Origin: Aurantiacibacter gangjinensis
GTDB taxonomy: Bacteria; Pseudomonadota; Alphaproteobacteria; Sphingomonadales; Sphingomonadaceae
Length of the DNA: 64,000 bases
Assembly (NCBI RefSeq): GCF_001886695.1
Contig: NZ_CP018097.1
Coordinates: 2,003,001-2,067,000 of the forward strand
Direction: 5' to 3'
Shown here: one piece after another, positions 1 through 64,000 of the stretch
How positions within the stretch are numbered: position 1 is the stretch's first letter
Layout: each line of letters begins with the position of its first letter
The notes under the pieces: generated by a model
The model's database searches: none
Told to the model about the DNA's origin: nothing
The model's input: the letters and a program-made list of their open reading frames with translations, nothing else
Program-made: the position numbers and the translations under genes

Positions 1-172
1 ACCAGGCAAGCTTCATCTGGGCGATCAGGCGTTCCCCGCGCTGGCGCACGATCTTCGCGAGCCGTGCATCGAGAGCAAGTACCGCCAGCGTCGCCTCACG
101 CGCGTCGCGCGGCGCGTAGGCTAATGCCAGTCGGTGGGCGACCGGCAGCGTTTCGAGGAGCGCTTCATTCAT
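1..172 (-). CDS. Probable squalene/phytoene synthase family protein, N-terminal part only
   Basis: The reverse strand reads from ATG at 172 through the window edge, giving 57 residues that begin MNEALLETLPVAHRLALAYA and continue with APRDAREATLAVLALDARLA. The helical, Ala/Leu/Arg-rich opening with a later QMKLAW resembles the N-terminus of the squalene/phytoene synthase-like proteins of Sphingomonadales, where a similar segment leads into the first substrate-binding helix. The catalytic Asp-rich motifs would lie outside the window, so the family call is tentative. It is divergent from the pilus-type cassette that starts at 488. Confidence 0.5.
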   Translation of the reverse strand, partial: MNEALLETLPVAHRLALAYAPRDAREATLAVLALDARLAKIVRQRGERLIAQMKLAW

Positions 173-487
173 CGCGCGCGGCCTTCGGGCAAAGCGGCGT
201 CCAAGTCAAAACCCGCAGTCATGCTGACGGGCTATTACCAATTTAACCATGTCCTTTCACGGCTTGCTGACAGGCGGCGCGTAAAGCGCTGCAATGACGA
301 GAAAAGGGCCGATCTGCGCCCGCGGAGCCGACGACACGGTGGTGAAGATGCGAAAATACGACGGAAAAACCGGCCATCTGTGCGGGATGGCATCGCCAAC
401 AGAATGTTAACTCCAAACCGTTACACCGGCGTAACCACGCAAGTCGTAGACCTGCGAGCATCGCTAAGAAAATAACAGGTGAAATCG
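173..487. other. Intergenic region between divergent genes; possible CtrA-type half-site
   Basis: No convincing gene lies in these 315 bases; the short open frames here have atypical Arg-rich composition. The stretch must hold the promoters of both divergent genes. At 243-250 the sequence TTAACCAT matches the half-site form of the alphaproteobacterial cell-cycle regulator CtrA, which controls pilus genes in Caulobacter. A single 8-mer is weak evidence. Confidence 0.35.
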
Positions 488-2083
488 ATGATCCTACGGT
501 TGATGCGCGAAAAACTGGCTGGCATTAACTCGTGTGACAGCGGCAATGCGACGCTTCTGGTAGCACTCGGGATGCCGGTGCTGATTGGCGGTGCCGGCCT
601 CGGTGTCGACGTCACCCAGTGGTATATGTGGAAGCGCGAACTGCAATATGCGGTGGACCAGGCAGCCGTCGCCGGCGCATGGGCAGCCGCCGATGAGGAC
701 ACCGAGACCACATACGTCCTTCGCGCCGAACAGGAATTCGAAGCCAACCTGTCCGTTACAGACGCTTTCAATGCCGATCCGAATGTGCGTTTGGCGAATT
801 TTGCAGGCGGCACGGATAATTCGGTTGCGGTCTCGGCCACGGCCACCAAATCCCTTCCCTTCACCAGCTTCCTGACAAATGAAGCGGCGACGATCCACGC
901 CTATGCCCAGGCAAGTTTCGAGGAAGGCGCGACCTTTACGAGCTGCCTGATTGCGACCGATCTCGATGATGCTGGCGCTATCACCATCGGCGGTAACTCT
1001 GTTCTGACGGCCAGCTGCGGGCTTGCAGCACTGTCGACCGATGATGAATCCATCACCGTCAACGGCAACCCGACGATCGAGGCTGGTTGGATTCTCTCGG
1101 CCGGCGGTATCGATGAGTGGTTGAAGGACAACACCGACGACATCATCATGGAATATATGAGCGGATTGTACGATCCGTTCGAAGAGCTGAGCCCGCCCAA
1201 TCCGACGGAATCGCAGATTTCGCGCACGTATTCCTGTTCGGCTGAATCCGACACGACCTACGCCGATGTCACGGTCCGTTCGCAGAACACCTACACCTAT
1301 TGGGAAGGCGCCAATAAAAACAACGTCGACCCGTGGGAGAATCCGAACGGTAATGCGGATACGGACACGACAAGCACATCAAACGATATTGTCGTCCCGT
1401 CAGGCACCGCTGCTGGCACAGAGATTGAGCGCGAGACCATCTGGACGGAAGTTGGCGGCAGCGGCAGAAACAAGAAATGGCGCAAGCGCGAACGCGTAAT
1501 CACGACGACCTATTCCGATGTGACCGTGATCGAAGGCGGCGAGGCGGGCAATGTCCGCCCCGGTAGCTACAGCGATATTCAAATCGGTTGCGACACGGCC
1601 TTCGCGCCTGGCGTATACAATATCTACGGCGGCGAGCTGCGCATTAACGGCCAGCACGAGGTGACCGGTGCCGGTGTCATGTTTGTCCTGTACGACGGGG
1701 CGAGCATCACTATCAACGGCGGCGCTGATGTGAATCTCACTGCTATGACCGCATCCGACCTTATGTCTGCAGGGCTTTCGCCCGAAGATGCCAACGACCT
1801 GGCCGGCATGCTGGTTTTCGAGGACCGGGACGGACCCGGTACCGGCAATAACGGCCATCGGATCAACGGTAATGCAAACACGATCCTCAACGGGACATTG
1901 TATTTCCCCCAGAGCGAAGTTTTCTTCGCTGGCACCGCCGGTGTGACCAGCCAGTGTCTGATGATCGCGGCACGGAACATCACGCTGACCGGTACGACCG
2001 ATATGGAAACGTTCTGCCCCGGCGGTTCGAGCGAAGACACGACCGTGGTTAGCACCGAAGCCCGCGTGAGGCTCGTGGCATGA
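488..2083 (+). CDS. TadG-like Flp pilus assembly protein, long form without vWA domain
   Basis: A 531-residue protein. Residues about 19-41 form the single N-terminal membrane helix of Tad/TadG-type proteins, preceded by the usual short basic segment and followed by VDVTQWYMWKRELQYAVDQA, the helix seen after the Tad hydrophobic core. The rest is a Thr/Asn/Gly-rich extracytoplasmic region with repeated short beta-strand motifs such as ITIGGNSVL, ITVNGNPTI and LRINGQHEV, suggesting a beta-helix-like domain. I place the start at ATG 488, 5 bases after AGGTGA; an in-frame GTG at 479 would overlap that Shine-Dalgarno. It is first of a six-gene run and overlaps the next gene by ATGATG. No MIDAS motif is visible. 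Surface or pilus-tip function is inference. Confidence 0.7.
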   Translation: MILRLMREKLAGINSCDSGNATLLVALGMPVLIGGAGLGVDVTQWYMWKRELQYAVDQAAVAGAWAAADEDTETTYVLRAEQEFEANLSVTDAFNADPNVRLANFAGGTDNSVAVSATATKSLPFTSFLTNEAATIHAYAQASFEEGATFTSCLIATDLDDAGAITIGGNSVLTASCGLAALSTDDESITVNGNPTIEAGWILSAGGIDEWLKDNTDDIIMEYMSGLYDPFEELSPPNPTESQISRTYSCSAESDTTYADVTVRSQNTYTYWEGANKNNVDPWENPNGNADTDTTSTSNDIVVPSGTAAGTEIERETIWTEVGGSGRNKKWRKRERVITTTYSDVTVIEGGEAGNVRPGSYSDIQIGCDTAFAPGVYNIYGGELRINGQHEVTGAGVMFVLYDGASITINGGADVNLTAMTASDLMSAGLSPEDANDLAGMLVFEDRDGPGTGNNGHRINGNANTILNGTLYFPQSEVFFAGTAGVTSQCLMIAARNITLTGTTDMETFCPGGSSEDTTVVSTEARVRLVA

Positions 2084-2583
2084 TGCGCGCCCTCGCCCGC
2101 GTCGCCCGGATCACGCGTGACGAGCGCGGGTCCATGGCCATCGAGACAGCCTTTGTCGCGCCTGTCCTACTGATCATGGCGCTGGGCGGGTTCGAGGTGA
2201 GCAATATCGTCGCCCGTCAGACCGAATTACAAAGCGCAGCTGCGGAAGCCGCTGCCGTGGTGCGTGCCGTCATTCCGGAAACCGTCGAGGACCGCGATAC
2301 CGTTCGCGATATCCTGGCTACCTCGATTTGCGAGACCGCTGTTCCGAACGATACAGCCAGTGGCGCCCCGCTCACCTGCGGTACTGCGACCATTTCCGTC
2401 GAGCCGCTTTATCGCTGTGGCACCGCGACCGATTACATCACGAACATCGCCGGATGCGCTACCGACGTCCGCTATGATTTCATCGAGGTCCAGCTCCAGG
2501 ATAACTACACCCCGATCTGGGTGAAATGGGGCGTAAGCGATCCGGTAGACTACAATGTGATCCGCACAGTGCAGATTGGATAG
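2080..2583 (+). CDS. TadE-like pilus assembly protein (minor pseudopilin type)
   Basis: A 167-residue protein with the TadE pattern: a basic N-terminus, then ERGSMAIETAFVAPVLLIMA (residues about 15-34) with the conserved Glu inside a hydrophobic helix, then a small extracytoplasmic domain. Two cysteine pairs (SICETAV/LTCGTAT and YRCGTAT/AGCATD) could form disulfides outside the membrane. Its ATG overlaps the stop of the upstream gene, which implies translational coupling. TadE proteins are minor pseudopilins of the Flp/Tad type IVc pilus; the specific role here cannot be read from sequence. Confidence 0.72.
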   Translation: MMRALARVARITRDERGSMAIETAFVAPVLLIMALGGFEVSNIVARQTELQSAAAEAAAVVRAVIPETVEDRDTVRDILATSICETAVPNDTASGAPLTCGTATISVEPLYRCGTATDYITNIAGCATDVRYDFIEVQLQDNYTPIWVKWGVSDPVDYNVIRTVQIG

Positions 2584-2587
2584 GTCG

Positions 2588-3028
2588 ATGATGGCAAGCA
2601 CATTCCTGCAGCGTATCCGGCGCGATGAAACCGGTGCTATGGCGATCGAGTTCGCACTGATCGCGCCTGCACTCTTCCTGATGCTCTTCGGTGTGATGCA
2701 GGTCGGCATGGCGATGCAGAACTATAACGCCATCCGCAATGTCTCGGCCGATGTGGCGCGCTATGCCATGGTGCAATACCAGACCGGCAACGAGCTTTCG
2801 CCTTCGCAACTGCGCACCTTTGCGGAAAACCACGCTCTGGGCGCGCCCTACATGCTGGACCAGAACCGGGTTCGAGTAGAAATCGACGATAGCGTAACGC
2901 AGCGCGTCTCGGGAGCAACGGAGATGGAAATCCGCGTGACTTACCAGACCGATAGCCTGCTGGAATTCGCCGACATCAGCATGCCGATTGTGCGTTACAA
3001 CCGCCCGCTCTTCCTCCTCGACGAGTAA
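2588..3028 (+). CDS. TadE-like pilus assembly protein
   Basis: A 146-residue TadE-family protein: RDETGAMAIEFALIAPALFL holds the conserved Glu within the N-terminal hydrophobic helix (residues about 11-30), followed by a mixed alpha/beta extracytoplasmic part ending in NRPLFLLDE. An in-frame TTG at 2576 would lie inside the previous gene; ATG 2588, directly after AGG at 2582-2584, is more likely, with ATG 2591 as alternative. It follows the previous stop by 4 bases, so it is the third member of the same operon. Unlike its upstream neighbour it has no cysteine pairs. Confidence 0.72.
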   Translation: MMASTFLQRIRRDETGAMAIEFALIAPALFLMLFGVMQVGMAMQNYNAIRNVSADVARYAMVQYQTGNELSPSQLRTFAENHALGAPYMLDQNRVRVEIDDSVTQRVSGATEMEIRVTYQTDSLLEFADISMPIVRYNRPLFLLDE

Positions 3029-3098
3029 CGCCCCCGGCCCGCTTCGCTTGCGAAGAATGTAAAGAAATTAACCAGTTTCGGAAACGCTCCCATCAGGG

Positions 3099-5051
3099 GT
3101 GGTCCGTAAAGCGTGCAGCGTGACTGGACTGCCCCGCCCTTCCACTGCCAACGGACCGACTGTCCTTCGCCGCCTTGCCCGCGACACGCGCGGCAATGTC
3201 ATGGCGATCTTTGCGGCCTCTCTTTTCCCGATGCTGGCGCTGATCGGCGGCGGCGTTGATATGGGCCGCGCCTACCTGGCGCAGGCCAAGCTGCAGCAAG
3301 CATGTGATGCGGGCGTCCTTGCCGCTCGCCAGCGGCTGGGTGCAGAAGTGGCCGTGAACAATGTCGTACCGAGCGATGTTGCCACCACCGGTCAGCGCTT
3401 TTTCAATCTGAATTTCGCCAATGGCATATACGGCACCGAGAACCGCAGCTTCCAGATGACTCTGGAAAACGATTATGCGATTTCCGGCGTCGCCTCCGTC
3501 GACGTGCCGACTACTCTCATGCGGGTGTTCGGAAGGGACCGGATGGATGTGAGCGTCACCTGCGAGGGCTTGCTGAATTTCAGCAATCTCGATGTGATGA
3601 TGGTCCTCGATACGACAGGCTCGATGCGCCACACAAATGCGGGCGATACGATGTCGCGCCTTGAAAGCGTAAAAGCCGTCATCCGCAATTTCCATACGCA
3701 AATCGAGGCCGGCAAGGCGCCGAATACGCAGATCCGCTATGGCTTCGTACCCTATGCGACCAATGTGAATGTCGGCCACCTGCTGCAGGACGAATGGGTC
3801 GTTTCGAACTGGACCTATCAGGGCCGCGAAGACACAGGTATCCGCATTCCCAATGAGGCAATAGGACGGACCTTCGCTCGCAACTGGACGTATGTCTCCG
3901 GTAACCGGTCGGACTGGAGCACGATCAGCACCTATGCCGCAACTTGGGAAGAGGCTTCCAGCGCCGATCAGAACGGCCGTTGGCGTTGCAACGGATCGCA
4001 GCCGTCTGGCAATGTGGCAGTGACGGATACCGAGAACGGGCGCCCGCGCATGGAAATGCAGCGCAGCCCGCTAGCGATCCTGACGATCCAGCAAATGACA
4101 CGCACCCATAATGGCACACGGTATCGCACGCGCCGCAATGGACAAGTCTGTGAGGTGCAGCAGCAGGTCGACACGAATCATGTGCAAAATTACGAGCGCG
4201 TTACCGAAGTGCCGTCCTTCGACCGGACGTTGTGGCGCTACGCCCCGATAAGTCGCGATGTGTCGGCATGGCGCAGTGAGCAGCAAGGCTGTATCGAAGA
4301 ACGCGATACCTACCGGATCGACGACTATGACAATGTCGATTTCAGCCGGGCGCTGGACCTCGATATCGACCTGGTGCCGACGGCAGGCGATCCCTCGACG
4401 CAGTGGCGCCCGCGCTATCCCGAAGAGATTTACGTTCGCTCCATCAAAGGCAACGGGTCGGGTGACTTCACGACCCGCGCCGTCCGCACCACGGACAATT
4501 ACGTCGACAGCGGGCGCTGGTGGTTCTCCGATTGCCCGGCAGCCGCGCAAAAGCTCGAAGAGATGGATAGCGACGAGCTCGACGGCTATCTCGACACCTT
4601 GCGGCCCTATGGCGCGACCTATCACGACATCGGCATGATCTGGGGTGGGCGGCTGCTCTCGCCGACCGGGCTTTACGCTGCCGAGAACGGCGACGCCAAT
4701 GGTCGCACGCGCTCGCGCCACCTGATCTGGATGACTGACGGTCAGACCGAGCCCTACGATCTCGCCTATGGCGCCTACGGTATCGATCCGCTCGACCAGC
4801 GGCGCTGGGATGGCGATAGCGATGCCGAGGAATTGTCGAGTGTCATCGAGAACCGCTTCGGGGTCGCCTGCGAGCAGGTGAAAAACCGCAACATCACCGT
4901 CTGGGTCATCGCTTTCGGCACCGGCCTGACGGACCTGATGACAGAGTGCGCAGGGCCGGGGCGCTCCTTCGAGGCGTCCAATGCCGAAGAGCTGAACGAC
5001 GCTTTCGAAGCCATCGCCAATGCGATGAGCGAGTTGAGGATCACCGGCTGA
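3099..5051 (+). CDS. TadG-like protein with von Willebrand factor A domain
   Basis: A 650-residue protein. An N-terminal Tad helix (RDTRGNVMAIFAASLFPMLA, residues about 28-47) is followed by a long extracytoplasmic region. At residue about 170 the stretch LDVMMVLDTTGSM is a vWA MIDAS motif (DxTGS), and a late segment HLIWMTDGQTEPYDLA fits the third vWA metal-binding loop. A large insertion rich in Arg, Tyr and Trp separates the two, larger than in a simple vWA domain. The C-terminus EASNAEELNDAFEAIANAMS is typical of TadG-type vWA proteins. The start is unclear: GTG 3099 is used, a later GTG at 3120 is possible. The 70-base gap upstream (3029-3098) may hold a separate promoter and includes another TTAACC sequence. 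vWA domains usually mediate metal-dependent protein contacts, here probably adhesion or pilus assembly. Confidence 0.75.
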   Translation: MVRKACSVTGLPRPSTANGPTVLRRLARDTRGNVMAIFAASLFPMLALIGGGVDMGRAYLAQAKLQQACDAGVLAARQRLGAEVAVNNVVPSDVATTGQRFFNLNFANGIYGTENRSFQMTLENDYAISGVASVDVPTTLMRVFGRDRMDVSVTCEGLLNFSNLDVMMVLDTTGSMRHTNAGDTMSRLESVKAVIRNFHTQIEAGKAPNTQIRYGFVPYATNVNVGHLLQDEWVVSNWTYQGREDTGIRIPNEAIGRTFARNWTYVSGNRSDWSTISTYAATWEEASSADQNGRWRCNGSQPSGNVAVTDTENGRPRMEMQRSPLAILTIQQMTRTHNGTRYRTRRNGQVCEVQQQVDTNHVQNYERVTEVPSFDRTLWRYAPISRDVSAWRSEQQGCIEERDTYRIDDYDNVDFSRALDLDIDLVPTAGDPSTQWRPRYPEEIYVRSIKGNGSGDFTTRAVRTTDNYVDSGRWWFSDCPAAAQKLEEMDSDELDGYLDTLRPYGATYHDIGMIWGGRLLSPTGLYAAENGDANGRTRSRHLIWMTDGQTEPYDLAYGAYGIDPLDQRRWDGDSDAEELSSVIENRFGVACEQVKNRNITVWVIAFGTGLTDLMTECAGPGRSFEASNAEELNDAFEAIANAMSELRITG

Positions 5052-5641
5052 TGCGGGCGTTGGGCAGGACATTCGCTCGCGATGAGGCTGGTGTGACAGC
5101 GGTGGAATTCGCGCTGATCGCTCCGGTCATGATCGTCGGCCTGATGGGTTTGTTCGACCTGTCCTACCACCTTTACGCCGACACGATGGTGGAAGGCGCG
5201 GCGCAGCAGGCGGCGAGGGATTCGACGATCGAGGCCTTCGCCAACAACCCGGATGCACTCGATGCCGCCGTGACCGCGCAAGTGCGTCACGTCTTGCCGA
5301 CCGCCACGATCACCTTCCAACGCTCGGCCTATGAGAATTACACGGATGTCGGCCAGGCGGAGGATTTCACCGATACCAATGGCGATGGCATCTGCGCCGA
5401 CAACGAGCCGTTCGAGGACGTAAACGGCAATGGCGTTTGGGATGCGGACCGCGCGTCTTCCGACAGCAGCGGCGCGCGCGATGCCGTGCTGTATCAGGTC
5501 ACCGCTACCTATGACCGCATGTTCCCCCTGCCCGGCCTGCTCAATCTCGATCCGCAAACCACGGTGACGGCAGTCACGGTGCTGCGCAACCAGCCTTTCA
5601 ACTTTCAGGAGGTGACTGCTGCTGTGGGGAATTGTCCATGA
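5051..5641 (+). CDS. TadE-like protein with a calcium-loop insertion
   Basis: A 196-residue TadE-family protein with DEAGVTAVEFALIAPVMIVG (residues 11-30) as the pseudopilin-like helix. Residues 108-134 contain two adjacent DxNxDG/DxNGNG-type loops (DTNGDGICADNEP and EDVNGNGVWDADR) that look like the calcium-binding loops of EF-hand or dockerin modules. The start ATG overlaps the stop of the vWA gene (TGATG), so the two are probably translated together. Calcium binding would suit an extracytoplasmic pilus or adhesion protein; this is inferred from the motif only. A longer in-frame extension upstream to 4946 overlaps the vWA gene and is rejected. Confidence 0.72.
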   Translation: MRALGRTFARDEAGVTAVEFALIAPVMIVGLMGLFDLSYHLYADTMVEGAAQQAARDSTIEAFANNPDALDAAVTAQVRHVLPTATITFQRSAYENYTDVGQAEDFTDTNGDGICADNEPFEDVNGNGVWDADRASSDSSGARDAVLYQVTATYDRMFPLPGLLNLDPQTTVTAVTVLRNQPFNFQEVTAAVGNCP

Positions 5642-6336
5642 TGCGCACCCTCGCCCGCCTGACCCGCCGCCTGTCACGCAGCCCCTCCGGTGTCGCGATG
5701 ACCGAATTTGCCCTCGCCTTCCCGTTCATACTCGGGGTCGGGTTGATGGGCGTGGAAGTCGCCAACCGCGTCCTGGTGCAGATGAAAGTCTCGCAGCTTG
5801 CCAACCAGATCGCCGACAATGCTTCGCGCATCGGAGAGCAGGATGTGCTGGAAGACCGGCGCATCTTTGAATCCGATATCAACGACCTGTTTTATGGTGC
5901 GGAACTGCAGGGCGGCAATGCGCTTGATCTTTACGCCAATGGCCGCGTCATCCTGAGCAGCCTGGAAGTCGTGCCGGGCACGGAAGACCAGCAATATATC
6001 CACTGGCAGCGCTGCGTCGGCGCGAAGAGCCATACCAGCAGCTACGGGCTGGCGGGTGATGGGGAGAGTTCCGACGACTTCCCAGGAATGGGTCCGACCG
6101 GGCAGGAAGTGATCGCTTTCGCTGGCGGCGCGGTGATGTTCGTGGAAGTCAGCTACGATTACCAGCCGATCATCGGCGAGCCCTTCACCTTCGACGACGG
6201 AACGATCAGCGTTGTCGCCAGCTACACCGTGCGCGCCGACCGCGACCTGTCGCAGATCTACCAGAGGGACACGGTCAATCCCGATCCCGTAGCCGATTGC
6301 GCCACCTATGGCGGTGTCAATTATGCGGGCCGCTAG
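5638..6336 (+). CDS. TadE-like pilus assembly protein
   Basis: A 232-residue protein. SPSGVAMTEFALAFPFILGV near residues 16-35 is the TadE signature with the conserved Glu in the membrane helix. The remainder is extracytoplasmic, with one pair of widely spaced cysteines (QRCVGAK and ADCATYGG). ATG 5638 overlaps the previous stop (ATGA), with GGGGA 6 bases upstream as ribosome-binding site. It is the last gene of the six-gene TadE/TadG cassette and ends 15 bases before the convergent pdhB stop. No pilin, prepilin peptidase or secretion ATPase gene lies beside it in this window. Confidence 0.7.
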   Translation: MMRTLARLTRRLSRSPSGVAMTEFALAFPFILGVGLMGVEVANRVLVQMKVSQLANQIADNASRIGEQDVLEDRRIFESDINDLFYGAELQGGNALDLYANGRVILSSLEVVPGTEDQQYIHWQRCVGAKSHTSSYGLAGDGESSDDFPGMGPTGQEVIAFAGGAVMFVEVSYDYQPIIGEPFTFDDGTISVVASYTVRADRDLSQIYQRDTVNPDPVADCATYGGVNYAGR

Positions 6337-6351
6337 GCGCGCCCTGCCCGA

Positions 6352-7737
6352 CTACTCGCTGTAAGTGACCTTCTTCACCGCAGCGATCACTTTATCCTTG
6401 TCGATCAGCGCCAGCTTTTCGAGATTGGCGGCATACGGCAGCGGCACATCCTCGTTGCATACGCGCGTGACCGGCGCATCGAGATGGTCGAAACCCTCCT
6501 CCATGCAGATCGCCACGATTTCCGATGCGATGGAGCAGGTCGGCCAGCCTTCTTCGGCAATGACCACGCGGTTGGTCTTGGCGAGGCTTTCCAGCACCGT
6601 TTCCTTGTCGAGCGGACGCAGCGTGCGAAGGTCGATGACCTCGGCCTCGATGCCTTCTGCGGCAAGATCTTCTGCCGCATCCAGCGCCACGCCGACTGCG
6701 ATGGAATAGGACACGATCGTAACATCGCTGCCTTCCCGCATGATGCGCGCTTTGCCGATCGGCAGCACGTGGTCATCCAGCTGCGCGACTTCGAAGCTCT
6801 GGCCGTAGACCAATTCGTTCTCGAGGAAGACAACAGGGTCTTCGCTGCGGATCGCGGCTTTCATCAGGCCTTTAGCGTCAGAGCTGTCATAGGGCGCGAT
6901 CACGATGAGGCCCGGCACGCTGGCATACCATGGCCCGTAATTCTGGCTGTGCTGCGCGCCCACCCGGCTCGCCGCGCCATTCGGGCCGCGGAACACGACC
7001 GGGCAGCGCATCTGGCCGCCCGACATGTAATTGGTCTTGGCGGCGGAATTGATGATGTGGTCGATCGCCTGCATGGCGAAGTTGAATGTCATGAATTCGA
7101 CGATCGGGCGCAGGCCGCCCATGGCGGCGCCGGTGCCGATGCCGGCAAAACCGTATTCGGTGATCGGCGTGTCGATTACCCGCTTTGGGCCGAACTCGTC
7201 GAGCAGGCCCTGCGTCACCTTGTAGGCGCCCTGATATTCGGCGACTTCCTCGCCCATCACGAAAACACGCTCGTCACGGCGCATTTCCTCGGCCATGCCA
7301 TCGCGCAAGGCTTCGCGTACGGTCAGCTTCACCATATTGGTGCCTTCTGGCACGTCCGGATCGGATGCGCGCGCGGCAGGCTTCGGTTTGGTGATCTCGG
7401 CTTCTGAGGGATCGCGGCCGACATCCTTGCCCTCGCCGGGCACCGGATCCTCGCTCTCGGCAGCTGCCGGCGCTTCGATGGCGGAGGCATCTTCGTCCTC
7501 GCCTGCCAGCATGGCTATGACGGTGCCGACAGCGACGCCTTCCGTGCCTTCCGCAACGAGGATTTTGCCGACCGTGCCCTCATCGATGGATTCGAATTCC
7601 ATCGTAGCCTTGTCGGTCTCGATCTCGGCCAACACATCGCCGGCGGAAACAGTGTCGCCTTCCTTCACCAGCCACTTGGCGAGCGTGCCTTCTTCCATGG
7701 TGGGGGAAAGGGCGGGCATTTTCAGTTCGATAGCCAT
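6352..7737 (-). CDS. pdhB: Pyruvate dehydrogenase E1 component subunit beta with N-terminal lipoyl domain
   Basis: A 461-residue protein. Residues 1-80 are a lipoyl domain with the lipoyl lysine at K43 in ETDKATME. A Pro/Ala/acidic linker (about 80-135) leads into the transketolase-like E1-beta core ([20 protein letters not shown], then [20 protein letters not shown]) and a C-terminal transketolase domain. With PdhA it decarboxylates pyruvate using thiamine diphosphate and passes the acetyl group to E2. A lipoyl domain on E1-beta is usual in many alphaproteobacteria. Its ribosome-binding site GGGAGGG (7746-7752), 8 bases before ATG, belongs to the inverted-repeat element upstream. E2 and E3 genes are not in the window. 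Confidence 0.95.
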
Positions 7738-8009
7738 CAGACCAACCCTCCCAAGACCACTCGCGTCATGACGGAGCCGATTTGCGTGTGCTTCGAGGAA
7801 TGAGGAAGGATCAAAGTACCCTCTTTTTGACTGACGAATGACGACGTAGCGCGCGCAAATCGGCCCGCCGCGAAGCGGTCGCTTAGCCGCGCTCGCTGGA
7901 CAGCGTTACTCAACTTGCTCGTGCCTAAAGGCACGCTCTGCGTTTCGCGCCTTGCCAGCAAACGCGGCAAAGCGATCATGGCGTGAGTGGTCTTGGGAGG
8001 GTTGGTCAT
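7737..8009 (-). CDS. 90-codon open frame spanning the inverted-repeat element between pdhA and pdhB
   Basis: The frame starts with ATG inside the pdhA stop context (TGATG) and ends with TGA overlapping the pdhB ATG (TGATG), so ribosomes leaving pdhA could pass through it to pdhB. The predicted peptide begins [20 protein letters not shown] and ends [10 protein letters not shown]. It has an Arg/Ser/Ala-rich composition with no recognised domain, signal or membrane helix, and both ends are dictated by the inverted repeat. I think its value is in keeping translational coupling rather than in the peptide, but expression cannot be excluded. Confidence 0.35.
7740..8007. mobile_element. 268-bp MITE-like inverted-repeat element inserted at the pdhA/pdhB junction
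   Basis: The outermost 23 bases (7740-7762) are a perfect inverted repeat of 7985-8007, and the similarity extends to about 33 bases with three mismatches. The element is flanked on both sides by the direct repeat ATCA (7736-7739 and 8008-8011), as expected of a target-site duplication. Inside are further palindromes: 7776-7786 pairs with 7854-7864, and 7920-7935 is a perfect hairpin (CGTGCC-TAAA-GGCACG). There is no transposase, so it would be non-autonomous. Removing the element and one ATCA restores a direct TGATG overlap between pdhA and pdhB. Confidence 0.75.
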
Positions 8010-9100
8010 CAATACTCCCCCACCAGAACTTCGGTGTAGAGTTCTGCCGGATCGGGCTCGGGCGAGCTTTCGGCGAAATCTGCCGCTTCGGCAACCGTGG
8101 CGCGGATGGCCTTGTCGATCTCTTTCAGCTTCTCTTCTTCTATACCGGCAGCGCCAAGATCTTTCTTCACCCGCTCGATGGGATCGTTCTTCTCGCGCTG
8201 GTCCTGCACCTCCTCGCGCGTGCGATATTTGGCAGGATCGGACATGGAGTGACCGCGATAGCGATAGGTCTCGCATTCCATCAGTACCGGCCCATTGCCG
8301 TCGCGCACATGCTTGAACGCGATCTCGGCCGCCTGACGCACTTCCAGCACATCCATTCCGTTCACCTTCATGCCGGGGATGCGGAAGGCCGTGCCGCGGC
8401 GATAAAATTCGGTTTCGGCGGAACTGCGCCGCACCGCGGTGCCCATCGCGTACTGGTTATTCTCGACAACGAAGACGATGGGCAGGTTCCAGAGCGCCGC
8501 CATGTTGAACGTCTCGTAGACCTGGCCCTGGTTTGCCGCGCCATCGCCGAAATAGGCGAGGCACAGGCCGCCATCCTCATTATATTGATGCGCGAGAGCG
8601 AGCCCGCCGCCGAGCGCCACCTGTGCGCCGACGATGCCGTGCCCGCCGTAGAATTTGTGCTCGGTGCTGAACATGTGCATCGAGCCGCCCTTCCCCTTGG
8701 AGATACCGGCGGCGCGGCCTGTCAGCTCTGCCATGATGACTTTCGGGTCGATGCCGTAGGCGAGCATGTGGCCGTGATCGCGATAACCGGTGATGACGCT
8801 GTCGACATCGCCGTTGAGCGCGGATTGCAGACCGATCGCCACAGCTTCCTGGCCGATATACAGATGGCAGAACCCGCCGATCAGGCCGAGGCCGTAAAGC
8901 TGGCCGGCTTTCTCCTCGAAACGGCGGATGAGCAGCATCTGCTCGTAAAAGCCCATCAGCTGTTCGTCGCTTGCCCCGAACCGCTTCTTCTTCTCCAGCC
9001 CCTCCTGCAGCGAGCGCAGCGCGAAATCCTCGCTATTGCTGTCGCTTTTGCTTTTGGCAGGGGTTTTCTTGCTTTTGCCGGACGTGGAAGCTTTGGCCAA
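8009..9100 (-). CDS. pdhA: Pyruvate dehydrogenase E1 component subunit alpha
   Basis: A 363-residue protein. Apart from a Lys/Ser-rich leader of about 25 residues it follows the E1-alpha pattern: LIRRFEEKAGQLYGLGLIGG near residue 58, then the thiamine-diphosphate motif GDGAANQG (185-192) ending with VVENNQYAMGT (211-221), and the loop YRGHSMSDPAKYR that carries the regulatory-serine region in this family. It forms the alpha2beta2 E1 enzyme with PdhB. It is transcribed with pdhB, separated only by the inverted-repeat element. ATG 9100 is preceded by an adequate spacer; Lys-rich leaders are common in this family. Confidence 0.95.
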   Translation of the reverse strand: MAKASTSGKSKKTPAKSKSDSNSEDFALRSLQEGLEKKKRFGASDEQLMGFYEQMLLIRRFEEKAGQLYGLGLIGGFCHLYIGQEAVAIGLQSALNGDVDSVITGYRDHGHMLAYGIDPKVIMAELTGRAAGISKGKGGSMHMFSTEHKFYGGHGIVGAQVALGGGLALAHQYNEDGGLCLAYFGDGAANQGQVYETFNMAALWNLPIVFVVENNQYAMGTAVRRSSAETEFYRRGTAFRIPGMKVNGMDVLEVRQAAEIAFKHVRDGNGPVLMECETYRYRGHSMSDPAKYRTREEVQDQREKNDPIERVKKDLGAAGIEEEKLKEIDKAIRATVAEAADFAESSPEPDPAELYTEVLVGEY

Positions 9101-9249
9101 TGTCGTGTCCTCGAAAGGCGCGCCTGTGGCGGCGCAGGTCGTGTAAGAGAATGCCTATTTGCAGGGTTTCGCGGCCCATGCAACGCGGCAAGTGGCCATT
9201 TAGCCTATGTGGTGAAAATGCTTGTTGTGGAGTGCCGTTCCGGCGGCGC

Positions 9250-9570
9250 TTAGTCGAGCGTTTCCAGCTCGACGACGAACTCGTCCGGATGGGCGACATT
9301 GAGATTGCCGCGAACCAGCTCCGACGCGTAATCTGGATCGACATTGTCGGGGTGCAGCAATGCGACGCGGTTCTGCAGGATGGCTCGCTGCTTTTGCAGC
9401 TCCACGATCCGGACCTCGTGCTCATCGAGCCGCGACGCCTGCTCACCCCAGGCGAGCACGCCTGACGGGCCGATCAGAGCCAGCCCGCCGATCAACATCA
9501 ACACAAGCAGGGCGCCGGCATTCGCCACCCGCTCGCGCACGATATCGCGTTTATGGACCAGTCCGTTCAT
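9250..9570 (-). CDS. FtsB/DivIC-family septum formation initiator-like protein
   Basis: A 106-residue protein: a short basic N-terminus, one membrane helix (residues about 18-40), then a periplasmic coiled coil (EHEVRIVELQKQRAILQNRV) and a short tail. This bitopic layout, size and the location just upstream of the pdh genes match the FtsB/DivIC-like proteins of alphaproteobacteria, which join FtsL and FtsQ at the division site. The start ATG 9570 is chosen because the longer frame up to 9663 has no membrane-protein character, and AAGG lies a few bases upstream. The exact division role is assumed by family. Confidence 0.75.
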   Translation of the reverse strand: MNGLVHKRDIVRERVANAGALLVLMLIGGLALIGPSGVLAWGEQASRLDEHEVRIVELQKQRAILQNRVALLHPDNVDPDYASELVRGNLNVAHPDEFVVELETLD

Positions 9571-9689
9571 TGTTAACCTTGAATCACACTTGCCCCGCCC
9601 GATCAAGCGCTTTCCTTCGGGAACTGCGGGGCGGACGATGGGTCGATTGAACATTGCACGCAAAAGCCAAACAGGTTACAAGTGAAACT

Positions 9690-10793
9690 ATGACTGACCT
9701 CTTTGAAAATCCCATCGGCCTAGACGGCTTTGAATTCGTCGAATTCTGCGCACCGGAAAAGGGCATGATCGAGCCTGTGTTCGAAACCATGGGCTTCACC
9801 CACATCGCCAATCACCGCTCAAAGGATGTGCAGTTGTGGCGACAGGGGCAGATCAATCTGATCATCAATTACGAACCGCGCAGCGCGGCATGGTACTTTG
9901 CGCGCGAGCACGGCCCGTCGGCCTGCGGCATGGGGTTCCGCGTGAAGGACGCGGCCAAGGCCTATGACGAACTGATCGAACGAGGTGCAGAACCGGTCGA
10001 CGTCGTGACCGGTCCGATGGAACTCTACATTCCAGCCATCCGTGGCATTGGCGGGGCCATTGTCTACCTGATCGACCGTTACGCCAACGAGGATGGCGAA
10101 GGCCTTTCGATCTACGATATCGATTTCGAATACCTACCCGGCGTGGATCGCAACCCCGAAGGCGCGGGCTTCAACGTCATCGATCACCTGACGCACAACG
10201 TCTATAATGGCCGGATGAAGTACTGGGCGGATTATTACGAGACGCTCTTCAATTTCCGCGAAATCCGCTTCTTCGACATCAAGGGCGAATATACCGGCCT
10301 CACCTCCAAGGCGTTGACGGCACCCGACGGCAAGATCCGTATCCCGCTCAACGAAGAGGGCGAAGGCGGCAAGGGACAGATCGAGGAGTTCCTGAAGGAC
10401 TTCAACGGCGAAGGCATCCAGCATATCGCCCTAATCTGTGACGATCTGGTTGCCGCATGGGATCGCCTGAAAAAGCTGGGCGTGCCGTTTATGACCGCCC
10501 CTCCGGAAACCTATTACGAGATGCTCGACGAACGCCTGCCCGGCCACGGAGAGCCTGCCGACGAACTGAAGATGCGCGGCATTCTGCTCGACGGCACGAC
10601 GGAAGGCGGCCAGCCACGGCTCCTGCTACAAATTTTCGCAGAAGCACAGGTCGGCCCGGTCTTCTTCGAGTTCATCCAGCGCAAGGGCGATGACGGTTTT
10701 GGCGAGGGCAACTTCAAGGCCCTGTTCGAAAGCATTGAGCGCGACCAGGTCAAGCGCGGCGTGCTCAAGACTGAAGCTGAGCCGGCCGAGTAA
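9690..10793 (+). CDS. hppD: 4-hydroxyphenylpyruvate dioxygenase
   Basis: A 367-residue non-haem Fe(II) enzyme that converts 4-hydroxyphenylpyruvate to homogentisate in tyrosine catabolism. The two vicinal-oxygen-chelate halves are visible, and the three metal ligands fall at H166 (VIDHLTHNV), H245 ([11 protein letters not shown]) and E327 (FFEFIQRKG), as in the Pseudomonas enzyme. The C-terminal [16 protein letters not shown] is the conserved lid helix. Start ATG 9690 is preferred to a frame opening at 9654, because [10 protein letters not shown] is the normal N-terminus. It stands alone; homogentisate dioxygenase is not in the window. A hairpin with a T-run follows at 10817. Confidence 0.96.
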
Positions 10794-10816
10794 GCGACCG
10801 AGACATCGACAATTGC

Positions 10817-10854
10817 AAAAAAGGGGGCGAACCGGAAGGTCCGTCCCTTTTTTT
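10817..10854 (+). terminator. Terminator after hppD
   Basis: An A-run and GGG pair with a downstream CCC and a run of seven Ts, around a central loop; the arrangement can stop transcription from either side. It lies 24 bases after the hppD stop. Its T-run is directly followed by a copied fragment of the 3' end of the nearby tRNA-Arg. Confidence 0.7.
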
Positions 10855-10921
10855 GGTGCGCCCGACAGGATTGTCTCGGCGCTGCGCGCCTCGTCGTCTC
10901 CGCTTCGCTCCGACTCCGAAC
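10854..10921 (-). pseudogene. Fragment of tRNA-Arg(CCT): 3' end with an insertion in the T loop
   Basis: Bases 10854-10872 repeat exactly the 3' end of the intact tRNA (10980-10998), including the encoded CCA and the acceptor strand. The T loop is then split: 44 bases (10873-10916) sit between the AAT and TTCG parts of the loop, after which a short CGAAC match (10917-10921) ends the similarity. Read on the minus strand the insert begins GAGTCGGAGCG, the same beginning as the insert in the other relic at 11106-11151. No complete tRNA can form. Confidence 0.6.
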
Positions 10922-10946
10922 AAGGCTCGATCAATCTGAGCAAACC

Positions 10947-10980
10947 AAAGGGCAGCACCCCTCGCGGGATACTGCCCTTT
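10947..10980 (-). terminator. Hairpin at the 3' end of tRNA-Arg
   Basis: A perfect 9-bp stem, AAAGGGCAG (10947-10955) with CTGCCCTTT (10972-10980), abuts the tRNA CCA end. It is the probable processing or termination hairpin of the minus-strand tRNA transcript. There is no strong U-run on that strand. Confidence 0.5.
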
Positions 10981-11056
10981 GGTGCGCCCGACAGGATTCG
11001 AACCTGTGGCCCCCAGATTAGGAATCTGGTGCTCTATCCGACTGAGCTACGGGCGC
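10980..11056 (-). tRNA. tRNA-Arg (anticodon CCT)
   Basis: A 77-nt cloverleaf on the minus strand. The acceptor stem GCGCCCG/CGGGCGC is perfect, the discriminator is A and CCA is encoded. The D arm contains AGCTCAGTCGG; the anticodon stem CCAGA/TCTGG encloses loop TTCCTAA with anticodon CCT, reading AGG codons; the T arm is ACAGG-TTCGAAT-CCTGT. In some other alphaproteobacteria this tRNA carries a group I intron in the anticodon loop; this copy has none. Two degenerate copies flank it. Confidence 0.95.
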
Positions 11057-11097
11057 CCGAAAAGCGCAACTAGTTGCACAGGTCGCGGATGGCAATG

Positions 11098-11233
11098 ACA
11101 GGATTGGCCGCCGCTACGCTCTGGCCGTCTGTGCGCTTCGCGCTCCGACTCCGAACCTGTGGCCCCCAGATTAGGGAAGCGCAGCTGACCGCGGGTCAAT
11201 CTGGTGCTCTATCCGACTGAGCTACGGGCGCCC
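11098..11233 (-). pseudogene. Degenerate tRNA-Arg(CCT) copy with insertions in the anticodon loop and T loop
   Basis: Read on the minus strand from 11233, this copy matches the intact tRNA through the acceptor 5' strand, D arm and anticodon stem. The anticodon loop is then interrupted by 22 bases (11176-11197) between TT and CCTAA. After the variable region the T loop is interrupted by 46 bases (11106-11151) after TTCG. The T stem is kept (ACAGG/CCTGT), but the 3' acceptor strand is replaced by unrelated sequence, so it cannot be charged. Both inserts can fold into small hairpins, such as GACC-CGC-GGTC. Confidence 0.7.
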
Positions 11234-11269
11234 GTTGCCGCCTTTACGGCGATGAATTCGCGCTGGCAA

Positions 11270-11728
11270 TCAGTTCACATCGTCAGGCGGGGCAATCGGC
11301 AATGGCAGCGGCGCGACGGGGACGCCCTCGTCGAGCAGGTCTTTCGCTTCCTTCATACTCGCCTGTCCATGGATGGGCGCGTGGTCTTTCTCACCGTAAT
11401 GCATTGCGCGCGACTGCTCTGCGAAATCCTTGCCGACCCAGGTGCTGTTCTCCAGCGCCTTGGCTTGCGCTTTCGCCAGCTTTTCCAGAGCCTGCGCGAC
11501 TTCCGGCGTCATCGGCGCATTCGAGACATTCTTGCCGCGAGCGACCTCCGTGCGCTGGTTGCCTTTCGCACCCACGCTAGGCGCCATGGGTGCTTTGTCG
11601 ACCGCCGGTGATCCGCACTGCGGACAGGTGATCAATCCGCCCGCCTTCTGGTCGGCGAAGTCGCCGGAAGAACCGAACCAGCCTTCGAACCGATGGCCGT
11701 GCTCGCAGGAGAGGTCGTAAACGATCAT
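11270..11728 (-). CDS. DUF1178 family protein
   Basis: A 152-residue protein starting MIVYDLSCEHGHRFEGWFGS. Cysteines at 8, 35 and 38 (ITCPQCGS) and H10/H12 form a zinc-ribbon-like N-terminal part typical of DUF1178. The middle is Ala/Lys-rich and helical, and the C-terminus KDLLDEGVPVAPLPLPIAP is the conserved family tail. Function is unknown; nucleic acid or metal binding is only suggested by the cysteine pairs. Its ATG overlaps the stop of the nitrilase gene (ATGA). Upstream in-frame sequence to 11866 lies inside that gene and is not used. Confidence 0.85.
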   Translation of the reverse strand: MIVYDLSCEHGHRFEGWFGSSGDFADQKAGGLITCPQCGSPAVDKAPMAPSVGAKGNQRTEVARGKNVSNAPMTPEVAQALEKLAKAQAKALENSTWVGKDFAEQSRAMHYGEKDHAPIHGQASMKEAKDLLDEGVPVAPLPLPIAPPDDVN

Positions 11729-12561
11729 GCGCCCGGCGCTGTAAGGCTTTCGCATTTGTTCGCAAGGCTGGGAATCCGTTTGCGCACGTCGTCGACACGG
11801 CCAAGATCGATATCGCAGAAGCCGACGCCGTTCTCGCTGCCCATATCCAGCAATACGTCGCCCCATGGATCGATTACGAGCGAATGACCGTAAGTGGAGC
11901 GCCCGTCCTCGTGCTCGCCGACCTGCGCTGCGGCGACGACGAAGGCGCTAGCCTCGATCGCGCGAGCGCGCTGCAGGACATGCCAATGCGCCTTGCCTGT
12001 CGGCACGGTGAAGGCTGCAGGGGTCGCGATACAATCGCATTTGGCGCGGCCCAGCGCATCGAACAGGGCGGGAAAGCGCAAGTCGTAACAGATCGTCAGG
12101 CCGAGCTTGCCAACCGGTGTATCGCCCACCGCGACCACCTCTCCGCCGGGACGGTAGGCGGCTGATTCCTGCCAGCTATCGCCCTCGCCCAATTCGGCAT
12201 CGAACATGTGTATCTTGTCGTAGGAAATTGCGGGTGAGGTGCCGGTGTCCGATGCGCGGAAATACATCGCGCGGTTGGCCCAACGATCCTCGCCCGTCGG
12301 CACGGGCATGGAGCCGAGCGCGATATCGACGCCATGCTCGCGAGCAGCGTCCGCAAGCGCCGTTTTCGCACGATCCGGCCCGCCATTGTCGATCCATTCG
12401 GCAGCGCGCTTGCGCTTCTGGTCGAGCAGGATGGACATTTCCGGCGTGAACAGCACCTTCGCCCCGCCTTGCGCTGCCTCGCGAGTCGCGTCGATCACGG
12501 TTTGCAGATTGGCATCGGCGTCGATGCCCGTCGTCATCTGGAGGATAGCTAGTTTCGGCAT
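11725..12561 (-). CDS. Carbon-nitrogen hydrolase family protein (Nit/omega-amidase-like)
   Basis: A 278-residue nitrilase-superfamily amidase. The Glu-Lys-Cys triad is present: E41 in FTPEMSILLD, K116 in SYDKIHMFDAEL and C158 in LTICYDLRFP. The closest well-known relatives are Nit1/Nit2 proteins, which repair deaminated glutathione or hydrolyse alpha-ketoglutaramate. The upstream glutaredoxin gene fits a glutathione-linked role, but that is inference. The gene order grxC-nit-DUF1178 with TAATG and ATGA overlaps is common in alphaproteobacteria. Confidence 0.88.
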   Translation of the reverse strand: MPKLAILQMTTGIDADANLQTVIDATREAAQGGAKVLFTPEMSILLDQKRKRAAEWIDNGGPDRAKTALADAAREHGVDIALGSMPVPTGEDRWANRAMYFRASDTGTSPAISYDKIHMFDAELGEGDSWQESAAYRPGGEVVAVGDTPVGKLGLTICYDLRFPALFDALGRAKCDCIATPAAFTVPTGKAHWHVLQRARAIEASAFVVAAAQVGEHEDGRSTYGHSLVIDPWGDVLLDMGSENGVGFCDIDLGRVDDVRKRIPSLANKCESLTAPGA

Positions 12562-12824
12562 TACAGGCCCAGCATCGCGTCCAGCCTGCCTTCGCGCTCC
12601 AGCGCGGCAAGATCGTCCGATCCGCCGACGGCTTTGTCGTCGATAAAGATTTGCGGCACCGTGCGCGCGTCGGGTTTGCGCGACACCATTTCATCGCGTT
12701 TCGCACCATCCATGGTGATGTCGTACTCGGTATATTCCACGCCCTTGCTATCGAGCAGGCGCTTGGCGCGCGTGCAGAAACCGCACCATGCCTTCGTGTA
12801 AATTTCAACCTTCGGAGTGCTCAC
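12561..12824 (-). CDS. grxC: Glutaredoxin 3 (dithiol, CGFC active site)
   Basis: An 87-residue glutaredoxin with the redox motif C14-G-F-C17 and the glutathione-binding TVPQIFIDD and GGSDDL segments. It reduces disulfides and glutathione mixed disulfides in the cytoplasm. The CGFC variant replaces the CPYC of the E. coli enzyme but is frequent in this lineage. Its stop overlaps the nitrilase start (TAATG), making it the first gene of the three-gene operon. The promoter must lie in 12825-12950, shared with the divergent hsp20 gene. Confidence 0.92.
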   Translation of the reverse strand: MSTPKVEIYTKAWCGFCTRAKRLLDSKGVEYTEYDITMDGAKRDEMVSRKPDARTVPQIFIDDKAVGGSDDLAALEREGRLDAMLGL

Positions 12825-12853
12825 AATCCCTCTTTTCTGCGCTGTGCGGGCCG

Positions 12854-12884
12854 CTTGAAATGGCCGTGGGCGCGATTATCTTGA
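12854..12884 (+). promoter_or_regulatory. Putative heat-shock (RpoH) promoter for hsp20
   Basis: CTTGAA at 12854-12859 is the RpoH -35 motif. After CTTG and 17 bases comes ATTATCT (12875-12881), which matches six of seven positions of the alphaproteobacterial RpoH -10 consensus CYTATNT. The start of transcription would be near 12890, about 60 bases before the hsp20 ATG. The call rests on motif and spacing only. Confidence 0.5.
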
Positions 12885-12950
12885 TCCGTGCGGATGCCGC
12901 TTTCGGGTCCGCTTACACTAACCAAATTGCTCAGAAGAGGATTTGTTCAC

Positions 12951-13424
12951 ATGAACCGTTTCGATCTCACCCCCTATCGCCGTTCGACCGTAGGCTTCGA
13001 TCGTCTTTTCGATCTGCTCGAAAACAACGCACGCAATAGCGGCGACAACTACCCCCCTTTCAATATCGAGCGCCGCGATGAAGATGCCTATCGCATCACG
13101 ATTGCCGTTGCCGGCTTCAAGCAGCGCGATCTCGATATCACCGCCCAGCAGAACCTGCTCACCGTGCAGGGAAAGAAGCGCGACGAAATCGCGGACGGCG
13201 AGATGCTGCATGTCGGCATCGCCAATCGCGGGTTCGAGCGTCGCTTCGAATTGGCCGATTATGTGCGCGTCGAGAACGCCGACCTGGCCGATGGGCTGTT
13301 GGTGATCGACCTTGTGCGCGAAGTGCCCGAGGCGATGAAGCCCAAGAAGATCGCCATTGGCGGCACCACTCTCGAAGTGGTGGAAGGCGACAAGAAGGAT
13401 GATGACGCAGCCGACGCTGCCTGA
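12951..13424 (+). CDS. Hsp20/alpha-crystallin small heat-shock protein (IbpA-like)
   Basis: A 157-residue protein beginning MNRFDLTPYRRSTVGFDRLF, the usual N-terminus of proteobacterial class A Hsp20. The alpha-crystallin domain runs from about 34 to 130 (PPFNIERRDEDAYRITIAVA to GLLVIDLVREVP) and includes GIANRGFERRFELADYVRVE. The C-terminal IAIG supplies an I-x-I-like assembly motif, followed by an acidic tail. It holds unfolding proteins as an ATP-independent chaperone. AGAGG at 12936-12940 supports ATG 12951 over an upstream frame. A probable RpoH promoter precedes it. Confidence 0.92.
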   Translation: MNRFDLTPYRRSTVGFDRLFDLLENNARNSGDNYPPFNIERRDEDAYRITIAVAGFKQRDLDITAQQNLLTVQGKKRDEIADGEMLHVGIANRGFERRFELADYVRVENADLADGLLVIDLVREVPEAMKPKKIAIGGTTLEVVEGDKKDDDAADAA

Positions 13425-13776
13425 TGGCGTTTCTTCACGACATCACCGTTGAAACAATCGGGGGCGAGGCCCGCTAAAGCCTCGCCCCCTCGACGCGTAA
13501 GCGCCGACTCGCTCCTGGCAAAAGCTGTCCGGGTCGCAAGAGACAGCCAATGTCACAGAGCAAGACCGAGCCGACAACGCACTGGATACGCCCTGTCGCG
13601 CGTGCGGGGCCGGTCTGAACTCTCTTGCGGACAATACCGTGGCAGGCCCTCCGCCTGCACCATCCCATATGCCCTTGCGTTAAGGCGTTACGCTCCCCCC
13701 TCCGCGATTTGCAAGAAAATTCTGGGATTTGGCCCATTTCGGAAACCTTCGTGCCGACCGGCAGGCACAGATCTGG
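13425..13776. other. 352-bp gene-free region with strong secondary structure
   Basis: No credible protein gene is seen. 13460-13489 is an 11-bp perfect stem (GGGGGCGAGGC with GCCTCGCCCCC) that can end transcripts from hsp20 or, on the other strand, from pyrG. 13535-13543 (CGCAAGAGA) pairs with 13621-13629 around an inner stem AGACC/GGTCT, making a rod-like fold of about 100 bases, and 13642-13658 is a 6-bp hairpin. A small RNA gene is possible, but I cannot assign a family. Confidence 0.45.
13460..13489. terminator. Strong GC-rich hairpin between hsp20 and pyrG
   Basis: A perfect 11-bp stem with an 8-base loop (CCGCTAAA). There is no T-run on the plus side, so for hsp20 it would act as a weak terminator or 3' stabiliser. 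Confidence 0.5.
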
Positions 13777-15414
<1,638 letters not shown>

Positions 15415-15518
15415 GGGAGGCGAGCCTTAAGCCCAGCGCCGGATTCGGCGCAAGCGAATTACGCCAGAAATTCGCCAGATAATGCAGGTTATCCGCAGCG
15501 GGCGGACATTACGGTAAC

Positions 15519-15866
15519 TTAGCCGTCGAGATCGGACAGCGAATTGTCGCCCTCGTCTTCCGCCGGAGCAGCATCCTGCGCGGGCGCAGTGGTGGAGCGG
15601 TCGATCGAATCGTCCAGCTCGGCAGCGCCCGTCGCGTTTACGGCAAGGCCCGCGAGTATGATGGAGAGCACTACGAAAAGCACAGCGAACCACTTGGTCG
15701 CGCGCGAGAGGAAATCCGCCGCGCCGCGCGCCGACAGCATGCCGCCGGGGCTGCCTCCACCGCCGATGCCGAGGCCGCCGCCTTCGGACTTCTGCATGAG
15801 CACAAGCAGCACGAGGCCCGCTGCAATGAAGGCCTGGATGACGGTAAGGAAGAGAAACAGGTTCAT
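15519..15866 (-). CDS. secG: Preprotein translocase subunit SecG
   Basis: A 115-residue membrane protein with two helices (residues about 2-22 and 57-78) joined by the Gly-rich loop GGGLGIGGGGSPGGMLSARG, followed by FLSRATKWFAVLFV, the SecG signature. The C-terminus is an acidic Ala/Pro/Asp-rich tail common in alphaproteobacterial SecG. It is the accessory subunit of the SecYEG channel. The order tpiA-secG-pyrG on one strand is conserved in many alphaproteobacteria. Confidence 0.92.
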   Translation of the reverse strand: MNLFLFLTVIQAFIAAGLVLLVLMQKSEGGGLGIGGGGSPGGMLSARGAADFLSRATKWFAVLFVVLSIILAGLAVNATGAAELDDSIDRSTTAPAQDAAPAEDEGDNSLSDLDG

Positions 15867-15968
15867 GGTCGAAAATACGCTACTTTAGGAATATCGGGTG
15901 TTGTTGCGTGCGATGTAGTCGCCCTACGCCTTTCCCACAAGTTTTGTAGGACGATGGCGCGGTTGGGG

Positions 15969-16727
15969 TTAGTCGTCCTCGGTCTCCGCAGCGGCGACGA
16001 TGATGCCGAGGAAGCTCTCCGCCGTCAGGCTGGCCCCGCCGACCAGCGCGCCGCCCACTTCGTCGGCTGCCAGCAATTCGGCCGCATTGTCGGGCTTCAC
16101 CGATCCGCCATAGAGGATGCGCATAGCCTCGCCCGCCTCGCCAAACATGTCGACCAGCTTGCCGCGGATATGGCGGTGCATGGTGCCGATATCGTCCACC
16201 GTGGGCGTGCGGCCGGTGCCGATGGCCCAGACGGGTTCATACGCGACGGTGATCTTCTCGGCCAGTTCTTCGCCCGTAGGCACCGAGCCTGCGAGCTGGC
16301 GAGCGACGACATCTTCAGCCTTGCCTTCGTCGCGCTGGTCCTCGGTCTCGCCGACGCAGACGATGACGTTCATGCCTGCCTCGATAGCGGCCTCGGCCTT
16401 CTGCTTGACGAGGGCGTTCGACTCCTTGTGGTCGGCGCGCCGCTCGGAATGGCCGACGATGGCAAATCCCGCGCCCGCGTCCTTCGCCATGGCTGCCGAC
16501 ACATCGCCGGTATGCGCGCCGCCATCGGCGGGGTGCACATCCTGCGCACCGATACCGATCAACGTCGCTTCCTTGCGGCAGGCATGGATCAGCGTGAATG
16601 GCGGAGCGAGCGCGACTTCGACCTTGATCAGCCGTTCGGCCGCGCGGTCGATCGCGCGCGCTTCGGCGAGCATGGCGCGCGTCCCGTGCATTTTCCAGTT
16701 GCCGACAATGTAAGGGCGTTCGGACAT
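15969..16727 (-). CDS. tpiA: Triose-phosphate isomerase
   Basis: A 252-residue TIM-barrel enzyme interconverting dihydroxyacetone phosphate and glyceraldehyde 3-phosphate. Catalytic residues are K12 (GNWKMHG), H93 (VGHSERR) and E164 (AYEPVWAIGTG), and the phosphate loop YGGSVKPDN is present. I start at MSERPYIVGN (16727) because the extra 28 residues of the longer frame are not family-like. It is divergent from the PPIase gene at 16974. Confidence 0.95.
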   Translation of the reverse strand: MSERPYIVGNWKMHGTRAMLAEARAIDRAAERLIKVEVALAPPFTLIHACRKEATLIGIGAQDVHPADGGAHTGDVSAAMAKDAGAGFAIVGHSERRADHKESNALVKQKAEAAIEAGMNVIVCVGETEDQRDEGKAEDVVARQLAGSVPTGEELAEKITVAYEPVWAIGTGRTPTVDDIGTMHRHIRGKLVDMFGEAGEAMRILYGGSVKPDNAAELLAADEVGGALVGGASLTAESFLGIIVAAAETEDD

Positions 16728-16973
16728 CGGTGGTGATATTTCCGTGAGTTGTTCAGGCGGATATGGCGCAGACCCGGGCGCGTTGTTCGCGGTCCCGGTC
16801 ACATCGGCCAATCGCGCTAGTGGCAGCGGCCAGTCTTGTCAAAGCAGGTTTTACACATCGGGCGAAAGCTGCGCTGGGCTGTTGCGGCAGGGTCGCAGCG
16901 CGGATAAAGCGGGCGCAACTGACTGTCAGGGTGCCCGCAGGGCCTCCTCCCCAATACGGACAACGAACTTCCG

Positions 16974-18905
16974 ATGATCTCCTTCTTCCGCAATTTCTTC
17001 AATTCCAAGCTCGGCATCCCCGTAACGCTGGCATTCCTGGCGCTGATCGCCTTCGCTTTTGCCGCTGCAGACATCGGCGGATCTGGCACGTTCGGCGGCG
17101 TGGCCGGAGGCAGCAGGGTCGCAGTGATCGGCGATCGCGACATCTCCACATCGGACCTTGCCATCAATACGGACAGCGCTGCGCGCATGGCCCGCCAGCA
17201 GGATCCGACGCTTTCAACGGAAGCCTTCGTAGAGCAAGGCGGGCTTGACGATGTGCTCGACCAGCTGGTCAGCCGCTATTCCATTGCCGAATTCGCGCAC
17301 CAGATGGGCCTGCGTGTCAGCAACGCGCTGGTGGATAGCGAAATCCGCACAATTCCGGGCTTTCAGGGGCTGGACGGCAGTTTCGATATCAACGCCTTTC
17401 GCGCCGTCATCCGTGAGCGCGGCCTGACCGAAGCCATCGTGCGCGACGACCTTTCCATGGGTCTTTACGCCCGCCAGCTGGTGCTGCCTGTCACTTACGG
17501 TGCGGCCCTGCCCGACAGTATTGCGCGCCGCTACGCCGAACTCAGCGCCGAAACGCGCATCGGCAGCGCCGCCGCCCTGCCTGCCAGCCTTTTCCTGCCC
17601 GATAGCGGTCCCACAGCGGAGCAATTGCAGACCTACTACTCCGCCAACCGTGCGCGTTACATCCGGCCCGAGCGACGTACCTTGCGCTATGCTCTGTTCA
17701 ATGCCGATGCCGTCGATATCGCACCGGTGACGGATGCGCAGATCGCTCGCCGCTATCAGCGCGACGCGACGGTCTATGCGGCGACCGAAACGCGCAGCTT
17801 CACCCAGCTCGTCGTTCCCACCGAAGCGGCAGCACAAGCCGTGATCGACGAAGTGAATGCCGGCACATCGCTCGCCGATTCTGCCCGCTCGAAGGGTCTG
17901 GATACGGTGACGCTCACCGATCTCGAACGGTCCGACCTGCAGGCGCAAACGAATGCCGCCGTTGCCGAAGCCGCCTTCGATGTGCGCGCCGGCGACATTG
18001 TCGGGCCGGTGCGTGGCAGTCTCGGCTTCTACGTCTTGCAGGTCGACAACGTCCGCCAGGTCAGTGGCCGCACGCTCGACCAGGCAAGCGACGACATCCG
18101 TTCCGAAATCGAGCAAGAGCGCCGCAACCTTGCTTTGCAGGAATTGACCGAGCAGCTGGAAAACGACTTCGCCGACGGTACCAGCCTCTCCGAAGCTGCG
18201 GCAGCGCTGGGGCTGGATGTGGCGACTTCGCCGCAGGTGACGGCAGCCGGCAATGTCTATGAAACCGGGGCCGCCGTTTCGGACGAGCTTGCGCCTGTCA
18301 TCGGGTTCGCCTTCCAGTTACAGGAAGGCGATACCCAGCTGGCCGAGATCGTACCGGGCGAGCAATTCCTGTTGTTCGAAGTGGGCGAGATCACATCCAG
18401 TGCCGCCGCGCCGCTCGCCGAGATCCGGGAACAGGTTACGCTGCAATGGCGACGCGACCGAGGCATGGCCGCAGCCGGCCGCGCTGCGGCGCGCATCACG
18501 GAGCGGGTGGAAAACGGCGAAAGCCTTGCCGCTGCGCTCGCTGCCGAGGATGTGCCAGCCAGCAACCTTAATCCGCTTAGCCTCAACAGGGCGGAGCTGT
18601 TCCAGCAGGGCCAGCTTTCACGCGCCAGCATCCTGTTCTTCTCCATGGCCGAAGGCACGACAAAGCGTGTGGAGGTAGACGATGCCAACACGTGGTTCGT
18701 GGTGCAGCTGGACGAGATCCAGACGCCCGAGTTGGCTGAAGACGATCCGGCTATCGCCCGCACGCAGGCGCAGCTCGCGCAGACGCTGGGTCAGGAATAT
18801 GTCGAGCAATTCATTGCGGCGATGCAGGCCTCGCTCGATGTAGATATCAATGACGATGCCGTGCAGGCCGTGCGCGACCAGCTGACCAGCGCCGGCCAGC
18901 AATAG
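16974..18905 (+). CDS. Membrane-anchored peptidyl-prolyl isomerase (PpiD/SurA type)
   Basis: A 643-residue protein with one N-terminal membrane helix (residues about 13-33) and a large periplasmic part. Residues about 45-200 are a SurA_N-like chaperone region. A parvulin-like PpiC domain lies near 283-362 (AGDIVGPVRGSLGFYVLQVD), and the C-terminal third is helical and Ala/Glu-rich. The layout matches PpiD, a folding factor at the Sec translocon exit. It stands 11 bases upstream of trpE, a conserved pairing in this group that has no obvious functional link. Confidence 0.88.
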   Translation: MISFFRNFFNSKLGIPVTLAFLALIAFAFAAADIGGSGTFGGVAGGSRVAVIGDRDISTSDLAINTDSAARMARQQDPTLSTEAFVEQGGLDDVLDQLVSRYSIAEFAHQMGLRVSNALVDSEIRTIPGFQGLDGSFDINAFRAVIRERGLTEAIVRDDLSMGLYARQLVLPVTYGAALPDSIARRYAELSAETRIGSAAALPASLFLPDSGPTAEQLQTYYSANRARYIRPERRTLRYALFNADAVDIAPVTDAQIARRYQRDATVYAATETRSFTQLVVPTEAAAQAVIDEVNAGTSLADSARSKGLDTVTLTDLERSDLQAQTNAAVAEAAFDVRAGDIVGPVRGSLGFYVLQVDNVRQVSGRTLDQASDDIRSEIEQERRNLALQELTEQLENDFADGTSLSEAAAALGLDVATSPQVTAAGNVYETGAAVSDELAPVIGFAFQLQEGDTQLAEIVPGEQFLLFEVGEITSSAAAPLAEIREQVTLQWRRDRGMAAAGRAAARITERVENGESLAAALAAEDVPASNLNPLSLNRAELFQQGQLSRASILFFSMAEGTTKRVEVDDANTWFVVQLDEIQTPELAEDDPAIARTQAQLAQTLGQEYVEQFIAAMQASLDVDINDDAVQAVRDQLTSAGQQ

Positions 18906-18916
18906 GCACGCTCAAA

Positions 18917-20428
18917 GTGGCAGCCGCTCCGCACCATGCCGATGCCGCGCAGCGCGCGCTATCGGAAGGCCGCAACACGCTGGTGTGGCGGCGCGTGGTG
19001 GCGGATACGGAAACGCCCATCGGCGCCGCGCTCAAGCTGATCGAGCCGGGGCGCGGCGATTTCCTGCTGGAATCGGTCGAGGGCGGAGAAACGCGCGGGC
19101 GCTACAGCCTGCTCGGCCTCGATCCCGACCTGCTGTTTCGCGCAACCGGGGCGCAGGCGCAGATCAATCGCGAGTGGCGGCACGATCGCGGAGCCTTCGA
19201 GGTGCTGGATGGCGATGCTATGGCAGAGCTGCGCGCTCTGGCTCAGTCCTGCCTGATCGACGTGCCCGAAGGCCTGCCCCCTGCCCTCGCCTGCCTGGTG
19301 GGCTATTTCGGCTACGAGACTATCGGACTGGTCGAGAAGCTGCCCCGCGCCCCGCGAAGCGCGCTGGAAGTGCCGGACATGCTGTTTGCGCGGCCTGCGC
19401 TGGTGCTGGTGTTCGACCGGCTGACGGACGATCTGTTTTGCATCGCGCCGCTTTGGGCGGATAATGGCGAACCGTCGGCGAAGGTAGCCCGAGCCGGAGA
19501 GCGGATCGATGAGGCGCTGAGGAAGCTGGGCGAGAAAGTGCCTGCTCCGGCAAAGCAAGCGGAGCTTCCTGCAATGGAGCTGACGCCGGTTCTTGCCGCA
19601 GCGGACTATGCCGCGATGGTCGCCCGCGCGAAGGATTACATTACTGCGGGCGATATCTTCCAGGTGGTGCTGGCACAGCGCTTCACCTGCCCCTTCCAGC
19701 AACCCCCGCTGGACCTCTACCGCGCGCTGCGCCGGGTGAACCCTTCGCCTTTCCTCTATTTCCTCGACCTGCCCGGCTTTGCCGTCGTCGGTTCCTCTCC
19801 CGAAATCCTCGTGCGCGTGCGTGATGGCGAAGTGACCATTCGCCCGATTGCCGGCACGCGCCCGCGCGGTGCGACCGATAGCGAAGATCGCGCGAACGAG
19901 GTGAGCCTGCTCGCCGACCCGAAGGAATGTGCAGAGCATCTGATGTTGCTCGATCTCGGCCGCAACGATGTGGGCCGCGTTGCGGCTGCTGACAGTGTGC
20001 ATGTGACCGACAGCTTCACTATCGAGCGCTACAGCCATGTGATGCACATCGTCAGCAATGTCGTGGGCCAGCTGGCGGACGACAAGGATGCGCTCGACGC
20101 GCTCTTCGCGGGATTTCCGGCAGGCACCGTCAGCGGCGCGCCGAAGATTCGCGCTTGCGAAATCATCGCCGAACTGGAGCCCGAAACGCGTGGCGCCTAT
20201 GCGGGCGGCGTCGGCTACTTCGCACCGGACGGTTCGGTCGATAGCTGCATCGTGTTGCGCACCGCCGTCGTGAAGGACGATGTGATGCATGTGCAGGCGG
20301 GTGCGGGCATTGTCGCTGATAGCGACCCGGCGTCCGAAGCCGCCGAATGCCGCCACAAGGCAGGCGCGCTGATCGCAGCCGCACGCGAAGCCATGACTAT
20401 CGCTACCGAGCCGGGGTTCGGGCAGTGA
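18917..20428 (+). CDS. trpE: Anthranilate synthase component I
   Basis: A 503-residue chorismate-utilising enzyme. The N-terminal domain includes LLESVEGGETRGRYSLLGLD, the region that binds feedback tryptophan (LLES motif). The catalytic domain has IFQVVLAQRF, PIAGTRPRG, DLGRNDVGRV, FPAGTVSGAPK and the final GAGIVADSDP. With TrpG it makes anthranilate from chorismate and glutamine. The start GTG 18917 lacks a strong Shine-Dalgarno but gives a family-typical N-terminus. The stop overlaps the next gene (GTGA). Confidence 0.96.
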   Translation: MAAAPHHADAAQRALSEGRNTLVWRRVVADTETPIGAALKLIEPGRGDFLLESVEGGETRGRYSLLGLDPDLLFRATGAQAQINREWRHDRGAFEVLDGDAMAELRALAQSCLIDVPEGLPPALACLVGYFGYETIGLVEKLPRAPRSALEVPDMLFARPALVLVFDRLTDDLFCIAPLWADNGEPSAKVARAGERIDEALRKLGEKVPAPAKQAELPAMELTPVLAAADYAAMVARAKDYITAGDIFQVVLAQRFTCPFQQPPLDLYRALRRVNPSPFLYFLDLPGFAVVGSSPEILVRVRDGEVTIRPIAGTRPRGATDSEDRANEVSLLADPKECAEHLMLLDLGRNDVGRVAAADSVHVTDSFTIERYSHVMHIVSNVVGQLADDKDALDALFAGFPAGTVSGAPKIRACEIIAELEPETRGAYAGGVGYFAPDGSVDSCIVLRTAVVKDDVMHVQAGAGIVADSDPASEAAECRHKAGALIAAAREAMTIATEPGFGQ

Positions 20429-21228
20429 TCCGCGCCCTTGCTCTCTCTGCCGTCATACTGCTGGCCGCCTGCACCGTCCGCACGGATGAGGCAGAGCCGG
20501 TGCAACGAGTGTCGATTTGCGAACCGATCGTGTTCGAGGATACGCCCTTCACCCACTGCACCGCCGAACCGGGCCGGCATGCTGTGACCATGGACCTCGC
20601 GCCTGAGGATGGCGGCGCGCCTTATCGCTCGCTGGACGCCTATAGCGATGCTGTGGGCGAGGATGCGGCACGGATCGCGCTGGTGATGAATGGCGGGATG
20701 TATGACGCGGATGGTCGGCCGATCGGCTACTATGTCGAGGATGGTCGCCGTCTCGCATTACTCAACGAGAATGAAGGGCCGGGCAATTTCCACCTACTGC
20801 CCAATGGCGTGTTCTATGGCGAGAGCGAGGACGGCCCGTGGCGCGTGATGGAAACCGCGCGCTTTGGCGAGGAGGTGGAGGACCGCCCTGCCTTTGCCAC
20901 CCAGTCCGGCCCCATGCTGGTAATCGATGGCGACCTGCATCCCGATTTCGACCCCGATGGGGAAAGCCGGAAGACCCGCAACGCCGTCGGCGTGGACGAT
21001 GCGGGCCGCGCGCATTTCCTTGTCAGCGAGGCGCCGGTCAGCTTCGGCAAGCTCGCGCGGCTCTATCGCGATGTGCTGCGCGTCGATAACGCGCTGTTTC
21101 TCGACGGCACCGTCTCGCAGATCTGGGATCCTGCCAGCGGACGTCTCGACCGCGGACCGGACATCGGGCCGCTGATCGTGGTGACGGAAACAACAGAAGA
21201 AGAAACGACAAGTGAGGATGCCGAATGA
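20425..21228 (+). CDS. Phosphodiester glycosidase-family lipoprotein (NAGPA/DUF2233-like)
   Basis: A 267-residue protein starting at GTG 20425, overlapping the trpE stop. A lipoprotein signal ends in LLAAC with the lipidated cysteine at 16. The body carries motifs of the NAGPA/DUF2233 family: ALVMNGGMYDADGRPIGYYV, AFATQSGPMLVIDG, RKTRNAVGVDD and ALFLDGTVSQIW. In related proteins this domain removes sugars from phosphodiester glycans, so a cell-envelope role is likely. It sits between trpE and trpG together with a peptidase, all coupled by start/stop overlaps, although tryptophan synthesis has no known need for it. Confidence 0.82.
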   Translation: MIRALALSAVILLAACTVRTDEAEPVQRVSICEPIVFEDTPFTHCTAEPGRHAVTMDLAPEDGGAPYRSLDAYSDAVGEDAARIALVMNGGMYDADGRPIGYYVEDGRRLALLNENEGPGNFHLLPNGVFYGESEDGPWRVMETARFGEEVEDRPAFATQSGPMLVIDGDLHPDFDPDGESRKTRNAVGVDDAGRAHFLVSEAPVSFGKLARLYRDVLRVDNALFLDGTVSQIWDPASGRLDRGPDIGPLIVVTETTEEETTSEDAE

Positions 21229-22184
21229 GTGACTATCGCGGGCTGTATCCGCAGCTGGAGCCGTTCGACAGCGGCATGCTCGATGTGGGCGAAGGGCACT
21301 CGCTTTACTGGGAGCGGGTCGGCACGAAAGGCGCCAAGCCCGCCGTCATGCTGCATGGCGGCCCGGGTGGCGGCGTGAGCCCCGCCCATCGCGGCCAATG
21401 GGATCCCGAACTCTACGATGTCCTGCTGTTCGACCAGCGCGGCTGCGGCCGCTCGCTGCCCTTCGCGGAAATCGAGAACAACGACACCTGGCGCATCGTT
21501 GCCGATATGGAGAAGCTGCGGGAGATGTGCGGCTTCGATACATGGCAGGTCTTCGGCGGCAGCTGGGGCGCGACACTCGCCCTCGCCTATGCGCAGACGC
21601 ATCCCGAGCGGGTGAGCGAGCTGGTGCTGCGCGGCGTTTTCCTCGGGCGGCAGAAGGAAAAGGACTGGCTTTACCGCCACGGTGCCAGCCAGATCATGGC
21701 CGAACAGTGGGGTAATTTCAGCGGCCTCATCCCGGAAAGCGAGCGCGACGACCTCGTGCGCGCCTATTACAACCGGCTCACCAGCGATGACGAGGCCACG
21801 CGCCTTGCCGCCGCCAAGGAGTGGTCGCTGTGGGAAGGCTGTGTTGCCACGCTGCTGCCCAATGACGAACTGATGGATAGCTTCGCCGATCCGGCCAAGG
21901 CCGTTCCGTTCGCGCGCATTTGCGCCAAGTTCTTCCTAGAAGACTTCTTCCTGGAACCGAACCAGCTGCTGGCCAATGTCGAGAAGCTGCACGGCATTCC
22001 CGGCATCATCGTGCAGGGCCGCCACGACATCTGCTGTCCGCCCGTCTCGGCATACGAGCTGAAAAAGGCGTGGCCAGAGGTCGATCTGCGGATCGTCCAC
22101 GATGCGGGCCACAGCGCAGGCGAGCCGGGCATCATAGACGGACTTGTCCGCGCGACAGACGAATTTGCAGGCAAAGCGTCTTGA
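21225..22184 (+). CDS. pip: Proline iminopeptidase
   Basis: A 319-residue alpha/beta-hydrolase of family S33. The oxyanion motif HGGPGGG is at 44-50, the nucleophile S113 is in [10 protein letters not shown], the acid is in QGRHDICCP and the His in [10 protein letters not shown]. It releases N-terminal proline from peptides. Its ATG overlaps the lipoprotein stop (ATGA), and trpG begins 31 bases after its stop. Proline iminopeptidase within the trp cluster appears to be a lineage-specific arrangement. A cytoplasmic location is likely, since no signal peptide is seen. Confidence 0.9.
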
Positions 22185-22215
22185 TCGCCGCGCGCCTTGC
22201 GGCGAAAGGCACGGC

Positions 22216-22830
22216 ATGACCGCCGCGCCCGACATCCTCGTCATAGACAATTACGACAGCTTCACCTTCAATCTCGTCCACTACCTGATGCAGCTGGGCG
22301 CGAAGGTCGAGGTGGTGCGGCATGACGAGCTGACTGCCGATGAAGCCATGGCAAAAGGCGCGAAGGGCATCCTGATCTCGCCCGGCCCCTGCACGCCGAA
22401 CGAGGCAGGCATCAGCCTCGCCATCGTGGCGGCCTGTGCCGATACCAAGACACCGCTGCTGGGCGTGTGCCTCGGCCATCAGGCCATCGGCCAGTATTTC
22501 GGCGGGCGCGTCACGCGTGGCGGGCTTATGCATGGCAAGACGAGCGCGGTGGAGCACGACGGCACCGGTGTTTTCGCCGGCCTGCCGTCCCCCTACACCG
22601 CCACGCGCTATCACTCGCTGATCGTGGAAGACATTCCCGATTACCTGCTCGTCAACGCCACCAGCACCACGCCCGGGGCGGACGCCGCGGCGGTGATGGG
22701 TTTTCGTCACGCAGAGCTGCCCATTCACGGCGTGCAATTTCATCCCGAAAGCATCGCGACCGAGCACGGCCATGCGCTGCTTGCCAATTTCTGTGCCCTG
22801 TGCGGCATCCCGGCAAAGGTGCCGGCATGA
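22216..22830 (+). CDS. trpG: Anthranilate synthase component II (glutamine amidotransferase)
   Basis: A 204-residue class I glutamine amidotransferase. It opens with [18 protein letters not shown]; the nucleophile C85 is in [16 protein letters not shown], and H176/E178 are in [14 protein letters not shown]. It supplies ammonia to TrpE. In many proteobacteria the same protein also serves p-aminobenzoate synthesis as PabA, which could apply here because no separate pabA is visible. Start ATG 22216 is used; the upstream in-frame TTG at 22144 lies inside the peptidase gene. Confidence 0.95.
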
Positions 22831-23819
22831 GCGTGCTCCCCCCGGCCACCGCCCCGCTGACCGAAGCGGAAGCCTATGCAGCATTCGCCGATATGCTCGA
22901 CGGCAAACCGGACGAGGAGGAGATCGCCTCATTCCTCTCCGACATGACCGATCGCGGCGAGCGGGCCGACGAGATTGCCGGAGCCGCGCGCGCCATGCGA
23001 GAACGGCTGATCCCCATCGAAGCGCCCGAAGGGGCCATCGACGTGTGCGGCACGGGCGGCGACGGGCATCACACGCTGAACGTCTCCACCGCCGTTTCGC
23101 TGGTCGTCGCAGCTTGCGGCGTGCCTGTGGCAAAGCACGGCAATCGCGCCGCCAGCAGCAAGGCCGGTGCTGCCGACACGCTGGAAGCGCTGGGCCTCGA
23201 CATGGATGCCGCCGGTCGCACGGCAGAGCATACGCTGCGCGAGATCGGCATCTGCTTCCTGTTCGCCAAGAACCACCATCCGGCGATGGCGCGCATTCAG
23301 CCCATTCGGCAAAAGCTGGGCAAGCGCACGATTTTCAACCTGATGGGTCCGCTGTCCAACCCCGCACGTGTGCGCCGCCAGCTGATCGGTATCGCCCGGC
23401 CCGCCTATGTGCCGATCTACGCCGATGCCATGTCGCGCCTGGGCACGGAACGAACCTTCATCGTCTCGGGCGACGAGGGTCTCGACGAGCTGAGTCTCGA
23501 CGAAGGAAACGAGGTCGCCGACGTGCAAGGGCGCGATGTCACCATGAAGCGCGTCCGCGCAGAAGACGCCGGCTTGCCCCATGCCCCGGTCGAGGCCATT
23601 CGCGGCGGCGATCCGGCGCACAACGCCCGCGCGCTGGAAGCGTTACTGATGGGCGCACCCGGCCCCTATCGCGATGCGGTGGTGTTCAACGCGGCAGGTT
23701 CGCTGCTGGTCGCGGGAGAAGTCGATAGCTGGCAGGATGGCGCGGAAGAAGCGGCAGAAGCACTGGATAAGGGGCTGGCGAAGCAATTGCTCGATTGCTG
23801 GATCGCGGCGGCGAAGTAG
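22827..23819 (+). CDS. trpD: Anthranilate phosphoribosyltransferase
   Basis: A 330-residue enzyme transferring phosphoribosyl from PRPP to anthranilate. The PRPP-binding loop GTGGDG is at 75-80, followed by [20 protein letters not shown] and [20 protein letters not shown], both diagnostic; [14 protein letters not shown] is also present. ATG 22827 overlaps the trpG stop. A palindromic repeat follows the stop before trpC. Confidence 0.96.
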
Positions 23820-23834
23820 GCAAGCAAATAAAAC

Positions 23835-23926
23835 CCGCTCATCCTGAGCTTGTCGAAGGATCGCTTTTTCTAATAGCGGGGCGCTTGAAAGGAAGAACGA
23901 TGCTTCGACAAGCTCAGCATGAGCGG
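23835..23926. repeat. REP-like palindromic repeat between trpD and trpC
   Basis: Two 29-base arms (23835-23863 and 23898-23926) are inverted copies around a 34-base centre, with only two differences. Each arm is itself a small hairpin: ATCCT/AGGAT in the left and ATGCT/AGCAT in the right. The two differences are a base pair within each arm, so they are compensatory. The core CTGAGCTTGTCGAAG is a motif I recognise as dispersed in many proteobacterial genomes. The right end merges into the GGAG used by trpC. Confidence 0.8.
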
Positions 23927-23934
23927 AGATTGCG

Positions 23935-24723
23935 TTGAATAAGCTCGAAGAAATATGCGCCACCAAGCGCGAGGAAGTCCGCATCCGCAAGGGCGGCAAG
24001 ACGCTGTCCGACCTCGATCGGATCGCAGCCGATGTCAGCGCGCCGCGGGGCTTCGAGAAGGCATTGCGCGACAAAGCCGAAACCGGTTTCGCACTGATTG
24101 CCGAAATCAAGAAAGCCAGTCCCTCCAAGGGTCTGATCCGCGCCGATTTCCGCCCGCGCCAGCACGCCATGGACTATGCGCAAGGCGGCGCAGCGTGCCT
24201 CTCCGTGCTGACGGACCAGCCCTACTTTCAGGGTCACGAAGATTACCTGATCGATGCGCGCGCCAGCTGCGCCCTTCCCGTGCTGCGGAAGGATTTCATG
24301 GTCGATCCGTGGCAGGTGGCCGAAAGCCGCGCCATTGGTGCAGACGCCATCCTCATCATCGTCGCCGCGCTGGAGGATACGCTGATGCAGGAAATCGAGG
24401 CCGCAGCCGTGGAACGCGGCATGGACGTGCTGGTGGAAGTGCATGACGAGGCGGAGCTGGAGCGCGCCGCGACAGACCTCGCCTCGCGCCTGATCGGCGT
24501 CAACAATCGCGACCTGAGGACCTTCACAACGGATCTCGCCACGACCGAACGGCTCGCGCCGCTCGCGCCCGAAGGCACGCTGCTGGTGGGCGAAAGCGGC
24601 ATCAATTCCCACGCCGATTGCGAGCGGCTGGCGCGCTGCGACGTGCGCACATTCCTCGTCGGCGAAAGCCTGATGCGTCAGGACGATGTCGAGGCAGCCA
24701 CGCGGACGCTCCTGCACGGCTAG
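23935..24723 (+). CDS. trpC: Indole-3-glycerol-phosphate synthase
   Basis: A 262-residue TIM-barrel enzyme making indole-3-glycerol phosphate from CdRP. It opens [15 protein letters not shown] and contains [49 protein letters not shown] and [14 protein letters not shown], covering the catalytic Lys/Glu residues. The start is TTG 23935; the GGAG just upstream overlaps the end of the palindromic repeat. trpF, trpB and trpA are not in the window. Confidence 0.95.
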
Positions 24724-24806
24724 ACTTTCTTGGGACATATTTGTCCGTCATGCATTGTTCCCTTATCGGCCAATCCTGGCCTCAAAGTCACTCGAAGGGG
24801 ACGACC

Positions 24807-25187
24807 ATGGGAATTTTCAGCTCGATCAAGGATGCAATCTTCGGCAAGGACGAGCCGGAGGCGACCAAGACCATGGGCCGCGCGCCCAAGGCGACGACCG
24901 GCTTCGGCGCGGCACAGACAAAGGGCGCTCCCATCAGCGAAGTGGACGTCGAAGCGCGGCTCGACGCGATGGATGGCGCAGACAAGCTCAACTGGCGCAG
25001 TTCCATCGTCGACCTGATGAAGCTGGTCGGCCTCGATCCCAGCTACGAGAACCGCAAGCAGCTCGCCACCGAACTGGGCGACAACGATTATTCCGGCAAG
25101 GCGGAAGAGAACATGGCGCTGCATAGCCACGTGATGGACAAGCTGGCCGAGAATGGCGGCAAGGTGCCGCAGAGCCTGCGCAGCTGA
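24807..25187 (+). CDS. DUF3597 family protein
   Basis: A 126-residue soluble protein starting MGIFSSIKDAIFGKDEPEAT, with a flexible middle and a conserved helical C-terminal half (VDVEARLDAMDGADKLNWRS to ELGDNDYSGKAEENMALHSH). This matches DUF3597, a small alpha-helical family of unknown function found in alpha- and gammaproteobacteria. AAGGGG lies upstream of ATG 24807. It has an 83-base gap from trpC and its own terminator downstream, so it may be transcribed alone. Confidence 0.8.
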   Translation: MGIFSSIKDAIFGKDEPEATKTMGRAPKATTGFGAAQTKGAPISEVDVEARLDAMDGADKLNWRSSIVDLMKLVGLDPSYENRKQLATELGDNDYSGKAEENMALHSHVMDKLAENGGKVPQSLRS

Positions 25188-25207
25188 GCAAATTGTCTCA
25201 GATGATT

Positions 25208-25245
25208 GAAGGGCGTCGCCGCGAAAGCGTCGGCGCCCTTTCTGT
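25208..25245 (+). terminator. Terminator after the DUF3597 gene
   Basis: AAGGGCG (25209-25215) pairs with CGCCCTT (25234-25240), with further inner pairing of CCGCG/CG and GAAA-type loop sequence, and is followed by TCTGTT. It lies 21 bases after the stop codon. Confidence 0.7.
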
Positions 25246-25410
25246 TATGCGGCTCTCCGCTGCCCGCTTTCCTAATCGTTTTGGTTCGTGCAGACAGGCA
25301 CGCATGAGCAAAACTCACGCATATCTGCCATTTCTTCGCTTTTTGTGTCCAAGGCTGATTCCTTGCCCTGGACAGTGCTCCAAGTGCTCCAGGTTAGCAG
25401 TGGTGGCGGC

Positions 25411-25881
25411 ATGAGCGGCCTCACCCATCTGGGCGATGACGGCGCTGCGCGCATGGTCGATGTGGGCGGCAAGGCGGAAACGCAGCGGAGCGCGACTGCC
25501 ACCGGCCGGATCACGATGCAGCCTGCCACGCTCGCCGCAGTGCGCGATGGCAATGGGCCTAAGGGTGACGTGCTGGGAACGGCGCGTATCGCGGGTATCA
25601 TGGCCGCGAAGCGCACGGGCGAGCTGATCCCGCTCTGCCACCCGCTCGCGCTTGACAGCGTGAACGTGGACTTCGCCTTCACCGAAAGCGCGATAGAGGT
25701 GACGGCCACCGCCTCGCTGACTGGCCGCACGGGCGTGGAGATGGAAGCGCTTACCGCTGCCAGTGTCGCGCTGCTCACTCTCTACGACATGGCAAAGGCG
25801 CTGGAGAAGGGGATGGTGATCGAACAGGTCCGCCTCGTCGCCAAGACAGGCGGCAAGAGCGGCGACTGGCACGCCGCGTGA
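25411..25881 (+). CDS. moaC: Cyclic pyranopterin monophosphate synthase
   Basis: A 156-residue enzyme for the second step of molybdenum cofactor synthesis. The active-site residues K51, H77 ([10 protein letters not shown]) and D126 (LYDMAKAL) align in number with the E. coli enzyme, and [20 protein letters not shown] is the conserved core. Start ATG 25411 gives [11 protein letters not shown]; the frame is open upstream to 25288, but that part is not MoaC-like. Its stop overlaps the moeA start (GTGA). Confidence 0.95.
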
Positions 25882-27071
25882 GCCTGCTTCCGCTTGATGA
25901 AGCGCAGCGAAGGCTGCTGGAGGGAACCCACCGGCTTCCGACCGAGGATGTGCCGCTCGATGCCGCGCATGGCCGCTACCTCGCAAACGATGTCGTGGCT
26001 AAGCGCAACCAGCCCGCGGCGGACCTCTCGGCCATGGATGGCTATGCGATGCTGGCCGGGGACGATGGCGGACCGTGGACCGTGATCGGCGAAAGCGCGG
26101 CCGGGCACCCCTTCGGTGGGTCGCTCGCCCGCGGCCAATGCGTCCGCATCTCGACGGGTGCGCTGCTGCCCACGGGCGCAAGCGCCATCCTGATTCAGGA
26201 GAACGCCGGGCGGAAAGGCGATGTGGTCACACTGGCCGGCGGGGATGGCCCGTCGGCAGATCTCGTCCGCCGCAGGGCATTCGACTTCGCGCAAGGCGAC
26301 ACGGTGCTCGTCGCCGGATCGCGGGTGGATGCGCCGCAGTTGGCTTTGGCGCGGATGGCGGGACACCGCAGCCTCGCCGTCGGCAAGCGCCCGGCCCTCG
26401 CCGTGATCGACTGCGGTGACGAACTGAGCGATGCCGCGTCGCTACCCGACCACCGCATACCGGCCACGAACGGCTCGATGGTGCAGACCATGTGCGCTCC
26501 CCTCGCCCGAGACGCTCGCCGGATCGGCCCGGTGGCGGACAGCATGGACGCCCTGCTCGGCGCATTGGCTGAAACGGCTGATGCAGATGTGATCGTGACA
26601 AGCGGCGGCGCCTCGGTCGGCGACCATGACCTGGTGCGTCCGGCGCTCGAACGCTGGGGCGCCGAGCTGGGTTTCTGGCGGGTAGCCATCAAACCCGGCA
26701 AACCGCTGCTGATTGCGCGCAGGGGCGCGACGACGCTGGTCGGCCTGCCCGGCAACCCGGCATCCGCTTATGTGACCGCCTTCCTCTTCGTACTGCCCCT
26801 GCTGCGGCACCTCGCCGGCGCGAGTGATGCATTCCCGCGCGCTGTACAGCTATCGCTCGGCGAACCGTTGCCGGAGACCGGAGTGCGTGCCGAGTTGTTC
26901 CGCGCACGATTGCACAATGGCTATGCCGTGCCCATCGCCCAGCGCGACAGCAGCGCGTTGCAGGCTCTTGCTGCTGCCGACCTGCTGATCCATCGCCCTG
27001 TCGGAGCCGAAGCTGCCGCCGCGGGCGAGCTGGTATCGGCTTATCTGATCCAAAATGGCGGTATCGCTTGA
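25878..27071 (+). CDS. moeA: Molybdopterin molybdotransferase
   Basis: A 397-residue protein inserting molybdate into adenylylated molybdopterin. It has SAMDGYAM in the N-terminal region, [10 protein letters not shown], then the MogA-like domain with [29 protein letters not shown] and [15 protein letters not shown], and the small C-terminal beta domain. Start GTG 25878 overlaps the moaC stop. The lexA operator begins 25 bases after its stop. Confidence 0.95.
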
Positions 27072-27095
27072 CGGGCACCCCAATGTTGCCTACTT

Positions 27096-27121
27096 GTTCC
27101 TTATCCGTTCCATAGTGGAAC
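27096..27121 (+). promoter_or_regulatory. LexA operator: tandem plus inverted half-sites
   Basis: GTTC (27096-27099), seven bases, GTTC (27107-27110) is the alphaproteobacterial SOS box GTTC-N7-GTTC. Seven further bases lead to GAAC (27118-27121), so the middle GTTC also forms the perfect palindrome GTTCC-ATAGT-GGAAC. The array is 20 bases before the lexA ATG, as expected for autoregulation. Confidence 0.88.
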
Positions 27122-27140
27122 ATTGATGAGGGGTTCGCCC

Positions 27141-27812
27141 ATGTTGACTGCCAAGCAACACGAATTGCTGCTGTTCATCCATCGCCGTCTCGAAGACAGC
27201 GGTATTTCTCCCAGTTTCGAGGAAATGAAGGAAGCGCTCGACCTGAAGAGCAAGTCGGGCGTGCATCGCCTGATTTCGGCTCTGGAAGAGCGCGGCTTCA
27301 TCCGCCGCCTCGCCAACCGTGCCCGCGCGCTTGAGGTGGTTAAGATGCCGGAGAATGTCGGCGGCAAGGGTATGGAAGCCGTGGCCAAGGTCACGACGCC
27401 GCCAGCCAGCCAGCCAGAAGCGGCAAACGATGTCATCGAAATCCCGCTGCATGGCCGCATCGCCGCCGGTGTGCCGATCGAAGCACTGGAAGATAGCCAG
27501 ACGCTGCCGGTGCCTGCCGCTCTGCTCGGCTCGGGCGAGCATTACGCGCTTGAAGTTTCGGGCGACTCCATGGTGGAAGCCGGCATCTTCGATGGCGACT
27601 TCGCACTGGTGAAAAAGGCCGATACAGCACGCGACGGCGATATTGTCGTCGCCCTCGTCAATGATGAGGAAGCGACGCTCAAATACCTCTATCATGATGG
27701 CGGCAGGATTAGGCTCGATCCGGCAAATGCCAGTTACGATCCGCAGGTCTATGAAGACCGGCAAGTGAAGGTGCAGGGCAAGCTGGCTGGGCTTCTGCGC
27801 CGCTACCACTGA
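27141..27812 (+). CDS. lexA: SOS response repressor LexA
   Basis: A 223-residue repressor-protease. The winged-helix DNA-binding domain occupies 1-65, with recognition segment [20 protein letters not shown]. The self-cleavage site is A109-G110 ([12 protein letters not shown]), with the Ser/Lys dyad at S143 ([10 protein letters not shown]) and K181 ([10 protein letters not shown]). RecA-stimulated cleavage would induce the SOS genes. ATG 27141 with GAGGGG (27128-27133) is preferred over TTG 27123 and ATG 27126. The moeA-lexA-comEC order is conserved in this group. Confidence 0.97.
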
Positions 27813-27830
27813 TCAGGTTCGACGATTGCA

Positions 27831-27862
27831 CGAAGGGCGGCGCTTCGCGGTGTCGCCCTTCG
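27831..27862. terminator. Hairpin between convergent lexA and comEC
   Basis: A 9-bp stem CGAAGGGCG (27831-27839) with CGCCCTTCG (27854-27862). It lies between two convergent genes and probably ends lexA transcription. Confidence 0.6.
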
Positions 27863-27888
27863 CGGTACGACGGTTCACTGGCAGCGCA

Positions 27889-30045
27889 CTAGTCCAGTTC
27901 CCGACCGCGCCACCAGCCATGTTCGCCCTGGCTGTTGACAACGCGGCGAACTGACGGCTCCTCGCCTAAAACGATAGACAACCCGCCTGTTTGCGAAAGC
28001 GCACGCTGGTCCGCCCGCATCCAGCGCGGTTCGCAGCTGCGGGGCAGCCACCTGTCCGAGACCACGATGTCCGCGCGTTCGCAAGCGGCGGCAAGGGCGC
28101 GCTCCCCTACGATATCGCGGCTGCGGCTCATCAGCAGCTCCCAGCTGCGACCGCCCCGCTGCACGGTAACGGCACAGAAATCACGGCTGCATCGCGCACC
28201 CGGCCAATGGTCCAGCGGAACAGGCTCAGCCTCCACGCCTGCCAGTTCCATGAGGTTATCGCGGGTATAGCTACTTCGTGTATCGCGCAGGACAAGCAAG
28301 CGCCGATCCTCCGTCACGATGCCGACATGGCGACCGTCGCCGGATATCAGTACATCGGGCACCGGAGTCGCTAATAGCAAGGCGGTGCCGATCCACGCGG
28401 GGATCAGGCCAAGTAGTCGCGCCTTGCCACGCCATAAGGCCAGCCACAGTCCGCCAACGACAAACAGCGCCAGCACGCCGCCCGTCATCTGCGGCATCAG
28501 CTTGACCGCGCCGGGCTGGCTTGCCGTAAAATGCGCTATGCCGATCAGGAGGTCGAGAGACTTGCCGACCAGCCACCACGCCGGCGCGCCCGCCCCAACC
28601 ACGTCTAGCGCAAGAGCGAGCGCGATCAGCGGCATGGAGATGAATGTCACCAACGGAATCGCGATCACATTGGCAAGCGCGCCGTAAACGCCCGCGCGGT
28701 GAAAATGGAACAACACGATGGGCATCAGGGCGATCTCGATCACCATACCCGTCACCAGCAGCATAAGCGTCCGCCGCCCGATAAATGCTACTCTGCTCTC
28801 CTCACGCGGCGCCAGGAAGCGTTTGACCGGTTCGGCATTATGCAGCGCCACGATGGCAATGACTGCGGAAAAGCTCATCTGGAAGCTCGGCCCGACGAGA
28901 CTTTCGGGCCAGAGCAAGAGGACCAACACCGCGGCCACGGCTACCATTCGCAGGCTCAGCGCCTGTCGCCCGATCGCCAGCGCGATCAGGACCAAGAGAG
29001 CGGCGATGCAGCTGCGCACGGTCGGCACCTGCGCACCGGTAAGGAGCGTGTATCCGATGCCTGCGAGCGCGGCGATGCCGGCAGCGAAGACGGGCAGCCG
29101 CACGCGCAGGGTCAGCCACGGCCAACCGGCGAGCAGCTTGATCGCAACCAGATAAGCGCCTGCAATCACCGCGCTCACATGCAATCCGCTGATGGAGAGT
29201 AAATGGGTCAATCCGGCATCGCGCATGGCGTCCTCGTCGGCCTCGGTTATCGCGCCCCTGTCGCCGCTGGCAAAAGCAGCCGCGATGCTGCCCGCCGATC
29301 CGCCGAGGTTCTCGCGCACATGGGCGGAAAGGCGCCGCTGCAACGAAGCAATCAGCGCATCGTCTGCCGGCGCGTCTTCCAGCACGCGAATGTCGCCTTG
29401 CACGCTGCCCGTGGCGGCATAGCCATCGAACCACGCCGTGCGGGCGAAGTCGTAGCCTCCGGGCAGCATTGGCGGCGCAGGGGGCATCAGCCGTGCTTCG
29501 ACCTCGACCACCGCCCCTTCGGCCAGTAATGGCGTCGCCTCGTCCAGCTCGACATTCACCCGAATCCTCACGGGTTCCGCCGTCTCCGGATGCCGTGTCG
29601 CCAGCACAAGCCGGACACGCTCCTGCGCGGGCTGTTCTATCCTTTCGAGGACGCGGCCCTGGAACGCGCCGTAGGTCGGCCGCTCGAAGGCGGGCTGGCC
29701 AACGATTTCGGACCGGCTCCAAGCGAGCCCGGTGCCGAAAGCGAAGAGAAGACCTACCCCCACCAGTGCGCCCACCAGATGCACCCGCGCCGCATCGCCT
29801 TTCCACGCGGCCATCGCTCCAAGAGCCATCAGCAGGCCTGCCGCCATCGCTGCTACCCACTCGGCAGCCGTGTCCAACACGAACCATGCGCCAATCCCGG
29901 CAGCGAAAGCTACGGCCAGCCACGGCCCCCGATCGAACCCGGCATTTGCGAGGAATCGCTCTGCCCTTTCGGCCATGCTGGACAAAGAGGCGCGCTTTCG
30001 CCAAGGCGTGCGCTGCGGCGCAGCATCGCCCGGTTCGTCCCCCAT
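27889..30045 (-). CDS. comEC: ComEC/Rec2-family competence protein
   Basis: A polytopic membrane protein of about 718 residues. An N-terminal soluble-plus-membrane DUF4131 region is followed by the Competence domain ([60 protein letters not shown]) with about ten membrane segments, and a C-terminal hydrolase-like part of reduced size. ComEC forms the inner-membrane channel for DNA uptake. The start is uncertain: ATG 30045 or 30075 leaves very little space to the divergent gltX start, and longer frames overlap gltX. No other competence genes are nearby. Confidence 0.85.
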
Positions 30046-30103
30046 GGGCACCAGAGGTGGCAGGTGCGCAGCCATGCACAAACAGGACAGGAAACAGGCG
30101 GTT

Positions 30104-31537
30104 ATGGCAAGTTCGGATGGCAAGACTGGCGGGGATCGCGGCGTCGTCACCCGGTTTGCGCCCAGCCCCACCGGCTTTCTCCATATCGGCAATGCCCGCA
30201 CCGGCCTGTTCAGCTGGCTTTACGCCCGCCATCATGGCGGCAAGGCGCTGCTGCGCATCGAGGATACCGACAAGAAGCGCAGCACGCAGGAAGCGATCGA
30301 CGTGATCCTGGACGGCCTCGATTGGCTTGGCCTGGAATTCGATGGCGATACCGTATTCCAGAGCCAGCGCGCGGATCGTCACGCGGAAGTCGCGATGAAG
30401 CTGCTGGAGGCTGGCAAAGCGTATAAATGCTTCGCTTCGCCAGAGGAGCTTGCCGAAATGCGGGAGGCGCAAAAGGCCGCCAAGCAGCCAATGCGCTATG
30501 ATGGTCGTTGGCGCGACCGTGACCCTGCCGACGCGCCTGAAGGTGCGCCCTTCACCGTTCGCATTAAAACGCCTGAAGGCGGCGAGACGGTGATCGAGGA
30601 TGCCGTGCAGGGCCGCGTCAAGGTCGACAACCGAGAGATCGACGACTTCATCCTGCTGCGCGCCGATGGCACGCCGACCTACATGCTGGCCGTCGTGGTC
30701 GACGATATGGACATGGGTTGCACCCATATCATTCGCGGTGACGACCACCTCAACAATGCTTTCCGCCAGATGCAGGTGATCCGCGCGATGCAGGGCGTGG
30801 AAGATGGCTGGGAAGAGCCGACCTACGCCCATGTCCCGCTGATCCACGGCAATGACGGGGCCAAGCTTTCCAAGCGGCATGGCGCGCTGGGCGTCGATGC
30901 CTATCGCGACGAGCTTGGCATCTTGCCCGAGGCACTTTTCAACTACCTGCTGCGTCTTGGCTGGGGCCATGGCGACCAGGAAGAGTTCAGTATGGACGAA
31001 GCGATTTCGCTCTTCGATATCGAGGGCGTCGGCAAGGGGCCGAGCCGCTTCGACATGAAGAAGCTGCTGAACATGAACGGCAATTACATTCGCGCTGCCG
31101 ACGACGCGCGATTGGCAAAGCTGGTTGCCGCTCGCATTGGCGACGCTGTCGACGAGGGCTTGCTGACAGAGGCCATGCCCGTCCTGAAAACGCGCGCGCG
31201 CGACCTGATCGAATTGGCCGATGGTGCCGCCTTCCTGTTCAAGCAGCGCCCGCTGGAAATGACGGAAAAAGCCGCTGCCCTGCTAGACGAGGAAGCGCGC
31301 ACTAGACTTTCGTCTATCTCTGCCCGGTTGCAGGGGGAAACGGACTGGACAATCGAGGCGCTAGAGGCCAATCTGAATGCCTATGCGGAAGAGCTGGGGC
31401 TGGGTCTTGGCAAGCTTGCGCAGCCGCTTCGCGCGGCGCTCACAGGGCAGACAACTTCGCCCGGAATTTTTGATGTGCTGGTGCTTCTTGGAAGAGAAGA
31501 GAGCCTGGCGCGGATCGACGCTCAGGCCAGCGCTTGA
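30104..31537 (+). CDS. gltX: Glutamate--tRNA ligase
   Basis: A 477-residue class I aminoacyl-tRNA synthetase. The HIGH-type motif is HIGN (27-30) after [12 protein letters not shown], and the KMSKS equivalent is KLSKR (about 254-258). The insertion and anticodon-binding regions follow in normal order. An in-frame ATG at 30074 would add ten residues; ATG 30104 is chosen because the 28-60 bases between divergent starts must hold promoters. Many alphaproteobacteria use such an enzyme for both tRNA-Glu and tRNA-Gln; the choice cannot be read here. Confidence 0.95.
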
Positions 31538-31581
31538 TGCGCTGCCAAGTGTCGCACATAACCTATTGAAGGAGAACAGCT

Positions 31582-32868
31582 TTGGCTGACAAGCAGGCGG
31601 ATTTGAATGTGGGCGGTGAAAGCTTCGATTTTCCCACGCTGGAAGGCAGCTGCGGACCAGATGTCATCGACATTCGCAAGCTTTACGGAAAGACCGGCAA
31701 GTTCACTTTCGATCCGGGCTACAAATCCACCGCTTCGTGCGAAAGCGCCCTCACCTTCATCGATGGCAATGAAGGCGTGCTGCTCCACCGCGGCTATCCG
31801 ATCGGCCAGCTGGCGGAACATTCCAGCTTCATGGAAGTCAGCTACCTGCTGCTGAACGGCGAGCTGCCCAGCAGCGACGAGCTGGACGATTTCAGCTACA
31901 CGATCAGCCGCCACACCATGCTGCACGACCAGCTGCGCCAATTCTATCAGGGCTTCCGCCGCGATGCGCACCCCATGGCGATCATGTGCGGCGTGGTCGG
32001 CGCGCTGTCGGCTTTCTATCACGACAGCACGGATATCTCCGACCCGGAGCACCGCAAGATATCCAGCCATCGCCTGATTGCGAAAATGCCTACCATCGCA
32101 GCGTGGGCCTACAAGTATGCGGTCGGGCAGCCCTTTCTCCAGCCCGACAATTCCTTGAGCTATACGGGCAATTTCCTGCGCATGACCTTCGGCGTGCCGG
32201 CAGAGGAATACGAGGTCATCCCAGCGGTCGAAAAGGCGATGGATCGCATCTTCATCCTGCACGCCGACCATGAGCAGAACGCGTCGACCTCTACGGTTCG
32301 CCTCGCCGGTTCGTCAGGCGCGAACCCCTTCGCCTGCATCGCGGCTGGTATCGCCTGTCTTTGGGGCCCTGCGCATGGCGGTGCGAACGAGGCTGCGCTC
32401 AACATGCTGCGGGAGATCGGCACGCCCGATCGCATCGGCCACTATATCGAGCGCGCCAAGGACAAGGACGATCCATTCCGCCTGATGGGCTTCGGCCACC
32501 GCGTGTACAAGAATTACGATCCGCGCGCGACGGTGATGCAGAAGACGGTGCGCGAGGTCTTCGAGGCGCTGAATGTGCAGGATCCGGTGTTCGAAACCGC
32601 CCTGCAGCTCGAAGAAATGGCCCTCAACGACGATTACTTCCAGGAGAAGAAGCTCTTCCCTAATGTCGACTTCTATTCCGGCGTGATCCTGTCGGCCATC
32701 GGCTTCCCCACCACCATGTTCACCGCGCTCTTCGCGCTGGCCCGTACCGTGGGTTGGGTGGCACAGTGGAACGAGATGATCTCCGACCCCGGTCAGGTCA
32801 TCGGTCGCCCGCGCCAGCTCTACACCGGCCCGACAAAGCGCGATTACGTGTCGCTCAGCGACCGATAG
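31582..32868 (+). CDS. gltA: Citrate synthase
   Basis: A 428-residue type II (hexameric-form length) citrate synthase condensing acetyl-CoA and oxaloacetate. The conserved [14 protein letters not shown] carries an active-site His, while [13 protein letters not shown] and the preceding [20 protein letters not shown] hold the others; NVDFYSGVI contains the catalytic Asp. The start is TTG 31582 with GGAG about 9 bases upstream. It follows gltX by 44 bases and ends 3 bases before the convergent kinase gene. Confidence 0.96.
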
Positions 32869-32871
32869 GGG

Positions 32872-34254
32872 TCAGTCGCGCGGCGTCTGGCGCCGCTCTT
32901 CGAATGTCGGAAGTTCGAGCGTGAAGCGGGCGCCCTGCCCCTTCGCGCTTTCCACGCCGAGCGTTCCGCCCATGGCCTCTGCTAGGCGGCGCGAGATGTA
33001 GAGGCCGAGCCCCGACCCGCCATCGCCGCTGCGGCCTAGCCGTTCGAACTTGCTGAAGACGCGCTGCTGCTCGTCCTCATCCAGCCCTTCCCCCTGATCG
33101 GCCACGGTGATGCGCGCGCGCTCGGCGTCATGCTCCGTCCGGATCCAGACCTGTCCGCCTTCGGGCGAATAACGGATGGCATTGCCGACGAGATTGAGCA
33201 GGATTTGCAGCACGCGGCGAAATTCGCCAACGGCAGGCACGCTGTCGCCGGCTTTGGGCGCATCGAGCGCAATCCGTCGCTCGCTTGCCCTTACCCCGAG
33301 TATTCCGACAGCGCGTCTGGCCACGTCGGCCAGGTCGATCTTGTCCGGCGCGGTGACGAAGGCCTCGTCCTCCACAAGCTCCAGAGTGGTTAAATCCTCG
33401 ATCAGCGCGAGCAAGTGTTCGCCCGCGGTCGCGATGTCGGCGGCGTAAGCGCTATACTCCTCCGCGAGAGGCCCGGCGAGCTGGGTGCGGATCGTCTCGG
33501 CATTGGCAATGATGCGGCTGACAGGCTGGCGCAGCACTGGGGCAATCTCCCTGCCGATGCCGCCGATACGGTTCGGCCCATGCTTGCTGCGCGTTGCCGT
33601 TTCGGGCGGTGCCTCTCGCGAGACGAGGTAGAGTTCGAACCCGTCGCTGCCGGGTTGCGGCGTGCCGAGCGGGTTGAGATGCACGGTCCAGCTCCGCTCG
33701 GAGCCCGGAATGTCTACCGTCGCCCCATCGAGCAGCCGCCAATGCAGCGGTTGGTGCTGCTTTTGCGCGGCAGGTGCGACAAACTCTGTCCAGACCTGTC
33801 CGATCCCGCCGCGCATCTTCTCGGCCAGGTCTTCAAGATCCTGCGTCTCGCAATCGACGGCGAGGATTTCCTGCGACGGCCCGAGATGGGCGGTCATGCC
33901 TGCGATATGGCGCAACAAAGCGAGTTTGCCGGCAGACGCGGTTTCCTGATGAACACTTGGCAGGGCATCGGCGTGCCAATTGGCGATCCCGATGGTTACG
34001 CCTTCCCCCTCAGGCTCGACTTCTACCCACGCGCTTACCTGTTCGCTGCCATCCTGCGCCTTGATGAGGCGAGCAAGGCGCAGACCGTAAATCCGTGCCT
34101 TGCGCACCAGCTCCAGCAGAGCGGGCGTGACGAGCGCACCCGGCAACTCACCGCCCGAGCGCAAGTGAAAGCTCGCCAGCGGCTCCTCGGCGTCTACCAG
34201 CCTGTCCTGCGCATCCGTGCGGGCACGGGCGATGATGGTGGGCGCAGTCGCCAT
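32872..34254 (-). CDS. Histidine kinase-like ATPase lacking the phospho-acceptor histidine
   Basis: A 460-residue soluble protein with no membrane helix. The C-terminal HATPase_c domain is complete: N box NLVGNAIRYSP (354-364), G1 DQGEG (386-390), F box FSKFERLG, G2 GGSGLGLYIS (412-421). Upstream, residues 236-250 align with a HisKA helix (usual form HELRTPL), but the His position is Pro239 (APVLRQPVSRII). The N-terminal 230 residues contain PAS-like stretches. It may bind ATP without autophosphorylating in the usual way. It follows the gene at 34261 by 6 bases, so the two are co-transcribed. No response regulator is adjacent. Confidence 0.75.
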   Translation of the reverse strand: MATAPTIIARARTDAQDRLVDAEEPLASFHLRSGGELPGALVTPALLELVRKARIYGLRLARLIKAQDGSEQVSAWVEVEPEGEGVTIGIANWHADALPSVHQETASAGKLALLRHIAGMTAHLGPSQEILAVDCETQDLEDLAEKMRGGIGQVWTEFVAPAAQKQHQPLHWRLLDGATVDIPGSERSWTVHLNPLGTPQPGSDGFELYLVSREAPPETATRSKHGPNRIGGIGREIAPVLRQPVSRIIANAETIRTQLAGPLAEEYSAYAADIATAGEHLLALIEDLTTLELVEDEAFVTAPDKIDLADVARRAVGILGVRASERRIALDAPKAGDSVPAVGEFRRVLQILLNLVGNAIRYSPEGGQVWIRTEHDAERARITVADQGEGLDEDEQQRVFSKFERLGRSGDGGSGLGLYISRRLAEAMGGTLGVESAKGQGARFTLELPTFEERRQTPRD

Positions 34255-34260
34255 GGCTGC

Positions 34261-35220
34261 CTATTGCGCGAAATCGGGCGAGGATGCAGCCAACATCGCC
34301 GCAGCCTGGTCCGCGCGCAAAGTGCCGAAGTCCGTCGGCAATGTGAGCTCTGGATGCAGATAGAGGAACTGCTGCTCGACGGCGGCCTGGTTCAGCCCGG
34401 CGGCGCGCATCGTGAGCGCGAGCCGCGCGCTCTGGTTCTCACCCATGGACAGCACGGCGACATCGCGCTCCTGCTCTGCAGCCATGGAAAGTGCGGTTGC
34501 AAAGAGCGACAGCCCCGCATGATCGACATCGAGCGCGCGTTTGGCGTCGGTGCGCATGGCGACCAGCAGGCGGGTGGCTTGCCCGACCCGCCGATTGCTC
34601 TCGTTGAAATCGCTGCGCAGTCGCTCAACGACCGCTTCGCTCGCCTCGAAATGCCCGTCGGAATGTGCGCGAAGCGCCTGGCTGCACGCATGGAACAGCT
34701 CGGCAGGCAATTCCGACAGCGGAAGCTCCATGCGCCGTGCCTGCTGCATGAAGCGAGCCTGTGCCGCGATCAGATGCATTGCGGCACCGGCTATGTCGGC
34801 ATCGGACGATGCGGTCAGTTCCTGCAGCAGCGGAGAAAGGACGGCATCCACTCCGCTGCGCTCTTGCAAGCGGTCCGCAAGTTGCGCCTCGATCGTCAGC
34901 GCATGGGCGTGCCCCAGAAATGCCGTATCTTCGAGAAACATCTGCGCGACAGCGTGCTGTTTCTCGTCGGCAAATGCGCCGCGATCCTCGATCTCGGCCT
35001 CCCCGGCTACTGCCATCAGCAATTGCCGGGCAAGATGCACCATCATACCGCGCACCTTTGCAATGACTTCATCGCTGAAAAGCGCGTGATCGTCATTCGC
35101 GAGCAAATGGCGCAGGATCGGCCGCGCGGTTGCGAGGATCACATCGCCATGGGCGAGTTCGCCGCGCATCACTTCCTCGATGGATTGGGCGACCTGCGCA
35201 TTGTCCGTATGGGTGCTCAT
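34261..35220 (-). CDS. Conserved hypothetical helical protein, partner gene of the kinase-like ATPase
   Basis: A 319-residue protein beginning MSTHTDNAQVAQSIEEVMRG. It is almost entirely alpha-helical, Ala/Leu/Gln-rich, with no membrane helix, signal peptide or recognised catalytic motif; a DUF2336-like helical scaffold is possible but unproven. The start at 35220 is preceded by GAAGG. It sits 6 bases upstream of the histidine kinase-like gene, suggesting the two products work together. Function is unknown. Confidence 0.65.
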   Translation of the reverse strand: MSTHTDNAQVAQSIEEVMRGELAHGDVILATARPILRHLLANDDHALFSDEVIAKVRGMMVHLARQLLMAVAGEAEIEDRGAFADEKQHAVAQMFLEDTAFLGHAHALTIEAQLADRLQERSGVDAVLSPLLQELTASSDADIAGAAMHLIAAQARFMQQARRMELPLSELPAELFHACSQALRAHSDGHFEASEAVVERLRSDFNESNRRVGQATRLLVAMRTDAKRALDVDHAGLSLFATALSMAAEQERDVAVLSMGENQSARLALTMRAAGLNQAAVEQQFLYLHPELTLPTDFGTLRADQAAAMLAASSPDFAQ

Positions 35221-35254
35221 GCGCGTGGCATAGCCTTCTTTGGTTAAGCCGCCG

Positions 35255-36406
35255 TTAGCTGCGATCAGGGGCAAGGTTGGCAAGGAGCACAAGCATGCCT
35301 GCCAGCATGATCGCGAGTTCGGGCATCGCCAGCGCCGCAATGATGGCAATAAACCCGGCGATGACCATGCGATCACGCAACGGTTCCAACCACAGGGTCG
35401 GCTGTCGGCGGTCCAGCAAGACGAGCGCGGCCACGAGAACTATCGCTGGAAAAACAGTGCGGTGAGGAAGACTGTCGATAGAAATTATCGAAACCGCCAG
35501 CAATGCGGCATCCACGGCCCGCCTAGCCCACGGCCACTTGCCGATTGTACCGAATGGCGCAGCCATCAGGCGCGACAAGGTCAGGAACACTTCCAAAAGC
35601 GGCACGCTCAGCGCGATCAGCAAAAAGCCCAGCGCAGGCATTTCATAAACACCGCAAGCGATGCCGCCAGCCAAGAGAGCAACAACCGTCATCCCGATCA
35701 GCAGCCGCGAATAGCGCTTGGTCAACAGGATTGTCCCGGCACTCGACACTGCCTGCTTCGCCAGCCAGCGTGAAGCTGCCCCTGCCGGTACGTCACCCAG
35801 ATGCGCCCGTTGCCATCCGGTCGCCAAAGCCTGCGCCGTTTCGGCAGACGTCACGACGGTCCATCTGCCATCGTCCAGGGTAGAGTCCGCGAGCCGCGCC
35901 TCGGGAAGACGCTGTTGCAAGGCGATGCGCAGCAAGGCGTTCTGCGGCGCGGCATCTTCGGGCAGAGCGGTCAAGCGACCCAACCATTTGCCCGGTACGG
36001 TCAGCGCGCCAGCCCATGCCCTGTCCAGATCGATCCTCTCCAACCCGGCTGCCACGCCGGGGCCGGCGGATACGACAAGCAGGCGATCCCCCTCGGCCTT
36101 CAACAGATCGAGCGCCGCGCGCGATTCGGGCAGCAGGCCGGGTTGCAGCACCAGCAGGCTGTCATCATTGCCGATGATACCCGTCAGCGCATGAGGCGTG
36201 GTGATGACCTGGTACTTCATTCCGGCGCGCTCCGCCGCGTGTCGCAGCGCGATCCCTTGCGGCGTTGCGCCGCTCCCAAGCGCAATAACGGCAGTGCAGC
36301 CCGCCTCTTTCGCGAACATCAATTGTCGCTCTGCCAGAGACTTGCCGGCCACTGCTGGCATGGGATCGTCACCTGCCAGAGGCAGGCTAATCAGGGCTGC
36401 GCGCAT
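35255..36406 (-). CDS. Membrane protein with nucleotidyltransferase-like N-terminal domain
   Basis: A 383-residue protein. The first 220 residues are soluble and open RAALISLPLAGDDPMPAVAG-KSLAERQ, with an AGK segment (20-22) and an alternating beta/alpha pattern similar to sugar-nucleotide or inositol-phosphate cytidylyltransferases, although the full metal-binding motif is not evident. The last 150 residues hold about six membrane helices ending IMLAGMLVLLANLAPDRS. In some bacteria such a domain is fused to a CDP-alcohol phosphotransferase, but its DGxxAR-type motif is not seen here. I cannot assign a function. It is divergent from the coiled-coil gene at 36571. Confidence 0.55.
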   Translation of the reverse strand: MRAALISLPLAGDDPMPAVAGKSLAERQLMFAKEAGCTAVIALGSGATPQGIALRHAAERAGMKYQVITTPHALTGIIGNDDSLLVLQPGLLPESRAALDLLKAEGDRLLVVSAGPGVAAGLERIDLDRAWAGALTVPGKWLGRLTALPEDAAPQNALLRIALQQRLPEARLADSTLDDGRWTVVTSAETAQALATGWQRAHLGDVPAGAASRWLAKQAVSSAGTILLTKRYSRLLIGMTVVALLAGGIACGVYEMPALGFLLIALSVPLLEVFLTLSRLMAAPFGTIGKWPWARRAVDAALLAVSIISIDSLPHRTVFPAIVLVAALVLLDRRQPTLWLEPLRDRMVIAGFIAIIAALAMPELAIMLAGMLVLLANLAPDRS

Positions 36407-36570
36407 ATCAGGACGATCCTTCCGGCATGATCGCTACGCTAGGCAGGCCTTGCGCGGCTGCCAAGCCGATGCTGCGGCAGAGCGGTGAAAAAGCGCGTTA
36501 ACCACAACTTGCGGTGGAAGCCGCCCTGCGGCAGGGTTCTTTGTCTTTCACCCTATGGTAAGTATGCGGC

Positions 36571-39141
36571 ATGAGCAGAAAGCGCCAAATCGTGCCTTCC
36601 GATGAAGGCCTGTCCGGCGAGACGGTCTACAACACCGATCTCAGCCAGTCCGATGACGCCTACGAATTGCAGGCGGAGGAGGAGTATCACGAAGCGTATG
36701 ATGATGAGGCGCCCGCCTCTCCTCGTGCCACGTGGCTGGCGCCTGCCTTCACGATCTTGCTGGCCCTCGCCTGGACCGGCTTTTTTGGGTGGGTGAACCA
36801 TCAGGCTATGCTCGCCGGCGCGGCGCCTGCGCAGTGGGTGGACTGGATCGTGCAGTGGTCGGTTCCGATGGTGCTGCTGATCGGTCTTTACCTGCTGGTC
36901 ATGCGCAATTCGCGGCGCGAAGCCAACCGCTTCACCGATGCCGCACGGGCACTTTCGACCGAGTCTGCGCAGCTGGAAGCCCGCCTGCTGACGGTCAATC
37001 GCGAACTTGCTCTTGCGCGCGACTTCATCGCCTCGCAATCCAACGATCTGGAAGCACTTGGCCGCCTCGCGACCGAGCGCCTTTCTACCAATGCCGACAA
37101 GCTTCAATCCCTGATCCGCGACAATACCGCGCAGGTCGAAGCCATCGGCCATGTCAGCGACAATGCGGTCGTCAATATGGAGACGCTGCGCGAACAATTA
37201 CCGGTGCTCACCAACGCCGCGCGCGATATGAGCAACCAGGTCGGTAATGCCGGCAATTCCGCGCAGCGACAGATCGACGAATTGCTGGCGGCGTTCGAAC
37301 GGCTTGGCGCACTTGAAGCTGCGAGCGAAGAGCGGGTCAGCGGGATCAACGAAGCGATCAGCACCACGCTGGGCGATTTCAATTCGCAGATCAATGCCAT
37401 CGGCGACCTGACCGAACAGCGCTTCAGCCATCTGCGCACCACGAACGAGCAGTTCCGCTCCGACCTCGAAAGTTCGGAAGAGCGTGTGTTCGATGCGATT
37501 GCAGCGCGGTCCGAAGCGCTATCGCAGCAACTGGCAAAAGATGCCGAAGCAATGCGGGAGCGGGAGGCACAGGCCGCAGCCGCCATGCGTGAACGCATCG
37601 TGACGTTGCGTCTGGAAGGTGAACGGCTTGTCAGCGCCATCGATGGCGGGCAGTCCGACGCGTCCAAGCGCTGGGGCGATGCCATCACCGGCCTGGAAAA
37701 CCGGATGAAGGAAGTACTCGAGGGAGTCATCAAGCTGGATGAGGCCGCCACCGAAAACGCGCGCAAACGCCTTGTGGCCCTGAATGAGGAAGCACAGCGC
37801 GTCGACCAGCGGCTCGCATCGAGCATGAACACGTTCGAGGACGATTTCGCCATGCGGCGCGAACGCAACCGCGAACGCGAGGCCGAGGCGATCGAAACGC
37901 TCGAAGCGCAGATCGCCGAGTTCGACGCACGTATTGCGCAGCGCAAAGAAGATCACCTGGTACACATCGCCGCGCTCGCCGAACGTGAAGAGGCGTTGGC
38001 GGAGCGATTGACGACGCTCGATACCGATATGGCTGCGCTCGGCGCGAATGCCGAGAATGCGAGTGGTCGGATGAGCGAGGCCGCGCAATTGCTGACCGAT
38101 CGCCTCACCCAATCGCGCGGCACGATGGAAGAAAGCGACGCGCTGCTGGGCAAGCTGACCGATGACAGTGTTCGATTGCTAGAGCTGATCCGAGCAACGG
38201 CGGAGCATTCGCAAGGCGACCTCGCCGAGAGCGTCGGAACAGCAGAGACGCGCCTCACCGGTTTCGCCGAGAAGACCTCGCAACTGCGCGAGGATATTGC
38301 AGATGCGGAGCAGCGCAGCGCCAATATCGTCGTCCAGCTGGCATCGGTGCATGAGAAGCGCGGTTCGACCAATGAGGAGCTTGCCGAGCTCGAGCAGCGA
38401 TTGGGTCGCCTCCTCGAGGAAAGCGAGCAGATCGCCCACCGGACCTCCAATGAATTGACCAGCGGCATCGAAGCGTTGACCGAAGCCTCGCGCAATGTGC
38501 TCGCCAATCTGCGGACCGAGCAAACCGGCGCGGTCGAGGAGATCGCACGCGATATCTGCGAACAAAGCCGCGAGCAAATCGTCCGTGCATTGCGTGCAGA
38601 GGCAGAAAAGGCGATTACGGAACTCGAAGATATCACAATGCGCTCTCAGCGCAGCGGTCAGGATACCGCGGCCATGTTGCGCGACCAGATGGACCGTGTG
38701 GCGGAACTGGCCGGCAATCTGGAACAGCGCGTGGAGCATGCGAGGGAGCGGGCCGAGGAGCAGGTCGATAACGATTTCAGTCGCCGCTCGGCGCTAATCA
38801 CCGAGGCGCTAAACTCGACCGCCATCGATATCTCGAAAGTTTTCGAGAACGACATCGGCGATGTGGAATGGGCCAATTACCTGCGCGGCGATCGCGGCAT
38901 CTTCACTCGCCGTGCGGTGCGACTTCTCGACAAGCAGGATGCGCGGAAGATCAGCGAAATCTATTCCGAAGACGGCGAGTTCCGTGATGTCGTCAACCGC
39001 TACATTCACGATTTCGAAGCGATGCTGCGCGGCATTCTTTCCACCCGCGATGGCAATGCGATAGCGGTAACGCTGCTTTCCAGCGATATGGGCAAGCTCT
39101 ACGTGGCGCTGGCGCAGGGTATTGAACGCCTGCGAAACTAG
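36571..39141 (+). CDS. Very long coiled-coil membrane protein (TipN/polar-growth-protein-like)
   Basis: An 856-residue protein. An acidic cytoplasmic N-terminus (1-52) precedes two membrane helices (about 54-75 and 89-111). Residues about 115-760 are nearly continuous coiled coil rich in Glu, Arg, Ala and Gln. A conserved-looking C-terminal segment of about 95 residues follows (DVEWANYLRGDRGIFTRRAV, then DGEFRDVVNRYIHDFEAML). Two N-terminal membrane helices plus a giant coiled coil is the architecture of Caulobacter TipN and of rhizobial growth-pole proteins, which mark the new pole. I propose the same type here on architecture only. It is a single gene, divergent from the gene at 36406. Confidence 0.6.
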   Translation: MSRKRQIVPSDEGLSGETVYNTDLSQSDDAYELQAEEEYHEAYDDEAPASPRATWLAPAFTILLALAWTGFFGWVNHQAMLAGAAPAQWVDWIVQWSVPMVLLIGLYLLVMRNSRREANRFTDAARALSTESAQLEARLLTVNRELALARDFIASQSNDLEALGRLATERLSTNADKLQSLIRDNTAQVEAIGHVSDNAVVNMETLREQLPVLTNAARDMSNQVGNAGNSAQRQIDELLAAFERLGALEAASEERVSGINEAISTTLGDFNSQINAIGDLTEQRFSHLRTTNEQFRSDLESSEERVFDAIAARSEALSQQLAKDAEAMREREAQAAAAMRERIVTLRLEGERLVSAIDGGQSDASKRWGDAITGLENRMKEVLEGVIKLDEAATENARKRLVALNEEAQRVDQRLASSMNTFEDDFAMRRERNREREAEAIETLEAQIAEFDARIAQRKEDHLVHIAALAEREEALAERLTTLDTDMAALGANAENASGRMSEAAQLLTDRLTQSRGTMEESDALLGKLTDDSVRLLELIRATAEHSQGDLAESVGTAETRLTGFAEKTSQLREDIADAEQRSANIVVQLASVHEKRGSTNEELAELEQRLGRLLEESEQIAHRTSNELTSGIEALTEASRNVLANLRTEQTGAVEEIARDICEQSREQIVRALRAEAEKAITELEDITMRSQRSGQDTAAMLRDQMDRVAELAGNLEQRVEHARERAEEQVDNDFSRRSALITEALNSTAIDISKVFENDIGDVEWANYLRGDRGIFTRRAVRLLDKQDARKISEIYSEDGEFRDVVNRYIHDFEAMLRGILSTRDGNAIAVTLLSSDMGKLYVALAQGIERLRN

Positions 39142-39162
39142 CGGCTGCCGCGCGACGGTTTC

Positions 39163-39435
39163 TTAGCTCGGCGGCGTGCCCCAAATGTTGATATCGTCGA
39201 TGGTTATCCAACCCTCGAACCAGTTGGCGATGTAGAGCGCTGTCAGCGCCGCGCTGAGAATAGTGGCGCGCAACACCACCCGCCCGGGCCGGAAGTTGAC
39301 CGGGGCGCTGTCCGCCTGCCCGGGGATTTTTTCCACCCCCGCCTCGTCCGCCGTGCGGACGCCGAATGGCAGGAGCAGGAACGCGCTCATCACCCAGAAG
39401 AGCGCATAGATCGCAATGACAGAAGTGATTGCCAT
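39163..39435 (-). CDS. DUF1467 family membrane protein
   Basis: A 90-residue protein with two membrane helices (about 5-25 and 58-76) and the conserved FWVMSAFLLLPFGVRTADE followed by PGQADSAPVNFRPGR, typical of DUF1467. The family is confined mainly to alphaproteobacteria and usually lies downstream of ribonuclease J, as it does here with a 6-base gap. Function is unknown. Confidence 0.88.
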   Translation of the reverse strand: MAITSVIAIYALFWVMSAFLLLPFGVRTADEAGVEKIPGQADSAPVNFRPGRVVLRATILSAALTALYIANWFEGWITIDDINIWGTPPS

Positions 39436-39441
39436 AGGCGG

Positions 39442-41091
39442 CTACCCGCGCGCCAGTATGACGCGCGTCTGCGGCTTCTTGCCGGACCAGCGCTGAACGG
39501 CACGCCGAGCCGCGAGCCGCGCGGCTTCCTTCACCGCTTCAACATCGCGGGCGCGCCCGCCTTTCAGCTTGCCCAGCGCATCGCGCACATCGCTCTCCGC
39601 TTCTGCCACGAAGGCTGGGTAATCCTCGTCTAGAGGCAGACCGATACCTTCAATCTGCACGGCACCGCTGTCGCCTACGACGACAATCAAAATGCCATTA
39701 TGCGCAAGCCGACGACGCATGGTGACAGCTTCGCCATTGGCAGGCACGATGATGTCGCCATCGAGCACGAGCCTACCTGTATATATCTCGGCGAGCTTTT
39801 CCGGATGGCCGGGTGCGAGCCGGATAATGTCGCCATTCTTCTGCACGATGTTGTGTGCAATGCCGTTAGCCTGGCCGAGACGCGCCTGCTCCATCATGTG
39901 CCGCATCTCGCCGTGGACGGGAATCAGGATGTCCGGGCGTACCCAACCATACAGCGCCTCAAGCTCCGGCTTGCCGGGATGGCCGGATACGTGAATCTCG
40001 CTCTGCCTGTCGGTCACCATCACGATGCCGCGTTCGGCAAGGCGATTTTGGACGCGGCCGATGGCGATCTCGTTGCCCGGGATCTGGCGGCTGGAGAACA
40101 GGATGACATCGCCCTTGTCGAGGCTGAGCGGGTGATTGTCTTCGGCGATGCGGCTGAGCGCGGCACGCGGCTCACCCTGCCCGCCTGTTGCGACGATCAT
40201 GATCTCGCCGCGCGGCAGGCTCATCGCCGTGTCGAAATCGACGGTTCGCGGCAGGTCATCCAGATAACCGTTCGATTGCGCGACTTCGATGATCCGGTCG
40301 AGCGAACGACCAGCCACGCAGAGTTGGCGTCCGGTGCGTTTCGCCACCTCGCCCAAAGTCTGCAGGCGCGCGACATTCGATGCGAAGGTGGTCACCAGCA
40401 CGCGCCGCCCGTGATGCTTTTGCACCTCTTCCAGCAGGCCGCGGAACACCGCACCTTCGCTGCCGGAGGGCACCGGATTGAACACATTGGTGGAATCGCA
40501 CACCAGCGCCAGCACGCCCTCATCGCCGATCTCGGCAAGTTCTTCGTCGGTTGCCGGCGTGCCGATCTGCGGCTCCTCATCCAGCTTCCAATCGCCGGTG
40601 TGGAAGATGCGCCCATGCGGCGTGTCGATCAGCAGGGCATTGCCCTCTGCAATCGAGTGGGCCAGCGGGATGTAGGTGACGGTGAAGGGGCCGAGCGAGA
40701 ACTCGCCATGGTCCTCCTCGATCACATTGAGTTCGATCTCGTCGGTCAGACCGGCCTCGTCCAGTTTCCGCCGGATCAGGTCTGCCGTGAATGGTGTCGC
40801 ATAGAGCGGCACGCCAAGGTCGGCAGCGAAATAAGGGATCGCGCCGATATGGTCCTCATGGGCATGGGTGAGGACGATGCCCAGCAGGTCATCGGAGCGC
40901 TCCTCGACGAATTCGGGATCGGCGAACATCAGCTCGGTGCCGGGATATTCGCTGGCGCCGAAACTCATGCCGAGGTCCACCATCAGCCACTTGCCCTGGC
41001 AGCCATACAGATTGACATTCATGCCGATCTCGCCGGACCCGCCCAGAGCGAGGAACAGCAATTCGTCTTCGGGCGTGTAGTCTTTTTTCAT
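39442..41091 (-). CDS. rnj: Ribonuclease J
   Basis: A 549-residue metallo-beta-lactamase-fold RNase with 5'-exo and endonuclease activity. The zinc motif HAHEDHIG lies at 76-83 in [18 protein letters not shown]; the beta-CASP segment includes [13 protein letters not shown] and [12 protein letters not shown], followed by VHVSGHP-type sequence ([12 protein letters not shown]). The C-terminal domain ends with a basic tail ([12 protein letters not shown]). Its ATG overlaps the coaX stop (ATGA). It processes rRNA and turns over mRNA in alphaproteobacteria. Confidence 0.95.
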
Positions 41092-41867
41092 GTCTCTCCA
41101 GCACGGTCTGCGAGGATTTGCAGCCCGCGAATTGTCAGGTCGGCGTCGATAACGTCGAATATGTCGGTCTTCTGATCGAAGAGGATGGCGAGGCCGCCGG
41201 TTGCGACCACTTTGACCGGTCGGCCGATTTCAGCCTTCATCCGCTCGATCAGCCCTTCCATCATGGCGACATAGCCCCAGAAGACGCCGATCAGCATCTG
41301 GTCTTCGGTATTACGCCCGATAACGCTGGAGGTTTCCGGCGCGCGAATGGCGATGCGTGGCAATTTCGCCGTCTTGCCGACCAGCGCGTCGAGCGAGAGG
41401 TTGATGCCGGGCGCGATGATACCGCCTTTATAAGCGCCGTTGAAATCGACAGCCTCGAACTTCGTCGCCGTGCCGAAATCGACGACGATCATGTCGCCGC
41501 CGACCAGTGCGTGCGCGGCAATGCAATTCAGTGCGCGGTCGGCGCCAAGCGTATGCGGCTGCTCGACATCGATTTCGAAGCCCCATTCGGCAGCGCCCTG
41601 CCCGGCAATGATCGGTGTGATACCGAAATACTTCTGCGCCAGCACGGTGAGGTTGTGATCGGCACGCGGCACGACGGAGGCGAAGATAATCCGGCTGATG
41701 GCACTGCGTTCTACGCCTTCCATGGCGAGCAGTTGCAGTAGCCAGGTGGCGTATTCATCACCTGTGCGGCGGCCATCGGTGGCAATGCGCCAGCGCGCGC
41801 GAATATCGCTCCCCTCGAACAGGGCAAACACGACATTGGTATTGCCGACATCGATGGCGAGCAGCAT
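41088..41867 (-). CDS. coaX: Type III pantothenate kinase
   Basis: A 259-residue ASKHA-fold kinase for the first step of coenzyme A synthesis. It has [19 protein letters not shown] with the phosphate-binding D6, the mid-region [20 protein letters not shown] and [14 protein letters not shown], and the late [11 protein letters not shown]. The start ATG 41867 overlaps the birA stop (TGATG); the frame extends further upstream, but that lies within birA. It requires a monovalent cation in characterised homologues. Confidence 0.95.
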
Positions 41868-42586
41868 CAATCGTTCTCCAGCATCACATCGCCTGCGTGA
41901 ATGGCAGTTGTCGCGCCATCGGGCAAACGCAACAACAAGGCTCCGGTATCGCCGAGGGCCGCGAATGTGCCCGAAACTATTTCTCCATCGGGTGCGTGGA
42001 CCCGCAGGCGGCTTCCAACAGGATGGGCTGCGGCGGCCCATCGGCGCAGGATCGGCTCGTGGCCGCTTTCCCACCAGCGGGCGAGTTCGATGGCGAACTG
42101 CTGCGCCAGCGTGCGCGCAAACGTGTCGAGCGGCGGGGTCTTTGCGCTGTCCGAGAGCGCCGACACGACACGATCCTCGATTTCCGGCGCGCTAGCGAGG
42201 TTGACGCCGATCCCGATCACGACGACCTGCTGATGGCGCTCCAGCAGCAGTCCGCAAAACTTCGCGCCTGCCAGCAGGACGTCGTTCGGCCATTTCATCC
42301 GGAGCGCGCCGGGATCGGGCAGCAGCGGCAAGACCGTCTCGTAGACGGCCAGTGCCGCGACAAAGCTTAGCGTTTCGGGCGGCGGATTGAAGGGCGGCTC
42401 CAGATTGACGACGGTGGAGCCGGTGAAGTTTCCCTCGCCGTCCAGCCAAGCCCTGCCCTGCCTGCCGCGCCCCGCCGTCTGCCGCTGCGCTACAAGCCAG
42501 TGGCCATCCGGTACGGCGTCACCGCGCGCTAGCCGTGCCAGCAGGTCTGCATTGGTGGAGCCGGTTTCGGCGACGGTTTCGATCAC
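41867..42586 (-). CDS. birA: Biotin--[acetyl-CoA-carboxylase] ligase
   Basis: A 239-residue monofunctional biotin protein ligase without an N-terminal repressor domain. Motifs are [13 protein letters not shown], the biotinyl-AMP loop GRGRQGRAW (about 39-47), [20 protein letters not shown] and [14 protein letters not shown]. It attaches biotin to the AccB carrier. The start is GTG 42586, 8 bases after the nuoN stop. Placement between nuoN and coaX is common in alphaproteobacteria. Confidence 0.93.
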
Positions 42587-42594
42587 CGATTAGG

Positions 42595-44067
42595 TCAGGC
42601 AGGCACGATCATCGCGAGCGACGCGGCTGCCATATCCGCCAGATTGCCGAGCGGCCCAATCAGCAGGTAGCCGAGCGGGGAGATCAGCAGGGTGCAGATC
42701 GCCAGCAAGGCCCAATGCGGTGTGTCGCCATCGCCCTTGATCGTGTCGGCAGGCTCATCGAAGAACATGACCTTCACGATCTTGATGTAATAAAACGCGC
42801 CGATCACGCTGGCCGCGATACCGATGGCGGCAAGTGCCAGCAGGTCCGCTTCAACGGCAGCCTGGAAGACGACGAACTTGCCCCAGAAGCCGAAAAGGGG
42901 CGGGATGCCCGCAAGGCTGAACATCAGCGCAAGCATGCACCAAGCGAGCACGGGCCGCGTGACCGAAAGGCCTGCCAGGTCCGAAATGCCTTCCAGCTGG
43001 TTGCCGTCTGCGTCGCGCATCAGCATCACCGCGACGAAACTGCCGATGGTCATCACCGTATAGATCGCGAGATAGACCATCATCGCGCTGGCCCCCGCAG
43101 CCGTGCCGACGGCAAGGCCGATCAGGATGAAGCCGACATTGTTGATCGAGCTGAAAGCCAGCAGCCGCTTGATATTCGTCTGGCCGATTGCGCCCAGCGC
43201 ACCGATCACGATGGACAGCAGCGCTGCGAAGATAACGATCTGCTGCCAAGCGAGCGCCTGCGATCCGAACGCCTCCAGCGATACGCGCGCCAGCAATGCA
43301 ATGGCCGCGACCTTGGGCGCGCTGGCAAAGAACATCGTGGTAGGCGTCGGCGCGCCTTCATAGACGTCCGGCGTCCACATATGGAACGGCGCGGCGCTGA
43401 TCTTGAAGGCGAGACCCGCCAGCACGAAGGTCAGGCCGAACAGCTGGCCAGTGGTCAATCCGCCGGAAATAGCAAGCGCAATGCCTTCGAAACTGGTCGT
43501 ACCGGCGAAGCCATAAGTCAGGCTCATGCCGAAAAGCAGGATGCCGGAAGCGAGCGCGCCGAGCACGAAGTATTTCAAGCCTGCCTCTGCCGAGCGCACA
43601 TTGTCGCGCAGGAACGCAGCAAGCACGTAAGCCGCCAGCGAGTTCAGTTCGAGACCCATGTACAGCGTGATGAGGTCGTTGGCCGACACCATGATGCACA
43701 TGCCCAGCGTGGCGAAGATCACCAGCACCGCATATTCCGGCCGCTTCGCCGCCGCTGCCGAAAGGAAGCGCGGCGCGACGATCAGAGCGGCGGCTGATGC
43801 GGCGAAGATCAGCAGCTTGGCAAATGCTGCGAAGGCATCGGCGCGGAACAGGTCGGCAAAGGCCAGCGTGTCCGGTCCGGCAGCCCCGTAGAGTGCAACC
43901 GGCAGGACCAGCGCGAAGGCCGCGCCGAGGGCCACGACGGCCAGGATATGGACGGCGCGGGCCGACTTATCGCCGACGAAGGCCGATACCAGAAGCAGGA
44001 TCAGACCGGAGACGGCCAGCACCAGTTCCGGCGCGATCAGCTGGAACGAGGCGGAATAGTCGATCAT
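42595..44067 (-). CDS. nuoN: NADH-quinone oxidoreductase subunit N
   Basis: A 490-residue antiporter-like membrane subunit of complex I with about 14 helices. Diagnostic stretches are LITLYMGLELNSLAAYVLAA, KYFVLGALASGILLFG and FKISAAPFHMWTPDVYEGAP, which carries the key lysine and the TPDVYEG motif. It is one of three proton-pumping modules with NuoL and NuoM. Its ATG overlaps the nuoM stop. Confidence 0.96.
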   Translation of the reverse strand: MIDYSASFQLIAPELVLAVSGLILLLVSAFVGDKSARAVHILAVVALGAAFALVLPVALYGAAGPDTLAFADLFRADAFAAFAKLLIFAASAAALIVAPRFLSAAAAKRPEYAVLVIFATLGMCIMVSANDLITLYMGLELNSLAAYVLAAFLRDNVRSAEAGLKYFVLGALASGILLFGMSLTYGFAGTTSFEGIALAISGGLTTGQLFGLTFVLAGLAFKISAAPFHMWTPDVYEGAPTPTTMFFASAPKVAAIALLARVSLEAFGSQALAWQQIVIFAALLSIVIGALGAIGQTNIKRLLAFSSINNVGFILIGLAVGTAAGASAMMVYLAIYTVMTIGSFVAVMLMRDADGNQLEGISDLAGLSVTRPVLAWCMLALMFSLAGIPPLFGFWGKFVVFQAAVEADLLALAAIGIAASVIGAFYYIKIVKVMFFDEPADTIKGDGDTPHWALLAICTLLISPLGYLLIGPLGNLADMAAASLAMIVPA

Positions 44068-45578
44068 TCGCCCTCTCCTGCATTGGCCGGCCCTGTCATG
44101 GCGAGCTGAGCATCGCTAGCGGGCGCTGCGGCGGCGAGCCTGTCGTCGAGAACCTGGATATCGGCGCGCATGGGAGCAAGGAAACTTTCAGGGTAGATAC
44201 CCATCCACAACACCGCCGCGGCGATAGGGCCGAGAAGCAGGTATTCGCGGACGGTAAGGTCTGGCATGGCTGCGGCGTCGGCATTTTTCTGCCCGCCAAA
44301 GCACACGCGGCGATAGAGATAGAGCATGTAGGCCGCGCCGAGGATAATGCCGGTCGTGGCTACGAAGGCCACCCAGCTATTCGCCTGGTAAATACCGGCC
44401 AGCGCCAGGAATTCGCCCACGAAATTGCTCGTGCCCGGTAGGCCGATGCTGGCCATGGTGAACAGGAGGAACAGCGTGGCATAGGCCGGCATGTTGATGG
44501 CAAGGCCGCCATAGCGATCAATCTCGCGCGTATGCAGCCGGTCGTAAATCACGCCGACGCACAGGAATAGCGCGCCCGATACCAGGCCGTGGCCCAGCAT
44601 GATCATCATCGCGCCTTCCAGCCCCTGGACGTTGAAGGCAAACAGGCCGACCGTCACGATCGCCATGTGGGCGACCGAGGAATAGGCGATGAGCTTTTTC
44701 ATGTCGTGCTGTACCAGCGCGATCAGGCTGGTGAGGACGACCGCTACCATGCTCAGCCCCCACACGAGCCATGCGAATTGCGCGCTGGCATCAGGGAACA
44801 TGGGCAGGCTGAAACGGATGAAACCGTAACCGCCCAGCTTCAGCAAAACGCCTGCCAGGATGACAGAGCCTGCCGTCGGCGCCTGCACGTGCGCGTCAGG
44901 CAGCCATGTGTGAACCGGCCACATCGGCATCTTCACTGCGAAGCTGGCAAAGAATGCGAGCCACAGCCATGTCTGCGCCGCGGGCGCGAAATCATATTCC
45001 ATCAGCACGGGGATGGAGGATGTGCCCGCCTCGTTCACCATCCATAGCATGGCGATCAGCATCAGCACCGATCCCAGCAGCGTGTAGAGGAAGAATTTGT
45101 AGCTGGCGTAAATGCGGTTGTCCCCGCCCCAGACGCCGATGATGAGATACATCGGGATGAGGCCGGCTTCGAAGAAGATGTAGAACAGGAAGATATCCTG
45201 CGCGGCGAACACGCCGATCATCAGCACTTCCATGATGAGGAAGGCCGCCATGTATTCGCCGACGCGCGTCTTGATGGCTTCCCAGCTCGCGCCGATGCAG
45301 ATCGGCATCAGGAAGACGCTGAGCATGATGAGCATCAGGGCGATGCCATCGATGCCGAGGGCGTATTCGAAGCCCGCGAACAGGTCCGCACGTTCCATGA
45401 ACTGCCACTGCGCGCCGCCGATATCGAAGTTGACCCACAGCAGGATGCCGAGCGCCAGGTTCACCAGCGTCGCCGCCAGCGCGAGCATGCGCGCAGGCTT
45501 CGCATCGAGGAACAGGCAGATGATGGCCGCCACAAGCGGCACCAGCATCATCACCGAAAGGATTGGAAAGCCGATCAT
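44064..45578 (-). CDS. nuoM: NADH-quinone oxidoreductase subunit M
   Basis: A 504-residue antiporter-like subunit. It has [17 protein letters not shown] with the conserved Glu, [20 protein letters not shown] and [20 protein letters not shown], then [15 protein letters not shown], all characteristic of NuoM. It pumps protons in the membrane arm. The start overlaps the nuoL stop (ATGA). Confidence 0.97.
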
Positions 45579-47632
45579 GAGAACAGCACCCAGGTGACGG
45601 CGGCTACAAGGCCGATAAGCATGATCAGAGCGTAACTCGTAAGATAACCGGACTGCACTTTCTTCGCGAGGCCGCTGCCTTGCGACACGACCCAGGCTAC
45701 GCCGTTCGGACCGAAGCGGTCGATCGTGCCTTCATCGCCCTTCTTCCAGAAGATGCGGCCAAGCCAGAAGGCGGGCTTCACGAACAGGAGATCGTACAGT
45801 TCGTCGAAATACCACTTGTTGTGGATGAAATTGTAGATCGGACCCAGTTGCTGCGTCGTCTCGCGCGGCAGGTCAGGACGGCGGATGTAGGCCATCCACG
45901 CGACAAACAGGCCGAGCAACATGACGACAAGCGCCGAGTATTTTACCCAATAGGGGACTTCGGTAATCGCCTGCATCAAGGCCGGATCGAAGGCGAGCGA
46001 GCCCGCCCAGAAGTTCTCTTCTGCACTGAGGAAGGCATCGTGGAAAATCTGTCCGGCGAAGATTGCGCCAATGCTCAAGACGCCGAGCGGCACGAGCATG
46101 GTCCAAGGGCTTTCATGCGGATGATATCCGCCTGTGCCCGGCGCATGATCGGGCGACGGAACCGTGTGGTCGTGCAACTCGCCGGCATCCTCTTGCACCG
46201 GCGGATTGTGTTCCGAGGGTTCGTCATGCCCGTGCGCGACAGCGTGCTGGATGTGCTTGCTTTCGATCCAGCGCGGCTTGCCCCAGAAAGTGAGGAACAT
46301 CAGGCGCCAGCTGTAGAAACTGGTCAGCAGGGCGGCAAAGACGCCCACCCAGAATGCACCCGTGCCATGGCCGCCAGCAGCGTAGGACACCTCCAGAATG
46401 GCGTCCTTTGACCAAAAGCCTGCGAAACCTGCGCCGAGGTGATAGATACCAACCCCGGTAATCGCCAGCGTGCCGATCAGCATCGCCCAGAAGGTGAACG
46501 GTATCTCCTTCCGCAGGCCGCCATAATAGCGCATGTCCTGCTCGTGATGCATGGCGTGGATGACGCTGCCCGCACCGAGGAAGAGCAGCGCCTTGAAGAA
46601 AGCGTGCGTGAAGAGGTGGAACATCGCTGCGCCATAGGCGCCGACACCAGCGGCGAAGAACATGTAGCCGAGCTGCGAGCAGGTGGAATAGGCGATGACC
46701 CGCTTGATGTCCCACTGCGTGGTGCCGACGGTTGCGGCAAACAGGCAGGTCGCCGCGCCGATGATGGTAACGGCCGCCAAGGCGACCGGCGCTGCCTCGA
46801 ACATGGGCGACAGGCGGCAAACCATGAACACGCCCGCCGTTACCATGGTCGCGGCGTGGATCAGCGCGGAGACAGGCGTCGGGCCTTCCATCGCGTCGGG
46901 CAGCCAGGTGTGCAGGCCCAGCTGCGCGGATTTGCCCATGGCGCCGATGAACAGCAGCAGGCACAGGATCGTCATCGTATCCCAGCGCGCGCCCATGAAG
47001 CCGATCGTGCTGCCGGCCATGGCGGGCGCTGCTTCATTGATCGCGTCGATGCTGGTCGTCTGGAAGACGAGGAACGTGCCGAAGATGCCGAGCATGAAGC
47101 CAAGGTCGCCCACGCGGTTGACGACGAAAGCCTTGATCGCGGCGGCATTGGCGCTTGGCTTCTTGTACCAAAAGCCGATCAGCAAATAGCTGGCGAGGCC
47201 CACCCCTTCCCAACCGAAGAACATCTGCACGAGATTGTCCGCCGTCACCAGCATCAGCATGGCGAAGGTGAACAGCGACAAGTAGGCGAAGAAACGACTC
47301 TGATCCGGATCTTCGTCCATATAGCCCCAGCTATACAGGTGCACGAGGGCGGATACGGTGGTGATGACCACCAACATCACGGCGGTCAGTGTATCGACCC
47401 GCAGCGCCCAGTCGAATGTCAGGGCACCGGACTGAACCCAGGTGAGCACCGGCGTAACGCCAGCCTCTGCGGTGCCGTTCAGGAAACCGAGGAAGATTGG
47501 CCAGCTAAGCGCCGCTGCAAGGAACAGCGCGCCGGTCGTCACCAGCTTGGCCGCCGTCTGGCCGATCACGCGGCCGAAAAGGCCTGCGACGATAGCCGCC
47601 AGAAGCGGTGCGAAGACGATGATCTGGATCAT
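45575..47632 (-). CDS. nuoL: NADH-quinone oxidoreductase subunit L
   Basis: A 685-residue distal antiporter-like subunit. [40 protein letters not shown] and [20 protein letters not shown] are the signature stretches. The C-terminal part contains the long lateral helix typical of NuoL, interrupted by a His-rich loop (about 470-510: [19 protein letters not shown] and [20 protein letters not shown]) that is longer than in E. coli. The loop could bind metal ions, but this is speculative. Confidence 0.97.
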
Positions 47633-47641
47633 GTTGCCCCC

Positions 47642-47947
47642 TTACCCCTTCATCCGGTTCACATCGTCGACCGCGATGGTGCCACGGCCACGGAAATAGA
47701 CGACCAGGATGGCAAGCCCGATGGCCGCTTCCGCCGCCGCGACAGTCAGCACGAACATGGCAAACACCTGGCCGGTCAGATCATTCAGGAATGCGCTGAA
47801 AGCGACGAGATTGATGTTCACGCTCAGCAGGATCAGCTCGATAGCCATCAGGATGATGATGATGTTCTTGCGGTTCATGAAGATGCCCAGCACCCCCAAC
47901 ACAAACAGGATCGAACTGACGATCACATAGTGCTCGATACCGATCAC
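47642..47947 (-). CDS. nuoK: NADH-quinone oxidoreductase subunit K
   Basis: A 101-residue subunit with three membrane helices. The conserved glutamates are in [20 protein letters not shown] and [16 protein letters not shown]. It connects the quinone site to the antiporter modules. Its start overlaps the nuoJ stop. Confidence 0.97.
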
Positions 47948-48564
47948 AGCTCGATCCCCTCACCCACGGTTGGCCGCTTCATCTCGGTCGCATCTTCGGG
48001 GCGCCGTGCATTCTGCTTGCCGATATCCTGGTGTCCGCGGGTCGAGCGGCTTTCTCTGTGAGTCAGGACGATCGCCCCGACCATGGCGACCAGCAGGATG
48101 ATGCCCGCCACTTCGAACAGGAAAAGATATTTGCCGTAGAGCAGCGCGCCGATCGCCTCGATATTGCTCTTGCCCGTCACGACGGCGGGCGTGTCACCCA
48201 GCGGCGTTCCGAGGTCGAGCGCTCCGGCACGATAGGCGCCGATGCCCAGCACCAGCTCAGCCAGCAGCACGACGGCGATGGCGAGGCCAAGCGGCGCATT
48301 CTTCATGAAGCCTGCGCGCAATTCGGCAAAATCGATGTTCAGCATCATCACGACGAACAGGAACAGCACCGCGACCGCGCCGACATAAACCACCACCAGC
48401 AGCATGGCGAGGAACTCCGCCCCCACCAGCACCATCAGGCCCGCCGCATTGAAGAACGCCAGGATCAGCCAGAGCACCGAATGCACCGGGTTGCGCGCGA
48501 AGATCGTGAACGCGCCGGCAGCCAACATCAGCGCCGCAAAAAGATAGAATGCGAAGACTTGCAT
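47944..48564 (-). CDS. nuoJ: NADH-quinone oxidoreductase subunit J
   Basis: A 206-residue subunit with five membrane helices; [20 protein letters not shown] and [20 protein letters not shown] (the pi-bulge helix TM3 region) are diagnostic. The C-terminal 35 residues are hydrophilic and basic. It follows nuoI by an 18-base gap. Confidence 0.95.
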
Positions 48565-48582
48565 GGTAAACTCGCGCGGCCC

Positions 48583-49068
48583 CTATCGGTATGGCGCGTC
48601 GGCTTCAAGGTTCGCGGCGATAGCGCGCTCCCACTTGTCCCCGTTCGCCAGCAATTTCGCCTTGTCGTAGAGCAATTCTTCGCGCGTTTCGGTCGCGTAT
48701 TCGAAGTTCGGCCCCTCCACCACGGCATCCACCGGACATGCTTCCTGGCAAAAACCGCAATAGATGCACTTGGTCATGTCGATGTCGTAACGCGTGGTAC
48801 GGCGGCTGCCATCCTCGCGCGGCTCACTCTCGATGGTGATCGCCTGCGCCGGGCACACGGCCTCGCACAGCTTGCAGGCAATGCAGCGCTCTTCCCCGTT
48901 GGGATAGCGGCGCAGTGCATGCTCGCCCCGAAAACGCGGGCTGATCGGGTTCTTTTCGTAAGGATAGTTGATCGTCACCTTGGGCTTGAAGAAATACTTC
49001 AGCGTGAGAGCATGCGCCTTCACGAATTCCCACAGGGTAAAGGATTTTATCAGATGGGCGACGGTCAT
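48583..49068 (-). CDS. nuoI: NADH-quinone oxidoreductase subunit I
   Basis: A 161-residue ferredoxin-like subunit with two [4Fe-4S] motifs, [16 protein letters not shown] and [16 protein letters not shown], carrying clusters N6a and N6b. The N-terminal amphipathic helices contact the membrane arm. The start overlaps the nuoH stop (ATGA). Confidence 0.97.
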
Positions 49069-50123
49069 GCCGCACCTCCATATCGGGTAAACATGAGCCA
49101 GCCACTGGTGAGGACAACGAAGATCAGACTCATCGGCAGGAAGACTTTCCAGCCGAGGCGCATCAGCTGGTCATAGCGGTAGCGCGGCACGGTCGCCATC
49201 ACCCAGCTGAACATGAAGAAGAAGAAGAACGTCTTCAGCAGGAACCACACGATGCCGGGGATGTCGAACCACGGGATCAGGTCGATGTTCAGAGGCGGCA
49301 GCCAGCCACCGAAGAACAGCAGCGTGTTGAGGCTGCACATCAGCAGGATGTTGGCATATTCGCCCAGCCAGAAGAGCGCGAAGCTCATGGAGCTGTATTC
49401 GGTCTGGTAACCGGCCACCAGCTCGCTTTCCGCCTCGGTCAGGTCGAAAGGCACGCGCTGCGTTTCTGCCAGCGAGCTGATGAAGAACACCACCCACATC
49501 GGGAACAGCAGCAGGTTGAACCAATAGCCGTTCACAATGCCGAAGCCGTGCCCGCGCTGGCCTTCCACGATGTCAGACAGGTTGAACGTGCCGGCATACA
49601 GCACGACGCAGACGAGTATGAAGCCGATAGAGACTTCGTAGGAAATCATCTGCGCGGCAGCACGCATCGCGGAGAAGAACGGATATTTCGAGTTGGACGC
49701 CCAGCCCGACATCGTCACGCCGTAAACACTGAGCGAACTGATCGCGAGGATGTAGAGCAGGCCGACATTGATGTCCGCCAGCACCACGCCCGCGTCGAAG
49801 GGGATCACGGCCCATGCGAGCAGTGCCACGGTAAACGTAATGATCGGCGCGAGCAGGAAGATGCCCTTGTTCGCGCCCGAAGGAATGATCGTTTCCTGCA
49901 GGAAGACCTTGAGGCCGTCTGCGAAGGACTGGAGCAGGCCGAACGGTCCGACCACGTTGGGGCCACGTCGCAGGTTGATGGCGGCCCACACCTTGCGATC
50001 GACGTAAATGATCATGGCGACCGCCAGCATCAGCGGAAGCGCGATCAGCAGGATTCCGGAAATGGCCGCGACGAAGGCCGCCCAGCCAGCGTCCATGCCG
50101 AGATCGATGAAGAACTGGGTCAC
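49065..50123 (-). CDS. nuoH: NADH-quinone oxidoreductase subunit H
   Basis: A 352-residue membrane subunit with eight helices that forms the quinone chamber. [40 protein letters not shown] and [20 protein letters not shown] (the glutamate-rich quinone loop) are present. The start is GTG 50123, overlapping the nuoG stop (GTGA). Confidence 0.97.
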
Positions 50124-52114
50124 TCCGCAGCCTCCTTCATCTCATGCCCATGCGTCAGTTCGTCCGAGCATTGCTGCATCACGACGCTGGCGCGTGCTAT
50201 GGCGTTGGTGAGGTAGAAATCCTTGATCGGATAGCTGATCTCACCCGAGGCACCGGCATTGGCAGGAGCAGCAGGCAGCGTGCCAAGATCGGCCAGGCCT
50301 TCCTGGGCGAGTGCTGGCACATCGGCGATCATCGCGGCACGCAATTCGGCAAAGCTGTCGAAGCCGACATTGACGCCCAGCGCATCGGCCAGCGCGCGCA
50401 GTATGGTCCAGTCCTCGCGCGCATCACCCGGTGCGAAAATCGCCTTGTCGGCCATCTGCACGCGGCCTTCGGTATTGACGTAGGTACCAGCCTTTTCGGT
50501 GTAGGCGGCGGCAGGCAGGATGATGTCCGCCGCATGCGCGCCCTTGTCGCCGTGATGGCCGATATAGACTTTCAGGCTGCCGTCGAAGCGGCTGAAATCC
50601 ACTTCGTCCGCCCCAAGCGCCAGCACGACAGCTGGTTTCGCCTCAGCGAGGTCGGCGATGCCGCCCTTGCTGGAGAAGCCGAGCATCACCGCGCCCATGC
50701 GAGCGGCCGCTGTGTGCAGCGCATTGAACTCGGCGCCGAGGCTGGAAGCAACAGCCAGAGCCTTGCCATGGGCGCCGGCAGCGAAACCACCAGCGCCCAA
50801 AATAACCGCCGAGCGATCGGCCGACTTGAAAGCGTCGGTCAAATGAGATGGCAGCTTGTCCAGCGCCGAAAGATCACTGCCAAGAAAACTCGCCGGATAG
50901 GTCGTTTCCCATTCGGGACCGACCACGAAGACCTTCGCACCGCGCTTCACCGCCTTGCGCAGGCGCACATTCACCAGCGGCGCTTCCATACGGATCTGGC
51001 TGCCGATGATGAGGATGGCTTGCGCTTCCTCGATCCCTGCAAAGGTCGAGTTGAAATTGACCGCCGCGAGATTGGATACGTCGTAATCCATGCCCGTCTG
51101 ACGGCTTTCCATCAGCGTGCTGCCGCTCGCCTTCAGCAGGGCCTTGGCGGCAAACATCGTCTCGCAATCGACCATGTCGCCCGCAATTGCGGCGATGCTC
51201 GATCCGTTGCCTTTCAGGGCCTTGGCGATTTTCTTGAAGGCATCGTCCCAGCCCGCTTCCTGCAGCTTGCCGGATTTGCGAATGAAAACCTTATCCAGAC
51301 GGCGGCGCATTAGGCCGTCGACCTGGTAGCGCGCCTTGTCCGAAATCCACTCCTCGTTCACATCGTCATTGTCGCGGGGCAGCACGCGCAGCACTTCGCG
51401 CCCGCGACTGTCGATGCGAATATTCGCGCCGACACCGTCGGACACATCGATGCCCAGCGTCTTCTTCAGCTCCCACGGGCGGCTTTCATAGGCATACGGC
51501 CCACTGGTGAGCGCACCGACCGGGCAAAGGTCGATCACATTGGCCGACAGCTCATGCTTCGCCGCCTGCTCAAGATAGGTGGTGATCTGCATGTCCTCGC
51601 CGCGATAGAGCGCGCCGATCTCGTCCACGCCCGCCACTTCTTCCGAGAAGCGGACGCAGCGCGTGCAGTGGATGCAGCGGGTCATGATCGTCTTGATCAG
51701 CGGGCCCATGTTCTTGGAGGTAACGGCGCGCTTGTTCTCGTGATAGCGCGTCGCGCCGCGGCCATACATCATGGCCTGGTCCTGGAGGTCGCACTCGCCG
51801 CCCTGGTCGCAGATAGGGCAATCGAGCGGGTGATTGATGAGAAGAAACTCCATCACGCCTTCGCGCGCGGCCTTCACCATCTTGGAATCGGTGCGGATTT
51901 CCTGCCCCTCGGTCGCGGGCAGCGCACAGCTGGCCTGTGGCTTGGGCGGTCCGGGCTTCACCTCGACAAGGCACATGCGGCAATTGCCCGCGATGGACAG
52001 CCGCTCGTGATAGCAGAAGCGCGGAATTTCCTTCCCCGCCAGCTCGCACGCCTGGAGGACGGTCGCGCCGTCGGGGACGTCCAACTCGGTGCCGTCGACT
52101 GTGACTTTAGGCAT
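50120..52114 (-). CDS. nuoG: NADH-quinone oxidoreductase subunit G
   Basis: A 664-residue iron-sulfur subunit. The N-terminal 2Fe-2S ferredoxin domain has [15 protein letters not shown], then the His-Cys N5 motif, [18 protein letters not shown] and a further 4Fe-4S motif, followed by the molybdopterin-oxidoreductase-like domain. Its ATG lies 8 bases inside the end of the upstream secreted-protein gene, so that gene is part of the operon. Confidence 0.96.
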
Positions 52115-52751
52115 CGTCGTTCTCGTTCATTTCTTCGGTCTGCGCTGCAAGCATGCGGTAGCTGGCCGTTGCCAGCATCGACCGCATCGCCAGCGGCGAG
52201 GCATTTATGGAGCTGCCGTCCTGCGTGCAGATGTCCAGCACGGGGTCGATCTGCGTGAATACAGCGGTTTCTGCGTCACTCGCAACGGGCGTGGCAAACA
52301 GGTCGGCGACAAGGTTCGGCGCGCCGCGCGCGACGCAATTGGCCACCTGATCGGTGTAGGAATACGTTTCTGCGGGCGTACCGATGGCAGCCATGGAGAG
52401 GCGCATCACCAGCGGCTCCCCATCGCCGGCTTCCAGCATCCGCTCGGCAAGGCCACCTGCAAAAGGCAGGCCGCCCAACTCGATACGCCGGTAACGACGC
52501 GGCATGGCGTTGAAACATTCGCTGCTGACGCGGCGATCGGCGAGATCGTCAATCAGGCGGCGATACTCGTTGCTGCGATAATCGAGCACGAGAAGGTCGT
52601 GAACCTCATCCGCATTTTCGTCGGCAATGCATTGAGTCCACGCGGCGACAGCTTCTCGCTGCTGCGTAACGCTGACGGATTGCGCCGCTGCGGGGATGCT
52701 TGCGACCAGAGCGGCTGCCATAATGGCTTTTGCTGAGAGCTTGAGCATCAT
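52107..52751 (-). CDS. Secreted protein of unknown function inside the nuo operon (between nuoF and nuoG)
   Basis: A 214-residue protein with a clear Sec signal peptide ([20 protein letters not shown], cleavage after AAA near 23). The mature part has four cysteines (WTQCIAD, SSECFNA, VANCVAR, LDICTQD), enough for two disulfides in the periplasm, and is otherwise mixed helical. It is not a complex I subunit. The ATGATG start overlaps the nuoF stop and the end overlaps nuoG by 8 bases, so it is fully embedded in the operon. I recognise no domain. Confidence 0.75.
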
Positions 52752-54040
52752 TCCGCGGCCTCCTGCATCGCATTCTCGCGGTCGGCGATGCGGCGTTCCA
52801 GTTCGGGGCGGAAGTGCTTGAGCAAGCCCTGGATCGGCCATGCGGCGGCATCGCCCAACGCGCAGATCGTGTGGCCTTCCACCTGCTTGGTGACTTCGTA
52901 CAGCATGTCGATTTCCTGCGGGCTGCTCTCGCCCACACGAAGACGTTCCATCACGCGCCACATCCAGCCCGTGCCCTCACGGCAGGGCGTACACTGGCCA
53001 CAGCTTTCATGCTTGTAGAAATAGCTGATGCGGCTGATGGCGCGCACGATATCGGTGCTCTTGTCCATCACGATGATGGCAGCCGTGCCAAGGCCCGAGC
53101 CGAGCTCTTTCAGCCCGTCGAAATCCATCGGCGCATCCATGATTTCGGCAGCAGGGACCAGTGGCACGGAGGATCCGCCGGGGATCACCGCCAGCAGATT
53201 GTCCCACCCGCCAGTGATGCCGCCTGCATGCTTCTCGATCAGCTCGCGGAAGGGGATGCTCATCGCCTCCTCCACCACGCAGGGCTTTTCGACGTGCCCG
53301 CTGATCTGGAAAAGCTTGGTACCGTGATTGTTCTCGCGCCCGAAGCTGGCGAACCAGCTGCCGCCGCGCCGCAGGATTGTCGGCACGACCGCAATGCTCT
53401 CGACGTTATTGACCGTTGTCGGACATCCATAAAGGCCGGCGCCTGCCGGGAATGGTGGCTTCAGCCGCGGCTGGCCCTTCTTGCCTTCGAGGCTCTCGAT
53501 CATCGCGGTTTCTTCACCGCAGATATAGGCGCCCGCGCCGCGGTGCATGAAGACATCGAAATCGTAGCCCGAACCGCTGGCATTCTTGCCGATCAGGCCT
53601 GCATCATATGCTTCGTCAATCGCGGCCTGCAGCGTCTGCGCCTCACGAATATATTCGCCGCGAATATAGATATAGGCGGCACGCGCGCGCATGGCGAAGC
53701 CGGCGACCAGCGCGCCTTCGATCAGCTTGTGCGGATCGTGGCGGATGATCTCGCGGTCCTTGCACGAACCGGGCTCGGATTCGTCGGCATTGATGACGAG
53801 GAAGGACGGTCGACCGTCCTTGCTTTCCTTTGGCATGAAGCTCCATTTCATGCCGGTCGGAAAGCCTGCCCCGCCCCGCCCGCGCAGGCCCGAAGCCTTG
53901 ATCTCTTCGATGATATTGTCTTCACCGCGCGCGATCAGCGACTTGGTATCGTCCCAATCGCCGCGCTTTTGCGCAGCGTCGAGATTCCACGGCTGGAAAC
54001 CGTAGACATTGGTGAAGATGCGATCCTTGTCAGCGAGCAT
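52748..54040 (-). CDS. nuoF: NADH-quinone oxidoreductase subunit F
   Basis: A 430-residue NADH- and FMN-binding subunit. [20 protein letters not shown] is the FMN/NADH loop, [20 protein letters not shown] a second NADH contact and [20 protein letters not shown] the [4Fe-4S] N3 motif. Start ATG 54040 is used; the longer frame to 54190 belongs to the small gene upstream. It oxidises NADH at the tip of the peripheral arm. Confidence 0.97.
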
Positions 54041-54042
54041 GG

Positions 54043-54213
54043 TCAGTCTTTCTTCGTCCCGCTTTTCGCGGTGCGGTTCGCCAGGAAAATGGTGAGGAGC
54101 CCGATGGCAATGGCGACAAAGCCTTCGCGCAGGTCGCGAGCGAAGACCAGATACAGGCCAAGCGTCACGGCAATGACGCCGAGCATCCACGCGATCTTGT
54201 GCAGCATGCTCAT
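54043..54213 (-). CDS. Small membrane protein (56 aa) between nuoE and nuoF
   Basis: The peptide opens [20 protein letters not shown] and continues with two hydrophobic stretches (about 8-24 and 30-46) separated by RDLRE, ending in a basic tail ([11 protein letters not shown]). ATG 54213 overlaps the stop of the preceding small gene (ATGA), and its own stop is 2 bases from the nuoF ATG. The tight spacing and membrane-protein composition argue that it is real. It has no recognised family; an accessory or assembly role for complex I is possible. Confidence 0.65.
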
Positions 54214-54353
54214 ACGCCTACTCCGAAAACCCAGATGGCAGCCGCCGCCAGGATGACGACGAGGGCCACCGTTTTAACGATGCCTTTCAGCACCTTCCAG
54301 GCGATCGCAATCAACACGACCGCGACCAGCAGCGGGATGATCTGTTCGCTCAC
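54210..54353 (-). CDS. Small membrane protein (47 aa) between nuoE and nuoF
   Basis: The peptide is [20 protein letters not shown] followed by [20 protein letters not shown] and WVFGVGV: two short hydrophobic helices around a KVLKGIVK turn. It starts at GTG 54353, overlapping the nuoE stop (GTGA), and its stop overlaps the next small gene (ATGA). Such overlaps at both ends are hard to explain by chance. Function is unknown. Confidence 0.62.
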
Positions 54354-55018
54354 CACTCGCTCCGGTAATCGTGATTGGCGTCGACCATTTCCTTGAGCGT
54401 GGTCGGTCCGCCCGAAGGCTCGGACGTATGCCGACCCGGCTGCTGCGTACCTGCCTTCGGATTTTCACCAGCTTCGAGGGCGTCCAGCACGGCGGTGAAA
54501 CGTTCGGCGGTCAGGTCTTCATAATTGTCGTCGTTGATCTGCACCATGGGCGCCGTGGCGCAGCTGCCCATGCATTCGACCTCGGTCAGCGTCCACAGGC
54601 CGTTGTCGGAGACCTGCCCCTTTTTCATGCCGCGCTTGGCGCAGACATCTAGGATATCGTCCGACCCGCGCAGCATGCACGGCGTGGTGCCGCACACCTG
54701 CACGTGGAATTTGCCGACTGGCACGAGATTGTACATGAAATAGAACGTAGCGACCTCGACCACGCGGATGATCGGCATGTCGAGATAGGCGGCGACATAT
54801 TCCATCACCGGCAGCGGCAGCCAGCCCTGCGTGTTAGTTTCCTCGCCCACCTGGCGCTGCGCCAGATCGAGCAGCGGCATCACCGCGCTGCGCTGGCGGC
54901 CTTCGGGATATTTGGCGATATGCTTGTCCGCCGCCGCCTTGTTGGCATCGGTGAACGCCCATCCCTCATATTGCGCGCGCAGTTCGGGCGTGTCGGGGGC
55001 GAGATGTCTAGCGGCCAC
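54350..55018 (-). CDS. nuoE: NADH-quinone oxidoreductase subunit E
   Basis: A 222-residue thioredoxin-fold subunit with the [2Fe-2S] N1a ligands in VCGTTPCMLRGSDDILD and VECMGSCATAPMVQINDDNY. The C-terminal 40 residues form a hydrophilic extension common in alphaproteobacteria. Start GTG 55018 with GGAGG 7 bases upstream gives MAARHLAPDTPELRAQYEGW; the frame is open to 55051. It overlaps the preceding small gene by 11 bases. Confidence 0.95.
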   Translation of the reverse strand: MAARHLAPDTPELRAQYEGWAFTDANKAAADKHIAKYPEGRQRSAVMPLLDLAQRQVGEETNTQGWLPLPVMEYVAAYLDMPIIRVVEVATFYFMYNLVPVGKFHVQVCGTTPCMLRGSDDILDVCAKRGMKKGQVSDNGLWTLTEVECMGSCATAPMVQINDDNYEDLTAERFTAVLDALEAGENPKAGTQQPGRHTSEPSGGPTTLKEMVDANHDYRSEW

Positions 55019-55193
55019 GAATGAGCCTCCGTTCGATATAGCGGCCCACATACAGGCCGATCACCGCCGCAAAGGCGGTGGATAGAATTTCCTTGAGCGC
55101 CGCCTCACCGTGGAAAGCGGCGAGATAGGCGGCAACCGCCGATGCGAAGGCGGCGAAAGCGGCGACGAGGATGAAGAATTCGCGAAGGATCAC
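55008..55193 (-). CDS. Small membrane protein (61 aa) between nuoD and nuoE
   Basis: The peptide opens MILREFFILVAAFAAFASAV and has a second hydrophobic helix (about 37-50) before the basic tail RYIERRLIRGR. Start GTG 55193 has the excellent Shine-Dalgarno AAAGGAGG 6 bases upstream, and its stop lies within the nuoE start region. The frame upstream runs through the palindromic repeat at 55210-55290 and is not used. It is part of the nuo operon; function is unknown. Confidence 0.68.
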   Translation of the reverse strand: MILREFFILVAAFAAFASAVAAYLAAFHGEAALKEILSTAFAAVIGLYVGRYIERRLIRGR

Positions 55194-55209
55194 AATGTGC
55201 CTCCTTTCG

Positions 55210-55290
55210 TCGTCATTGCGAGCGTAGCGAAGCAATCCATGGTGCAGTTCCATGGATTGCCGCGTAGCCTGCGGCTACTCGCAATGACGA
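55210..55290. repeat. Palindromic dispersed-type repeat inside the nuo operon
   Basis: TCGTCATTGCGAG (55210-55222) is inverted at 55278-55290 (CTCGCAATGACGA). Inside, CAATCCATGG pairs with CCATGGATTG, giving a long hairpin around GTGCAGTT. The core CGTCATTGCGAGCGTAGCGA is a motif I recognise as repeated in many bacterial genomes. It lies between the nuoD stop (55303) and the Shine-Dalgarno of the 61-aa gene. Confidence 0.8.
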
Positions 55291-55302
55291 TGCCGAGCTT
55301 GC

Positions 55303-56517
55303 TCACCGATCACACTCCCCGAACACCACGTCGATCGCTCCGAGGATTGCGGTTGCGTCGGGCAGCATGTGGCCCTTGGACATAAAGTCCATCGCCTGCA
55401 GGTGCGAAAACGCGGTCGGGCGGATCTTGCAGCGGTAAGGCTTGTTCGTGCCGTCTGCCACCAAATACACGCCGAACTCGCCCTTGGGGCTTTCGGTCGC
55501 GACATAGACTTCGCCCGCGGGCACGTGGAAGCCTTCGGTGTAGAGCTTGAAGTGATGGATCAGCGCTTCCATCGACTGCTTCATCTCGGCGCGCTTGGGC
55601 GGGGACACTTTCTTGTTGTCGCTCGCCACAGGGCCTTCGGGCATTTCGGCCAGGCACTGCTTGATGATCTTCGCGCTCTCGTAGACTTCCTTCACGCGGA
55701 CCATGAAGCGGTCGTAGCAATCGGAATTGGTGCCGACGGGAATGTCGAATTCCATCCGGTCATACACGTCGTAAGGCTGCGACTTGCGAAGATCCCACGG
55801 GATGCCGGCAGCGCGGATCATCGGGCCGGAGAAGCCCCACGCGATCGCATCTTCCTTGCTGACGACAGCGATATCGACATTGCGCTGCTTGAAGATGCGG
55901 TTGTCGGTAACAAGGCTCATGGCATCGCCGAAGAGTTCGGGCAGGCGATTGTCGCACCAGTCGCCGATATCGGCGAGCAGCTTCAATGGCACGTCCTGGT
56001 GCACGCCGCCGGGGCGGAACCATGCGGCATGCATGCGCGCGCCCGATGCCCGCTCGAAGAAATTCATGCAGTCTTCGCGCAGCTCGAACACCCAGAGGTT
56101 CGGCGTCATCGCACCCACATCCATCACATGCGCGCCGATATTGAGCATGTGGTTGCAGATGCGTGTCAGCTCGGCAAACAGCACGCGCAGATACTGCGCC
56201 CGCTCCGGCACTTCGACATTCAGCAGCTTCTCGATGCCGAGGACGTAGCTATATTCCTGCGCCAGCGGGCTGCAGTAATCGAGTCGATCGAAATAAGGCA
56301 GCGCCTGCAGGTAGGTCTTGTATTCGATCAGCTTTTCGGTGCCGCGATGCAGCAGGCCGACATGCGGGTCGATCCGTTCGATGATCTCGCCATCCAGCTC
56401 CATCACCATGCGCAGCACGCCGTGCGCCGCAGGGTGCTGGGGGCCGAAATTGATCGTGTAGTTGGTGATTTCCTCGCCTTCGGTGGTCGGCGATTCTTCC
56501 AGCATCATTCCGCTCAT
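55303..56517 (-). CDS. nuoD: NADH-quinone oxidoreductase subunit D
   Basis: A 404-residue 49-kDa-type subunit derived from [NiFe] hydrogenase. [20 protein letters not shown] carries the quinone-site His, followed by [20 protein letters not shown], and the C-terminus ends DVVFGECDR. The start overlaps the nuoC stop (ATGA). Confidence 0.97.
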
Positions 56518-57362
56518 GGCTTGTCGTCCTTCGGCTGCGTTGCCGCCTTGGTGTCACGCACATCGCCCTTGCCAGGCGCGCGATCCGGCTGGTCCTCGGT
56601 AGCATCGGGAGCAGGTTCGTCGATGTCGGAATCCTTTTCGGCGGGCGCCGCTGCGCTGATCCTTTCGCTGGCCTTGGCATCGGCTTTCGCGCCCGCACCG
56701 GTGTCTTTCGGGCTCTCGGTAACCTTGGGATCGTCGATGGGCGGCATGGTCGCCTTTTCGTCGCCCGGCAGCTGGTAATCGGCACCCTCCCAAGGCGAGG
56801 TGAAATCGAACGTGCGGAAGTCCTGCGCCAACTGCACCGGCTCGTACACCACCCGCTTTTCCTCTTCGGAATAGCGCAGCTCGGTATAGCCCGTCAGCGG
56901 GAAGTCCTTGCGGAAGGGATGCCCTTCAAAGCCGTAATCGGTGAGGATCCGGCGCAGATCGGTATTGCCGTCGAATGTCACGCCGAACATGTCGAACACT
57001 TCGCGCTCCAGCCAGCCAGCAACCGGCCACAGCGTGGTGACGGTGGGCACAGGCGTGTTCTCGTCCGTCGACAGCTTCACCATGATCCGGTGGTTCTTGG
57101 AAAGGCTGAGGAGCATGTAGACAACCTCGAACCGCTCGGCGCGGCCCGGAAAGTCGACACCCGCAATCTCAACAAGCTGCTGGTAGGCGTGATCGTCCCG
57201 CAGGGTGCGCAGCACATCTTCGATGCTTTCGCGCTTTACGGTGAGAATGATCTCGCCATGCGCTTCATGGCTGTCGACGACGTGGGCGCCCAGCGCCGAG
57301 ACCAGCGTATCGCGCACGCCTTCGTTCGAGGCGATTTTGGGAGCGGAGTGGATGACGGCCAT
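56514..57362 (-). CDS. nuoC: NADH-quinone oxidoreductase subunit C, with long acidic C-terminal tail
   Basis: A 282-residue protein. The 30-kDa domain occupies about 1-205 and includes [40 protein letters not shown] and [20 protein letters not shown]. The last 75-80 residues are a disordered, charged Ala/Pro/Asp/Lys tail without homology to the core. Its start overlaps the stop of the upstream secreted-protein gene (TAATG). Confidence 0.95.
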
Positions 57363-57874
57363 TACTGGTTCACCTCCAGCGACTGCACGAAAGCAACGCC
57401 CCGCTCGCTAGTGGACGACAGCTCACGCCCCGAGGCAGCCGGGTTCGACATCACGATGGCATAAGCCACACGGTCGGGCGCGATCTGGATTGCGCGCATG
57501 CGTCCATTCACGCCGTCATCACCCATATAGGCCGTTACGGTCCGACGACCCTCGACCTCCGTTTCCTCGACAAAACCCGTATCATGCGACGTCGAAACGT
57601 CTTCCACCAGCGCATCGAAGTTGGAAGTGAAGGGGTTGTGCGTCGCGGCTTCCGGTCCTGTCGACACGATCACGATGAAAGCGGCATTCTCTTCCATGCA
57701 GAGCCAGCCTTCGAGAAAGGCTGTGTTGTTGGTCGCGTCGGTCGGCTCTTCGCACGGCATGATGGCGGAGATCACGCCGTCCTCTGTTACCGTGGGCGTT
57801 TGGGCTTGCGCTGCCGCAGGTGCAGCCACCGCGAGGAGCGAGATTGCCGTGATCGTTGGTAGAACAGCCTTCAT
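57362..57874 (-). CDS. Secreted protein of unknown function inside the nuo operon (between nuoB and nuoC)
   Basis: A 170-residue protein with a Sec signal peptide ([20 protein letters not shown], cleavage near AQA at 25). The mature part has two cysteines (IMPCEEP and GWLCMEE), likely a disulfide, and is otherwise acidic. The start ATG 57874 overlaps the nuoB stop (ATGA) and its stop overlaps the nuoC start (TAATG), so it is translated inside the operon. It is distinct in sequence from the other embedded secreted protein. No family is recognised. Confidence 0.75.
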
Positions 57875-58446
57875 CGCTCGATCGTCCCGCTGCGGCGGAT
57901 TTTGCGTTGAAGCTGCATCACGCCATAGAGCAGCGCCTCCGCTGTCGGAGGGCAACCGGGGATATAGATGTCGACAGGCACGATCCGGTCGCAGCCGCGC
58001 ACCACGGAATAGCTATAGTGGTAATAGCCGCCGCCATTGGCGCAGCTGCCCATCGAAATCACATATTTCGGATCGGACATCTGATCGTAAACGCGGCGCA
58101 GCGCGGGGGCCATCTTGTTGCACAGCGTGCCGGCCACGATCATCACGTCGGACTGGCGCGGGCTGGCGCGCGGGGCGACGCCGAAGCGCTCCATGTCGTA
58201 GCGCGGCATGTTCACGTGGATCATCTCCACCGCGCAGCAGGCAAGGCCGAAGGTCATCCACCAAAGCGAGCCGGTGCGCGCCCACTGGAACAGGTCTTCG
58301 GTGCTGGTGACGAGGAAACCCTTGTCGTTCACCTCTGTCTGCAACGAATTAAAATAGTCCTCGTCGGGCTGGCGCACGTCGCCGCCCTTGGCCGCCGGAG
58401 CGTCCGCAAAAGGAGGATAGATGGCTTGGTCGTTTACGGCGCTCAT
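57871..58446 (-). CDS. nuoB: NADH-quinone oxidoreductase subunit B
   Basis: A 191-residue subunit carrying [4Fe-4S] cluster N2, with tandem cysteines in [20 protein letters not shown] plus [20 protein letters not shown] and [20 protein letters not shown]. The start ATG 58446 overlaps the nuoA stop (ATGA). Residues 1-45 are an N-terminal extension relative to E. coli. Confidence 0.97.
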
Positions 58447-58817
58447 TCCCAGTCCAGAGCTCCCTTCTTCCATTCGTAAGCAAGGCCGATGGCAAGAATG
58501 CCGAGGAACACCATCATGCCGCCCCAGCCGACCCAGCCCGTGACATCCAGGCTCACCGCCCAGGGGAACAGAAAAGCGGCCTCGAGGTCGAAGATGATGA
58601 AGCTGATGGCGACGAGATAAAAGCGCACATCGAACTGATGGCGAGCATCCTCGAAAGCGGGGAAGCCGCATTCATATTCGGTGAGCTTTTCAGCCTGTGG
58701 GTTGTGCGCTCCCGTAAGGCGCGAAACGCCCATCGGCAGGAAGACAAATGCCGCCGACAGTCCCGCCGCGATGGCGATGAACAGCAGGATCGGCATGTAT
58801 TCGGTAAGATCGACCAC
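58443..58817 (-). CDS. nuoA: NADH-quinone oxidoreductase subunit A
   Basis: A 124-residue subunit with three membrane helices and the conserved [20 protein letters not shown] followed by [20 protein letters not shown]. The start is GTG 58817 with no strong Shine-Dalgarno. It opens the complex I operon, which continues in order to nuoN and on into birA-coaX-rnj. The 77 bases upstream to the lipoprotein gene may contain the nuo promoter. Confidence 0.96.
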
Positions 58818-58894
58818 GTGCGGACTCGATTTGCTAGCGTTGCGTGGGCGCGTCTAGGCAAAGCACGCCCGCGATGCAAGGCAGCACTCGGCCT

Positions 58895-60223
58895 CTATTC
58901 GGCGGTTTCCGGCACGATTTCCACCAGTTCCACCGTCCGCACCTGCGCGCGCTGCGGTGCTACACCAGCAACCATCGCCTCGTCCTCGCCGAAAAGCGGC
59001 CACTGGCCGTTCGCAATATAGGTGAGCCTGCCATTCAGAACGGTTCCCCCGACCGGCTCCGTCCATTCGGGATGTGCCTGCTCTATCACGCGCTGTCCTG
59101 CGATGCTGGCGATACCGTAGCCCAGCTGGAAGGCCACGATCTGCTGGGGCGAGACGCCATTGCGCATGCCAATCAGCTCATTCCCGTAAAGCCACAGCCC
59201 GTCGATCCCGTCGAGGATCATCGGCTGCTCGCTCTGCATGCGGTAGACGACGCGTGAGGGCAGCGCCACGACGGCGAGCCCGTAGCGATAGTCGCTGACG
59301 ATCAGGGAACGTCCGTCCGCGCGCACGGCGAGACCTTGCGGCGAGCGAAATGTGCCCGCGTCGACCAACATTGTCATCATGCTATCGCCGGACACCCAGA
59401 TTGCGCCATCGATTGGATCGCTGGCATAGACCCTGCCATCGGGCCCCACCGCGATGTCGGACAACGTCACGCCATTGGGCGCAGGCATGTGCCGCCGCAC
59501 CTCCAGCGTTGCGCGGTCCAGTGCAATGAGTCCGGTATAGGCTGTGTCCGGATCTGGCGTCTGGTCAAACACGCCCGAGGCTATCCAGATCAGTCCGCGC
59601 CTTTCGTCGAGAGCGATACCCGACAGGCTGCCGGTTTCGCGCATGTCGAGTGTACGCCATCCCGCGTCGCCATCGTAGATGTGCAGCGCGCGAGATACGA
59701 CGCTGGTCACGAATAGTCGGTTATAGGCCATATCGTAGAGGGCCGATTCCGGCAGAAAGATCGAATTTGGCGTTTCGGCCAATACATCGCTGCCGATCAC
59801 AACGTCCGTCTGCAAGGCCGGAGAAAGCCACGCTGGAAAATAGCCGATCTGCACCAGGCCAATCAGGAACTCACGCTGCTGCGGAGAGAACACATAGCCG
59901 TCGCGTGCAAGGCTCTCGGCGACTGCCAGAGCCTCCGGCCAGCGATCCTCGCGGGCAAGCGCGCTCACGAGGCGGAGCCGGACGGAAGAGGAATTGGGAA
60001 AGTCCTCGGCCAATTGCTCCAGACCATCCACATCGGTGATCTGCCCGGTGGACGCATCGACCGGGCGCCACAGCTCGGCGGGCAGGCGCGTGGGCGCAGC
60101 GGCGTCCTCGGCAGCAGGCGGCGGCGCATCGGCCATCGTCTGGAACGGATTTTCGGGCGTCTGGCAGGCCGCAAGCGCCATGATACCAATGGCCAGAGTG
60201 CTGCGGCGCACAATCTTGTGCAT
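58895..60223 (-). CDS. Lipoprotein with NHL/beta-propeller-like domain
   Basis: A 442-residue protein. The lipobox LAAC places the lipidated cysteine at 20. Residues about 45-135 are helical, of a repeat-like type (SVRLRLVSALAREDRWPEAL). The C-terminal 290 residues show propeller-like repeats (GSLSGIALDERRGLIWIASG, GVTLSDIAVGPDGRVYASDP and SPQGLAVRADGRSLIVSDYR), as in SMP-30/NHL proteins. It lies upstream of nuoA on the same strand and is divergent from the thiolase gene. Substrate and location in the outer or inner membrane are unknown. Confidence 0.72.
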   Translation of the reverse strand: MHKIVRRSTLAIGIMALAACQTPENPFQTMADAPPPAAEDAAAPTRLPAELWRPVDASTGQITDVDGLEQLAEDFPNSSSVRLRLVSALAREDRWPEALAVAESLARDGYVFSPQQREFLIGLVQIGYFPAWLSPALQTDVVIGSDVLAETPNSIFLPESALYDMAYNRLFVTSVVSRALHIYDGDAGWRTLDMRETGSLSGIALDERRGLIWIASGVFDQTPDPDTAYTGLIALDRATLEVRRHMPAPNGVTLSDIAVGPDGRVYASDPIDGAIWVSGDSMMTMLVDAGTFRSPQGLAVRADGRSLIVSDYRYGLAVVALPSRVVYRMQSEQPMILDGIDGLWLYGNELIGMRNGVSPQQIVAFQLGYGIASIAGQRVIEQAHPEWTEPVGGTVLNGRLTYIANGQWPLFGEDEAMVAGVAPQRAQVRTVELVEIVPETAE

Positions 60224-60293
60224 GATGCCAATCCTCCCTAGATGATCCGACACGTCCCTTCTTTCCAACAGGACCAATAGAGGCAAGCTTTCC

Positions 60294-61490
60294 ATGGCTA
60301 CTTTCAACGAATCCGATCCCATCGTCATCCTTTCCTACGCACGCACCCCGATGGGCGCCATGCAGGGCGCGCTGGCCGATGTCGCCGCGACAGACCTGGG
60401 TGCAACGGCAGCGAAGGCAGCCATCGAACGCGCCGGTGTATCGGGAGACGATGTGAACCGGGTCTATATGGGCTGCGTTTTGCCCGCCGGTCTCGGCCAG
60501 GCCCCTGCCCGCCAGGTAGCGATCCTTGCAGGACTGCCCAAGAGTGCGCAGGCGACCACGGTGAACAAGGTTTGCGGCAGCGGCATGCAGACCGTCATCA
60601 TGGGCGCGGAATCGCTCGCCTCGGGCACCTCGGATGTCGTGCTCGCAGGCGGTATGGAGAGCATGACCAATGCGCCCTACCTGCTGAAAAAGCACCGCTC
60701 CGGCGCTCGCATCGGGCATGACAAGGCGTATGACCACATGTTCCTCGACGGACTGGAAGATGCCTATGAGGAAGGCCGCGCCATGGGCACGTTCGCGCAG
60801 GACATGGCCGACAAGTATCAGCTGACGCGCGAGAGCATGGACGAATATTCCATCGCCAGCCTGGACCGCGCCAACAAAGCCATCGAAAGCGGTGCATTCG
60901 CGGACGAGGTCGTCCCCGTCACCTACACCACGCGCCGGGGCGATGTGACTGTCGATACGGACGAAGCGCCCGGCAAGGGCAACCCCGACAAGATCCCGCA
61001 GCTGCGTCCGGCCTTTGCCAAGGACGGCACCATCACGGCGGCGACCTCCTCCTCCATCTCCGACGGCGCGGCTGCGGTGGTTCTCTCTCGCAAGAGCGTA
61101 GCCGACGAGAAAGGCCTGACACCGGTCGCGACCGTGGTCGGCATGACCGCCCACGCGCAGGCTCCGGAAGAGTTCACGATCGCTCCCGTGGGCGCAATCC
61201 AGAAGTTGCTCGAGCAGACCGGCTGGAGCGTCGACGATGTCGATCTCTGGGAAGTGAACGAGGCCTTCGCCTGCGTCGCCATGTTCGCGATGAAGGACAT
61301 CGGCATCGATCACGCCAAGATCAACGTGAATGGCGGCGGCACCGCTCTGGGCCACCCCATCGGTGCCAGCGGCACGCGCATCATCGTGACTTTGCTCAAT
61401 GCTCTCAAGCAGCAGGGCAAGAAGCGCGGCATCGCATCGCTGTGCATCGGTGGCGGCGAAGCGACGGCGGTGGCTGTCGAACTAGCCTGA
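60294..61490 (+). CDS. Acetyl-CoA C-acetyltransferase (thiolase)
   Basis: A 398-residue biosynthetic-type thiolase. The acyl-binding C94 is in NKVCGSGMQT, the catalytic His is in NGGGTALGHPIGASGTR and the second Cys in IASLCIGGGEATA; EVNEAFACVAMFA holds the conserved NEAF. It condenses two acetyl-CoA to acetoacetyl-CoA, or the reverse. No phaB, phaC or beta-oxidation gene is adjacent, so phaA versus atoB/fadA use is open. A strong terminator follows. Confidence 0.93.
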   Translation: MATFNESDPIVILSYARTPMGAMQGALADVAATDLGATAAKAAIERAGVSGDDVNRVYMGCVLPAGLGQAPARQVAILAGLPKSAQATTVNKVCGSGMQTVIMGAESLASGTSDVVLAGGMESMTNAPYLLKKHRSGARIGHDKAYDHMFLDGLEDAYEEGRAMGTFAQDMADKYQLTRESMDEYSIASLDRANKAIESGAFADEVVPVTYTTRRGDVTVDTDEAPGKGNPDKIPQLRPAFAKDGTITAATSSSISDGAAAVVLSRKSVADEKGLTPVATVVGMTAHAQAPEEFTIAPVGAIQKLLEQTGWSVDDVDLWEVNEAFACVAMFAMKDIGIDHAKINVNGGGTALGHPIGASGTRIIVTLLNALKQQGKKRGIASLCIGGGEATAVAVELA

Positions 61491-61514
61491 TCCGCTTGAT
61501 CGATCGATTTTTAG

Positions 61515-61545
61515 CGGGGCGGCCAGCGATGGTCGCCCCGTTTTG
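61515..61545 (+). terminator. Terminator after the thiolase gene
   Basis: CGGGGCGGCC (61515-61524) pairs with GGTCGCCCCG (61531-61540), allowing one wobble pair, around loop AGCGAT; TTTTG follows. Confidence 0.85.
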
Positions 61546-61627
61546 TTTGTCCGGCCGCTTTGCTTCGGACCCTTCGTCGTATTAAGCCGTTGCTGCGAAT
61601 GATAACACCGACCAAGGGAGTGAAGAG

Positions 61628-62005
61628 ATGAAGAAACTGATTGCAATCGCTGGCGCCATGGCTCTGGCCGCATGTGGAGGCGACGCCGAGGAACCGGCTG
61701 AAACCGGTGCGGACGAAACGGCCGTAGCGCCGATGAACGATGCAACCGCGCCCGGCACCTACACCTCCACGACCGAAGACGGTCAGGAAGTGGTCGTCAC
61801 TCTGGCCAATGACGGAACCTACACCGTCACCGAAGGCGGCGAACAGATGGATGCCGGTACGTGGGAAGACACCGAAAACGGCACCTGCCTGACGGCACCG
61901 GGCGCAGAGCCGACCTGTTTCGACATTACGCCGGGCAGCGAAAATGGCATGTACGACATCACCGGCCCGGACGGCCAGGCGATGAGCTATTCCTACGAAA
62001 GCTGA
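61628..62005 (+). CDS. Small lipoprotein of unknown function
   Basis: A 125-residue protein. The signal MKKLIAIAGAMALAACGGDA has a lipobox cysteine at 16. An acidic linker (about 20-45) leads to a compact beta-rich domain with GTYTSTTEDGQEVVVTLAND and a likely disulfide between TCLTAP and TCFDIT. The domain resembles small surface or periplasmic lipoproteins of Sphingomonadales but has no named family here. It is monocistronic, bounded by terminators on both sides. Confidence 0.7.
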   Translation: MKKLIAIAGAMALAACGGDAEEPAETGADETAVAPMNDATAPGTYTSTTEDGQEVVVTLANDGTYTVTEGGEQMDAGTWEDTENGTCLTAPGAEPTCFDITPGSENGMYDITGPDGQAMSYSYES

Positions 62006-62027
62006 GATACTTCGGTATTGAAGAAAT

Positions 62028-62058
62028 GGGGCGGCGCGGAAACGGGCCGCCCCTTTTT
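62028..62058 (+). terminator. Terminator after the small lipoprotein gene
   Basis: GGGGCGGC (62028-62035) pairs with GCCGCCCC (62046-62053), followed by five Ts. It lies 7 bases before the convergent stop of the SH3 gene. Confidence 0.85.
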
Positions 62059-62065
62059 GTTGTCG

Positions 62066-62548
62066 TCAGGGCTCGCCCGCACCCCAGAGTCGCGACTGCT
62101 CGACCCAGCCCTTGTGGCCATCGACGTCGAGCTCGCACCACCCCTCTGCGCAATCGCCGAGTTCGCCGATTACACCCGGCTCCAGGTTCCAGCGCAGCGG
62201 CGCAGAGTCTGCTGGATCCGCGCGCATGGCCACGATGCCTTCGCCCGTCACGATGGCCGTGCGGCGTCGGCTGAGCAGGCCCTCATACATCCAGCCCATA
62301 GTGCCGTCGGGTTCTTCCACATAGCGCCAGCCTTGGATCAGGCGCACTACCCGCACAGGTAGGCCCTCGCGCGTATAGACCCAGTCGATCGGGAATTGCT
62401 CACCCGCGCCTCGGCGAAGATAGGCTTCTTCCGCATCGATGCTGGCCCAATATGGCAGCTCTGCATCCTGAGCGAGGGCAGCAGGCGCGATGAGGGCGCA
62501 GGCACCGGCGGAGAATGTTAGCAAAGCGAGTCGGATCATTGATGGCAT
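62066..62548 (-). CDS. SH3-domain secreted protein
   Basis: A 160-residue protein with a signal peptide (about 1-28, ending AALAQ) followed by two bacterial SH3-like repeats: EAYLRRGAGEQFPIDWVYTR through RYVEEPDGTMGWMYEGLLS, and GIVAMRADPADSAPLRWNLE through GWCELDVDGHKGWVEQSRLW. Such SH3 modules usually bind peptidoglycan peptides. ATG 62548 is used, ATG 62539 is an alternative. It is divergent from the ammonium transporter gene. Confidence 0.82.
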   Translation of the reverse strand: MPSMIRLALLTFSAGACALIAPAALAQDAELPYWASIDAEEAYLRRGAGEQFPIDWVYTREGLPVRVVRLIQGWRYVEEPDGTMGWMYEGLLSRRRTAIVTGEGIVAMRADPADSAPLRWNLEPGVIGELGDCAEGWCELDVDGHKGWVEQSRLWGAGEP

Positions 62549-62678
62549 CAGCGCATGATAGGGGATGTGCAGAGCCCACCGCAATCGCACCGTGCATGCT
62601 TGCCGAAAAAGGCGCCATGCGATTTAACGATAAACCAAGGGACGGCGCGCTATGGGCGCGGTCATGAGGGGGACTGCC

Positions 62679-63977
62679 ATGCTGCGCATGATGATTGCTG
62701 CTGCGACTTTGCTGGCCATTCCGGCACCTGCCCTGGCGCAGGAAGCATCGCGCGCTGCGCTCAACAATTCGGGCGACACCGCCATGGTCATCATGGCGAC
62801 GCCCTTGGTGCTGCTGATCGCATTGCCGGGACTGGCGCTGTTCTATGCAGGCCTCGTGCGGGCAAGAAATGTCCTGTCCGTAATGTTGCAGATCGGCGCG
62901 GTCGTCGGAGTCGTGTCCGTCCTCTGGATCGCGGTCGGTTACACGCTGGCTTTCGGTAATACGACGAGCGGGTTCATCGGCGATGGATCGCGCTGGATGA
63001 TGATCGACCTCGCCTCCCTGCGCGCCGGGATGACCTTGCCGGAAAGCACCTTTGCGATGTTCCAGCTCGCATTTGCGGTACTGGCACCGGCCTTGATGGT
63101 GGGCGCATGGGTCGGGCGGGCACGCTTTGGCTGGGTTCTGGTATTCGCCGGTGTATGGAGCTTGCTTGTCTACGCGCCCGTGGCGCACTGGATCTGGGGC
63201 GGCGGATGGCTCGGGCGGCTCGGCGTGACCGATTTCGCAGGCGGCCTTGTGGTGCATATGACGGCCGGTGTGTCCGCGCTTGTTGTGGCACTGTTGATCG
63301 GCAAGCGCGAAGGTTTTTCCGCCACGCCAGGCACGCCGCACGCGTCTGCGCTAACCTTGCTGGGCACGATGCTGATCTGGGTGGGCTGGCTCGGGCGCAA
63401 TGGCGGCAGCGCGCTCCTCGCAACGGACGATGCCTCCATGGCAATCGTCAATACGCATATGGCGGCAGCCGCAGCGGCGCTGACCTGGCTCGGGATCGAG
63501 AAATGGAAGACGGGCAAGGCCAGCGCCTTTGGCTTTGGAGGCGGCGCATTGGCCGGTCTCGTCGCCATCACCCCAGCTGCAGGATTGGTGACGCCGGGCG
63601 CGGCGCTGGTGTTCGGCATCGTGGCGGGGCTGGTTTGCTCTTTCGCTGCTCAGGCGGTCCGTACAAGGCTCGCGATCGACGACACGCTAAGCGTATTCGC
63701 CATCAATGGCGTTGGCGGCATGCTGGGCGCCTTGCTGGTCGGCGTGTTCCTGCATCCCGATCTTGGCGGGACCGGATATCCCGGCGAGATGGGGCTGATC
63801 GCAATGCTCGGCACACAGGCCCTCGGTGTCGCAGTCGTCGCCGCTTACTCGGCGATCATGACGGCCATCATCGCCATCGCGGTCTCGCTCTTCATCCCGA
63901 TGCGCGTGGAAGAAAGCGAAGAGATCGAAGGGCTGGACGCGAGCAGCCATGGTGGCCGCGCATGGGATTTCGACTAG
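62679..63977 (+). CDS. amtB: Ammonium transporter (Amt family)
   Basis: A 432-residue protein with a cleavable N-terminal signal (MLRMMIAAATLLAIPAPALA) and eleven membrane helices. Conserved features include LFYAGLVRARNVLSVMLQ, DFAGGLVVHMTAGVSALVVA with the first pore His, WVGWLGRNGGS and AINGVGGMLGALLVG. ATG 62679 with GAGGGGGA 6 bases upstream is preferred over upstream in-frame ATGs. The usual partner glnK is not upstream; it might lie beyond the window edge. Confidence 0.92.
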   Translation: MLRMMIAAATLLAIPAPALAQEASRAALNNSGDTAMVIMATPLVLLIALPGLALFYAGLVRARNVLSVMLQIGAVVGVVSVLWIAVGYTLAFGNTTSGFIGDGSRWMMIDLASLRAGMTLPESTFAMFQLAFAVLAPALMVGAWVGRARFGWVLVFAGVWSLLVYAPVAHWIWGGGWLGRLGVTDFAGGLVVHMTAGVSALVVALLIGKREGFSATPGTPHASALTLLGTMLIWVGWLGRNGGSALLATDDASMAIVNTHMAAAAAALTWLGIEKWKTGKASAFGFGGGALAGLVAITPAAGLVTPGAALVFGIVAGLVCSFAAQAVRTRLAIDDTLSVFAINGVGGMLGALLVGVFLHPDLGGTGYPGEMGLIAMLGTQALGVAVVAAYSAIMTAIIAIAVSLFIPMRVEESEEIEGLDASSHGGRAWDFD

Positions 63978-64000
63978 GCAAACACCCCTAGCATCGCCCT

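Follow-up and report, generated by a model that had tools for sequence, protein, structure and literature searches.

A palindromic MITE-like element at the pdhA/pdhB junction of Aurantiacibacter gangjinensis and its structurally related copies

We found that a palindromic element of 268 bp (7740-8007) exactly occupies the stop-start junction of pdhA and pdhB in Aurantiacibacter gangjinensis, as seen from its sequence, repeats and open reading frames within the window (the whole stretch of 64,000 nucleotides analyzed here, positions 2,003,001 to 2,067,000 of contig NZ_CP018097.1; element coordinates are those of the window). It belongs to an element family found across the Sphingomonadales and outside the Alphaproteobacteria, whose copies share one architecture and often end genes at their edges. 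We regard it as very probably a MITE (a non-autonomous DNA transposon) of the IS630/Tc1-mariner kind; the data are better accounted for by entry into stop codons, each restored as a stop by the first base of the element, than by a selected open frame.

The element and its distribution

The element as a whole is unstranded, and the strand on which our models read it (plus) is antisense to the pdh operon, the members of which (named, like the genes below, from their sequences) lie on the minus strand: pdhA (E1 alpha; 8009-9100) upstream and pdhB (E1 beta with a lipoyl domain; 6352-7737) downstream. The left and right terminal inverted repeats (7740-7771 and 7976-8007, plus strand) constitute the 5′ and 3′ arms of the outer stem P1, are 32 nt long and 94% complementary, and are perfect over the outer 23 bp. 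A further inverted pair lies inside the element (7776-7795 and 7845-7864). For the interior, we used two models, namely R1, a covariance model of the hairpin P2 plus a mini-hairpin built on seven aligned copies, and R2, a second model of 84 rows that include P3 arms. Hairpin P2 with the mini-hairpin (7771-7881, plus strand) scores 113 bits with R1, this copy being itself among the R1 rows; the central mini-hairpin reads CCGC-GAA-GCGG (7868-7878, plus strand); and hairpin P3, an inverted relative of P2 (7865-7976, minus strand), scores 41 bits with opposite-strand R1 and 68 bits with R2, its arm being among the R2 rows. A 90-codon open frame, ORF90 (7737-8009, minus strand), runs through the element and overlaps both pdhA and pdhB as TGATG. 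The left ATCA (7736-7739, plus strand) falls within the overlap of the pdhB start and the ORF90 stop, and the right ATCA (8008-8011, plus strand) within that of the pdhA stop and the ORF90 start. The minus-strand motif GGGAGGG (the complement of 7746-7752), a likely ribosome-binding site of pdhB, lies 8 nt upstream of the pdhB ATG and, in the mRNA, inside the 3′ arm of P1. On re-check, what the earlier note had read directly from the sequence (the element, its repeats, the TGATG overlaps, the 90-codon frame and the GGGAGGG spacing) holds.

A plain DNA search of the 2.72-Mb host genome (G000) recovered one full copy. R1 matched a second, 58.6% identical copy that the plain search did not see (G000:C1:1791651-1791761), located between the E1 beta and E2 genes of a branched-chain-type 2-oxoacid dehydrogenase operon. 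A third weak match in the host genome (1685531-1685634; E 2.5e-4) was not counted, being devoid of outer repeats and situated beside what appears by eye to be a tRNA gene. DNA search further detected a copy at the same junction in another species of the genus (G024; ~69-70% identical) and weaker pieces elsewhere. Thus, the further copies for which the earlier note had proposed a genome search exist, in the host genome as well as in related genomes. The best R1 match (E 8e-24) is a copy inside the model, and the best matches that are not members reach 2e-23; the recovery of other copies at such E values, together with the recurrence of one architecture in many genomes, places the family beyond chance.

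R1 matches are present in 12 of 40 genomes of the genus (E 0.1) and 84 of 397 genomes of the bacterial family (E 0.01). R2 (E 0.001) has matches in 32 of 147 genomes of the order, 11 of these lying outside the bacterial family; in 37 of 385 of the class, 35 of these outside that family; and in 74 of 398 of the phylum, 61 of these outside the class. These three draws overlap, and as the searches beyond 40 genomes score few candidates per genome, the counts are lower bounds. Beyond the bacterial family, checks covered two sets of loci (25 and 20) picked from the better matches. Long hairpins by themselves score well in these models (wrong-strand P2 reaches 23-25 bits in L057 and L105), so unchecked weak matches may be other palindromes. 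The copies are not all independent, with shared sites in L061/L065, L144/L177, L106/L134/L148 and L095/L120. Among the matches listed, an exact motif occurs in Novosphingobium, Sphingomonas, Sphingopyxis, Erythrobacter, Porphyrobacter, Qipengyuania and Croceibacterium. A copy on a Pseudomonas aeruginosa plasmid, between acyl-CoA dehydrogenase and CoA-transferase genes, and one on an Azotobacter plasmid are both unannotated in the gene table used for these plasmids, which is incomplete. One Sphingomonadales copy searched against plasmids and one distant copy searched against E. coli genomes gave no match. Both host copies lie in 2-oxoacid dehydrogenase operons, but no preference for such operons was seen among the flanks scanned (123 of 131 segments, leaving out eight from L065, L134, L148 and L177 that repeat other sites): among the best 25 of 81 families listed, the lipoyl domain has two matches in these segments, presumably both host copies.

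A conserved architecture with changing stems

The common plan of the family is an element of ~270 bp (most full copies span 265-282 bp) with outer inverted repeats of ~33 bp that enclose two long hairpins with a mini-hairpin between them. In the seven aligned copies, the hairpins are near-equal in length and different in sequence. The terminal inverted repeats score at least 15 in 95 of 121 loci, the remainder being contig ends, shorter forms and lower scores; a shorter form, in which P3 is cut to a small stem, was recognized by eye in about 14 of the 121. Across the 95 copies, 92.9% of the outer-stem pairs are Watson-Crick, although the left arms average 42% identity. The two inner hairpins are inverted relatives of each other, because R1 also detects the other hairpin, on the opposite strand and at a constant distance, in 36 of 87 loci (E 0.1), with 26.6-55.9 bits as against the 23-25 bits of wrong-strand P2. 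R2 shows both arms in 20 of a set of 26 loci, 25 of which are from outside the bacterial family and one is the weak match of the host genome, and in 14 of 20 loci from the phylum draw. The conserved letters of the consensus sit in internal loops and junctions, where G and A facing each other between one or two G-C pairs would form a ladder of tandem G.A mismatches.

The stems show a strong signature of pair-preserving change. Stem cells are paired in 93.2% of cases as against 69.4% when shuffled, and covariation in the alignment, which had been fitted to the model, is 0.583 as against 0.150 when shuffled and at most 0.084 when slid. The copies at the pdh junction of G000 and G024 offer a direct comparison: they are identical at 185 of 268 positions and differ at 83. 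Of the 103 pairs predicted for the fold of the window copy, 65 are unchanged between the two; where both sides of a pair changed, pairing is kept in 18 of 20 cases (chance 1.7e-6) and broken in two, and where one side changed, it is kept in 7 of 18 and broken in 11. Rfam searches of the window gave no match to the element (one tRNA was found elsewhere), and those of eight loci gave no family at the copies, with three microRNA models, below their gathering scores, in the flank of L441.

Ends, target sites and the IS630 connection

Both ends could be placed by rule for 88 copies, and these ends read YTA/G...C/TAR (the slash marks the element edge): position -1 is A in 81 copies and position -2 is T in 66, while position +1 is T in 76 and position +2 is A in 56; a few of these ends are misplaced by the rule used (e.g., L057, L173 and L175). 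No direct repeat of 3-10 bp is in clear excess in these copies. The flanking ATCA, which the earlier note took for direct repeats left by insertion, is not a family-wide target duplication: a 4-bp match occurs in just one of the 88 copies, the window copy itself, with 0.2 expected, and TA is indicated instead. Such a duplication is directly readable at the site of L078, which in four of five relatives (G007, G038, G020 and G021; G005 is unalignable) is uninterrupted and has a single TA, as opposed to two in the filled site. Empty counterparts in other relatives also exist for the sites of L073, L074, L080 and L082, but sequence divergence at these junctions keeps a duplication from being read. 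The window copy is without a TA duplication; the right flank in G024 (GGTC-TAATG) would fit one of which the other copy has lost an A, a change that would also have created the ATG of ORF90.

The pdhA/pdhB junction itself is polymorphic for the element. It lacks the element in 36 of the 38 readable cases (40 loci, two unreadable): in 34 of these 36 the genes are closely spaced (gap -1 to 3), whereas in G015 and G036 a small protein gene, without an R2 match, occupies the junction. The TGATG overlap that the earlier note predicted for the empty site is found exactly in eight relatives (L041, L043, L047, L050 and L053-L056; gap -1). The insertion is probably old, judging by the 69% identical copy at the same place in one other species of the genus; G000 and G024 are not resolved as sisters in a tree of pdhB. 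The family displays the hallmarks of MITEs, being short and without a transposase gene, bearing terminal inverted repeats and varying in presence at one site among relatives; hence, the MITE-like nature proposed at the outset is supported by the repeats, the other copies and the empty sites.

IS630 elements of the same bacterial family are 1041-1065 bp long and TA-flanked, and their ends match MITE ends at up to 26 of 30 bases, as does TAGAGTCTGTCCTGTTTAGATTGAGGCATA. Of 32 IS630 loci retrieved, five were too short; 16 of the other 27 had readable ends. Compared each with its best MITE end, the resulting 32 ends match on average at 21.9 of 30 bases, whereas shuffling the MITE ends gives 17.2, with no mean above 18.1 in 200 shuffles. 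IS630 prefers CTAG targets. The IS630 transposase domain (PF13358) has no match in the host genome G000; it has matches in 3 of 20 genomes searched, a set chosen as element-bearing, and in 68 of 298 genomes of the bacterial family. An origin of the element by internal deletion of an IS630 element is not supported by the 32 IS630 loci, in which the best R1 match has E 0.3 and does not convince. From the similarity of the ends, we infer that the element is a MITE moved by an IS630-type transposase, which would bind the terminal repeats and insert the element at TA, preferably YTAR, with duplication of the TA, as seen at the one well-resolved site. Speaking against this reading are the absence of a PF13358 match from the host genome and its presence in just 3 of the 20 element-bearing genomes, the missing TA duplication at the window copy, the unreadable duplications at the four diverged sites, the pdhB tree that does not join G000 and G024, the pair-breaking changes between their copies and the unevenness of the mirror control described below.

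These ends bear on the relation of the element to genes. By a codon-usage call, 47 of 71 genes running into an element stop exactly at its edge (52 of the 71 are in that frame) and the other 24 continue into it; an edge stop is found at one side or both in 37 of 88 copies. The rest of the 176 sides were called as reading away (64), stopping earlier (16), unclear (21) or short (4), and these calls are rough, with the strand wrong in all three checkable sides (pdhA of L061 and L065; E1 beta of L073). Without a codon model, 38 of 54 inward open frames of 250 or more codons end at the edge, where equal frames would give 18; as the mirror control of outward frames is itself uneven (registers 2/1/0 with 21, 20 and 3 of 44), 18 of 54 is not an exact expectation. 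Copies are thus enriched at gene ends, in line with the gene-junction positions that the earlier note proposed to look for. As the element starts with G, a TAA or TAG that is struck becomes TA/G, again a stop, and the gene stays intact; as YTAR is self-complementary, one insertion can serve two convergent genes. The empty L078 site in G007 exemplifies this, with GGC TAA closing 512 open codons on one strand and GAT TAG closing 255 codons on the other: the two convergent genes share the TA, and after the insertion in G035 both end in TA/G. Part of the stop-codon bias may be due to the purging of harmful insertions.

Alternative readings, related elements and significance

The earlier note had envisaged an element built for entering operons, with a selected open frame, a supplied ribosome-binding site and translational coupling. 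The latter two would fit the sequence at the pdh junction. In favor of this reading as a whole, TGATG stands at both ends, GGGAGGG precedes the start by 8 nt and is paired in the predicted mRNA, the outer 14 bp of both arms, with GGGAGGG and its complement, differ between G000 and G024 at just 2 of 28 positions as against 83 of 268 overall (P 0.003), and ORF90 is open in both orthologs. However, ORF90 differs evenly across codon positions (28/28/27), has a dN/dS of 0.80 and could well be open by chance (P 0.18), which argues against a selected frame. Open frames as such are common in the copies (at least one in 61 of 87; 19% of frames in the family are open versus 10% in base shuffles), but protein-level selection was not found in the pdh frame, the one tested. 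All of GGGAGGG is base-paired within the outer stem of the predicted mRNA fold, and holding the first 60 nt of ORF90 open, with the 5′ arm thus single-stranded, did not free it in the folding model but left it paired elsewhere, which weakens the coupling idea. With many copies at stop codons lacking any TGATG-type overlap, we hold such operon adaptation to be quite improbable.

It is likewise unlikely, if to a lesser degree, that the fold is primarily a functional host RNA (a 3′-end stabilizer, an RNase III site or a bidirectional terminator) with mobility secondary. The strong covariation and the location of copies at gene 3′ ends, convergent pairs included, speak for it, as do the mRNA effects reported for Correia and ERIC elements in passages of PMC2229807; against it stand the empty sites in relatives, the lack of an Rfam family at the copies examined and the P1 mismatches (G.T/T.G 62; A.C/C.A 85), which lean clearly to neither strand. 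Recognition of the hairpins as single-stranded DNA by a Y1/HUH enzyme, in the manner of REP by RAYT proteins, would account for structure kept under sequence change and for the regular internal mismatches, but the IS630-like inverted-repeat ends and the TA duplication at one site make it very doubtful. That the palindrome is a purely local one, due to chance or to a single rearrangement event, might be suggested by the one full copy in a plain DNA search of the host genome, but has a negligible probability in the face of the same architecture in many genomes.

Returning to the IS630-type MITE, we envisage that the mRNA between pdhA and pdhB adopts a branched fold of high stability, whose outer stem contains the pdhB ribosome-binding site. 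Ribosomes entering ORF90 from the pdhA stop might open this stem, an idea that the folding test weakens. As the mirrored core is absent from the IS630 loci examined and shows compensatory change, it seems to be kept for some reason, which could be transposition or host tolerance. More tentatively, we see as possible, with less than even probability, a phylum-wide mobile lineage in which selection acts not on sequence but on the branched mirror-symmetric fold of two mismatch-ladder hairpins around a mini-hairpin, the ends are re-fitted to successive IS630 lineages, and stop-codon repair allows life in the densest parts of genomes.

To our knowledge, the two-hairpin core and the insertion habit match no known family. 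Among the elements treated by Delihas 2007 (PMC2229807: RUP, Correia, ERIC, RPE and CIR), RUP of Streptococcus pneumoniae, a proposed IS630-Spn1-dependent MITE, is alike in being non-coding with terminal inverted repeats, a TA target and IS630-like ends, but in passages of that account it is 107 bp long and confined to one species, whereas the present family is of ~270 bp, has a branched mirrored core phylum-wide and diverse stems, and often lies inside stop codons. Correia/NEMIS elements share TA ends, terminal repeats (24 bp) and stable mRNA folds; unlike the present elements, they are of about 107-155 bp, restricted to Neisseria and furnished with an IHF site in the longer form, according to the same passages. 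CIR of Caulobacter and Brucella are also alphaproteobacterial and intergenic with two hairpin arms, but are described there as about 110 bp, without terminal repeats and with a conserved GANTC, whereas here a 33-bp repeat encloses both arms; the presence of this repeat and the length of about 270 bp led us to reject identity with CIR. The Rickettsia palindromic elements (RPE) are palindromic with open frames, but in the same source are fused in frame inside proteins, whereas here the gene often ends at the element edge; identity with RPE was rejected given the 47 of 71 inward genes that stop there, the other 24 running on. QMITE2 of Coxiella is a MITE often at gene 3′ ends, with one copy directly after a stop codon, but the parts of PMC5896051 and PMC10969869 that deal with it describe neither a stop-codon repair rule nor an IS630 link. 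In open-licence PMC text, including parts of PMC2229807, PMC5896051, PMC10969869, PMC2267715 and PMC3189936, we found no description of the element family or of the stop-codon repair rule.

By ends, target and empty sites, then, this is an IS630-type MITE family. Bacterial MITEs are usually recognized by sequence; this family is hard to detect in that way, because the stems vary and what persists is mainly their shape and size, together with short internal motifs. Its copies are a natural set of structure-preserving variants with which the role of the fold can be addressed, and at the pdh junction the element would place a stable predicted fold over the pdhB start in a central metabolic operon. 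The family also furnishes a simple, testable rule for harmless entry into gene-dense genomes: a transposon that targets the TA within a stop codon and supplies the G itself leaves a stop in place.

A second copy in the genome and the pdhA/pdhB junction

A second copy of the element in the A. gangjinensis genome (G000:C1:1791524-1791793, corresponding to L092:2525-2794) lies, like the copy in the window, in a 2-oxoacid dehydrogenase operon, going by gene names assigned from sequence, with the E1 beta stop codon directly preceding it and the E2 start 4 nt beyond it. In two relatives, G015 (locus L031) and G036 (locus L035), pdhA is instead separated from pdhB by a gene that encodes a small protein, is about 115 codons long and is linked to pdhA by TGATG in both. 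The pdhA/pdhB junction is thus tolerant of more than one kind of insertion.

Distant copies

A distant copy is found on a conjugative Pseudomonas aeruginosa plasmid (NZ_CP017294.1, L446:1500-1769), flanked by two same-strand genes and itself unannotated in an incomplete gene table. In the phylum-wide draw, the hairpin covariance model recovered many matches in f193, a family outside Alphaproteobacteria with small genomes of 1.2-2.6 Mb (G906, G914, G964, G1003 and other members); among the copies read, several display a TAGGGTCTGTTAACA-like start. The exact-motif matches listed include records labelled as the Gram-positive Bacillus sp. 2B10 (L310, L316, L321) and Streptomyces sp. L-9-10 (L346); transfer seems a less likely explanation here than a wrongly labelled or mixed assembly.

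Shorter forms and recent spread

Judged by eye, a shorter form of about 170-200 bp, in which P3, one of the two long inner hairpins, is reduced to a small stem, is present at fourteen loci (L062, L101, L115-L117, L122, L151, L152, L157, L161, L170, L171, L174 and L176). One genome, G328, contains nine copies of the element (L098, L125, L126 and L128-L133), several of them at contig ends. Two repeat variants are mixed among their arms, possibly through recombination between copies or as assembly chimeras. The repeats of all nine are very alike, and these copies point to a recent spread of the element.
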